Program-made: the position numbers and the translations under genes
The notes under the pieces: model-generated
Databases searched by the model: none
What the model was told of the DNA's origin: nothing
What the model saw: only the letters and a program-made list of their open reading frames with translations
NCBI GenBank assembly: GCA_003694635.1
Contig: RFKQ01000048.1
Coordinates: forward strand, 1-38,047
Source of the DNA: Planctomycetota bacterium
Lineage (GTDB): Bacteria > Planctomycetota > J132
DNA length: 38,047 nucleotides
Direction: 5' to 3'
In this document: positions 1 through 38,047 of the stretch, piece by piece
Numbering within the stretch: the stretch's first letter is position 1
How the letters are laid out: each line of letters opens with the position of its first letter

Positions 1-1
1 A

Positions 2-445
2 CCTTCCCCCAAAAAATCCGCCTCCCCCTCGCCCTACTGGGAATTTACCTCCAAAGAAGGCTACCCCATCCTAGTAGGAAAAAATGCCACCTCCAACGAT
101 CAACTAACCTTAAAAGTAGCAAAAAGCTACCACTACTTCTTCCACGTCCAACACCACGCCGGTAGCCATGTGGTGGTGGTCTGCCCCAAAAACCTCCCCA
201 CACTCCCCCCCGAAACTATACGCGACGCAGCCACCTTAGCCCTACATTATAGCAAACTCCGAAAAACCGGCAGAGGCGAGGTAAACTACACCCTACGCAA
301 ATACGTCCATAAACCCAAAAAAGCCCCCCCCGGCAAAGTGTTGCTCTACCACAATAAAAGCATTTACCTAACCCTCGAACCCCAAAGACTAGAACGCCTG
401 CAAAAATCCAAAAAAACCGACAAAATCCACTTCTTCTCTAAATGA
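2..445 (+). CDS. rqcH: RqcH/NFACT family protein, C-terminal part (5' truncated by window)
   Basis: The open frame runs in from the left edge and ends at TGA 443-445, giving about 147 visible residues. They match the NFACT-R (DUF814) domain at the C-terminus of RqcH / fibronectin-binding-A-like proteins. The visible pattern is PILVGKNATSNDQLTLKVA, then FHVQHHAGSHVVV, then AATLALHYSKLRKTGRGEVNYTLRKYVHKP near the end. In characterised RqcH/NEMF proteins this family binds the obstructed large ribosomal subunit and tRNA and adds C-terminal alanine tails to stalled chains. The NFACT-N domain and coiled coils lie outside the window, so catalytic competence for tailing cannot be judged. Family assignment is firm; the specific role is inferred from the family. 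Confidence 0.85.
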   Translation, partial: PSPKKSASPSPYWEFTSKEGYPILVGKNATSNDQLTLKVAKSYHYFFHVQHHAGSHVVVVCPKNLPTLPPETIRDAATLALHYSKLRKTGRGEVNYTLRKYVHKPKKAPPGKVLLYHNKSIYLTLEPQRLERLQKSKKTDKIHFFSK

Positions 446-500
446 AAATACACCCGCAAACGCTGAAATTACCGTACTCTCTCAGAATAAAGGAGGAAAG

Positions 501-1157
501 ATGGCGATGAGATACTGGATACCCCTCTTTCTAATCGGATTGGCCTCCTGCGCCTCCGAACAAAAAGGCGTGGAGTATGATATGGACTCCATGGAATACA
601 AAACCATCCAATCCAACAAGTATTTGCGCCGAGGACGAAGTATCTACGATCGCCTCATCAGCAAACCAAACGTCCGAGCAGAAGATTTTGAAGAAGCCAT
701 CCAGGTCTGGAACGAAGGACTAAAAATCCTCCCCACCAATACCCTGATTCGCTATGAAATCGTCAAAGTACTCTACCACCTAGGCAAAGCCTATATGAAA
801 CGCATGTATATCTGCAACACCCAAGCACAAAAAGCCAAAGAAAATGGAGACTTTGAACTAGCCCAGAAAAAAATCCAAGAGGGAAAACTGGAAGAACAAA
901 AAGCCATCGATGCCTACACCCGCTTTCTTAAACATATCACCATCCTACTCAGACACCGCAAACCCCACGATCGCCAAGAGGAAGAAATGTTCTTCGAATG
1001 GATGGTGATCGCCAATATCCAAATCAAACGCTTCCAAGAAGCTCTCCGCCTAATCCAAGAACGATTGGCCGAACTCACCCCCTCCTCACCAAAATATCAT
1101 GCCTTGGTGCGTGTGAAAGAGGAAATCCAAAAAGAAATCGAAAAACAAAACCTATAA
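501..1157 (+). CDS. TPR-like outer-membrane or periplasmic lipoprotein, unknown function
   Basis: A 218-residue protein with a short signal peptide ending in a lipobox (LIGLASC, Cys at about residue 17), so it is probably lipid-anchored outside the cytoplasm. The rest is helical and charged. It contains TPR-like helix pairs around residues 60-105 and 160-205 and an alanine/lysine/glutamate-rich helix between them. An AAAGGAGGAAAG ribosome binding site directly precedes ATG 501; ATG 507 in the same frame is a possible alternative. It sits 55 nt after the RqcH gene. No enzymatic motif is visible. Planctomycetote-like genomes contain many such TPR lipoproteins, and I do not recognise a named family. 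Confidence 0.75.
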   Translation: MAMRYWIPLFLIGLASCASEQKGVEYDMDSMEYKTIQSNKYLRRGRSIYDRLISKPNVRAEDFEEAIQVWNEGLKILPTNTLIRYEIVKVLYHLGKAYMKRMYICNTQAQKAKENGDFELAQKKIQEGKLEEQKAIDAYTRFLKHITILLRHRKPHDRQEEEMFFEWMVIANIQIKRFQEALRLIQERLAELTPSSPKYHALVRVKEEIQKEIEKQNL

Positions 1158-1340
1158 ACTTGATTTTCGAAAAAAGTTCACTTAGGATGAAAAAGAAAAC
1201 ACAACAGACCTTTCCCCCCAAAGCCTATTCATAAGCTCCCCACCTCTGGTTGTGGATCCGTCGCAAGAATAAAAAGAGCATCCAAAAAAATAGCAAAATT
1301 AAACAAAATTGAAATTCCACACTTTCCACAAGGAGGCGCT

Positions 1341-2741
1341 GTGAATATCTTAGAAAATCTAAAACAAACGGAACTTTTTCGAAGAGTTCCCCCCGGCTAC
1401 CTTAAAAAACTAGCCGAACACCTAACCGTTGCAGAATATGCGCCTCGGGACAAAATTATCTCAAAAGGGGAACCCGGCGATGCCATGTATATGATCGTAG
1501 AAGGTGAGGTCAAAATCCCCATTTGCGATAAACAAGGCCGAGAAACTATGGTCGCTCGACTCTCCGAGGGAGAATTCTTCGGAGAAATGGCCCTCCTCAC
1601 CGGCGATCCTCGCACCGCGGATGTGATCGCCATCACGCCGGTAAAATGCATCGTCATCACCAAAAAAGTCTTCCAAAGCCTCGTGACAAGACACCCCTCC
1701 ATCGCCAAGTTCCTCACCGAAATCCTAGCCAAACGCCTCTCCGAATCCAACCTCATGATCTCCAAAACCGTCGGAAAATACCAAATCCTCCGCGAACTAG
1801 GCCGCGGAGGTATGAGCATCGTCTACAGCGCCTACCACCCAATGCTCCAACGAACCGTGGCGGTCAAAATGCTGGATCATCAACTGGCCTTTGATGAGGA
1901 ATTTACCCAGCGATTTAAACACGAAGCTAGAATCATCGCCTCCCTCACCCACCCAAATATCGTCGAAATCTACGACACCGAATACGCCTATGCCACCTAC
2001 TTTATCATGATGGAATACCTGGAGGGAGTGACCCTGGAGAAAGTGATCACTACCTCCGGCCGCATCGACCCAGATACCGCCCGCACCATCCTCATCCAAA
2101 CCGCCAACGCCCTCGCCTACGCCCATAGCAAAGGAATTATCCACCGCGATGTCAAACCAAGCAACATTATGGTGGATAAATCGCTGCAAGTGAAACTCAT
2201 GGACTTTGGCATCGCCCGCATGGAAAAAGGCGATCCCTTCAAAGAAGAAAACGAAATCATCGGCACAGCGCCCTATATGTCTCCAGAACAAATCCAAAAC
2301 AAAGAAATTGATGGACGCTGCGATCTATACGCCCTCGGAGTCGTTGCCTATGAAATGCTCACCGGATCCCTACCCTTTGACTCAGAAGATAGCTTTGAAA
2401 TCCTGCATATGCACCTGAGCAAACAACCTACCCCCCCAAAAGTACTCAATCCTGCCATACCTCAAGATCTCAATGACTTTATCCTAAAAGCCCTTGCCAA
2501 AAAACCAGAGGATAGGTACCCCTCCCTCGAAGAGGTGAAAAACATCCTTAGCCAAAGCACTACCACAAATGGCCTCACCGCCTCTTCCCAAAACACCGTG
2601 ATCACCTTCCAGTACACCCAGGAAAATGAAGCCTATTTCCAAAAATTTGTGGAAGATATAAAGCGCCTGCTCAAAAACTATCCCCAAATCTCCGCAGGCT
2701 TTGCCCAAGTGCAACCTTTTCCGGACAACAAACCTAAATAG
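1341..2741 (+). CDS. Ser/Thr protein kinase with N-terminal cyclic-nucleotide-binding domain
   Basis: A 466-residue protein starting at GTG 1341 behind an AAGGAGG site. Residues 1-125 form a Crp/cNMP-binding domain with the phosphate-binding-cassette signature FFGEMALLTGDPRTA, including Glu82 and Arg91, the residues that hold ribose and phosphate in CRP and PKA regulatory domains. Residues about 147-410 form a complete Hanks kinase: glycine loop GRGGMS 154-159, Lys176 in VAVK, HRDVKPSN with catalytic Asp270, DFG Asp288 and APYMSPEQ. It is therefore an RD-type, probably active kinase. The C-terminal 50 residues show no known fold and no membrane segment, so the protein should be cytoplasmic. 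The natural reading is a kinase gated by cAMP, cGMP or a related ligand. Ligand and substrates are unknown. The TPR gene 18 nt downstream is probably co-transcribed. Confidence 0.9.
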   Translation: MNILENLKQTELFRRVPPGYLKKLAEHLTVAEYAPRDKIISKGEPGDAMYMIVEGEVKIPICDKQGRETMVARLSEGEFFGEMALLTGDPRTADVIAITPVKCIVITKKVFQSLVTRHPSIAKFLTEILAKRLSESNLMISKTVGKYQILRELGRGGMSIVYSAYHPMLQRTVAVKMLDHQLAFDEEFTQRFKHEARIIASLTHPNIVEIYDTEYAYATYFIMMEYLEGVTLEKVITTSGRIDPDTARTILIQTANALAYAHSKGIIHRDVKPSNIMVDKSLQVKLMDFGIARMEKGDPFKEENEIIGTAPYMSPEQIQNKEIDGRCDLYALGVVAYEMLTGSLPFDSEDSFEILHMHLSKQPTPPKVLNPAIPQDLNDFILKALAKKPEDRYPSLEEVKNILSQSTTTNGLTASSQNTVITFQYTQENEAYFQKFVEDIKRLLKNYPQISAGFAQVQPFPDNKPK

Positions 2742-2759
2742 AAAGGCGGTCAACCATTC

Positions 2760-3683
2760 ATGGTAGAAGCATTTCAAGAAGGAAAAGAATTACTTCAAGA
2801 AGGATTGGTGGAAGAAGCCATTTCCCATTTAAATTTAGCCATCGTGAATAACCCCTGCCTATGGGAGGCCTATTTTTACCTAGCCAAAGCTTACTATTGG
2901 ACGGGCAAAAACAAAGAAGAACGAGAGGATTTACTCAAAAGCTACGAAACCTTGCTAAAATTGCAACAGCTCCACCCCGCCACCTTTGCCGAAAAAAAAG
3001 TCACCTCCCTTTTCCATAAGGTGCGCGGCGAACTCGAAAAACGAGGCATGGTCATCCCTGATGAAGCCTCCATCGCCGAATCTACCCTTGTCTCCGATCC
3101 AAGAGAAACCACCTCCCACTACACCGTCTCCCTGCACAAAAGAGAAGGCCCCGCCACCCGCATCCTTCGCTACCGCCGGCTGTTGTCTCAAGATCCAGCC
3201 AACCTCCTCGCCCTCAGCCACTTGGCCCAAGCCCTCGAGGAAAATAACGCCACTCTGCAAGCTCAAAAAACCTATGAGCAACTGATCTCCTACGCCCTCG
3301 GATTGGATCACTCCCTTAGTGAACAACAACTCTACTCCCTCGAAAACCTCCAAGGAGGCGTGCATTGGTGGATAGAAAATGTCTTCGACCAAGGCGATGG
3401 AGAATTGGAAACCAAAGCCCTAGCCCAAGCAATGATTCAACTCGCTAGAATACTGCGCCGCCAAGGAAAATGGAACAAAGCATCCTGGCTCTACACCGCT
3501 GCCCTAGATTTGGGCAAACAAACTGGACTTTTACCCTGCTTGCAAGACACCTTTAACGAATACCTCGAAAGCTGCATCCAATCCCAAAACTATCCCCTAG
3601 CCAAAGAGCGTCTGCCAGAACTAAAAAATCTCAGCAACCTCGATGAGGTCCTCATCGCCCTCATCGAATCCTGGAATAAATAA
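2760..3683 (+). CDS. Cytoplasmic TPR-repeat protein
   Basis: A 307-residue protein with no signal peptide or membrane segment. TPR-like helix pairs are visible at residues 1-60 (EGLVEEAISHLNLAI, PCLWEAYFYLAKAYYWTG) and again at about 130-175 and 220-260. The start ATG follows a weak AAAGGCGG site 10 nt upstream, and the gene begins 18 nt after the cNMP-kinase stop, so the two are probably one transcript. TPR proteins usually act as scaffolds, so a partner or substrate adaptor of the kinase is a reasonable guess, but only adjacency supports it. Confidence 0.75.
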   Translation: MVEAFQEGKELLQEGLVEEAISHLNLAIVNNPCLWEAYFYLAKAYYWTGKNKEEREDLLKSYETLLKLQQLHPATFAEKKVTSLFHKVRGELEKRGMVIPDEASIAESTLVSDPRETTSHYTVSLHKREGPATRILRYRRLLSQDPANLLALSHLAQALEENNATLQAQKTYEQLISYALGLDHSLSEQQLYSLENLQGGVHWWIENVFDQGDGELETKALAQAMIQLARILRRQGKWNKASWLYTAALDLGKQTGLLPCLQDTFNEYLESCIQSQNYPLAKERLPELKNLSNLDEVLIALIESWNK

Positions 3684-3691
3684 CCAAAACC

Positions 3692-3720
3692 CCCTCCCTA
3701 ACTCCCGCAAAGGGGGAGGG
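3692..3720. terminator. GC-rich hairpin after the kinase-TPR unit
   Basis: CCCTCCC at 3692-3698 pairs with GGGAGGG at 3714-3720 around a 15-nt loop, a few bases after the TPR stop codon. No T-run follows on the plus strand, so a Rho-independent terminator is only possible. It lies between the plus-strand TPR gene and the 3' end of the minus-strand tRNA and could serve either. Confidence 0.3.
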
Positions 3721-3774
3721 AACGCACCCTCTTTCCCAATCCCAAAAATATACAGCTCTCAACTCAAGGGAAAA

Positions 3775-3847
3775 TGGGTCCAGCAGGACTCGAACCTGCG
3801 ACCCGCGGATTATGAGTCCGCTGCTCTACCAATTGAGCTATGGACCC
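3775..3847 (-). tRNA. tRNA with CAU anticodon (elongator Met, or Ile2 if lysidine-modified)
   Basis: On the minus strand a complete 73-nt cloverleaf folds. The 7-bp acceptor is GGGTCCA/TGGACCC, the D arm contains AGCTCAATTGGTAGAGC, the anticodon stem is GCGGA/TCCGC with loop CTCATAA, and the T arm contains GGTTCGAGTCC. The anticodon is CAU, the discriminator is A, and CCA is not encoded. CAU is read as elongator methionine or, after TilS modification, as the AUA isoleucine tRNA. The sequence resembles the Bacillus Ile2 species in the D arm and T arm at least as well as elongator Met, so the identity stays open. It lacks initiator features (three G-C pairs in the anticodon stem, unpaired 1-72). 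Confidence 0.93.
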
Positions 3848-3860
3848 GAACTCCCGTCTC

Positions 3861-3888
3861 ATTATACCAGTCAAACGACCGTTGTCAA
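3861..3888 (-). promoter_or_regulatory. Consensus sigma-70 promoter of the CAU tRNA
   Basis: Read on the minus strand: TTGACA (3888-3883), a 16-nt spacer, then TATAAT (3866-3861). Both hexamers are perfect. Initiation would fall near 3854, about 7 nt before the mature tRNA 5' end. This shows that the host uses standard vegetative promoters for stable RNA. Confidence 0.85.
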
Positions 3889-3914
3889 GATAGTTTTTAA
3901 AAGGCAGCCTCCAC

Positions 3915-5210
3915 TTGAACCTTTCTACCCTCTACCTGCACCTCATTTTAGGCGCCCAAGCCGGAATACGACTGCTCAATTTCCTCCTTTTTTTTAAACT
4001 CTTCCGCACCTCCGCAGAAATGGATGTCTACTTCCTGCTCCTCTCCTCCATCAGTGCCCTGTCCTTACTGCCTACCATACTGGTTGGTCAATTTATGTTT
4101 TTTTACCACAGGGTCAAAAAAGAATCCACCCCCTTGGCCTACCAGCTATACGGCTTTAGCCTGAGCTATCTAATACTCGTGGGAGGAACCTTAACCACAA
4201 TCGCTTTTCTAGGACAAAAAGTATTCTTAACCTTTCTACCCGGTTTGGACCTCCATCGACAAAAACTCTTTTCTCAGCTGCTGGTTTACTTCATCCCCAT
4301 TCTACTCCTCTCCCCCATCACCGCCCTGAATATCCGACTCTTCCAAAGCGAAATGCACTTTGCCCTCCCCTACCTCCTCCAAGGCCTCCCCTCCTACTTC
4401 CACTTCTCTGGACTGCTCTACCTCTGGCTTAACCACGAAGCCAATATCGTTTGGCTAGCAAAAATCTACCTTCTAGGCGAATTCTCCGCTACCCTTTGCA
4501 CCCTACTCTACACAAAACGCCTTAAAATCCCCTTACACCTCCCCCAATGGTCCCACCCCTGGGGAAAAGAAATGCTAAAAAATAGCATCCTGATCCATAT
4601 CTCCCAAAGTCTCTACCAAACTCTATTGCCCTACGCCAACAACTATTTCCTCTCCTTCTTCCCCCAAGGTGTGGCCTCCCTATTCTACTACTCCCTCCGC
4701 ATAGCTACCACCCTCTTTCAAATCAGCGCCCTGCCCGCTGTGGATATCTGCCGAGCTAAAATCTCAAAAGAAGTGGCCAAAAAAGGAAAATTCTTGCTGC
4801 CTTCCCTTATGCGAGAATACGTCCCCAAAACCTACGGATGGCTAATCCTAGGAACAGGAACCGTGGCCATGGCACTTCCATGGCTGCTAAATTGGATCGG
4901 GGGAACGGGAAAAGTAAACCCGGAAAATCTAACCCTATTTCGCTGGATCTTCCTCTTCCTCAGCCTCTGGCACTTTGTGTATTTTATCCTCACCTTTTTT
5001 GCCGGCTGGATGCTTGCATGGAATCAATATAAAACCATCCTAACGCTAAACTTAATATTCATTCTCACTTATTTTCTTCTAGGAAATACACTCCTCTTTG
5101 GCCTTGGGTGGTACCCTCTCCTCATCCCCATCGCCTTACTCTGTAGCACCATCCTGCATTGTGGGCTGTATGGCTACTTTGCCTGGAAAACCCAGCCAAC
5201 ACAAAAATAA
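3915..5210 (+). CDS. MurJ-like MOP-superfamily flippase
   Basis: A 431-residue polytopic membrane protein with about 12 hydrophobic segments. The N-terminus (GAQAGIRLLNFLLFFKLF, then SAEMDVYFLL) has the pattern of MurJ/MviN lipid II flippases, in which a SRxxGFxRD-type helix is followed by AExDAFF. The protein is shorter than typical MurJ (about 510 residues), and the second half diverges, so it may flip another polyprenyl-linked sugar. Start TTG 3915 is chosen because no in-frame ATG lies nearby and the first membrane helix begins at once; the ribosome binding site AAGGCAG is weak. The alpha-2-macroglobulin gene follows after 127 nt, so both products would act in the envelope. Confidence 0.7.
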   Translation: MNLSTLYLHLILGAQAGIRLLNFLLFFKLFRTSAEMDVYFLLLSSISALSLLPTILVGQFMFFYHRVKKESTPLAYQLYGFSLSYLILVGGTLTTIAFLGQKVFLTFLPGLDLHRQKLFSQLLVYFIPILLLSPITALNIRLFQSEMHFALPYLLQGLPSYFHFSGLLYLWLNHEANIVWLAKIYLLGEFSATLCTLLYTKRLKIPLHLPQWSHPWGKEMLKNSILIHISQSLYQTLLPYANNYFLSFFPQGVASLFYYSLRIATTLFQISALPAVDICRAKISKEVAKKGKFLLPSLMREYVPKTYGWLILGTGTVAMALPWLLNWIGGTGKVNPENLTLFRWIFLFLSLWHFVYFILTFFAGWMLAWNQYKTILTLNLIFILTYFLLGNTLLFGLGWYPLLIPIALLCSTILHCGLYGYFAWKTQPTQK

Positions 5211-5337
5211 AAACAAATATTGCCTTTTTCGGAAACTTTTCTAGAAACTTTGGGTCTAAGTGCATTAGCTTGAAAAAATATTCTGTTATAAAAAGGCCTA
5301 AAAAATCAAAAAATTCTAACATGACGGGAGATTTAGA

Positions 5338-8300
5338 ATGGGAAAAATTTACTGCAAACGCGGACTGCTGTTAAGCCTTTTATCCTTGGCGCTGCTTCTG
5401 CCACAAATCAGCGACGCCGCTCGCCTACAAGAAGGCAATGATCTAAAAAAAGGCGATAAATTCTACCAAGAAAAAAGCTATAAAAAAGCCTACCAATTCT
5501 ACCAAAAACACCTCCAGGCCTTCCCCAACCACAAACGAAACGGAGAAATTAAACTCCGCATAACAAAATGTTTATGGCGCCTTCGAGAGTACGATAAAGC
5601 CACCAACCTCGGCCTACAATACCTAGCTAAAATGCAAAAAAATATTTGGAAAGCACGCCTGTGGAAAACCCTCGCCTACATTAAAATAAAAAAACCCCAC
5701 TACGGATACAAAAAAAACGGCAAAATCACCTGGGGAAGATACGTCCAAGGCGGACGCTATATCTACTCTTATCGAGAGGATTACAGCAAAGCCGTGGAAT
5801 ACTTCCAGAAAGCAAGGATTGTCTACCTAACCCTAGCCGGACGGGAAAAATCACCCGCCAGCGACCTCATTCGAGAATGGGTAGAAGTGGATTTTGCCCT
5901 AAGCACTGTTTTGGAAAAACTCTCCGGCTACTACCCCAGAAAGCCCATCAAACTAGATTTTATCACCAAGTTTCCCAAAGAGTACTCTCCCAAATTGGCC
6001 CTGGAGAAGAGAGTTTTATTTTTGCTCATAGAGGCCGAAACCCAAGCCAAGCAAGCCAAACTGCTGGAACAAGCCGCGCAAGCCCGCTATCTTCGGGCCA
6101 TGTACTTGCATCGAACAGCTCCAAACTTCCGCCAAACTTGGCCAAAATTGCCCAAATTTCTGGACACTCTCTACCACCTAGATGAGCTCATTCGCAATTA
6201 CCCTAAAGCCAAGGTCCTCCCCCAAGCTTACATAGCCGCCGGGTTGATCCAGCAGCGGAAATATCAATTTCTTAAAGCCAAAGTCTACTTTCAAAATCTT
6301 TTAAAGAATTTTCCCCATTCCAAATGGGCCTCCGATGCGAGGTTTTATATAAGCGCTATGGAGCGTGAGTATTTAAATTTTCCCAATTTGCCCCAAAGTC
6401 TGCCCGGCCAAAAAGTGCAGATCAATATCAGCACCCGTAATATCCCCCAACTCAACCTCCAGCTCTCCAAATTCCGCCTCCACGAATTCCTCAACAGCTC
6501 CGGCCAAAAAAGCTACCAGGCAGTCCTAGGCAACCTAAGCTACCACCATCCCTTTATGTTTCTAAAATACGCCGAACCACCATTTCGCTCTTGGAAGGTC
6601 AAACTTCCCGATAAAAAGGACCATCGATGGTGCTCGCAAAAACTAACTCTCCCTTCGCTAGAAACGGGAGCTTATCTGCTAGAGGCCAAAACCCAACAGC
6701 TCGCTGTATACAAACTCTGGATCGTCAGCGATTTGGGACTGATCCAAAAAAACGGTAAGAAAAAAATCCTAGTCTACGTGGTCAACCGCATCAGCGGAGA
6801 ACCTGTCCCCGGCGCCAAGGTTTTATTCAAAGAAAAATACTCCGCCTATCATCCCCTACTCCGCCGCTACCTCCGTCACTCCAAAGTCCATACCCAAACC
6901 ACCGATAAGGACGGCATAGCCCTACAAAACCGTCAGAGCTCGAACTACTCCAGAATAGAAGTGGCGGCATGGATAGGAAATCGCTACGCCATAAGCCCCT
7001 ACGGCTCTTTTTACCAATACAGCAGCTCTTCTGGCCAAGAATATCGCTTTTATGTGATGACGGACCGCCCCATCTACCGCCCCGCTCAGAAGGTAAACTT
7101 CCGTGTCTGGCTGCGGCGCTACAAAGATGGACATTACCTCAATGCCCCCCACCAAAAAGTCAGGGTGCTGATTCACTCCCCTCGGGGCAAAAAGGTGTAT
7201 GAAAACATTTTGATGACCAATGCAAACGGCGGCTTCGCAGGGAGCTTTACCCTCTCTAAAAAGGCCGCCCTAGGAACCTACTTCATTTACTTTCGCCTCT
7301 CCAACGGCGCGTATGGATATGCCCGGGGAAACCGTTTCCGAGTGGAAGAATACAAAAAACCAGAATTTGAGGTGGAGGTGCTCGCCCCCCAAGAACAAGT
7401 GCGACTGGGAAACAAAATCCAAGCCACCATCCGCGCTAAGTACTACTTCGGCGCGCCGGTGACCAAAGCAAAAGTCTTCTACACAGTACGCCGCTACTAC
7501 TACCAACATAGCTACTACCCCTCCACACCGTGGGATTGGCTCTACGGACAAGGCTACTGGATGAGCTCCTACAGAAAATGGAGCTATCGCTACCACCGCT
7601 ACTACCGCCCCTATGACGCGGGAGAAGTGATCCTACAGGGTACGGGAAAAACCAATGAAAAGGGAGAATTCTCCCTCCAATGGGCAACCGATTCCCTCCT
7701 CAAAAAGAGAGGAAAATGGGACCACCGCTTTGTGATTCAAGCTAGAGTGGTGGACGAAAGCCGTAGGCAAATCCAAGGGATGGGCGAGGTAAAGGTCACG
7801 CGAAACTCCTTCTATGCCTACCTCTTCGCCAAACGAGGTTTTTATACCCCCGGCGATAAGGGTGAGTTTTCCCTCCACACCATGACCGCCTCCTACCAAC
7901 CTGTAGAAAGCCAAGGGATCTTAAAAATCTATGAAGTTCGCTACCACGGAGCCAAAAGCGAAAAGGAAACCCTTACCCTCGTTCGCACCTTCCCCCTCAC
8001 CACCTCCAAACAAGGAAAGGCGGAGTTCTCCTTTTCCTCCCCGAAAGCCGGACGCTTCCGACTCGTCTTCGAAACCAAGGACAAATGGCAACAACCCCTC
8101 ACCGTCTCCAAAGATATCTGGTTCGTCAATAGCCAATTCAGCGGCACCTACTACCGATTTGGACAGCTGGAAATCCTCACCGATAAGCGTTATTACAAAA
8201 AAGGTGAAGTGGCCCATGTGATGGTGAACGTGGCCCGCCCCGGAGCCGCGGTGCTGCTCACAGAAGAATTTTCTAGCCAGATTTCCCAGTACCAGGTCCT

Positions 8301-11166
8301 GCGGATACCGGGCAAATCGACCGTCTTCTCTCTTCCCATCACCCAGCGCCATGTGCCCAACTTCTTCCTCGTAGGAGAAACCCTCTACAACAACAAAATT
8401 TATAGACAAATTCGCCAAGTCTTCGTCCCTCCACAGGATAAAATCCTCCGCATTCAACTCCGCACCCATCAGCCTACCTACAGCCCCGGCCAAAAAGTCC
8501 GCCTCAACCTCGAAGTCTACGATAGCCAAAACCGCCCCGTTTCCACCGAAGTGAGCCTAGCTGTGGTGGATAAATCCATCTTCTATTTCCAATCCGAATA
8601 CGCCCCCAATGTAAAAAAGTTTTTCTACGGAAGCCTAAGAGCTCAGGGAACTTCCGCAAACCACTCCCTCAACTTCCAATCCCAAGGCGTGCTCAAAGAC
8701 TATCAACCAAGCCTAGGGTACCCAAAACATGGGCTCCCTCCAGGCTTCTACGAAGGCGGATTCGCCAACTTCGAAGGCGCTAAAATCAATGCCGCCCAAA
8801 AGCTCATGCCGCCAAGAGGACTGCTGAGACTTGGACGGACAAAATCCGCACCCTCCGCCCCTCTCAAAGAGCTAGGGAAGCGAGCCGAGCTCAAAGGAAA
8901 AGGCTTCGCCAAAGACGCCGTCGCAGCAAAAAAAACTCCCCGCCCCCGCTCCCTAGTCAAACCCCGAGTGCGGAAAAATTTCGCCGATACCGCCTACTGG
9001 AACCCCTTTGTCTTGACCGATTCCTCCGGCAAAGCCAGCGTGGAATTCACACTACCAGATAGCCTAACCACCTGGAAAATCCACGCCAAAGCCATCACAT
9101 CCCAAACCCAAGTGGGGCAAAAAACCATCGAGCGCATTAGCCGCAAAAACCTTATCCTCCGCCTACAGGCCCCCCGCTTTTTCACTGAACGGGATGAGGT
9201 GGTCCTCTCCGGAGTTGTCCACAATTATCTGCCCCAAACGAAGGAAATCCTCTGCAAAATCCTTCTCAACGGCGCCTCGGTCCAATTGCTCCAAAACGCC
9301 GAGCAAAGGATCACCCTCCCTCCCAAAGGCCATCAGCGGGTGGACTGGCGAGTGCGCATCCTAGCCCCGGGGAAGCTAAGCATCCAAATGGCAGCCCTAA
9401 GCGATACGGAAAGCGACGCCCAACAACTCTCATTTCCCGTCTATGTCCACGGTATCTCCAAACAAATCGCTAAAGGCGGGGAACTCTCCCCAAAAGAAAC
9501 CCTAGCCAAAGTGGAAATCCATCTCCCCCAAGCTATCCGAAAAGACTCCGCCCGCCTGGAAATTGTCCTCTCCCCCTCCCTCGCCTCCGCTATGCTGGAC
9601 GCCTTACCATACCTGAGCGCCTATCCCTACGGCTGCGTGGAACAGACCATGAGCCGCTTTCTACCCAGTGTAATCACCGCTGCTACGCTCAAAGAATTGG
9701 GAATGAACCTGGAGTTTCTTGCGGAAAAACGAAAGGAACTCTACACCCGCTACCTCGCTAGCGGCCTATGGCGCTACCCCCGCTCCAAAATACCCGCCCT
9801 AAAAACCGAAGAGCTAAACAAACGAGTGCAAGCTGGCCTAAAGCGCCTCTACAACTTCCAACACTCCGACGGAGGGTGGGGATGGTGGAAATATGGCCGA
9901 AGCGATATCTATATGAGCAGCTACGTCACCTTTGGCCTATACACCGCCCTCAAGGCCGGCTACTCCGTGAATAAAGCCGTCCTCACTCGAGCCACAAGGT
10001 ACCTAAAACGCTCCCTTCCCCACATCCAACACATCCACCGCCTTGCCTACACCCTCTGGGTGCTCTCCCATATCGAAAAAGCAAACCTCAAAGATCTAGA
10101 GCTGGTCTACCAGCGAAGGGATGAGCTAAATCTCCTCTCCAAAGCCCTCCTTGCCCTCACCCTCCACAACATGGGACAACAGCAAAAAGCCCAAGTCCTC
10201 TGCCGAAACCTAGAAGACTTCGCCAAAGAGGATAAATCCGGCCGCATCGCCTGGTTTGAAACCGAACAAAATGGCTGGTGGTACTGGTGGAACGATGATA
10301 TCGAAACCAACGCCTTCATCTTAAAAGCCTTCAGCCAAATCCAGCCCAAACACCACCTACTGCCCAAAATGGTACGATGGCTGCTTCAAAATCGTATCGG
10401 AGGACAATGGAAATCCACCAAAGCCACCGCCTATGTCGTCTATGCATTTAGCGACTATTTAAAAGCCACCAAAGAGCTAAACGCCAACTACACCCTAAAC
10501 ATACAACTTGGAGGAAAAAGGATCAAAACTATTCAGGTCACTCCCCAAAATGCGCTCTTTTTCGAAAACAGAATCCTACTCAAAGGCGCTGAAATCACTA
10601 CAGGAAAACAGCTTCTGACCATCGAAAAACAAGGGCAAGGCCGCCTCTACTACAGCGTCTTTTTGGAGTACTTCACCAAAGAAGAAAATCTCCAAGGCTC
10701 CGGCCACGAAATCCTGGTAAAACGGGAATATTTCAAATTGATCCCCGAACTAAAAACCAAAAAAGTGGACGGGCGTACCGTACGCTTTCAGGTGTATCAA
10801 CGCCAAAAACTAACCTCGGGCGCCACCTTAAAAAGCGGTGACCTCGTGGAAGTCCGCCTAACCATCCAAAGCAAAAATAACTACGAATACCTAGTATTCG
10901 AGGACAGAAAACCAGCTGGTATGGAAGCAGTGGCGCTAAGAAGCGGCTATACCTACGCCAATGGCCTATGCTCCAATATGGAGCTAAGGGACGAAAAAGT
11001 GGTCTTCTTCGTCAGCTGGCTCCAGCAAGGCACCCACACCATCAGCTATAAACTGCGCGCGGAAATCCCAGGCGCCTTCCACGCCCTCCCTACCTACGCA
11101 GAAGCAATGTACGCCCCCAAAGTAAAGAGCATTTCAGACGAATGGAGAGTTCAAATTCGAGACTAA
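5338..11166 (+). CDS. Bacterial alpha-2-macroglobulin with N-terminal TPR region and thioester
   Basis: A 1942-residue secreted protein. Residues 1-28 form a cleavable signal peptide with no lipobox, unlike the lipoprotein YfhM. Residues about 30-350 hold TPR-like repeats (KKGDKFYQEKSYKKAYQFYQ and similar). From about 460 onward come MG-type beta domains, including the bait-flanking YVMTDRPIYRPAQKVNFRVW motif. The thioester motif YPYGCVEQT has Cys1433, Glu1435 and Gln1436, so the CxEQ element for covalent trapping of proteases is intact. An alpha/alpha-toroid thioester domain (GGWGWW, residues about 1515-1780) and a C-terminal receptor-like beta domain follow. The family traps attacking proteases in the periplasm. 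Odd points are the fused TPR region and a segment rich in tyrosine and tryptophan at about 714-760. The start is ATG 5338 behind a GGGAG site. There is no adjacent pbpC, the usual enterobacterial partner; a MurJ-like gene sits upstream instead. Confidence 0.93.
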   Translation: MGKIYCKRGLLLSLLSLALLLPQISDAARLQEGNDLKKGDKFYQEKSYKKAYQFYQKHLQAFPNHKRNGEIKLRITKCLWRLREYDKATNLGLQYLAKMQKNIWKARLWKTLAYIKIKKPHYGYKKNGKITWGRYVQGGRYIYSYREDYSKAVEYFQKARIVYLTLAGREKSPASDLIREWVEVDFALSTVLEKLSGYYPRKPIKLDFITKFPKEYSPKLALEKRVLFLLIEAETQAKQAKLLEQAAQARYLRAMYLHRTAPNFRQTWPKLPKFLDTLYHLDELIRNYPKAKVLPQAYIAAGLIQQRKYQFLKAKVYFQNLLKNFPHSKWASDARFYISAMEREYLNFPNLPQSLPGQKVQINISTRNIPQLNLQLSKFRLHEFLNSSGQKSYQAVLGNLSYHHPFMFLKYAEPPFRSWKVKLPDKKDHRWCSQKLTLPSLETGAYLLEAKTQQLAVYKLWIVSDLGLIQKNGKKKILVYVVNRISGEPVPGAKVLFKEKYSAYHPLLRRYLRHSKVHTQTTDKDGIALQNRQSSNYSRIEVAAWIGNRYAISPYGSFYQYSSSSGQEYRFYVMTDRPIYRPAQKVNFRVWLRRYKDGHYLNAPHQKVRVLIHSPRGKKVYENILMTNANGGFAGSFTLSKKAALGTYFIYFRLSNGAYGYARGNRFRVEEYKKPEFEVEVLAPQEQVRLGNKIQATIRAKYYFGAPVTKAKVFYTVRRYYYQHSYYPSTPWDWLYGQGYWMSSYRKWSYRYHRYYRPYDAGEVILQGTGKTNEKGEFSLQWATDSLLKKRGKWDHRFVIQARVVDESRRQIQGMGEVKVTRNSFYAYLFAKRGFYTPGDKGEFSLHTMTASYQPVESQGILKIYEVRYHGAKSEKETLTLVRTFPLTTSKQGKAEFSFSSPKAGRFRLVFETKDKWQQPLTVSKDIWFVNSQFSGTYYRFGQLEILTDKRYYKKGEVAHVMVNVARPGAAVLLTEEFSSQISQYQVLRIPGKSTVFSLPITQRHVPNFFLVGETLYNNKIYRQIRQVFVPPQDKILRIQLRTHQPTYSPGQKVRLNLEVYDSQNRPVSTEVSLAVVDKSIFYFQSEYAPNVKKFFYGSLRAQGTSANHSLNFQSQGVLKDYQPSLGYPKHGLPPGFYEGGFANFEGAKINAAQKLMPPRGLLRLGRTKSAPSAPLKELGKRAELKGKGFAKDAVAAKKTPRPRSLVKPRVRKNFADTAYWNPFVLTDSSGKASVEFTLPDSLTTWKIHAKAITSQTQVGQKTIERISRKNLILRLQAPRFFTERDEVVLSGVVHNYLPQTKEILCKILLNGASVQLLQNAEQRITLPPKGHQRVDWRVRILAPGKLSIQMAALSDTESDAQQLSFPVYVHGISKQIAKGGELSPKETLAKVEIHLPQAIRKDSARLEIVLSPSLASAMLDALPYLSAYPYGCVEQTMSRFLPSVITAATLKELGMNLEFLAEKRKELYTRYLASGLWRYPRSKIPALKTEELNKRVQAGLKRLYNFQHSDGGWGWWKYGRSDIYMSSYVTFGLYTALKAGYSVNKAVLTRATRYLKRSLPHIQHIHRLAYTLWVLSHIEKANLKDLELVYQRRDELNLLSKALLALTLHNMGQQQKAQVLCRNLEDFAKEDKSGRIAWFETEQNGWWYWWNDDIETNAFILKAFSQIQPKHHLLPKMVRWLLQNRIGGQWKSTKATAYVVYAFSDYLKATKELNANYTLNIQLGGKRIKTIQVTPQNALFFENRILLKGAEITTGKQLLTIEKQGQGRLYYSVFLEYFTKEENLQGSGHEILVKREYFKLIPELKTKKVDGRTVRFQVYQRQKLTSGATLKSGDLVEVRLTIQSKNNYEYLVFEDRKPAGMEAVALRSGYTYANGLCSNMELRDEKVVFFVSWLQQGTHTISYKLRAEIPGAFHALPTYAEAMYAPKVKSISDEWRVQIRD

Positions 11167-11174
11167 GTCTCTCA

Positions 11175-11196
11175 GGGAACCCTGCAAGGGGTTCCC
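11175..11196. terminator. Hairpin between convergent A2M and DUF177 genes
   Basis: GGGAACCC at 11175-11182 pairs perfectly with GGGTTCCC at 11189-11196 around a 6-nt loop, 9 nt after the A2M stop. A pyrimidine-rich stretch follows on the plus strand. The position suggests a terminator for the plus-strand gene, but the T-run is interrupted by C, so the call is moderate. Confidence 0.5.
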
Positions 11197-11252
11197 CCTT
11201 CTTCTCCTCGCTCACAATCCCCTTCCCCCCCCTTCTCTAGCCCCCAAGGCTC

Positions 11253-11798
11253 TTAGCTAGCAGAGTGCTTAGAGAAGTCGAGATTTTTTAGAAGATTTCC
11301 TAGCCGAGAAGACGGTAAAGACGACTTTTCGCGAGCACAGGTGCAGGAAGAGAGATTTAAATTTTGCCCGCAACTCTGACACAACCCCGCGCAATCCTCT
11401 TGGCATAAAGGCTTGATCGGGAGGCTCAGAAGGAAGTTTTCCCGAATATGAGCGTCCACATCGATAAAATCCTTTTCATAATAACAAACATCCAAGTCCT
11501 GTTCGCTCAACTCTTGGAGGGTGGAGGTGGGCGGAACTTTCGGACAAAAGCGCACCTGAATTCGCATCTGTACGGGGAGAATAAATTCGGCCAAACACCT
11601 TGCACAGTTGGTGATCATTTCCCCCCGAAGGGAGCCAAGAGCGAAGATATTCTTTTTTTGGCGTCGGAACTCCAAATCAATCCAAACGTTTTTTTCTATG
11701 CGAAAGGGGAGATCCTGAGTGTCAATCTGATGGGGCGGACGCTCCTCTTGGAGATAAACAGGGCCTTTTTCCAGCTCTTGGATATTGATCTTTCTCAT
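11253..11798 (-). CDS. DUF177/YceD family protein with zinc-ribbon-like cysteines
   Basis: A 181-residue protein of the DUF177 (YceD) family. This family is linked to 23S rRNA accumulation in Escherichia coli and plants. Signature elements are visible: CARCLAEF near residue 75, ENFLLSLPIKPLC, then CxxDCAGLCQSCGQNLNLSSCTC, whose cysteines probably bind zinc. The start codon at 11798 lies 4 nt after the stop of the upstream gene, and the GAGGAG site overlaps that stop, so translation is probably coupled. In most bacteria this gene is followed by rpmF (ribosomal protein L32); here no rpmF frame exists in the 86 nt before the A2M stop. The C-terminal tail (about 30 residues) is Ser/Lys-rich. Confidence 0.85.
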   Translation of the reverse strand: MRKINIQELEKGPVYLQEERPPHQIDTQDLPFRIEKNVWIDLEFRRQKKNIFALGSLRGEMITNCARCLAEFILPVQMRIQVRFCPKVPPTSTLQELSEQDLDVCYYEKDFIDVDAHIRENFLLSLPIKPLCQEDCAGLCQSCGQNLNLSSCTCAREKSSLPSSRLGNLLKNLDFSKHSAS

Positions 11799-11802
11799 CG
11801 CA

Positions 11803-12681
11803 TCACTCCTCGGATTTGGGGGGCAGATAATCGCGAATATAGCGGATGGAGAATGGGCCTTCCCCGTGCATTGTGATTTTCAACTTACCAGCTCGCTGGG
11901 TAAGCTGAAGGGTGAGCTTGCCTTTAATTTCCAGATAAATGGGAATGCCGTACTTTAGGGAGTAGTAGAAATGACCATTGGCATTGTATTGAACCTGCGG
12001 CCCCATGGCATGCACGCCCTTGGTTTTGATCATAACCAGAATTTTAGCGCATTTATAGCCGCGGAAAAACACTTCCTTCTCCAACTTACACTGGATACTA
12101 CCTTGGATATCGCTTTTGAAATCATCGCCCAAAAAACTCTTTAACTCCTTACTCGGAAGTGACCAGGTAGCGCCTAGTTTGACAGGCTTTCGGGGAAGAT
12201 TGTTGGCAAGAATACTCAGCTCATCGTCGAGATGAGGGACCTTGAGCGCGGGAGCTGGTAGCTTACCTCCGGCCAAGAGGGTGACGATATCCCGGTGGCC
12301 TTTTTTTTCGATACGGAGTGTTTTTCCGCTAAGAGGATGGATGCCTTTTTCGATTTTGTTGCTGGAGAGGTCCTTTTTATGCTGAATGTAGCTGTGGTAG
12401 TAGCGCTGAACAGCTTGGAGCCGGTTTTTTTTAATGGCTAGGATAAGATCCTGATATTTGAAAAGCTCTTTGCGAGAGAAATAATCCTCCCACTTTCCTT
12501 TGCCGGAGCGGAACTCTACCCTCCAAAAGAAAGATCTTTCCGCTGAAGTGGCGATTACCCCCCGCTCTTCATACCCAAATTTAAATTGATATTTTCTAGA
12601 TTTTACGCTCTCTTGGCCAGACAGCGCAGCGGCGAAACTCAGAGCAATCCCTAACATTCCAATCAGCGTTCTAATGTTCAT
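11803..12681 (-). CDS. Secreted protein of unknown function
   Basis: A 292-residue protein starting at ATG 12681, placed 11 nt after a GGAGG site. An upstream in-frame TTG at 12699 overlaps that site and is rejected. Residues 1-27 form a signal peptide (MNIRTLIGMLGIALSFAAALSG). The mature part is a beta-rich, lysine-rich chain with a central segment around residues 160-190 (LPRKPVKLGATWSLP) and a long run of alternating hydrophobic strands afterwards. This resembles lipid- or ligand-carrying beta proteins of planctomycetes in general form, but I do not recognise a named family. It lies between the GH57 gene (24 nt) and DUF177 (4 nt) in one apparent operon. Confidence 0.7.
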   Translation of the reverse strand: MNIRTLIGMLGIALSFAAALSGQESVKSRKYQFKFGYEERGVIATSAERSFFWRVEFRSGKGKWEDYFSRKELFKYQDLILAIKKNRLQAVQRYYHSYIQHKKDLSSNKIEKGIHPLSGKTLRIEKKGHRDIVTLLAGGKLPAPALKVPHLDDELSILANNLPRKPVKLGATWSLPSKELKSFLGDDFKSDIQGSIQCKLEKEVFFRGYKCAKILVMIKTKGVHAMGPQVQYNANGHFYYSLKYGIPIYLEIKGKLTLQLTQRAGKLKITMHGEGPFSIRYIRDYLPPKSEE

Positions 12682-12705
12682 AGGATATTTTGCCTCCAAA
12701 CGGAT

Positions 12706-14277
12706 TTAATTCTGAAAAAGGGTATAGGAAATTTGAGGGAAAATATTATCCAAATACTGGACTTTTTGCAACCATTTGGCATCTAGGCGATTTTCTCGGA
12801 TGCTTTTGGCGATTTTAAAAAACCGGCCAATGTGAGCCTGGAGGCGCTTTTTGGCGTATTCCATGGCTGTTTGGGTATGAATCAAAAACGGCCAGTCGCT
12901 GCTTTGGGCGAGAAAAAGCTCTCTGCAGGCCTGATCCAATGCTTCCCTCAGCTCTCCATCAGCCTGGGGAAAGGCCTGACAAAGGTATATCATTTCCTCC
13001 GTTGCTTGGAGCAAGTGCCTGTAAATCCAGGCATTCTGAGAGTTTAGCCACACTTCGCTATAGCCGTTTTTTCCCCAGCTGGAGGTGGCCGGTTGAACCA
13101 GTTGGAGGGTGGGGGAGTGGCGGAGATATTGGCTGGGAGTGATCGCCTGCAGTTGGGGATAGTCAAAATGGAGTTTCACAAACAGCCACTCGAGCCATAG
13201 GGGGCCTTCATACCACCAATGGCCGAAGAGTTCTGCGTCATAAGGGGAAACGATCAGGGGGGGGAGGGACATTTGAGCTTGAAGTTTTTGAAGGCGTAGA
13301 GACACTTTTTGGAGGAAATCTTCTGCATGCCAGGCGGCTTTCTGCAGGGCACGCTGGGGATTATAAATTTCTTTTTGATTAGTCTTGCCGGTGATACGGT
13401 AATATTTTATACCGGTGTGGATGCGAGCACCATCTGGATTGATATAGGGGCGAATGTAATCGTATTCGAGATCGTAGCCAATATCACGATAAAACTCCCG
13501 GTAATCTGGATCACCTGGGTAGCCTACCTCGGAGCTCCAGACCTGTTCTGAGGTCATGGCATCGCGTCCAAAGGCCGCCACACCGGCGGGTGTATAGACG
13601 GGGGCGTACACTCCGTAAATGGCCTGGGGGGTGGCGTATTCCAGGCCATGGCGTTCGAGGAAGAAATAGAGGATTTTTTCCTGAGCGAGGTACTGCTCTA
13701 ATCCGGGGAAATAGCCACACTCCGGCAGCCACATTCCGGGGGGATGAGAAGGGAAAATCGATTTATAGAGCTCGATACCGGCTTTGATTTGGGCGCGAAT
13801 GGCCTGGGGATGATGTCGCAAGGCGGGCAGATAGGCGTGGGTAGCGGTGGTGGTAATGAGCTCTAAAAAGCCTTTTTGGAAGAACTGGAGATAGCCATTT
13901 AAGATATTGCCTTTGCATTCGTCAAATTGCTGCAAGCATCTTTGAAAGCGAGAAAGATACATTTTGGCCAAGGGTTGGAATGGAGTGGAGCGTGTTCGCT
14001 GGAATTCTTTTTGGGCCAATTCTATGGATTTATTGAGGTATTTCCGATAGCGCTCTTGTAGTAAGGGATCCAAGAGCATAGAGATTAGGGTAGGAGAGAA
14101 GGAAATGGTGAGAGAGAAGGGAATTTGATTGGCTTCTAGGCGGTGAAATACCTCCAAAAGAGGCAGGTAGCATTCTGTGATGGCCTCAAATAGCCATCTT
14201 TCTTCCAAAAATTCCTCATATTCGGGATGGCGTACAAAGGGTAGATGGGCGTGAAGGACAAGGCTGAGGTACCCCAT
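12706..14277 (-). CDS. GH57 1,4-alpha-glucan branching enzyme
   Basis: A 523-residue glycoside hydrolase family 57 protein. It begins MGYLSLVLHAHLPFVRHPEYE, the typical start of GH57 branching enzymes (DUF1957 subfamily). The nucleophile motif GMWLPECGYFPG places Glu186, and SPYDAELFGHWW places the acid/base Asp347. These positions are close to Glu183 and Asp354 of the Thermococcus kodakarensis enzyme. Full length and both catalytic residues point to an active cytoplasmic enzyme that introduces alpha-1,6 branches into glycogen-like glucan. An AAGGA site lies 10 nt before ATG 14277. No other glycogen gene is in the window. It is the first gene of the apparent unit with the secreted protein and DUF177. 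Confidence 0.88.
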   Translation of the reverse strand: MGYLSLVLHAHLPFVRHPEYEEFLEERWLFEAITECYLPLLEVFHRLEANQIPFSLTISFSPTLISMLLDPLLQERYRKYLNKSIELAQKEFQRTRSTPFQPLAKMYLSRFQRCLQQFDECKGNILNGYLQFFQKGFLELITTTATHAYLPALRHHPQAIRAQIKAGIELYKSIFPSHPPGMWLPECGYFPGLEQYLAQEKILYFFLERHGLEYATPQAIYGVYAPVYTPAGVAAFGRDAMTSEQVWSSEVGYPGDPDYREFYRDIGYDLEYDYIRPYINPDGARIHTGIKYYRITGKTNQKEIYNPQRALQKAAWHAEDFLQKVSLRLQKLQAQMSLPPLIVSPYDAELFGHWWYEGPLWLEWLFVKLHFDYPQLQAITPSQYLRHSPTLQLVQPATSSWGKNGYSEVWLNSQNAWIYRHLLQATEEMIYLCQAFPQADGELREALDQACRELFLAQSSDWPFLIHTQTAMEYAKKRLQAHIGRFFKIAKSIRENRLDAKWLQKVQYLDNIFPQISYTLFQN

Positions 14278-14322
14278 TTATCATCATCCTTTTAGAAAAT
14301 GGAGATGGAATATAAAAAAAAT

Positions 14323-16764
14323 TCATCGCCCCTTCGAGGGGTTAAAAACAAGGGAGTACACCCCTCCGGCATCTAGCAGCTCATAAGCGTAATAGGGAAG
14401 TTGCTGATTGTCTGTAGAAATCGCTAAAATGTCGTAAATAGAGCCTTCGGAAAGAGTTAAATTTTTTTCTTCGAGAGGCGGGATAGTAAGATTTTCTCCG
14501 GAAGTTTCTGTTTTTACATAGAACAGTATACTATGATCTGTGTTATTCCTAATATTTAGGAGAACTTGAGAGCCTCCATTGTTTCGCAGTTTTCGGATGG
14601 CAATGGGTTGGTATTCCACCTTTTTTTCCCGGTATAGCTTGGTCATCCAGCTTGCAATTTTCAGCTGCTCTTGAGAGAGATTTAGGTGCTTAGCGATGGA
14701 GAAGAAACCCGAAAAATAAATGGGTTGCAAGGTGGTACTTCTTTCTTCCGGATTGAGTTGAGTAATTTTCCGTATAGTTTCCTGCATAATGTTCAGCAGG
14801 GAGGCTGGCAGAGGGTTTAGCTTAACCATTTCCTTCATACAATAGTAGCAAAGATCGTAGCGCTCTTTTTCCAGCGCTTCTTGGAGAATGTTGCGAAAGC
14901 TTCGGATGATCTGGCTGATATCTTCCTCATTTTCTTGAAGTTTCTGACAAACCTGGACAACCAAGTAAATGGCATCCACAGGAGGAATTTCTGGATCGCT
15001 ATTGTTGATCACTTCTTCTAAAAAGGGTATTGCAAACATACCGGCTTCAAGGATATAGCGGGTTGCCGTTTTTTTGACCGTATTATTTCCAAATCCAAGA
15101 GCATAGACAAAAGCAGGGATGGCTTCTTTCCTAATTTCGATTGCCCCTCCCATATTGTGTAGGGCATGGAGGATAGAGAGATAGAATTTTCCTTCGCTAT
15201 TTTCTATCAATTTTCGTAGGGATTTCGCCGATTCTTTTGTGGGAAATTTTTGAATGGTTTTTAGCGCCTCCTCCACAGCTTTGCTTAGGAATTTTTCTCT
15301 CCTATTCAAGCGTTCTGCCCTACGAACACATTCGCTTAAAAGAGAAGATAAAATCCTAACGGCTTTTATCTCTTGGGCGGTGTTGCGGTAAAACAACAAT
15401 AGATTGAGAAGCTTGGAATACTCTGCTTTTTGAAAAGAAAAAGCATCCTTGTATTGAATGAGTTTTCTGAGCCTCCGCTGCAAGAAAAACAAACCCTTAG
15501 GGTGCTTTCGCTTAGCTATTTCTTGCAAAGATAGGATGGCAAGGGGGGAGGAAGGGGGAACTTCGTCCAAAATTTCTAGAAATAAAGAGGGTTTTGACTT
15601 CAAAGCGGTAAAAAATTTTTCAAGAGAATTGTATTCTTTCTGAAAAGTCTTTAGGTCTTTTTGCAGTTTTTCCTCCAACTGGGATACGTTGTCCAAAAGG
15701 GGTTTCGCCTCTTCCATAGCGGTTTTGTATTTTTCGTAGGCTTTTTCGAGCTCTTTGAGCTCCGCAATTTTTAAATCCTCTTTGGCTTTGTTCCACTGGA
15801 AATAGAAATTTTTCTTAGCAACTTTTATCTTTGTGCGTTTTGATGGCCTGAGGAGGAGCAGAAAGGATAAAATCAAAATCGCAATACCTCCTAAGGAAAA
15901 GCCTGCAACGATTGTCCATTTCGCAAGAGGGGAAATCGAGGTTGGGGAAGCATTTTCTCGCGTGGGAGGCACTCTCCGTCTATCTCCTCCTTTGCGCCGA
16001 TCGCCTGGAATGCGGATATCTGGTCTCTTCCGTCTGTCCTTTCCACTGCGCCTTTCCGCAAAAGAAGTAGGTGCTTCCGCCGGAGGAGATAGTGAGGTGG
16101 TAGAAGGTTTCGGCTCTTCTGCAGAGACAATTGGTTCTTTGGCAAACGTTTCAGAGGGGAGAGGGGCATCCATTTGCTCGAACACTGGAGTGGAGGGAGG
16201 AAGCGGCGTCGGTGGTGGGTCGAAGGTAGGAGAGGGAGCTTTCTCTGTTAGAGCAAAGGGGGAGGGTGGTTGAGCTGGTGAAGGGGGAGGCGGAAAATGG
16301 GGAGCTTGAGGTTGGGTGAGGTTTTCTTCTGCGCTCATAAGCGGAGGGCTGGAGGAGAGTGGAGGAAACTCGGAGGAGGGGACAAAAGGCACAGGCTCCG
16401 CCACACTATTCTGATATTCCCCTTCTTCCTCCAAGGGAGAAGCGAGGCCCTGAGGGTGAGGCACCACAAAAATGCTCCCGCATTTATGGCATTTCACCCG
16501 CTTGCCGGGTTTATAATTGCCAATGAAGTACTGGGAAGAGCATCCAGAGCAAGTTAAAATATTCTGCTGTTGGTATTGGAGAATGTAATGGATTTGTTCT
16601 TGGGTTAGGACCCCTCTTTGGAGGAGGATTTGATCTAAAGAAAGTTGATTCCCTCGCTCTAGGTAATGCCTTTGGAGTTGAATGGCTTCCAGGATTTGTT
16701 GTTTGGTCGCCAGTCCCAATTTAATGGCAAAAATGGCAAAATTTTTCTCTTGATTTTTATTCAA
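14323..16764 (-). CDS. Multidomain membrane protein: zinc ribbon, Pro-rich linker, TM, coiled coil and HEAT-like helices
   Basis: An 813-residue protein if translation begins at TTG 16764, which has AGAGG about 11 nt upstream. The frame extends 14 codons further to TTG 16806, which has no such site. Near the N-terminus the helical QILLQRGVLTQEQIHYIL resembles the small GspE/MshE N-terminal fold. A CxxC...CxxC zinc ribbon follows (CSGCSSQYF, VKCHKCGSIF), then about 150 residues of proline/serine linker with a basic RRSGKDRRKR-type stretch. One membrane helix follows (WTIVAGFSLGGIAILILSFL), then a coiled coil and HEAT-like repeats to the end. The topology would put the ribbon on one side and the HEAT region on the other. 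No known family is recognised. The next gene upstream ends 18 nt or so from the possible 5' end, so the two large genes may be co-transcribed. Confidence 0.65.
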   Translation of the reverse strand: MNKNQEKNFAIFAIKLGLATKQQILEAIQLQRHYLERGNQLSLDQILLQRGVLTQEQIHYILQYQQQNILTCSGCSSQYFIGNYKPGKRVKCHKCGSIFVVPHPQGLASPLEEEGEYQNSVAEPVPFVPSSEFPPLSSSPPLMSAEENLTQPQAPHFPPPPSPAQPPSPFALTEKAPSPTFDPPPTPLPPSTPVFEQMDAPLPSETFAKEPIVSAEEPKPSTTSLSPPAEAPTSFAERRSGKDRRKRPDIRIPGDRRKGGDRRRVPPTRENASPTSISPLAKWTIVAGFSLGGIAILILSFLLLLRPSKRTKIKVAKKNFYFQWNKAKEDLKIAELKELEKAYEKYKTAMEEAKPLLDNVSQLEEKLQKDLKTFQKEYNSLEKFFTALKSKPSLFLEILDEVPPSSPLAILSLQEIAKRKHPKGLFFLQRRLRKLIQYKDAFSFQKAEYSKLLNLLLFYRNTAQEIKAVRILSSLLSECVRRAERLNRREKFLSKAVEEALKTIQKFPTKESAKSLRKLIENSEGKFYLSILHALHNMGGAIEIRKEAIPAFVYALGFGNNTVKKTATRYILEAGMFAIPFLEEVINNSDPEIPPVDAIYLVVQVCQKLQENEEDISQIIRSFRNILQEALEKERYDLCYYCMKEMVKLNPLPASLLNIMQETIRKITQLNPEERSTTLQPIYFSGFFSIAKHLNLSQEQLKIASWMTKLYREKKVEYQPIAIRKLRNNGGSQVLLNIRNNTDHSILFYVKTETSGENLTIPPLEEKNLTLSEGSIYDILAISTDNQQLPYYAYELLDAGGVYSLVFNPSKGR

Positions 16765-16824
16765 GGCAGTTCTGACCTCTACTTGTGAAACATGGAGTAT
16801 GCACAAAAGGGATGGGGGGCGTGA

Positions 16825-18984
16825 TCATTGTGCTGGTTTGGTTTTCTCCATTTTACTCCTCGCTTCTCGAACTTTTTGGGCTTTTTGAAAGAGAGCTTGT
16901 TCCACTAGGCGGAGTTTCTTCTCCAAATCATAGATGCCAACAATTTTTTTCGTAGGCTCTAGGAAATCGCCTTTTCGGAGCCAGAGAAAAATACGAGTCG
17001 TTCTTTTGCGACGAAGATACCGTAAAGAACACCGAACTCGATCGTACTTTGTGTTTACAAATTGGAAATCCTCTTTGTCCTTCTGGTTGCGTAGGGAAAT
17101 ATATTCTCTCAGAAGTTGAAAGGCTTTCAGAAGGTCGTCACTCACCCTAAATTTGGGGATATGCAAGAGGCGTTTCATCTTAGCGGCTTTGATATATTGG
17201 GGCAGAAATCTTATTCTTCTGTTCAGTTGAAATGCAATTTGATAATGGTGTAAGGCTTTTTGAAACTTGCCATTTAGATGATACGCTTCCCCTAGAGCGA
17301 GTTGTAAAAGAGCAAATTTTTGATTTAAAGAAAGGGTTTGTTGCAAAAGCTTGAGAGCTTTTTGAGGATCTTTGGCGCGCATATGAGTGTATTTTTGTAG
17401 AGCAAATAGGATTTTATCCAAATTTTTCGGCAGCTTAAATTTGGTTGGTGGATCATTGACACTAATTCTATTGTAATCTATGGCGTATTGTCGACTCGAT
17501 GGCCGAATGCCTTGTATTTTTTTCTCCGATGATGTTCGGCCTATAATTTGAACCAAGGCAGCAAGAGCTTCCTTATGCAACTTTTGTCGCTCTTCCTTCG
17601 AAATGGAGGGATCTAAACTTTTTAAATAACTAGCCTCGGCAAGAGCGTGATAGGTATAAACAGTGTTAGGGGCATATATAATAGAAGCACGAGCCTTCAC
17701 CAGTGCTCGATCTAAATTGGACACGGTCTTAATAACAGTACTATAGTCCAGCTCAAAGGTCATCCTAATCCAGGAAAGTTGGAGTGGATCGAAAACAATG
17801 TATCTCTCAAAGGTACTTAAGTCGACTTTGTTGTCAATAAGAAATTTGAAGAAAACAACGTCTTTGATGAGGTAGTGGTTTTTCCAGAGAATTTTATATT
17901 TCTTCTTTCTGGTTTTTACCACAGGTACCATTCTTCTGCGCCGGAGAATCCGTCCGCTTTCGTCCTCGTATTGGGTGACTTTTTCCTCAAAATCTTTGTA
18001 TTTTTCCGTCATCCTTAGATGCAGATAGAGCTGAGTTGTTTTAGAATCCGGAAGTACCTCGCCTTCTAGGGTGCGATAAAGATCTGATTTTCGAATCTCG
18101 TAGGTGAAGCCTTGTAAGCTGAGCTCAAAACCAAAGGATATAGAAGCGGTGATAACAGAGCTTAGTTTTTTTTGTATAGTTTTTGAGATATTTCCCTCCT
18201 CATCTACTTGGGAGATTTCTTGGAAGTTGTAAGTTTTGGTTATCTTTTCAAATTCATATTCTTCGTCGCTCCATTTGTTCAAGGTAAACTTTTCTTCTAT
18301 TTGAGTCCTACCGGCCTCTGAGGTCTTCATCTTTTCTCCGATAAGGGTGAGGGTATACGTGCCATTTTGAAGCTTTCGTTTAGAAGTGGAATAGACCCCT
18401 ATAGAGTAATCATTGTCTTTGCGAATAGTATAACTTACGCCGGATTGGGGATCTTGGATTTGCCATTCATTCCCTTTTTGTCGCACTTTGATTCTAGAGT
18501 GGGAGGAGAGAGGATAATCTTTTTTTCTAAAAACCGAAAGTAAGGATGTGGATATCTTTTCCCCTTTATCTAAGTCTTGGATAAAGGAAGTATCCAACGA
18601 AAACAGCTTTTTGGGCTCGGCGATATAGATTTTTCCTAAGTCTGTTGTTTTTGGCTGGGACGTAGAGCTAGAACGACTTCCTGTTTTCTTGGAAAGTTCC
18701 ACAATATAGTCAATGTCTCTCTCCTTAATATAAAACGTCTGCCCTGGACCAAGTGTAACGGGGAGAAGATTTTTGGAAGAGCCCGGCTGTTTCCACAGGA
18801 TCTTACCATATTTATATTCGCAGAGGTGGGTTAGGTTAAACCAATAGATTTTGCCTTTGATTTTCTGTCCATTCTTGAGATAGACTATGTAGTCCGGATA
18901 ATCCTCCGCCAGCAGAAGAGAAGAAAAACACAAAAGAAAGCTAAACACTTTCAAAAAAAGGCGAAACGAGTATTTTAAATCCAT
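16825..18984 (-). CDS. Large secreted protein with C-terminal TPR region, unknown function
   Basis: A 719-residue protein with a clear signal peptide (FSLLCFSSLLLA-like core, residues 8-26). Right after it lies a short beta module, YIVYLKNGQKIKGKIYW followed by IKERDIDYIVEL. This pattern (LKNG...I.GKI...I...DI..I) is common in small Sm/SH3-like folds. The middle is beta-rich and charged. Residues about 530-600 contain TPR helices (ALGEAYHLNGKFQKALHHYQ). The start ATG 18984 has AAAGGAAACAAACC before it. It is the probable first gene of a unit with the 813-residue zinc-ribbon protein. No catalytic motif is seen. Confidence 0.7.
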   Translation of the reverse strand: MDLKYSFRLFLKVFSFLLCFSSLLLAEDYPDYIVYLKNGQKIKGKIYWFNLTHLCEYKYGKILWKQPGSSKNLLPVTLGPGQTFYIKERDIDYIVELSKKTGSRSSSTSQPKTTDLGKIYIAEPKKLFSLDTSFIQDLDKGEKISTSLLSVFRKKDYPLSSHSRIKVRQKGNEWQIQDPQSGVSYTIRKDNDYSIGVYSTSKRKLQNGTYTLTLIGEKMKTSEAGRTQIEEKFTLNKWSDEEYEFEKITKTYNFQEISQVDEEGNISKTIQKKLSSVITASISFGFELSLQGFTYEIRKSDLYRTLEGEVLPDSKTTQLYLHLRMTEKYKDFEEKVTQYEDESGRILRRRRMVPVVKTRKKKYKILWKNHYLIKDVVFFKFLIDNKVDLSTFERYIVFDPLQLSWIRMTFELDYSTVIKTVSNLDRALVKARASIIYAPNTVYTYHALAEASYLKSLDPSISKEERQKLHKEALAALVQIIGRTSSEKKIQGIRPSSRQYAIDYNRISVNDPPTKFKLPKNLDKILFALQKYTHMRAKDPQKALKLLQQTLSLNQKFALLQLALGEAYHLNGKFQKALHHYQIAFQLNRRIRFLPQYIKAAKMKRLLHIPKFRVSDDLLKAFQLLREYISLRNQKDKEDFQFVNTKYDRVRCSLRYLRRKRTTRIFLWLRKGDFLEPTKKIVGIYDLEKKLRLVEQALFQKAQKVREARSKMEKTKPAQ

Positions 18985-19271
18985 GGTTTGTTTCCTTTGC
19001 CCACTGTGATCCTCGGGGAATTGGGTAAAATTTCAAGCTATTTTCTGAACACCAAAAAACGTCCTTGCGACGTTTACTCTCTTAGACTCTTTTTTGACAA
19101 GTTCTTTTGAAAATTATAACAGAAAAATTTGATAGATTCAATATAGTTGTCTGTAGAAGGGATAAACTTACAGATCTTCCAATCACAGTAGAAACTCTAT
19201 CGCAACTTCTCTTAAACAGTACTTTCTTCTCGCCTAAGCGAGTAATAGAAACTGTCCGAGACTCGCAAGCC

Positions 19272-20669
19272 CTAATCTTTCTTACATGAGAGAGGACAAA
19301 AACGAGCCTGGAAGAAACGCAGCACTTTGGGCTCATAGGTAAACTTCAGTCCTGGAATTTTATCCCGCCTCTGGTAGCAACGTACAATGGCCTCCGCTGT
19401 GTACTCGATATGGGATTGGGTATAAACCCGGCGCGGTATGGTCAAGCGCACCAACTCTAGTTTGGGACGGCGATTTTTCCCTGTCTGCGGGTCCCTACCA
19501 GCGGAAACATTGCCCCGCTCCATTGAGCGGATGCCACCTTCCAAATAGATTTGGGCCGCTAGCATTTGGGCCGGGAACTCATCTTGATCGAGATGGGAAA
19601 GGAATTTGGCAGCGTCTAGAAAAACCCCATGCCCGCCGCAGGGATGCACAAGAGGAACATTGTTCTCATCCAGCAGGGAGTGCAGGTACTCCACTTGGGT
19701 GATACGAGCGCGAAGATATTCAAAGCTGCAAACGTCCCTTAAACCCTGCGCTAGAGCGTCCATATCGCGCCCGGCCATTCCTCCATAGGTATGAAGACCT
19801 TCATAGACCACCACTTCATTGCGGCACTTTTCAAAAAGCTCTTGCTCGTGCGAGTGAAAAGCAAGGAAGCCGCCAATGTTCACCAGTCCATCCTTTTTAG
19901 CGCTCATCCAAGCTCCGTCCGAGTGAGCACAAATTTCTCGAAGAATTTCCTGAATAGTTTTGTCCTGATAGCCCTCTTCTCTTGTTTTGATAAAATAGGC
20001 ATTTTCCGCAATGCGGGTGATATCCAAATAAAGTTTGATCCCCTTCTCCCGGCACCATTGAAAAACCTCTTTGAGATTCCCCAGCGAAAAAGGTTGCCCT
20101 CCAGCCATGTTCACATTTGGCGCCATCACCACCACCGGAAAGCGACGTTCCCCTCGCTTCTGATAAAGATCTTCCAATTTGTTTATATCCATATTCCCTT
20201 TGAATTTAAACGTAGAAGCGGTATCGTGGGCCTGAGAGCAAATAGTATCGTAGAAAATCCCCCCCGCAAGCTCCAAATGGTGGCGAGTTGTCGTAAAATA
20301 CATATTCATAGGAACGATATCTCCAGGCTGGAGAGCCAGCTTAAAAAAAAGGTGCTCTGCCGCACGGCCTTGATGGGTGGGGACAACAAGCGGGTAGCCA
20401 AAAACATCTTTGATGGCCTCCACAAGACGATAAAAACTTGCACTGCCTGCGTAGGCCTCATCTCCACGCATCAAGGCAGACCACTGCTCCTGACTCATCG
20501 CAGACGTTCCAGAATCTGTGAGAAGGTCAATGTAAACGTCTTGGCTATCAAGTAAAAAGGTATTATAACCTGCTTTTTCTAAAGCTTTTTGTCGATCTTG
20601 CCTGCTGATGAGACGAATGGGTTCCACCATCTTAATCTTATAGGGTTCTGGGGCTGGGCGTTTTGCCAT
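19272..20669 (-). CDS. Tyrosine phenol-lyase-like PLP enzyme (beta-eliminating lyase)
   Basis: A 465-residue member of the tryptophanase/tyrosine phenol-lyase family. ATG 20669 is chosen because AAAGGAGAAAGAG directly precedes it; an in-frame upstream codon at 20693 lacks a site. The PLP lysine is Lys259 in MSAKKDG, Tyr73 sits in DEAYAGS, and PTHQGRAAE and YGGMAGRDM are conserved. Two residues separate the sub-families. Thr126 in YFTTTRH corresponds to Thr124 of Citrobacter TPL (Asp in tryptophanase). Arg385 in SMERG corresponds to TPL Arg381 (Ile in tryptophanase). Both match TPL, so it probably cleaves tyrosine to phenol, pyruvate and ammonia, reversibly. No transporter or TyrR-like regulator is adjacent. 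Substrate is inferred from these positions. Confidence 0.82.
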   Translation of the reverse strand: MAKRPAPEPYKIKMVEPIRLISRQDRQKALEKAGYNTFLLDSQDVYIDLLTDSGTSAMSQEQWSALMRGDEAYAGSASFYRLVEAIKDVFGYPLVVPTHQGRAAEHLFFKLALQPGDIVPMNMYFTTTRHHLELAGGIFYDTICSQAHDTASTFKFKGNMDINKLEDLYQKRGERRFPVVVMAPNVNMAGGQPFSLGNLKEVFQWCREKGIKLYLDITRIAENAYFIKTREEGYQDKTIQEILREICAHSDGAWMSAKKDGLVNIGGFLAFHSHEQELFEKCRNEVVVYEGLHTYGGMAGRDMDALAQGLRDVCSFEYLRARITQVEYLHSLLDENNVPLVHPCGGHGVFLDAAKFLSHLDQDEFPAQMLAAQIYLEGGIRSMERGNVSAGRDPQTGKNRRPKLELVRLTIPRRVYTQSHIEYTAEAIVRCYQRRDKIPGLKFTYEPKVLRFFQARFCPLSCKKD

Positions 20670-20900
20670 CTCTTTCTCCTTTGCAAAAAACATTGCAGAG
20701 TTCTTGGTATCTTGTCCAAATGCGCTCCTAAATAAATTTTAGACCTCCCCACGTACGCTACAATGGATAACGAATGAAAAAGCTGTTCTGCAGACCAATC
20801 CTAAAACAGAGAGCAAACACACATAATCGGCAAAATAAGCTTTTCCAATGGCCAATAAACTTAGGATAAATAGGGAAGCTCGAAAAATAGATCTACAAAC

Positions 20901-22307
20901 TTATTTGGAAGTCGATGAACTTGCGTCCAAGGAAAGAATCTCTGACAATTTATTCTTGAGCTCATAAAAATTTAAGGGCTTGCTAATAAAATCGTCGGCC
21001 CCAGCAAGATAGGCCTGTTGCTTAAGCTTCAAATCATCAAAAGAAGCAGTGATGATCAGGATGGGTATCTTTGTGGTGGATGGATGCCGGCGCAGAATCT
21101 TGCAAACCTCAATTCCATTTGCATACGGAATGTAGACATCGAGCAAAATAAGTTGAGGGGGGGTTCGTAGAGCAAGTTCAATGGCTTTTTCTCCATCAGG
21201 CGCGATAAGAATTTCTCCATAGGGAAGAAGATCTTGCAAAAACTCCTGAAGAAGCTGGCAGCTGGAAGAATCATCCTCAGCCACAAGAATAAGGACTCTT
21301 TTTCGATGAGTTGGAACAGAAGAAGAGGAACACAAAATATCTTGCTGGATTTCGCCTAAAATATGAGCGATTTCTTCCACAGATTGAAAGCGTTTTTTGG
21401 GCTGAGGATGAAGGGTCTTTTCGATAATCCAATCAAATCTTTTGTCCAAGGAGGCATTCAGCTCCGATGGAAGCGGAAACCGACCTTCGGGAAGAATACC
21501 CGTAAGAGACTCGTAGAGCATTACCCCTAACGAATATATATCCGTACGGTGATCCACGTTTTTGGCATCCTTTCGCTGCTCCGGAGAAATATAACCCTGA
21601 GTTCCTAACTGCGCACCCGTTTGAGTGAGAGAGAAGGAACTTGCTTCTGGAGGAGGAAAAAGAATTCTAGCCAATCCAAAATCCGAAATCTTTACGATTC
21701 CCTTGGGATCCATCAAAATATTCGAAGGCTTGATATCCCGATGAATCACCCCACAAGAATGAGCATAGGCCAACCCGTAGCAAATCTGCAAAAAAATAGA
21801 ACAAACTTTCGAGGGAGTCAGCTTCTGAGCATCTATCCACATTCCCAATGTTGTACCTTCCACCAACTCCATCGCAAAATAGTAGATAGTATTCTCCTCA
21901 TTTTCTTCGATAAATTGCACAATATTGGGATGGCAAAGTTTGGCCAAAGCGATAGCCTCCCGTTTAAATCTGCTAATGAAATCCAAATCTTTGGTCAAAG
22001 AAGAAGGGAGGATCTTAACAGCGACAAATCTCTTTTGCTCTTCATCCCACGCTTTATAAACCTCTCCCATCCCCCCTCTCGCGATAAGCCTAAGAATCTT
22101 GTACTGAGCCAACTGAAACAGATAAGGAAAGCTCTTTCCCAGATTCTCCGGACTAAGGGATGCTCTTTTTTTAGAAGAGGGTAAAACAATAGGTTGGTGG
22201 CAAAATGGACAGGGATAGCGTGAAATGGGTTGTTTGAGATTGGCCAGATGAAGAATATAAAAATGATGGCAATGGGGGCAGTGTACTCTTAGGGTGGGTT
22301 CATTCAT
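20901..22307 (-). CDS. Hybrid Ser/Thr kinase with N-terminal zinc ribbon and C-terminal receiver domain
   Basis: A 468-residue protein from ATG 22307, with GGAG 6 nt upstream; the frame extends further but runs into the divergent promoter region. Residues 10-40 hold CPHC and CPFC, a zinc ribbon of the kind often found before planctomycete kinases. Residues 70-330 form a full Hanks kinase: ARGGMGEV, Lys98, HRDIKPSN with Asp191, DFG Asp209 and GTQGYISPEQ. Residues 336-460 form a CheY-like receiver with AEDD at 343-346, phospho-acceptor Asp390 in LILLDVYIP, Thr420 and Lys443. It could therefore take phosphate from a histidine kinase and modulate its own Ser/Thr kinase. It is transcribed divergently from a stand-alone receiver 160 nt away. 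Confidence 0.9.
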   Translation of the reverse strand: MNEPTLRVHCPHCHHFYILHLANLKQPISRYPCPFCHQPIVLPSSKKRASLSPENLGKSFPYLFQLAQYKILRLIARGGMGEVYKAWDEEQKRFVAVKILPSSLTKDLDFISRFKREAIALAKLCHPNIVQFIEENEENTIYYFAMELVEGTTLGMWIDAQKLTPSKVCSIFLQICYGLAYAHSCGVIHRDIKPSNILMDPKGIVKISDFGLARILFPPPEASSFSLTQTGAQLGTQGYISPEQRKDAKNVDHRTDIYSLGVMLYESLTGILPEGRFPLPSELNASLDKRFDWIIEKTLHPQPKKRFQSVEEIAHILGEIQQDILCSSSSVPTHRKRVLILVAEDDSSSCQLLQEFLQDLLPYGEILIAPDGEKAIELALRTPPQLILLDVYIPYANGIEVCKILRRHPSTTKIPILIITASFDDLKLKQQAYLAGADDFISKPLNFYELKNKLSEILSLDASSSTSK

Positions 22308-22343
22308 ACAAACTCCACATTTTGAGGAAATCCACTTTTTCTT

Positions 22344-22370
22344 ATTATATGAAAAATAAAATAAAATCAA
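22344..22370 (-). promoter_or_regulatory. Promoter of the hybrid kinase
   Basis: On the minus strand TTGATT (22370-22365) and a perfect TATAAT (22349-22344) are separated by 15 nt, short but usable. Initiation near 22337 would give a leader of about 30 nt containing the GGAG site before ATG 22307. The surroundings are very A+T-rich. Confidence 0.5.
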
Positions 22371-22416
22371 GAAAAAAGCCAAAATGGCTTTTCTCAAAAA
22401 AAGCATCCTGTTTTTC

Positions 22417-22445
22417 TTGAATATTTCCAAATTTTGGGGTAATAT
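22417..22445 (+). promoter_or_regulatory. Promoter of the stand-alone receiver gene
   Basis: TTGAAT (22417-22422), a 17-nt spacer and TAATAT (22440-22445). Initiation near 22452 leaves a short leader with GGAGAGG before ATG 22468. It is divergent from the kinase promoter, with only 46 nt between the two -35 elements. Confidence 0.6.
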
Positions 22446-22467
22446 ACTATCGTAGGAGAGGTTTCTA

Positions 22468-22857
22468 ATGGAGGAGTCAGATTTGACAAAAAAAATATTA
22501 CTTTTAGATGATGAGGAAATAATCGTGAAAATGCTGGAGAAAGTCTTCTCCCATTTCCACTGGAAAGTGTTTTCCGCCACTCGATGGAAAGATGCGGAGG
22601 AAATCCTTCACCAAAAAGCCATCGATATTTTGCTTTGCGATGTCAATATGCCAGAAATCAATGGTGAAGAAGCCTGCCTCCGCTCAAAACAAATCTCTCC
22701 CTCCGTAAAGGTAGTGTTCTACTCTTGCTTGGAAGAAAACGAACTGGAAATCATTGCCAAACGCTGCCAAGCAGATGGATGGATCCGAAAAGGCATGCGT
22801 CCCTTTCAGTTGGTAGAACAAGTGGATAAATTCCTTCAAAAGGACTACGCAAAATAG
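22468..22857 (+). CDS. Stand-alone response-regulator receiver protein
   Basis: A 129-residue single-domain CheY-like protein. Acidic pair Asp14-Asp15, phospho-acceptor Asp58 in LLCDVNMPEING, Ser86 in place of the usual Thr, and Lys108 in WIRKGM are all present, so phosphorylation is likely. No output domain follows. AGGAGAGG precedes the start. Its partner is not in the window. The divergent kinase-receiver hybrid is the obvious candidate for a shared pathway, for example as a phosphate sink or competing acceptor. Confidence 0.88.
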   Translation: MEESDLTKKILLLDDEEIIVKMLEKVFSHFHWKVFSATRWKDAEEILHQKAIDILLCDVNMPEINGEEACLRSKQISPSVKVVFYSCLEENELEIIAKRCQADGWIRKGMRPFQLVEQVDKFLQKDYAK

Positions 22858-22897
22858 AAGAAACAAAAGTGGAGAAGCTCGAAGAAAGGAGCTCCAT

Positions 22898-23689
22898 ATG
22901 TCTCCCTTGCCTTCGCAAGTAGAGAACAAAACAGAAAATAGTGGTTTGTTCGTGTTTTTTGTTCTCTTTGGCAGTGGACTTATTCTTCTTGCTCTTTCTT
23001 TGTGGGGCATTTATCACTTTTTTTTTCCCATCGGCCAAAAAAAAACAAACTTCTCACAAAAACTTGCCCATAGGAAACGAACCCTTGATCAAAGAGCCAA
23101 AAACTCTCCCAATCTCCATTCTACCACCAAGCCTTCCCTCCTAAAAGAAACTAGCCACTCTCCTTCCGCAGAAAAAAAGAGCTCCATCCAACGCCCGGAG
23201 AGAAAAAATCCTCCTAAATCGTCTCTCCAAACTGCCCAAAATAAAAATCATTCCCCTCTCCCTCATCAAAAGAACGAAAAAAAACGAAGTAAACTACACA
23301 AATACTATCTTCGTCGAGCCACTGACTTACAGAAAAAAAAGAACTACCTGGTCGCTGCAAGCGCCTATCGACTAGCAGCCTACACAGCCCTCAATGGCAA
23401 CCGAAAAAAATACCTTATGACCAGATACCAACTCTACAACTACCTAAGCCGCCTTCACAACTCCCTCCGACAAAAACAATGGGCACACGTAGAGATTTTT
23501 ATCAGAAAATTGCTCTCCCTACCCCTCACCTACTCAGAACGCCTATTGGTCCAAGAAGAACTCCTGCACTGCAGAAAAACTTGGCTACACTACATTCGCA
23601 CCCAACCCCACAATCGCCACTCTCCCCTTTACCATAAAATGAAACGAATTTTCCTAAACATTTCACCCATAAAAAAACAATCTTCGTAA
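22898..23689 (+). CDS. Single-pass membrane protein with basic low-complexity linker, unknown
   Basis: A 263-residue protein. A membrane helix lies at about residues 17-43 (LFVFFVLFGSGLILLALSLW), then a Ser/Lys/Pro-rich linker of about 90 residues, then a helical, TPR-like C-terminal region (DLQKKKNYLVAASAYRLAAY). AAGGAG lies 7 nt before ATG 22898. It starts 40 nt after the receiver gene on the same strand, so they are probably co-transcribed. The architecture (anchor, spacer, TPR-like end) suggests an interaction platform; no enzyme motif is visible. Confidence 0.65.
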   Translation: MSPLPSQVENKTENSGLFVFFVLFGSGLILLALSLWGIYHFFFPIGQKKTNFSQKLAHRKRTLDQRAKNSPNLHSTTKPSLLKETSHSPSAEKKSSIQRPERKNPPKSSLQTAQNKNHSPLPHQKNEKKRSKLHKYYLRRATDLQKKKNYLVAASAYRLAAYTALNGNRKKYLMTRYQLYNYLSRLHNSLRQKQWAHVEIFIRKLLSLPLTYSERLLVQEELLHCRKTWLHYIRTQPHNRHSPLYHKMKRIFLNISPIKKQSS

Positions 23690-23705
23690 ACCCCCTCCTG
23701 CAGGG

Positions 23706-23854
23706 AACCCTCTTTAAAAAAGAACTCCACCCCCTACCAAAAACTCTTTCGATTTATTTCCTGAAACCCTTTTTGGAAACAAGGGTTTCAGACTTCCCAA
23801 AAACTTCCCTCACTCAAAACCTTTTTAAAAAAAGGTTCCGCCCTCCAAAAACTT
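23706..23854. repeat. Three degenerate tandem copies of a hairpin-bearing repeat
   Basis: The module begins AACC(C)T, contains an A/T-rich palindromic core, continues through a C-rich stretch and ends CCAAAAACTT or CCAAAAACTC. Copy 1 is 23706-23745, copy 2 is 23765-23806, copy 3 is 23818-23854; copy starts are 59 and 53 nt apart. Copy 2 has an 11-bp perfect stem. Copy 3 has a 9-bp stem, AACCTTTTT/AAAAAGGTT. The cluster fills the gap between two convergent genes. Confidence 0.6.
23761..23791. terminator. Perfect 11-bp hairpin between convergent genes
   Basis: CTGAAACCCTT (23761-23771) pairs with AAGGGTTTCAG (23781-23791) around a 9-nt loop. It belongs to repeat copy 2. It lies between the membrane protein gene (ends 23689, plus) and the EF-hand gene (ends 23892, minus), so a bidirectional termination role is plausible. 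No clear T-run adjoins it. Confidence 0.45.
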
Positions 23855-23891
23855 GTGCAAAGCAGCTGAAAACGAAAATCTAGCCATCTCT

Positions 23892-24887
23892 CTAGTTCGA
23901 GCTCGGAGGCAAAGAAGAGCGTTTGAGATAAAACTGCGCCACTTCGTTGGGAGTTAAGTACCCATCGCGATTTTTATCAATTTTGTCAAATTCCTCCTTG
24001 TGAGCGTATTCTTCCTTTGAAATGCGGCCATCACCGTCCTTATCCGCCCGCTCAAAAAGGATACGCACGCGGAACTCAAGACTATGCTCTCCTTTCATCT
24101 TGCGATGTTTTCTCCCTCTTTTCGCTAACAGCGCCTCATGAAAGGAAATAAATCCATCGTGATTTTTATCCTGTTCTTGGAAAATCTTCAAATAAATTTT
24201 TCTCAATTCTTCTCTAGAAAGGCGCTGATCTCCATCTTGATCGATATGAGAAAAGGCTCTTTTTAACTGACGGGCAGCATTTTTCAACATCCAATGGAGT
24301 TTTTTGCGCTTTTTAAGCTCATCTTTTGTAAGAAAGCCATCGCCGTTTTTGTCTAATTTTTTTAAGGTAAAATCAAGCAAAGCTAGCCATTCTTTCTGAG
24401 AGACCTTTTTATCTTTATTGGTGTCTAGATGATAGAGAATGCCAACTTTTTTTCTTATCTGTAGCTCTTTGAGCTTCTTGATTTCTCGAAAGGTGAGGTA
24501 GCCATCGCCGTTGAGGTCTAGTCTCTCAAAAAGAACGGGAGGAAGATCCAATTCCTGGGGGCTAATTCGTCCGTCGCCATCTTTATCGTAGCGTTGGAAA
24601 AAAGCAGCAAGTCGGCTCTTCTTACCTTTTTGGCGATGTTTCTTCTCTCGCTTAGCCATAAGGACTTGGATTTCTTCCAAAACCAATTTGCCATCACCGT
24701 TTTTGTCGATTTTCTCAAATAGGCGCTGGGGCCCCTTCCATTCGTCAGCTGTGATCACCCCATCCTGATTTCGATCGTGGCGGAGGAGAAATTTTTGCGC
24801 CCTGGCCTCCACTCTATCCTGAGCGCGCAAATCAGAGGCGACCAAAAACAGCGCAATCGGCAAAAAAAGAAGCATTCGAGTTTTCAT
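23892..24887 (-). CDS. Secreted protein with ten EF-hand motifs
   Basis: A 331-residue protein starting at ATG 24887, 8 nt after GGAGG; an upstream TTG overlaps that site and is rejected. Residues 1-22 form a signal peptide ending near LRAQ. The mature part is built almost entirely of EF-hand calcium loops: DRNQDGVITADE, DKNGDGKLVLEE, DKDGDGRISPQE, DLNGDGYLTFRE, DTNKDKKVSQKE, DKNGDGFLTKDE, DQDGDQRLSREE, DKNHDGFISFHE, DKDGDGRISKEE and DKNRDGYLTPNE. Eight have the full DxDG/DxNG pattern; the fifth and seventh lack the central Gly. Loops mostly come in pairs, separated by basic linkers. Secreted EF-hand proteins are common in Planctomycetota. A calcium-dependent structural or binding role is inferred. 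Confidence 0.9.
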   Translation of the reverse strand: MKTRMLLFLPIALFLVASDLRAQDRVEARAQKFLLRHDRNQDGVITADEWKGPQRLFEKIDKNGDGKLVLEEIQVLMAKREKKHRQKGKKSRLAAFFQRYDKDGDGRISPQELDLPPVLFERLDLNGDGYLTFREIKKLKELQIRKKVGILYHLDTNKDKKVSQKEWLALLDFTLKKLDKNGDGFLTKDELKKRKKLHWMLKNAARQLKRAFSHIDQDGDQRLSREELRKIYLKIFQEQDKNHDGFISFHEALLAKRGRKHRKMKGEHSLEFRVRILFERADKDGDGRISKEEYAHKEEFDKIDKNRDGYLTPNEVAQFYLKRSSLPPSSN

Positions 24888-25061
24888 AGACCATTCCTCC
24901 AATAGTTTAAAATCTCAATATATCGCCGCCATAGAGCATGGATTAGAGCTTTTGCAAAGGTGAGGTGGAAGTAAACTTTTTTTCTTAGGTCTTAAAACTT
25001 TAAGAGACTCGGATAACCCGTTAGTTTCAAGTTAAAAAATATGGTAGCAAAATAGAGGATT

Positions 25062-26084
25062 TTATTCCAGAAATTTTTTGAGAATCTTTCGGTAGATTTG
25101 TTCCACAATCCTTTTGGCTGCAGGGCTAGATCGAGCGAACTTTTCCAGGCCGGGGTTGCTATTGATTTCGAGGATTTTCCATTGCCCCTTGGAATTTTGG
25201 CGCAAGTCAATGGCGGCATAACGCAGCTGAAAAATGCGGACAGCTTCTTGGCAAAGCGCTTTGAGTGAATCTTCTTGCAAAGTGTCTTCCACCCTCGCGA
25301 TGGCTCCACGGTGGAGGTTGCCACCCACGTCCAGAAGAGAAAGGCGCTTTTCTTTGGGCAGGGTATCGCTCGGTTGGAGCTTTTCACGGGAAAGGGCTTC
25401 GTTCAAAAAGGGGAGGTATTTTTCCTTCTCCAGGCCGCGCTTTTGGAGCTCTTCTTCAAAAAGATTTTGGATACTTTTTTGCCCATCCCCCTTCAGCTCC
25501 AAGGGCTGTTTCCGAAGGACAAGCTCAACGTTGCCATCCAAAAGGACGATTCGCTTTTCCTCTCCTGGGAGGAACTCTTGAAGCAGAAAAATTTTCTCTT
25601 GGCTTTCCAGTTCGATTTGGCGGATATAGTCCCTTAGCTCAGAAAGTTGGGAGATTTTTTGAACCCATTTCCCCATAGAGAGGGAATTGGGCTTTGCCAC
25701 CAAAGGGAAGCCGAGCATTTGGGCGAACTCCAAGGCTTCCTTGGGGCCTTTGCGATGGGAGTAGTCTTGCTTTTGATATCGACCGGGCAAAAAGAAATAG
25801 CTTCCACGAGGAATGGGCAGCTTCTCTTTCTCCAGCACAATGTAGGTGTAGGCTTTATCCTTTGCCAGGCGGGAGGAAAGATGAGGGTTTAGGGGATGGG
25901 TGTCCGCTAGGAGGTAGCGCCGTTTGCCCTTATGTTGGAGCAGGAGTAAATACCCGTGCCGGGGGTCCACCACTTGGATTTGGATGCCCATTTGAGGGCA
26001 GAGTTTTAGAAGTCGTTGGGTGAAACTGGGGTAGAGAAAATCGCCCTCGTTATGAGGGGTATAGGAGGGAGCTATTCCAGCCAT
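25062..26084 (-). CDS. ATP-grasp ligase-like protein (cyanophycin synthetase / GshF type)
   Basis: A 340-residue protein with an ATP-grasp fold. The segment IFLLQEFLPGEEKRIVLLDG and the following KGDGQKSI correspond to the EEFIPGxEYRxxVxDG and GDGKHTI motifs of cyanophycin synthetase and the GshF ATP-grasp domain. The metal-binding ending EINSNPGL is intact near residue 315. Members ligate a carboxylate to an amine through an acyl phosphate. The protein lacks the Mur-ligase half of cyanophycin synthetase and the GshA half of GshF, so it stands alone and its substrate is unknown. ATG 26084 lies inside the end of the upstream MBL gene (13-nt overlap), so the pair is translationally coupled. Confidence 0.75.
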   Translation of the reverse strand: MAGIAPSYTPHNEGDFLYPSFTQRLLKLCPQMGIQIQVVDPRHGYLLLLQHKGKRRYLLADTHPLNPHLSSRLAKDKAYTYIVLEKEKLPIPRGSYFFLPGRYQKQDYSHRKGPKEALEFAQMLGFPLVAKPNSLSMGKWVQKISQLSELRDYIRQIELESQEKIFLLQEFLPGEEKRIVLLDGNVELVLRKQPLELKGDGQKSIQNLFEEELQKRGLEKEKYLPFLNEALSREKLQPSDTLPKEKRLSLLDVGGNLHRGAIARVEDTLQEDSLKALCQEAVRIFQLRYAAIDLRQNSKGQWKILEINSNPGLEKFARSSPAAKRIVEQIYRKILKKFLE

Positions 26085-26911
26085 AGGATCAGTTTCTTTT
26101 GCAGGGTAGGAGGCAATATTTCTTTGGCCAAAGCTCGAACCCGCTTGGGGGAATACCGCAAGCTGACGTGAATGAGGACGAGGTAGTCGTTTTGGAACGA
26201 AGAGGCGCGCTGGGCGATATCTTGGAGGTGGATGTGGCCGGTTTTTTCTGCAAATTTATGGTGATCCGCTTCCCAGAAGGTGCACTCTAGGATAAGGATG
26301 GAGCTTTGGAAAACGTGAGGGTATTCCTCCAGAGCTTGGATGGTGGTGTCTGTAAAGTAGGAGAGAAGGGGGACCTCATGGGTTTGGAAGTTTGGAACCC
26401 CTTCCTGCTGGAGCTGAAGGAGTTCTTGCTGACTTTTGGAGCGGTGGAGGGGGGGGAGCGTTTGCTTTTTTTGGTAGAGGGTGTAGCCGAATGTAGGGAT
26501 GCGGTGGTAGAGGGAGAAGGCTCGCACTCTAAGGTGGGGGCGGATCCAGAAATCTTTGCCGTGTTCGACTCCGATCAGTTGGTAGTCATATTCTCGCCGA
26601 TCTAGTTCTTGCCAGAGCTGGAGGATGCTATCCAATTTTTCTTTGGCGTACAGGGGAAGATAGATGCGTAGGGGATGGGAGGATTGGCGGAGCTTGCGTT
26701 CGGATAAGATGGAGCGTATTCCAGCACAGTGATCTGCGTGGAGGTGGCTGAGGAAAATATCTTTACAGGAAATAAGAGAGGAGGGTCCTTTTCCTACATC
26801 AAAGCCCAGCTGAAATTGTGGTAGGCGGAAATAGGTTTGCTCCGCGGCCCGGGATTTACCTTCCAGAACAATCTCGTTTAGTTGCTTTTTCATAAAAATA
26901 AAAATGGCCAA
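26072..26911 (-). CDS. Metallo-beta-lactamase-fold hydrolase, RNase Z-like
   Basis: A 279-residue protein. The zinc motif LSHLHADHCAG gives His56, His58, Asp60 and His61, and FTDTT and LILECTFW further on correspond to the Asp and strand elements of RNase Z-like members. A C-terminal HVSLRYS supplies another candidate metal histidine. The start is uncertain: TTG 26911 has AAGG at about -9, while ATG 26893 six codons later has no site. Members include tRNA 3' processing nucleases and other phosphodiesterases. Since the exosite arm of RNase Z is not evident, the substrate stays open. It overlaps the ATP-grasp gene by 13 nt. Confidence 0.75.
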   Translation of the reverse strand: MAIFIFMKKQLNEIVLEGKSRAAEQTYFRLPQFQLGFDVGKGPSSLISCKDIFLSHLHADHCAGIRSILSERKLRQSSHPLRIYLPLYAKEKLDSILQLWQELDRREYDYQLIGVEHGKDFWIRPHLRVRAFSLYHRIPTFGYTLYQKKQTLPPLHRSKSQQELLQLQQEGVPNFQTHEVPLLSYFTDTTIQALEEYPHVFQSSILILECTFWEADHHKFAEKTGHIHLQDIAQRASSFQNDYLVLIHVSLRYSPKRVRALAKEILPPTLQKKLILWLE

Positions 26912-26977
26912 AAAGGCCTTGGGCTTTGGTTCTGTGAACGGAGAGGGAGGGACGAGGGTAGGGGGGAAAAATAGGGG

Positions 26978-27250
26978 GACTGTGCGAGGCTCTCTTCGAC
27001 TCCGGCCATCAGCAGAGCATATTGCCAGAGGACTCGGCCGACAGACACTTCACACTAGCCCGTAACTCCTTATGGCTGCTCCCTTTCGGGCCTGACCAGG
27101 TTCAGAGCCGGAACTATGCCAAGGCTATCGGCTGTCAACGCCATAGCAATATGTCTTCAGCAGCCTGGCGAGCCTCATGAGAGCCGTTCGGCCCTCCCAT
27201 AACCGGATTTGGAGGTCGAGGGGACCGGTACCCCCCCGCCTAGCACAGCC
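26978..27250 (-). ncRNA. ffs: Large signal recognition particle RNA (Bacillus-type, with Alu domain)
   Basis: On the minus strand the 5' part reads GCTGTGCTAGGCGGGG and then ATCCGGTTATGGGAGGGCCG, the Alu-domain pattern of large bacterial SRP RNA. Further on is the helix 8 core CCAGGTCAGGCCCG, a GAAA tetraloop, then GGGAGCAGCC. This matches the E. coli 4.5S RNA core with a compensatory U-A to C-G change. The ends close by 8 bp (GGCTGTGC with GCACAGTC), giving 273 nt. The RNA would assemble with Ffh (not in this window) for co-translational targeting. It lies 5 nt downstream of a tRNA-Ser and shares its promoter. Confidence 0.92.
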
Positions 27251-27255
27251 GCGAG

Positions 27256-27345
27256 CGGAGAGGGCGGGATTCGAACCCGCGAGGGAGCTTATAACCCCCT
27301 ACACGCTTTCCAAGCGTGCTCCTTCGACCACTCGGACACCTCTCC
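27256..27345 (-). tRNA. tRNA-Ser (GGA)
   Basis: A 90-nt class II tRNA on the minus strand. The acceptor is GGAGAGG/CCTCTCC, discriminator G (typical for Ser), anticodon stem CACGC/GCGTG with loop TTGGAAA, so anticodon GGA. A long variable arm follows, then the T arm GCGGGTTCGAATCCCGC. CCA is not encoded. It is the first gene of a unit with SRP RNA. Confidence 0.95.
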
Positions 27346-27363
27346 AAAATTTTTAGAAAAAAT

Positions 27364-27391
27364 ATTCTACCAAAACAAAAAAAAAAGTCAA
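27364..27391 (-). promoter_or_regulatory. Promoter of the tRNA-Ser / SRP RNA unit
   Basis: On the minus strand TTGACT (27391-27386), a 16-nt spacer rich in T, and TAGAAT (27369-27364). Spacing and hexamers match the CAU tRNA promoter in the same window. No second promoter is seen between the tRNA and the SRP RNA, so co-transcription is likely. Confidence 0.75.
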
Positions 27392-27488
27392 GGAAAAACT
27401 TATCGAAAATCCTTCTTGAACGTATTCAAAAAAATCTTACTTTATTCCCTCTCTTTTTCTTCCAGAGCGACATCAAAGTTTTAAAGTT

Positions 27489-29195
27489 TTAGAATTCGGG
27501 GGGGAGGGAGAGGTTGTGTTTTTGGGCGACTTCTTTGGCTTTGTTGTAGCCGGCGTCGTAATGGCGCATGATCCCAAGGGCAGGGTCTGCGGTGAGGACT
27601 CGTTGGAGCTTTCGTTGGGAGAGGGGACTGCCATCGGCGACGACGACCATGCCGGCGTGGGTGGATTTCCCGATTCCGACGCCTCCGCCGTTGTGCAGGC
27701 TTACCCAGCTAGCGCCGCAGGCGGTATTGGCGAGGGCGTTGAGGATTGGCCAATCGGCGACGGCATCGGAGCCATCGAGCATTTGCTCGGTTTCCCGGTT
27801 GGGGGAGGCGACGGAGCCGCAGTCGAGGTGATCTCGTCCGATGACAACGGGGGCTTGAACTTTGCCGGATTGGACGAGCTGGTGGATAATTTCGCCGGCT
27901 TTGGCCCGATCGCCGTAGCCTAGCCAGCAAATGCGGGTAGGCAGCCCGAGGATAGGCACTTTTTTTTGAGCTTTTGGTATCCAGCGCTGGAGGGGGGTAT
28001 TGTGGGGAAAAGCCTGGAGGAGGGCGGAGTCGATGGTGTGGAGGTCGTTGGGATTTCCGCTCAAGCAGGCCCAGCGGAAGGGTCCTTTTCCCTCGCAGAA
28101 GAGGGGGCGAATGTAGGCGGGGACGAATCCGGGGAAGGCGAACTCCCCGGATTTTTTGCGAACTTGGGGGAGGATATCTTCCACTTGTCCGCGGATATTG
28201 TTGCCATAGTCGAAGACGATGGCGCCTTCTTTTTGGAAGTCCAGCATAGCTTGGACATGGATCGCCATTGATTCTTTGGCTTTTTGGCGATAGAGTTGGG
28301 GGTTGGTTTGGAGGAGTTTTTCGTTTTCTTGGAGGTCACCTAGGGGGACATAGGTGCTGAGGTCATGGGCGGAGGTTTGATCGGTGACCACATCGGGGAT
28401 AATTCCCTTTTTCAGGAGTTGAGGGTGGATTTCAGCGGCGTTTCCTACGAGGGCGATGGAGAGTGGTTTTTGCTCTTTTTTCGCTTTAAGTGCCCATTCG
28501 ATAGCTTGGTCAAGGCGATGGGTGATGGTATCGCAATAGCCTTCGCTGACTTTTTGCTGGGCCCGTTCTGGACGCACTTCCACCACAAGAGCGACGCCTT
28601 CATTGAAGGTGATGGCGAGGGGTTGTGCGCCGCTCATAGCGCCTAGGCCAGCGGTGAGGACGAGTTTGCCTTTGAGGGAGCCTTGGAAGTGTTGTCTGGC
28701 GCACTCGGCAAAGGTTTCGTAGGTGCCTTGTAGGATGCCTTGGGTACCAATGTAGATCCAGCTGCCGGCGGTCATTTGTCCGTACATCATAAGGCCCTTG
28801 CGGTCGAGCTCATCGAAATATTCTTGGGTGCTCCAAGCGGGCACTAGGTTGGAGTTTGCGATGAGGACACGGGGGGCATCTGGATGGGTTTCTAGGATGC
28901 CGACAGGTTTGCCGGATTGGACGAGTAGGGTTTGGTTTTGTTGGAGGCGTTCGAGGCAGTGGAGAAGGCGCCGGTATTCTTTCCAATTGCGCGCGGCTCG
29001 GCCTGAGCCTCCGTAGACGATGAGGTTTTTCCAATCCAGGGCGACTTGGGGGTGGAGGTTGTTCATCAGCATTCGTTTGGCGGCTTCGGCTTCCCAGTTG
29101 GAGCAAGTTTTCTCTGGACCTGTAGGGGCGTAGATAGGCTGGGTTGGGCGGAATTCTTCGTACATGGGGCGCTGATTTGGATGGTTTTGGCTCAT
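27489..29195 (-). CDS. hutU: Urocanate hydratase
   Basis: A 568-residue protein matching urocanase over its full length. Conserved stretches include [30 protein letters not shown], the NAD-binding loop [21 protein letters not shown] and the ICWLGYGDR motif with catalytic-region Cys423 (Cys410 in Pseudomonas). It converts urocanate to imidazolone propionate in histidine breakdown, using tightly bound NAD as electrophile. An AAGGAAC site precedes ATG 29195. None of hutH, hutI or hutG is in the window, so the pathway is split or incomplete here. TrmB lies 42 nt upstream. Confidence 0.95.
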
Positions 29196-29237
29196 GGGCG
29201 AGTTCCTTTTTGCGAGTTTTTCAGGATTTTTGAGGAT

Positions 29238-29939
29238 TTAGGGGGCAGGTGGAGAGTTCAATTTTTTTAGAAGTAGATAGTGGATTTTTTTCTTTTGTTT
29301 GTAGAAGAAGAGGGCTTCGAATTCGGTCATAATGTTGTTTTCACTTAGATCCGAGGCGTGGAAGTCGTGGGTGATATGCTGGATTTGGAGGGGGTATGGT
29401 TGGTTGTGAGGGCTTTGTAGGTAGTCTTGGAGGTTTTGGAGGAAGGTGTGGAAGTAGTCCTCATGGTCGGTTTTTAGGCAAAAGGTGCCATGGATTTTGA
29501 GGGTGTGGTGGAGGTTTTGGAGGAAGTTTCCGAGGAAGATGCGTTTTTTTTGGTGTTTGCGCTTTGGCCAAGGATCGGGGAAGAGGAGGTAGAATTCATC
29601 GACCCAGTTGGGTTGGAGGAGTTGTTCGAAGAGGTTGCCGTTCCATTGGAGGACTTTGAGGTTGGTTAGGTTGAGTTCTTGGGCCTTTTGGGCGGTGCGC
29701 ACTAGTCGTTTGTATCGGAGTTCTAGGCCGATATGGAGGGTTTGCGGGGAGCGTTTTGCTTGTTCGATCAGGTGTTTACCGCTTCCGCTGCCGATTTCAA
29801 AGAGCAGTCGTCGATATTTTGGCAAAAGTTTTTCAATGTATTGGCTAGGATGGGGATATTCGAGTAGTTTTTGTCTAGGGATAAGGATTTGGGGGTAGAG
29901 GTGGATCTGTTCCTTGTAAGGATTAGGAAAGGGACTCAT
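29238..29939 (-). CDS. trmB: tRNA (guanine-N7)-methyltransferase TrmB
   Basis: A 233-residue SAM-dependent methyltransferase. The SAM-binding GSGSGKHL, acidic IGLELRYKR and the hallmark FPDPWPKRKHQKKR are all present, so it should make m7G46 in tRNA. ATG 29939 overlaps the end of the GroES-like gene by 17 nt and has only a weak purine-rich site, so coupled translation is likely. The N-terminal 45 residues are longer than in E. coli but within the usual range. Confidence 0.95.
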   Translation of the reverse strand: MSPFPNPYKEQIHLYPQILIPRQKLLEYPHPSQYIEKLLPKYRRLLFEIGSGSGKHLIEQAKRSPQTLHIGLELRYKRLVRTAQKAQELNLTNLKVLQWNGNLFEQLLQPNWVDEFYLLFPDPWPKRKHQKKRIFLGNFLQNLHHTLKIHGTFCLKTDHEDYFHTFLQNLQDYLQSPHNQPYPLQIQHITHDFHASDLSENNIMTEFEALFFYKQKKKIHYLLLKKLNSPPAP

Positions 29940-30297
29940 CTCGAATTACCATCAGAATGGCAGATTGGGGGACAATGACGTATTTTTCCTTATGGAATTC
30001 CAGTTCATAGGCTTGTTTTTGTAGGTAGATGGCAAGATCGCCTTCTAGGACTTGTAGGGGAAAGTATTTGATAGCTTCGTGGAGTTCCTTATAAGGTTCG
30101 TCGAAATCGGCGGGGGAGGGGATAGGGTATCCGGGCCCGACTTTGACGACGTAGCCGCTTTGGACGGTTTCTTTTTCGTGGACGGTTGGAGGGAGGTATA
30201 GTCCGCTTTGGGTTTGGTTCAGGGCCTTCGGACGCAGGAGGACTCGATCTCCGATGACGACAAAGTGGTTGAGGTTGTAGGTTCCTTCTTCTATCAT
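29923..30297 (-). CDS. GroES-like co-chaperonin with insertion
   Basis: A 124-residue protein from ATG 30297 with AGGA upstream; longer frames run into the kinase gene and are not supported. The Cpn10 pattern is clear: VVIGDRVLLRP, mobile loop SGLYLPPTVHEKE, SGYVVKVGPG, and EKYVIVPQSAILMVIRD at the end. Compared with canonical GroES (about 97 residues) there is an insertion of about 25 residues (PIPSPADFDEPYKELHEA) after the GPG turn. This is a known GroES-like subgroup. Whether it caps a GroEL is not known. No groEL is adjacent; it sits between a kinase gene and trmB. Confidence 0.85.
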   Translation of the reverse strand: MIEEGTYNLNHFVVIGDRVLLRPKALNQTQSGLYLPPTVHEKETVQSGYVVKVGPGYPIPSPADFDEPYKELHEAIKYFPLQVLEGDLAIYLQKQAYELEFHKEKYVIVPQSAILMVIRDESLS

Positions 30298-30319
30298 ATT
30301 TTTTTTCCTAAATGATGGA

Positions 30320-31639
30320 TTAGGGGAGATTTTTGGCTTTTTGCAGAAGAGTGTCGGTATCTTCGATAATTTCGACGTTGCTGATTTCTTTTTGGGGAAT
30401 GAAGTGGAGCTCACCTTCTTGGATTTTGACGTTTTCGAAGAAGGCTTGGGTTCCTTTGGCTTGGGGGGAGGTGGCATGCACGATATTTCCACTTAGGAAG
30501 AGGATTTGGTGTTGGGCATGATTGGGAGGGGAGATTTTTAGGATGCCTGTGCACTTTTCTGAGACCAGATATTGGCAGGCTTCAAGAGTGGAGAGAGATT
30601 GGATGGGACAGATAATCCCTTGGAGCAGAAGTTCTTTACTCGAGAAGGCCTCGGTGATTTTAGAGGGATTTTGGGTGGGCTTATGGGGAGGCGGGGTGGT
30701 CGAGGAGACGACGGTGGGGCTTTCGTGGAATTCCTCATCCGAAGTTAGATCTGGGGAAGAAGAGGGAGAGGAGGGGGAGATTTGGGGGAGGACTCGCTCG
30801 ATAGCTTGGGCCACTTCTTTCGGGGTAGAGTAGCGTTGTTCTCGTTGTTTTGCAGTCATTTTCTCGAGGATTTCTGTAATAGAGGGTGGAAGATGGGGGG
30901 CAAACTCTTGGATGGGGGGGAGGGGCTCAAAGCAGTGGGCATGGATGATGCGCATGGCGCTTTTATAGAGATAGGGAGGCCGCCCGGCGAGCATATGGTA
31001 GAGGGTGATTCCTAGAGCGTAAATATCGGCTCGGATATCCACATCGGTCTCGCCCATGGCTTGTTCGGGAGCGAGGTAGAAGGGGGTGCCGAGTATGCTG
31101 CCTTTTAGAGTAAGCCCGGCGGCGACTTGTGGACCTTCGAGTTCGCCGGAGCTAGCGGTTTTGGTCAGGCCAAAGTCTGTGATTTTTGGCACTCCTTCTT
31201 TGGTGATGAGGATATTATCCGGTTTGATATCTCGGTGGATAAAGGATTTTTCGTAGGCGCTCTGCAGGCCTTCGGCCACACCTTTGGTGATTTGGAGGGC
31301 GGTTTGGAGGGGGAGGGTGCCGTTCTTTGAGATTTTTTCTTTCAGGCTTTCTCCTTCGATGAACTCGAGGACGACGAAATACATATCGTTTTCGAGGTCG
31401 ACGCCGCAGTCGATGGCTTTGACAATATTTTTATGATCAAGGGCCATCACAGCTTGCATTTCTCGTAAGAATCGTTGGACAAAAGATTTATCTTTTGCGA
31501 TTTCTGGCAGGACCAATTTGATAGCCACGGGCATTTTCGTAGACAAGGAGGTGGCTTTTAGTACCACTCCCATGGAGCCTTCGCCGAGTTTTTCGCTGAC
31601 TTGGTATTCTTGAGATGAAAAGTTTTCCCACCAATTCAT
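30320..31639 (-). CDS. Ser/Thr protein kinase with C-terminal PATAN (DUF4388) domain
   Basis: A 439-residue cytoplasmic kinase. Glycine loop LGEGSMGVV, Lys41, HRDIKPDN with Asp137, DFG Asp155 and GTPFYLAPEQ are intact, so it is probably active. A Ser/Pro-rich linker (about 285-335) leads to a PATAN domain at about 340-425 (TGILKISPP, ILFLSGNIVHA, QAFFENVKIQEGELHF). In cyanobacteria and myxobacteria this domain is a protein-protein interaction module in response regulators and gliding regulators. GAGG lies 8 nt before ATG 31639. The gene is followed by the GroES-like gene after 22 nt. Confidence 0.9.
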   Translation of the reverse strand: MNWWENFSSQEYQVSEKLGEGSMGVVLKATSLSTKMPVAIKLVLPEIAKDKSFVQRFLREMQAVMALDHKNIVKAIDCGVDLENDMYFVVLEFIEGESLKEKISKNGTLPLQTALQITKGVAEGLQSAYEKSFIHRDIKPDNILITKEGVPKITDFGLTKTASSGELEGPQVAAGLTLKGSILGTPFYLAPEQAMGETDVDIRADIYALGITLYHMLAGRPPYLYKSAMRIIHAHCFEPLPPIQEFAPHLPPSITEILEKMTAKQREQRYSTPKEVAQAIERVLPQISPSSPSSSPDLTSDEEFHESPTVVSSTTPPPHKPTQNPSKITEAFSSKELLLQGIICPIQSLSTLEACQYLVSEKCTGILKISPPNHAQHQILFLSGNIVHATSPQAKGTQAFFENVKIQEGELHFIPQKEISNVEIIEDTDTLLQKAKNLP

Positions 31640-31672
31640 AGGTTTTTCCTCATGGTTTGGGTTGGTTTGGGT

Positions 31673-32680
31673 TTAGCTTGGCTCGTCTAGGTTAGCTTTT
31701 TTTAGGCGCGCAAGTTCTTCTAGCGAGCTAGCGATATAAAGGACATCCCCTTCTTGGAGGTATCGGTTGGACTTTGGGAATTTAATTTCTTCTTCTTTTG
31801 AGACGAGTTTTAGGATGCTGAGTTCGTATTCATCGAGAATTTCTAGAATATTTTTTTGGCGTAGAGGGGAGTTGGGGTGGATTTGGATTTTGTAGCATAC
31901 AAGGATTTCATCTCCGATTTTGATGGAGCCTAGGACGCTTCGGTCGATGGAGGCGGCAGCGAAGACAGGTGCTGCAAGTAGGGAGGTACTGAAGGCGGTT
32001 CGGATATGGAAGGCGTCTCGGATTTTCTGAGCTAGGTGTTGATCAAACATACGCAGGACGATGCGGATATCGGGTCGTTTTTCTCTTGCAGATAGGGCAA
32101 CTTCCATGTTTAGCAGATCGTTTGAGGTGCTGATGATGATGGATTTGGCTTTGGAGATATTGGCTAGTTCGAGGGTATGGTCATCTTTTAGATTTTCTTT
32201 GAGGATAGTATAGCCTTTTTTTTGGGCTCGGCTGATGAGGTCTTTGTTATCGCCCCAGTCGATGATGACGACGTTTTGGTTGAGTTTTTCCAATTCTTCT
32301 AGTACTTTAAATCCGACATTTCCTAGCCCGCAGAGGATGATATGGTTTTCCATTTTTACGTGTTTTCTTTCCAAAATTCGCTTGAGTTGTTCGGAAAATA
32401 GAAAATTGGTTAGAAGTCCTAGAGAGATGGTAAGCACTCCGATACCAAGAAGGCTTTGGAAGATAACGAGCACCCCCGTGTACCAATGTATCTTTCCTAT
32501 ATCTAAGGTCAGTGGCTCACCGGCGGCTAGGAGCATAAAGGAGATGTACATGCCTTCGTGGAGAGGGAGATGCTCATGGAGGCTTAAATAGATGCCCATG
32601 GCGAGGGAGAATAGAAAGACGGCCACTAGCAGTCTTTTGAGTTGTCGAGCCAACGGGGCATTCCTTTCGAGAAATAACAA
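31673..32680 (-). CDS. Channel-like membrane protein with RCK (TrkA-N/TrkA-C) domains
   Basis: About 335 residues. Two membrane helices near the N-terminus (LLVAVFLFSLAMGIYLSL, LVIFQSLLGIGVLTISLGLL) flank a pore-loop-like stretch, then an RCK-N Rossmann domain (ILCGLGNVG, IIDWGD, ISTSNDLLNMEVAL) and a TrkA-C domain follow. This is the architecture of two-TM K+ channels. The selectivity filter TxGYG is missing; the corresponding stretch reads LLAAGEPLTLDIGK. The start is placed at TTG 32680, 11 nt after AAAGGAG. The frame opens at TTG 32704, but that codon coincides with the predicted transcription start. Ligand and ion are unknown. Confidence 0.7.
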   Translation of the reverse strand: MLFLERNAPLARQLKRLLVAVFLFSLAMGIYLSLHEHLPLHEGMYISFMLLAAGEPLTLDIGKIHWYTGVLVIFQSLLGIGVLTISLGLLTNFLFSEQLKRILERKHVKMENHIILCGLGNVGFKVLEELEKLNQNVVIIDWGDNKDLISRAQKKGYTILKENLKDDHTLELANISKAKSIIISTSNDLLNMEVALSAREKRPDIRIVLRMFDQHLAQKIRDAFHIRTAFSTSLLAAPVFAAASIDRSVLGSIKIGDEILVCYKIQIHPNSPLRQKNILEILDEYELSILKLVSKEEEIKFPKSNRYLQEGDVLYIASSLEELARLKKANLDEPS

Positions 32681-32708
32681 ATAGCGTAAAAGCTCCTTTA
32701 ACAAATTG

Positions 32709-32736
32709 ATTATATAAAGAGGAAAGAAAAAGGCAA
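32709..32736 (-). promoter_or_regulatory. Promoter of the RCK channel-like gene
   Basis: On the minus strand TTGCCT (32736-32731), a 16-nt spacer and perfect TATAAT (32714-32709). Initiation near 32702 falls just before the AAAGGAG site, which supports the downstream start codon chosen for the gene. It may also drive the kinase, GroES-like, trmB and hutU genes below. Confidence 0.55.
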
Positions 32737-32764
32737 GGCAAGAGAGAGGTTTGGGAAATGTGGT

Positions 32765-33418
32765 TTACTTGTGGAGCACTTTGGTTTTGCCTTTGTACTT
32801 GGTGCGGAGTTTTTGGAAGGCTTTGACTCTTTTTTCGATTTTGGACTTATTTCCAGAGACAAGGTTTAGGATAGGCTTGAAGTAATAGAGGTGTGGGACG
32901 GTGAAGTAAGCTAGGTGGACAATGGTGCGTTTGGCGGCGAGTTTTTTGGCTCGTGGAAGGTTGTTGTTGGTGCTGCCTCGGGAGGCGCCGTGCTCGTGTT
33001 TGTCTTGGATGATCAGTTTTTCCTGATTATTTTTATCCAAGAGGGTAAGTTTCATGGCACCTCGATAAACATATCCTTGAGTAGAGCCTTGGAAGGTAAT
33101 GGGGCGGTCAAGAAATACTTTGATGGTGCCTTGGATGGTAAAGGTGGGTTTTTTGTTTTTTAAGGCGTTTTGATATTCTTTAAATTTTTTACGCTTTTTT
33201 TTGGAGACGTACATGGGTTGTTTGTTGTAGACATCGAAACCAAGGGCTTGGAAGAAGCTGGTCAGGAACATAGAGGCGTATCCTCTTTTGGAGGTTTTGC
33301 CATCGATTTTTTCTTTGATATTTAGGACGACGAGGGGTTTTTGTTTTTTTTCTTCTTTGCCATAGGCGCTGGTGAGAGGGAGCAAGAAAATCGCAAGTAG
33401 ACTTAGTGTTATCCTCAT
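32765..33418 (-). CDS. Secreted basic protein of unknown function
   Basis: A 217-residue protein with a signal peptide of about 20 residues (MRITLSLLAIFLLPLTSAYG) and a lysine-rich mature chain. AAAGGAG lies 7 nt before ATG 33418. Alternating strands such as TFTIQGTIKVFLD, GYVYRGAMKLTLLD and EKLIIQDKHEHG suggest a beta domain like those found in secreted assembly or lipoprotein-like proteins of large-genome planctomycetes, but no named family is recognised. No cysteines are needed for folding in the visible core. Confidence 0.65.
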   Translation of the reverse strand: MRITLSLLAIFLLPLTSAYGKEEKKQKPLVVLNIKEKIDGKTSKRGYASMFLTSFFQALGFDVYNKQPMYVSKKKRKKFKEYQNALKNKKPTFTIQGTIKVFLDRPITFQGSTQGYVYRGAMKLTLLDKNNQEKLIIQDKHEHGASRGSTNNNLPRAKKLAAKRTIVHLAYFTVPHLYYFKPILNLVSGNKSKIEKRVKAFQKLRTKYKGKTKVLHK

Positions 33419-33522
33419 TCTAGGGCTCCTTTCTTTAAAGGAAACGAAAAGGTTTTAAAAATATTTTCCAGAGATAGTGAAAACGAAAGAGAGTTAGGAT
33501 TTATTTAAAATTTAATGTGGAA

Positions 33523-35001
33523 TTATTTTGGAAAAGAGTAGATATCCAGGGCATCTAAGAAGGTGGTAAAAAAATTTTTTCTGAGTATTTGAAATTCGTT
33601 GGTACCGGCGAACTCGAGGATTTCTTTAGCTAGGGGTAGGCCGAGGCATAGAATGGTATATTTTTTATTAGGTAGTACAGGCTGATTTGCGATGGAGTAG
33701 ACGATTTGTTTTTCTTGTTGTTTTTCATTTAACCCGGCAAAGAGGATATTGGAGCTACGCAGAGGGTGTTTGTAGAAGGCGAGGATTTGTTGGCCAGTGA
33801 GTTGGAGCTTGAGGGCAATTTCGTGGGGTGGGAGGTGGGATTTGAGGGTAGGTAGAAGGAGGAAGGAGAGGGGAAAGTGATTTTGTAGATTCAGGTGGTA
33901 GTGGGAGGTGTGGAGGATAAGTTGGGCTTGGGTTTCTCTTTGGAGGAGGAGATAAAAGGTTTGGGTGAGGTAGGCTTGGGAAAGAGGGGTATTTCGCGAG
34001 CAGATAGGGGGCAGGGTTAAGGTGGAGGAGATATATTTCTTTTCGAGGTTTTGGAATTGTTTGGCGAGGAATTGAAGTATTTCTTGATCAGGGGGATAGG
34101 GGTTTAGGGAGATTTGTTTTCCTTGGATTTGGAGGGTACGGTGTTTCCAGCGGAGGTGGAATTGGCTGATTTGATGATTGGAGTGGGGCTGTTGGAATAC
34201 ATTTGTGTTGGCGATGCGGTAGTGTTGGAGTTGAGTGTTGGAGGGGTAGGAGCTTAGGATTATATCCAGTTGATTGTATCTGGAGGCTAGGGCGGCTTCT
34301 TGGAGGAGGTTGGGAAGTTTTTTTTCGGTGAGGATAAGGAGGGTTGTGTCGGTTTGGGGGAGAAGGGCTGGAAGAAATTGGTGCAGGGATGAGGAGGCGG
34401 GGAGGATTTGGATGTTTTGAAGCAACTTCGCCATTGGTGGCTTAGGTGGGGAGGGTAGGGTGGTGGCGAGAACAGCGATTTTTTTCTTGCCAACGTGGAG
34501 GATATGGTAGGGGGGAAAGAGGTAGGTGGATTGGTGGAGGAGGTTTGTGGTAAGGAGGGGGAGTTTCAGAGAAGAGCGGGGGGAGTAGAACTTTTGGAGG
34601 GCGATTTGTTTGAGGGTGGGGGTGAGGAGGTTGTAGTGCAATTTCCGAGCGAGTTTGGCGTTGATTTTGGCTTTTGTTAGGCGGGTATAGGGATCGGCAT
34701 AGTTCCAGAAATTTCCCGTATCCACGAGGAAAATTGGCATTTGGCTGGATTGGCGGATGGTTTTGAGGTAGGTGGAGAGTTTGGCGATGAGGAGGTAATT
34801 GGAATTGAGGTTTTGGGTGCAGATGAGGAGGGCTTCATCTTTGTGTGGAGCGGGAGTAGCTGGGGAGGAAAGGGTGCACAGAACGACCAGAGTCCATATC
34901 CCGATTCTTCTCCAGCTAGGGTTGATGGGGGAGGTGCTCGATGGTTTCGGTTGGGTTAGGTGTTTTTGGGCTTTGTGATTTGGCTGGAGCTTGCCAATCA
35001 T
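33523..35001 (-). CDS. Secreted 5'-nucleotidase-like protein with lost metal ligands (pseudoenzyme)
   Basis: A 492-residue protein whose order of strands follows the UshA/CpdB-type 5'-nucleotidase family. LICTQNLNS stands where TNDxHG is expected, LVDTGNFW where DxGD is expected, LLTTNLL keeps the conserved Asn, and LDIILSSYP stands where GHTH is expected. The C-terminal part keeps the 5_nucleotid_C pattern (RNTPLSQAYLTQTF, KLQLTGQQILAFYK). The Asp, His and GNHE ligands are gone, so catalysis is unlikely and a binding role is possible. A hydrophobic segment at about 33-48 (IGIWTLVVLCTL) acts as signal or anchor. The only start is ATG 35001, with GAGG 9 nt before it, which overlaps the upstream gene by 86 nt. 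Confidence 0.65.
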   Translation of the reverse strand: MIGKLQPNHKAQKHLTQPKPSSTSPINPSWRRIGIWTLVVLCTLSSPATPAPHKDEALLICTQNLNSNYLLIAKLSTYLKTIRQSSQMPIFLVDTGNFWNYADPYTRLTKAKINAKLARKLHYNLLTPTLKQIALQKFYSPRSSLKLPLLTTNLLHQSTYLFPPYHILHVGKKKIAVLATTLPSPPKPPMAKLLQNIQILPASSSLHQFLPALLPQTDTTLLILTEKKLPNLLQEAALASRYNQLDIILSSYPSNTQLQHYRIANTNVFQQPHSNHQISQFHLRWKHRTLQIQGKQISLNPYPPDQEILQFLAKQFQNLEKKYISSTLTLPPICSRNTPLSQAYLTQTFYLLLQRETQAQLILHTSHYHLNLQNHFPLSFLLLPTLKSHLPPHEIALKLQLTGQQILAFYKHPLRSSNILFAGLNEKQQEKQIVYSIANQPVLPNKKYTILCLGLPLAKEILEFAGTNEFQILRKNFFTTFLDALDIYSFPK

Positions 35002-36004
35002 TTTGCCATTCCTCTTCTTCTTTTTCTTGGATGAGTTGGTCCACCTCAGCTTTTTCTTGGAGGTAGAAGAGAATTCCCCAAAGGTTCCAGAATGTCACGA
35101 GCATATGCCAGAGCAGGCAGATATTGGCGCCTTGGGTGCGGCTAGCGGCGACGATATCGAAGAGGTGCTGGAAGACCGCTTCTCCGACGCCCCAGGCTCC
35201 GAAGGAGATGGGGATAGCTTGGACGACCATGGCGATGGGGACGACTACGAAGTAGCTACCGAAGGTGAGGGAGGTTTCGTGGAGAGTTTGGGCGAGGCAG
35301 TAGAGGACGCTGATGGTAAGGACGTGGCTGATTAGGGATAGGAGGATTGCGTAGAAGATGTAGATAGGTTTTTTTCTGTAGAGCGTCAGGGAGAGGTAGA
35401 GTTTGGAGAAGCCTCGTTGAAGGAGGGAGGGAGAGTGTGGATTGATTTTTTGTTCCCATTTTTGGGGAAGTTTCAGGTGGTGGGTGAGGAAGAGGAGGAG
35501 GGAGAGGAGGAAGAGGGTGCTGATGCCAAAAAGGAGGAGGAGAAGGTAGCGGAAGTTGGGGTTTGACCAAAAGAAGGAGAGACTGAATAGTGCGGCGATG
35601 CTAGCTAAGAGGACGAGGGAGATTAGGCCTAGTACTCTATCGAGAAGAACGCTAAAGAGGGCTTGTGCGCGTCTGGTTTTTTGTTTACGAAAAATATAAT
35701 AGCCTTTGACCATATCCCCGCCTACAGAGCCAGGCATAAAGGTGTTGAAGAGATAGCCAATGTATGCGATCTTAAAGGCTTTCCAGAAGGAGATAAGGAC
35801 ACCTTGGGATTCGAGTAGAAGTCGCCAGCGTTGGACGGAGACGCACATGGAAATCCCATTCAAAGCTAGGGCGACCAGAAGCCATTCCCACCGTTGAAAG
35901 GCCCTAGCAACCTTGCGAATATCCAGATCGCCTTTTTGGAAAAGATAGAAGAGAAAGGCGAGAGCGATGAAGATTTTGGCAAAAAGAAGAGCTTTTTTTT
36001 TCAT
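34916..36004 (-). CDS. LPG-synthase-type transmembrane protein (UPF0104/AglD family)
   Basis: A 362-residue polytopic protein with about eight membrane helices. YLFNTFMPGSVGGDMVKGY near residue 95 and VQAIPISFGAWGVGEA near residue 270 are the two hallmarks of the lysylphosphatidylglycerol synthase TM family (PF03706). The soluble aminoacyl-transferase domain of MprF is absent, as in flippase-like or glycosyl-transfer-related members. The hydrophilic tail (EKEEEEWQNDWQ and beyond) overlaps the next gene. No clear ribosome binding site precedes ATG 36004, and a TATAAA lies 5 nt upstream of it, so the message may be leaderless or nearly so. Role in lipid export or modification is inferred. Confidence 0.8.
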   Translation of the reverse strand: MKKKALLFAKIFIALAFLFYLFQKGDLDIRKVARAFQRWEWLLVALALNGISMCVSVQRWRLLLESQGVLISFWKAFKIAYIGYLFNTFMPGSVGGDMVKGYYIFRKQKTRRAQALFSVLLDRVLGLISLVLLASIAALFSLSFFWSNPNFRYLLLLLFGISTLFLLSLLLFLTHHLKLPQKWEQKINPHSPSLLQRGFSKLYLSLTLYRKKPIYIFYAILLSLISHVLTISVLYCLAQTLHETSLTFGSYFVVVPIAMVVQAIPISFGAWGVGEAVFQHLFDIVAASRTQGANICLLWHMLVTFWNLWGILFYLQEKAEVDQLIQEKEEEEWQNDWQAPAKSQSPKTPNPTETIEHLPHQP

Positions 36005-36090
36005 GGGATTTTATACGCAAAAAAGGGAACTTTTTGAGCTAGAGCTTTCCAAACGTGAGCGATCCCGCTCCCAAGGGTTTCATATAGAGG

Positions 36091-36714
36091 TTATTCTCGG
36101 ATCTGGAAGGATTTCCAGACGCCGGGAAGGAAGGGCAATTTTTGTTTGGTGAGGTGTTCTAGGGTTTTGTGGATGGCGTAGCGCACGCCGATGTTCTCCT
36201 CTTGGTCTATTCGTTGGATGAGTTGAGGGACGATGGATTTTTCTCCGATTTTGGCCAAGGCTTTGGCGGCTTCTCTGCGGCAGTGGAAGTTTTCCGCTTT
36301 TTCTAAAACGGCGAGAAGAGGTTGGATAGCGGTTTTGGTGCCGTATTTCTGGAGCGCTTTGATGGCTTGGTAGCGCACGATAAACTTTTCGTCTCGTAGT
36401 CCTCTGAGGTAGTAGGGATTGCATTGTGCTTTTCCGAGATAGGCTAAGACGTCGATGGCGCAGGCGCGGATCACTTCATTCGGATCTTGTTTGGCCAGGT
36501 AGCCTATTTTTTTAATCAGATGATTTCTAGCTGGGGGGCGGAGGTTTTGGAGGGGGAAGTCGAGGATTTCGAGGAGAGCTTCTTGGCGTTCTTTGAAAGG
36601 GAGGGCGGAGAATTTGGGTTGGAGGACTTTCCAGGAGGAGCTAGCGCAAGCAGGGGCGAAAAGGAGAAAAAAAAGGGAGAGTGGAAAATATTTGGTTTGG
36701 GATGTGATTTGCAT
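36091..36714 (-). CDS. HEAT-repeat lipoprotein
   Basis: A 207-residue protein with a signal peptide ending LLFAPAC, a weak lipobox with Cys at about residue 24. The mature part is HEAT-like helices with PBS/HEAT signatures (DPNEVIRACAIDVLAYLG, DEKFIVRYQAIKALQKYG, CRREAAKALAKIG, GVRYAIHKTLEHL). It is probably a periplasmic scaffold. Only a weak purine-rich AAAGAAAAA precedes ATG 36714. A minus-strand promoter 290 nt upstream could give it a long structured leader. Confidence 0.75.
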   Translation of the reverse strand: MQITSQTKYFPLSLFFLLFAPACASSSWKVLQPKFSALPFKERQEALLEILDFPLQNLRPPARNHLIKKIGYLAKQDPNEVIRACAIDVLAYLGKAQCNPYYLRGLRDEKFIVRYQAIKALQKYGTKTAIQPLLAVLEKAENFHCRREAAKALAKIGEKSIVPQLIQRIDQEENIGVRYAIHKTLEHLTKQKLPFLPGVWKSFQIRE

Positions 36715-36996
36715 TTTTTCTTTTTACTTTTTTGGAAGATAGGGGTAAAATAAACAGAAATTCGGCAAAGGGAGAATTGTCTTTTGTGCTCGGGAGTATA
36801 GATTTCGTCTTTTGATTCTATGGGAATTAGGTTTTTGTTGTCTGGGCTGCTCTCAGGCTTTTCCTCTGGAGATGAGGGCGAGTTCTGTTGGGGGCTTGAT
36901 AAAGGCTCTCATAGAAAGAGCAAAATTCCGGCCAAGGCAAAGAGAGGGGGATGGACCCCCGTAGAGAGCGCAAATTTTGGAATTTACTAATAATTC
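36715..36996 (-). ncRNA. Structured non-coding stretch: long leader of the HEAT gene or a small RNA
   Basis: No convincing coding frame covers 36715-37295. The part below 36996 lies downstream of a good minus-strand promoter. It contains several local hairpins: GGGGG/CCCCC at 36946-36960, GCTCT/AGAGC at 36905-36921, and a longer-range AAATTCC/GGAATTT pairing that encloses the first hairpin. It matches no RNA family I recognise (tested by eye against 6S, RNase P and tmRNA hallmarks). From 37031 to 37240 I see nothing definite. Confidence 0.35.
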
Positions 36997-37001
36997 TTGG
37001 T

Positions 37002-37030
37002 ATTATACTCATCCTTTTTTCTTTCTGCAA
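37002..37030 (-). promoter_or_regulatory. Minus-strand promoter upstream of the HEAT lipoprotein region
   Basis: On the minus strand TTGCAG (37030-37025), a 17-nt spacer and perfect TATAAT (37007-37002). Initiation near 36995 would give about 280 nt of untranslated RNA before ATG 36714. Confidence 0.5.
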
Positions 37031-37239
37031 GAGATAGAGGAAAAAATCGCTGAAAAAAATTCATATAGGAGAGCTTTTGAAACTTACCTTGAATGGTTTG
37101 TTAAGGTTGGGCGATTTTGTCTAGAAAGTATTCAATGGGGGAGCTAAAAATCAGATCAGGTTTTTATTCGCTTGATATATCATTGTTATAGAGGTGCAAA
37201 ATAAGATAAGTCATTTCACTTTGGGGAGAAAATCTAAAA

Positions 37240-37275
37240 TTAGCCTTGACTAATTTTAAATTTAGGTTAATCTAT
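37240..37275 (+). promoter_or_regulatory. Promoter with operator-like repeats of the DtxR-type gene
   Basis: TTGACT (37246-37251), 16 nt and TAATCT (37268-37273) form a promoter. It is embedded in TTAGCCTTGACTAA (37240-37253), an imperfect palindrome, and TTTAGGTTAATCTAT (37261-37275). Both resemble DtxR/IdeR/MntR operator half-sites of the TTAGGTTA type. Repressor bound there would cover both hexamers, so metal-dependent autoregulation is likely. Confidence 0.55.
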
Positions 37276-37295
37276 ATCAAAAAGGATGGAAAGAG

Positions 37296-37997
37296 GTGTA
37301 CACGGAGTCGGTAGAGAATTATCTCAAAGCTATTTACAAGTTATCCTCTCGGCAGGGTGGTGGTTATGCTTCCACCAAGGCCATTGCGGAGGTTTTGGAG
37401 GTGCGTTCTGCGTCGGTGAGCAAGATGCTTCAGCGTTTGGAGAAGATGGGGATGGTGCACCATCGCTCTTATCAGGGAGTTCAGCTTACCTCGCAGGGGC
37501 GTCGTATTGCTTTGCGCACCATTCGGCGTCATCGGCTATTGGAGACTTATTTGTACGAGGTTTTGGGGTATAGTTGGGAGCAGTTGCATTCGGAGGCGGA
37601 GTTGTTGGAGCATTATATTTCTGACTTGTTTGAGGCTAAGATCGATGAGGCGTTGGGTTTTCCCACCCATGATCCTCATGGGGATCCTATTCCTTCCAAA
37701 GAGGGGAAGATGCCCGATATTCAGCACATTGCTTTGGCGAATGTGGAGGTTCCGGGGGAGGTGGTGATTGCGCGGGTACCGGATAGCAGCGCTCAGTTTT
37801 TGTGTTATTTGAAGGAGGTTGGTTTGCTTCCCAAGGTTTCGCTCAAGGTGTTGAGGAAGGAGCCGTTCAACGGTCCTCTTTTGGTGGTGCTTGGGGATCG
37901 GGAGCAAGTGATTGGTCGGGAAGTGGCGGGGAAGATTTGGGTCAAAAAGAAGCGAGATTTGATAGATGGAGGACGTATAGATGAAGAGAATTCGTGA
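37296..37997 (+). CDS. DtxR/MntR-family metal-dependent transcriptional regulator
   Basis: A 233-residue protein starting at GTG 37296 with AAAGGA about 9 nt upstream. A winged helix (residues 1-70, SASVSKMLQRLEKMGMV as recognition region) is followed by the dimerisation domain with His79, Glu83, His98, Glu102, Glu105 and His106. Numbering matches DtxR, but Glu102 replaces the DtxR Cys102, as in Mn-responsive MntR, and Asn8 stands at the Met10/Asp8 site. HDPHGDPIP follows, then an SH3-like FeoA domain (about 155-220). The protein is therefore the long DtxR form, probably sensing Mn(II) or Fe(II). Its coding strand is G+T-rich, opposite to every other long gene in the window. Confidence 0.92.
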   Translation: MYTESVENYLKAIYKLSSRQGGGYASTKAIAEVLEVRSASVSKMLQRLEKMGMVHHRSYQGVQLTSQGRRIALRTIRRHRLLETYLYEVLGYSWEQLHSEAELLEHYISDLFEAKIDEALGFPTHDPHGDPIPSKEGKMPDIQHIALANVEVPGEVVIARVPDSSAQFLCYLKEVGLLPKVSLKVLRKEPFNGPLLVVLGDREQVIGREVAGKIWVKKKRDLIDGGRIDEENS

Positions 37998-38047
37998 GAC
38001 GATCGGGTTTGTGTTGTTTTTGTTGGGGGTTTTGGGGTGTATGATTG
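37981..38047 (+). CDS. Start of a probable lipoprotein gene (3' truncated by window)
   Basis: ATG 37981 overlaps the last 17 nt of the DtxR-type gene and has GGAGG 8 nt upstream. The visible 22 codons read a short basic start, then a hydrophobic core and VLGC, a lipobox. Coupling to a DtxR/MntR-type gene suggests a metal ABC transporter substrate-binding lipoprotein, but only the signal peptide is visible. Confidence 0.55.
   Translation, partial: MKRIRETIGFVLFLLGVLGCMI

Follow-up and report, generated by a model that had tools for sequence, protein, structure and literature searches.

The window analysed here is a stretch of 38,047 nucleotides that constitutes one whole contig (C109) of a planctomycete assembly (2.5 Mb in 158 contigs, about 67% complete). 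Near its middle, a gene for a Ser/Thr kinase joined to a receiver faces a gene for a second, lone receiver. The features of this locus are as follows.

20901..22307, minus strand: hybrid of a Hanks-type Ser/Thr kinase and a C-terminal receiver (PK-REC), 468 aa; from Pfam matches, active sites, a ribosome site and homologous N-termini
22200..22278, minus strand: N-terminal Cys4 zinc-ribbon-like segment of the hybrid (CPHC at residues 10-13, CPFC at 33-36)
21336..22103, minus strand: Ser/Thr kinase domain of the hybrid, about residues 69-324; from Pfam and NCBIfam matches
20946..21290, minus strand: receiver domain of the hybrid, residues 340-454; from Pfam Response_reg and alignment
22308..22467: divergent intergenic region between hybrid and lone receiver, 160 bp, 28% G+C
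22344..22370, minus strand: putative hybrid promoter, TTGATT (22370-22365), 15 nt, TATAAT (22349-22344); from sequence
22371..22395: inverted repeat GAAAAAAGCCA-AAA-TGGCTTTTCTC between both -35 boxes; candidate operator or hairpin
22417..22445, plus strand: putative lone-receiver promoter, TTGAAT (22417-22422), 17 nt, TAATAT (22440-22445); from sequence
22468..22857, plus strand: single-domain (CheY-like) response regulator, 129 aa, phospho-acceptor D58; Pfam Response_reg 5.6e-18
22898..23689, plus strand: protein of 263 aa, encoded 40 nt beyond the lone receiver gene, with a single apparent membrane segment; no family found

The longest open reading frame of the hybrid would begin at GTG 22580. 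This start was rejected because it falls inside the facing gene and because homologs begin at the zinc ribbon. The hybrid almost certainly starts at ATG 22307, behind a GGAG ribosome site, and related planctomycete kinases start at the matching position with M-x-x-HCPxC. The zinc-ribbon-like N-terminus, which scored just under the cut-off of the Pfam family DUF7836, is common to the hybrid and the related kinases L002, L010, L011 and L012. The sequence-only reading had described the hybrid as an intact kinase joined to an intact receiver, and its coordinates were right: Pfam matched Pkinase at residues 69-275 (1.8e-47) and Response_reg at residues 340-454 (4e-21), and all catalytic residues are present. 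The kinase domain, whose nearest solved relatives are mycobacterial PknB, carries the complete Hanks-type motif set, comprising the glycine loop GGMGEV (78-83), the VAIK-type lysine K98 (in VAVK), the alpha-C glutamate E117, D191 in HRDIKPSN, the DFG aspartate D209 and the APE-like glutamate E243 in SPEQ. A linker of about 15-20 residues ties the kinase C-lobe to the receiver, in which the acid pair E344/D345, the phospho-acceptor D390, T420 and K443 are found. The protein has no obvious membrane segment and appears soluble. The same reading had identified the facing gene as a second receiver with a phospho-acceptor aspartate, which the Response_reg match and D58 corroborate. This protein consists of a receiver domain only, with no output domain (D14/D15, D58, S86, K108), so that the five conserved PF00072 active-site residues (acid pair, Asp, Thr/Ser, Lys) are present in both receivers.

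The region separating the two genes is AT-rich, with 28% G+C across its 160 bp versus 47% window-wide, and promoter-like boxes are cheap in DNA of this composition. The -35 elements of the two putative promoters do lie 46 nt apart, as first claimed. Both promoters nevertheless remain candidates, since a consensus promoter scan recovered neither at its cut-off and returned a single match that was within chance; the hybrid promoter candidate also has a short spacer of just 15 nt. Part of the gap between the -35 boxes is filled by the inverted repeat (22371-22395), in which 10 of 11 positions pair and which could be an operator. Its 14 specified core bases gave one exact match across the assembly; as that match is the only one, the repeat was rejected as the operator of a regulon.

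To place the lone receiver we compared it with other receivers of its genome. It reached no equivalog cut-off and clustered with five other lone-type receivers in a six-member clade supported at 99/94, separate from the group of the hybrid receiver, with which it shares about 20% identity. Members of this clade at C10, C100 and C135 adjoin housekeeping genes (malate dehydrogenase-like, kynureninase-like and ribH/nusB-like, as named from sequence), the member at C63 comes after a hybrid histidine kinase, and no Ser/Thr kinase neighbour was present beside any of the other clade members whose loci were read. The 263-aa gene is probably co-transcribed with the lone receiver, judging by spacing and strand, and by position its membrane protein is the likelier partner of this receiver. 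Elsewhere in the window we observed an apparently secreted protein made up nearly entirely of EF-hands (23892-24902, eight matched stretches) and a bacterial alpha-2-macroglobulin-like protein of 1942 aa (5338-11166).

The genome encodes about 70 kinases and yields 34 receiver matches, so a receiver gene adjoining a kinase gene is unsurprising. Two further kinases lie in the window itself, one with an N-terminal cyclic-nucleotide-binding domain (1341-2741) and one with a C-terminal DUF4388-like region that adjoins a TrkA-N protein (30320-31639). About ten histidine kinases are encoded in the genome, with a further histidine-kinase search match at C119 proving to be GyrB. None was found on the contig carrying the hybrid and the lone receiver in this roughly two-thirds complete assembly, and by eye none of the genome's histidine kinases has an FHA domain. 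A phosphorelay through an Hpt protein was considered and set aside, as no Hpt is detectable in the genome.

A second PK-REC protein of the same genome (C69:5926-7347) is encoded within a row of three kinase genes and has no lone receiver beside it. Three further fusions, on C32 and C145, are of the REC-DUF4388-PK-HEAT type, as established by Pfam for the C32 protein and from sequence for the C145 pair. Receiver sites are intact in the window hybrid, the C69 protein and most other PK-REC proteins, in contrast to this REC-PK trio, which has lost the acid pair; the paralogs concerned (L121:1547-5776 and, at L120, C145:23755-27909 and C145:20502-23798) carry their pseudo-receivers at the N-terminus, ahead of kinase and repeats. 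The partner of the window hybrid in the kinase tree is a kinase on C20 (99/94), which shares the zinc ribbon of the hybrid but has, where the hybrid carries its receiver, a membrane segment followed by a long, repeat-like (TPR) tail. Both sit in a clade of 12 kinases (100/99), no other member of which, among those read, has a receiver. The C69 protein pairs with a different kinase, C91 (100/98), and the group G240-G340 from other genomes occupies a third place in the tree. The separate positions of these three indicate that receivers joined kinases several times, independently; as C91 is truncated where its contig stops, it may carry a receiver too.

Initial searches with the hybrid gave no match elsewhere that spanned kinase and receiver, as kinase-only or receiver-only matches ranked higher, and a search of the genome contigs gave weak receiver matches only. 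A kinase-receiver junction profile was then applied to 391 sampled genomes, the nearest of which share only the phylum with our assembly, and it detected the PK-REC order in at least eight further genomes of this phylum; the count is a minimum, since scoring was limited to six candidates per genome. These include simple PK-REC proteins of about 450 aa (G038, G340), PK-REC-REC-HEAT (G240, G309, G125), PK-REC-REC (G112, G303) and PK-REC-CheB (G122). At L182 (1064-3085), a kinase-receiver-CheB methylesterase fusion adjoins a REC-CheB gene, a case in which an output of the chemotaxis type is attached to a Ser/Thr kinase. The PK-REC order also occurs beyond the phylum, on a Chloroflexota plasmid, in a protein with a LuxR HTH whose gene follows, at a distance of 45 nt, one annotated as a histidine kinase. 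In G240 and G125 the hybrid gene stands immediately upstream of a gene for an FHA-GAF-PAS-HisKA-HATPase histidine kinase, and in G240 the two genes are joined by an ATGA overlap. The corresponding loci (L180:967-6077 and L183:1026-5969) have a pentapeptide-repeat gene on the opposite side of the PK-REC-REC-HEAT gene, a neighbour also seen at L181. FHA domains bind phosphothreonine, and the L180/L183 arrangement is possibly a conserved two-way signalling cassette. The other PK-REC loci read comprise the C69 locus, eight loci from further genomes of the phylum and the one on the Chloroflexota plasmid, and a lone receiver divergent from the hybrid was absent from all of them. Within this range, in which the other genomes are same-phylum at closest, the pair is not conserved, the outcome that had been named beforehand as refuting it.

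From sequence comparison, the best reading of the hybrid is a bridge that would carry two-component signals into Ser/Thr signalling. Of the original interpretation, the part that comparison supports is a kinase with two-component input, favoured by the intact receivers and the histidine kinase neighbours; it does not support the divergent pair as a unit. We estimate a probability of roughly 60% that the hybrid is a soluble PknB-like kinase whose receiver takes its input from a remote histidine kinase, and that the lone receiver is a separate regulator and a neighbour only. The receiver would then serve as the sensory input of the hybrid, replacing the membrane or repeat region of its nearest relatives. 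D390 would receive its phosphate from a histidine kinase whose gene lies in another part of the genome, and the resulting change in the receiver would raise or lower the Ser/Thr phosphorylation of downstream proteins. The lone receiver would act as a CheY-like regulator with its own paralog family, possibly under a shared regulator with the hybrid; its probable partners are another (hybrid) histidine kinase and the membrane protein whose gene follows its own. In G240 and G125, which offer the best clue to the mechanism, the adjoining histidine kinase would feed the receiver of the hybrid and may be recruited through Thr phosphorylation by it; by analogy, the window hybrid would be a kinase with two-component input whose donor lies elsewhere. 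For the window hybrid we infer that phosphate is transferred, that this alters kinase activity and that a partner histidine kinase exists.

The arrangement of the locus itself invites a different account, in which one histidine kinase serves both receivers, the lone one acts as a sink or competitor, and a single regulator binds at the shared dyad. The genes are adjacent and divergent over 160 bp, the dyad lies exactly between -35 boxes that are close together, and both receivers are intact. We consider this account unlikely: no such pair occurs at the other PK-REC loci read, the other members of the lone-receiver clade have no kinase-hybrid neighbours, and the dyad core occurs only once in the genome. 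The comparison thus gives no support for the two divergent genes as one functional unit, and the suggested competition of both receivers for one histidine kinase is weakened by their low identity (about 20%), their placement in different groups and the lack of a histidine kinase on the contig.

Signals might also flow in the reverse direction, with the Ser/Thr kinase phosphorylating its own or the lone receiver on Ser/Thr and so tuning two-component output, in the manner of PrkC-WalR and StkP-ComE. Modification of response regulators by Ser/Thr kinases is established (PMC4478028, PMC6213207, PMC11097640), and the FHA histidine kinases adjoining related hybrids suggest that a histidine kinase reads phospho-Thr. 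This direction is nonetheless improbable as the main explanation, as it leaves unexplained why the receiver keeps a full Asp-phosphorylation site, and this genome's histidine kinases lack a visible FHA member. A receiver without control over its kinase might either be phosphorylated by it or serve localisation. Very unlikely, in our judgement, is domain shuffling with little function, in which a kinase captured a receiver that is wired to no histidine kinase yet. The abundance of kinases and receiver matches in the genome and the degenerate receivers of its three other receiver-kinase fusions would fit such an event, but the hybrid receiver, unlike that trio, keeps all its catalytic residues, and PK-REC proteins with histidine kinase neighbours recur in other lineages. 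The reading of the hybrid as a kinase with remote two-component input can be extended, as a tentative proposal that we hold to be somewhat doubtful, to planctomycete-like bacteria in general. These may have repeatedly turned Ser/Thr kinases into two-component outputs by exchanging a sensory tail for a receiver, some with a co-encoded FHA histidine kinase that would read the phospho-Thr of the kinase and close a two-way circuit, and the window hybrid would be one independent instance.

With both sites intact in a compact soluble protein of 468 aa, the direct switching of a Ser/Thr kinase by a receiver would become testable in vitro, and the relatives beside a histidine kinase could reveal the connection between the two main phosphorylation systems of bacteria in genomes rich in kinases. 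The literature searched contained no characterised bacterial PK-REC protein, which is not proof of absence. Planctomycete Ser/Thr kinases were surveyed in 2024, and 105 groups of accessory domains, scattered in their distribution, are listed there (PMC11032199). The action of Ser/Thr kinases on response regulators, well known from other systems (PMC6213207, PMC4478028), runs in the direction opposite to the one proposed here.

Among known proteins, the PknB-type Hanks kinases share the catalytic domain, while the hybrid has a receiver instead of PASTA domains or a membrane segment. It is not a PASTA kinase of the PknB/Stk1 family, as it scored 265.7 bits, from the kinase domain only, versus the curated NCBIfam cut-off of 450 bits. 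The lone receiver resembles CheY/DivK-like regulators in being a single receiver without output, and differs in belonging to its own same-genome clade. The PK-REC-REC-HEAT proteins (L180, L181, L183) share the kinase-receiver core and the intact aspartate, but have an extra receiver and HEAT repeats and fall in a separate kinase clade; in L180 and L183 their genes are followed by one for an FHA histidine kinase. The plasmid-encoded protein of Candidatus Chlorohelix allophototropha (WP_341472197.1) has the kinase-receiver order of the hybrid and differs in its NarL-like receiver, which is followed by a LuxR-type HTH. Rim15, a fungal Greatwall-like protein kinase, likewise has a C-terminal receiver, whose role has apparently not yet been studied and which lacks the aspartate in most ascomycetes (PMC8510515). 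Only the domain order is common to the two, as Rim15 is a eukaryotic AGC/Greatwall-type kinase with other domains whereas the hybrid is bacterial and PknB-like and has kept the aspartate. The fusion of kinase and receiver is already known from Rim15, and the window hybrid adds an instance of this known, biochemically little-studied architecture.
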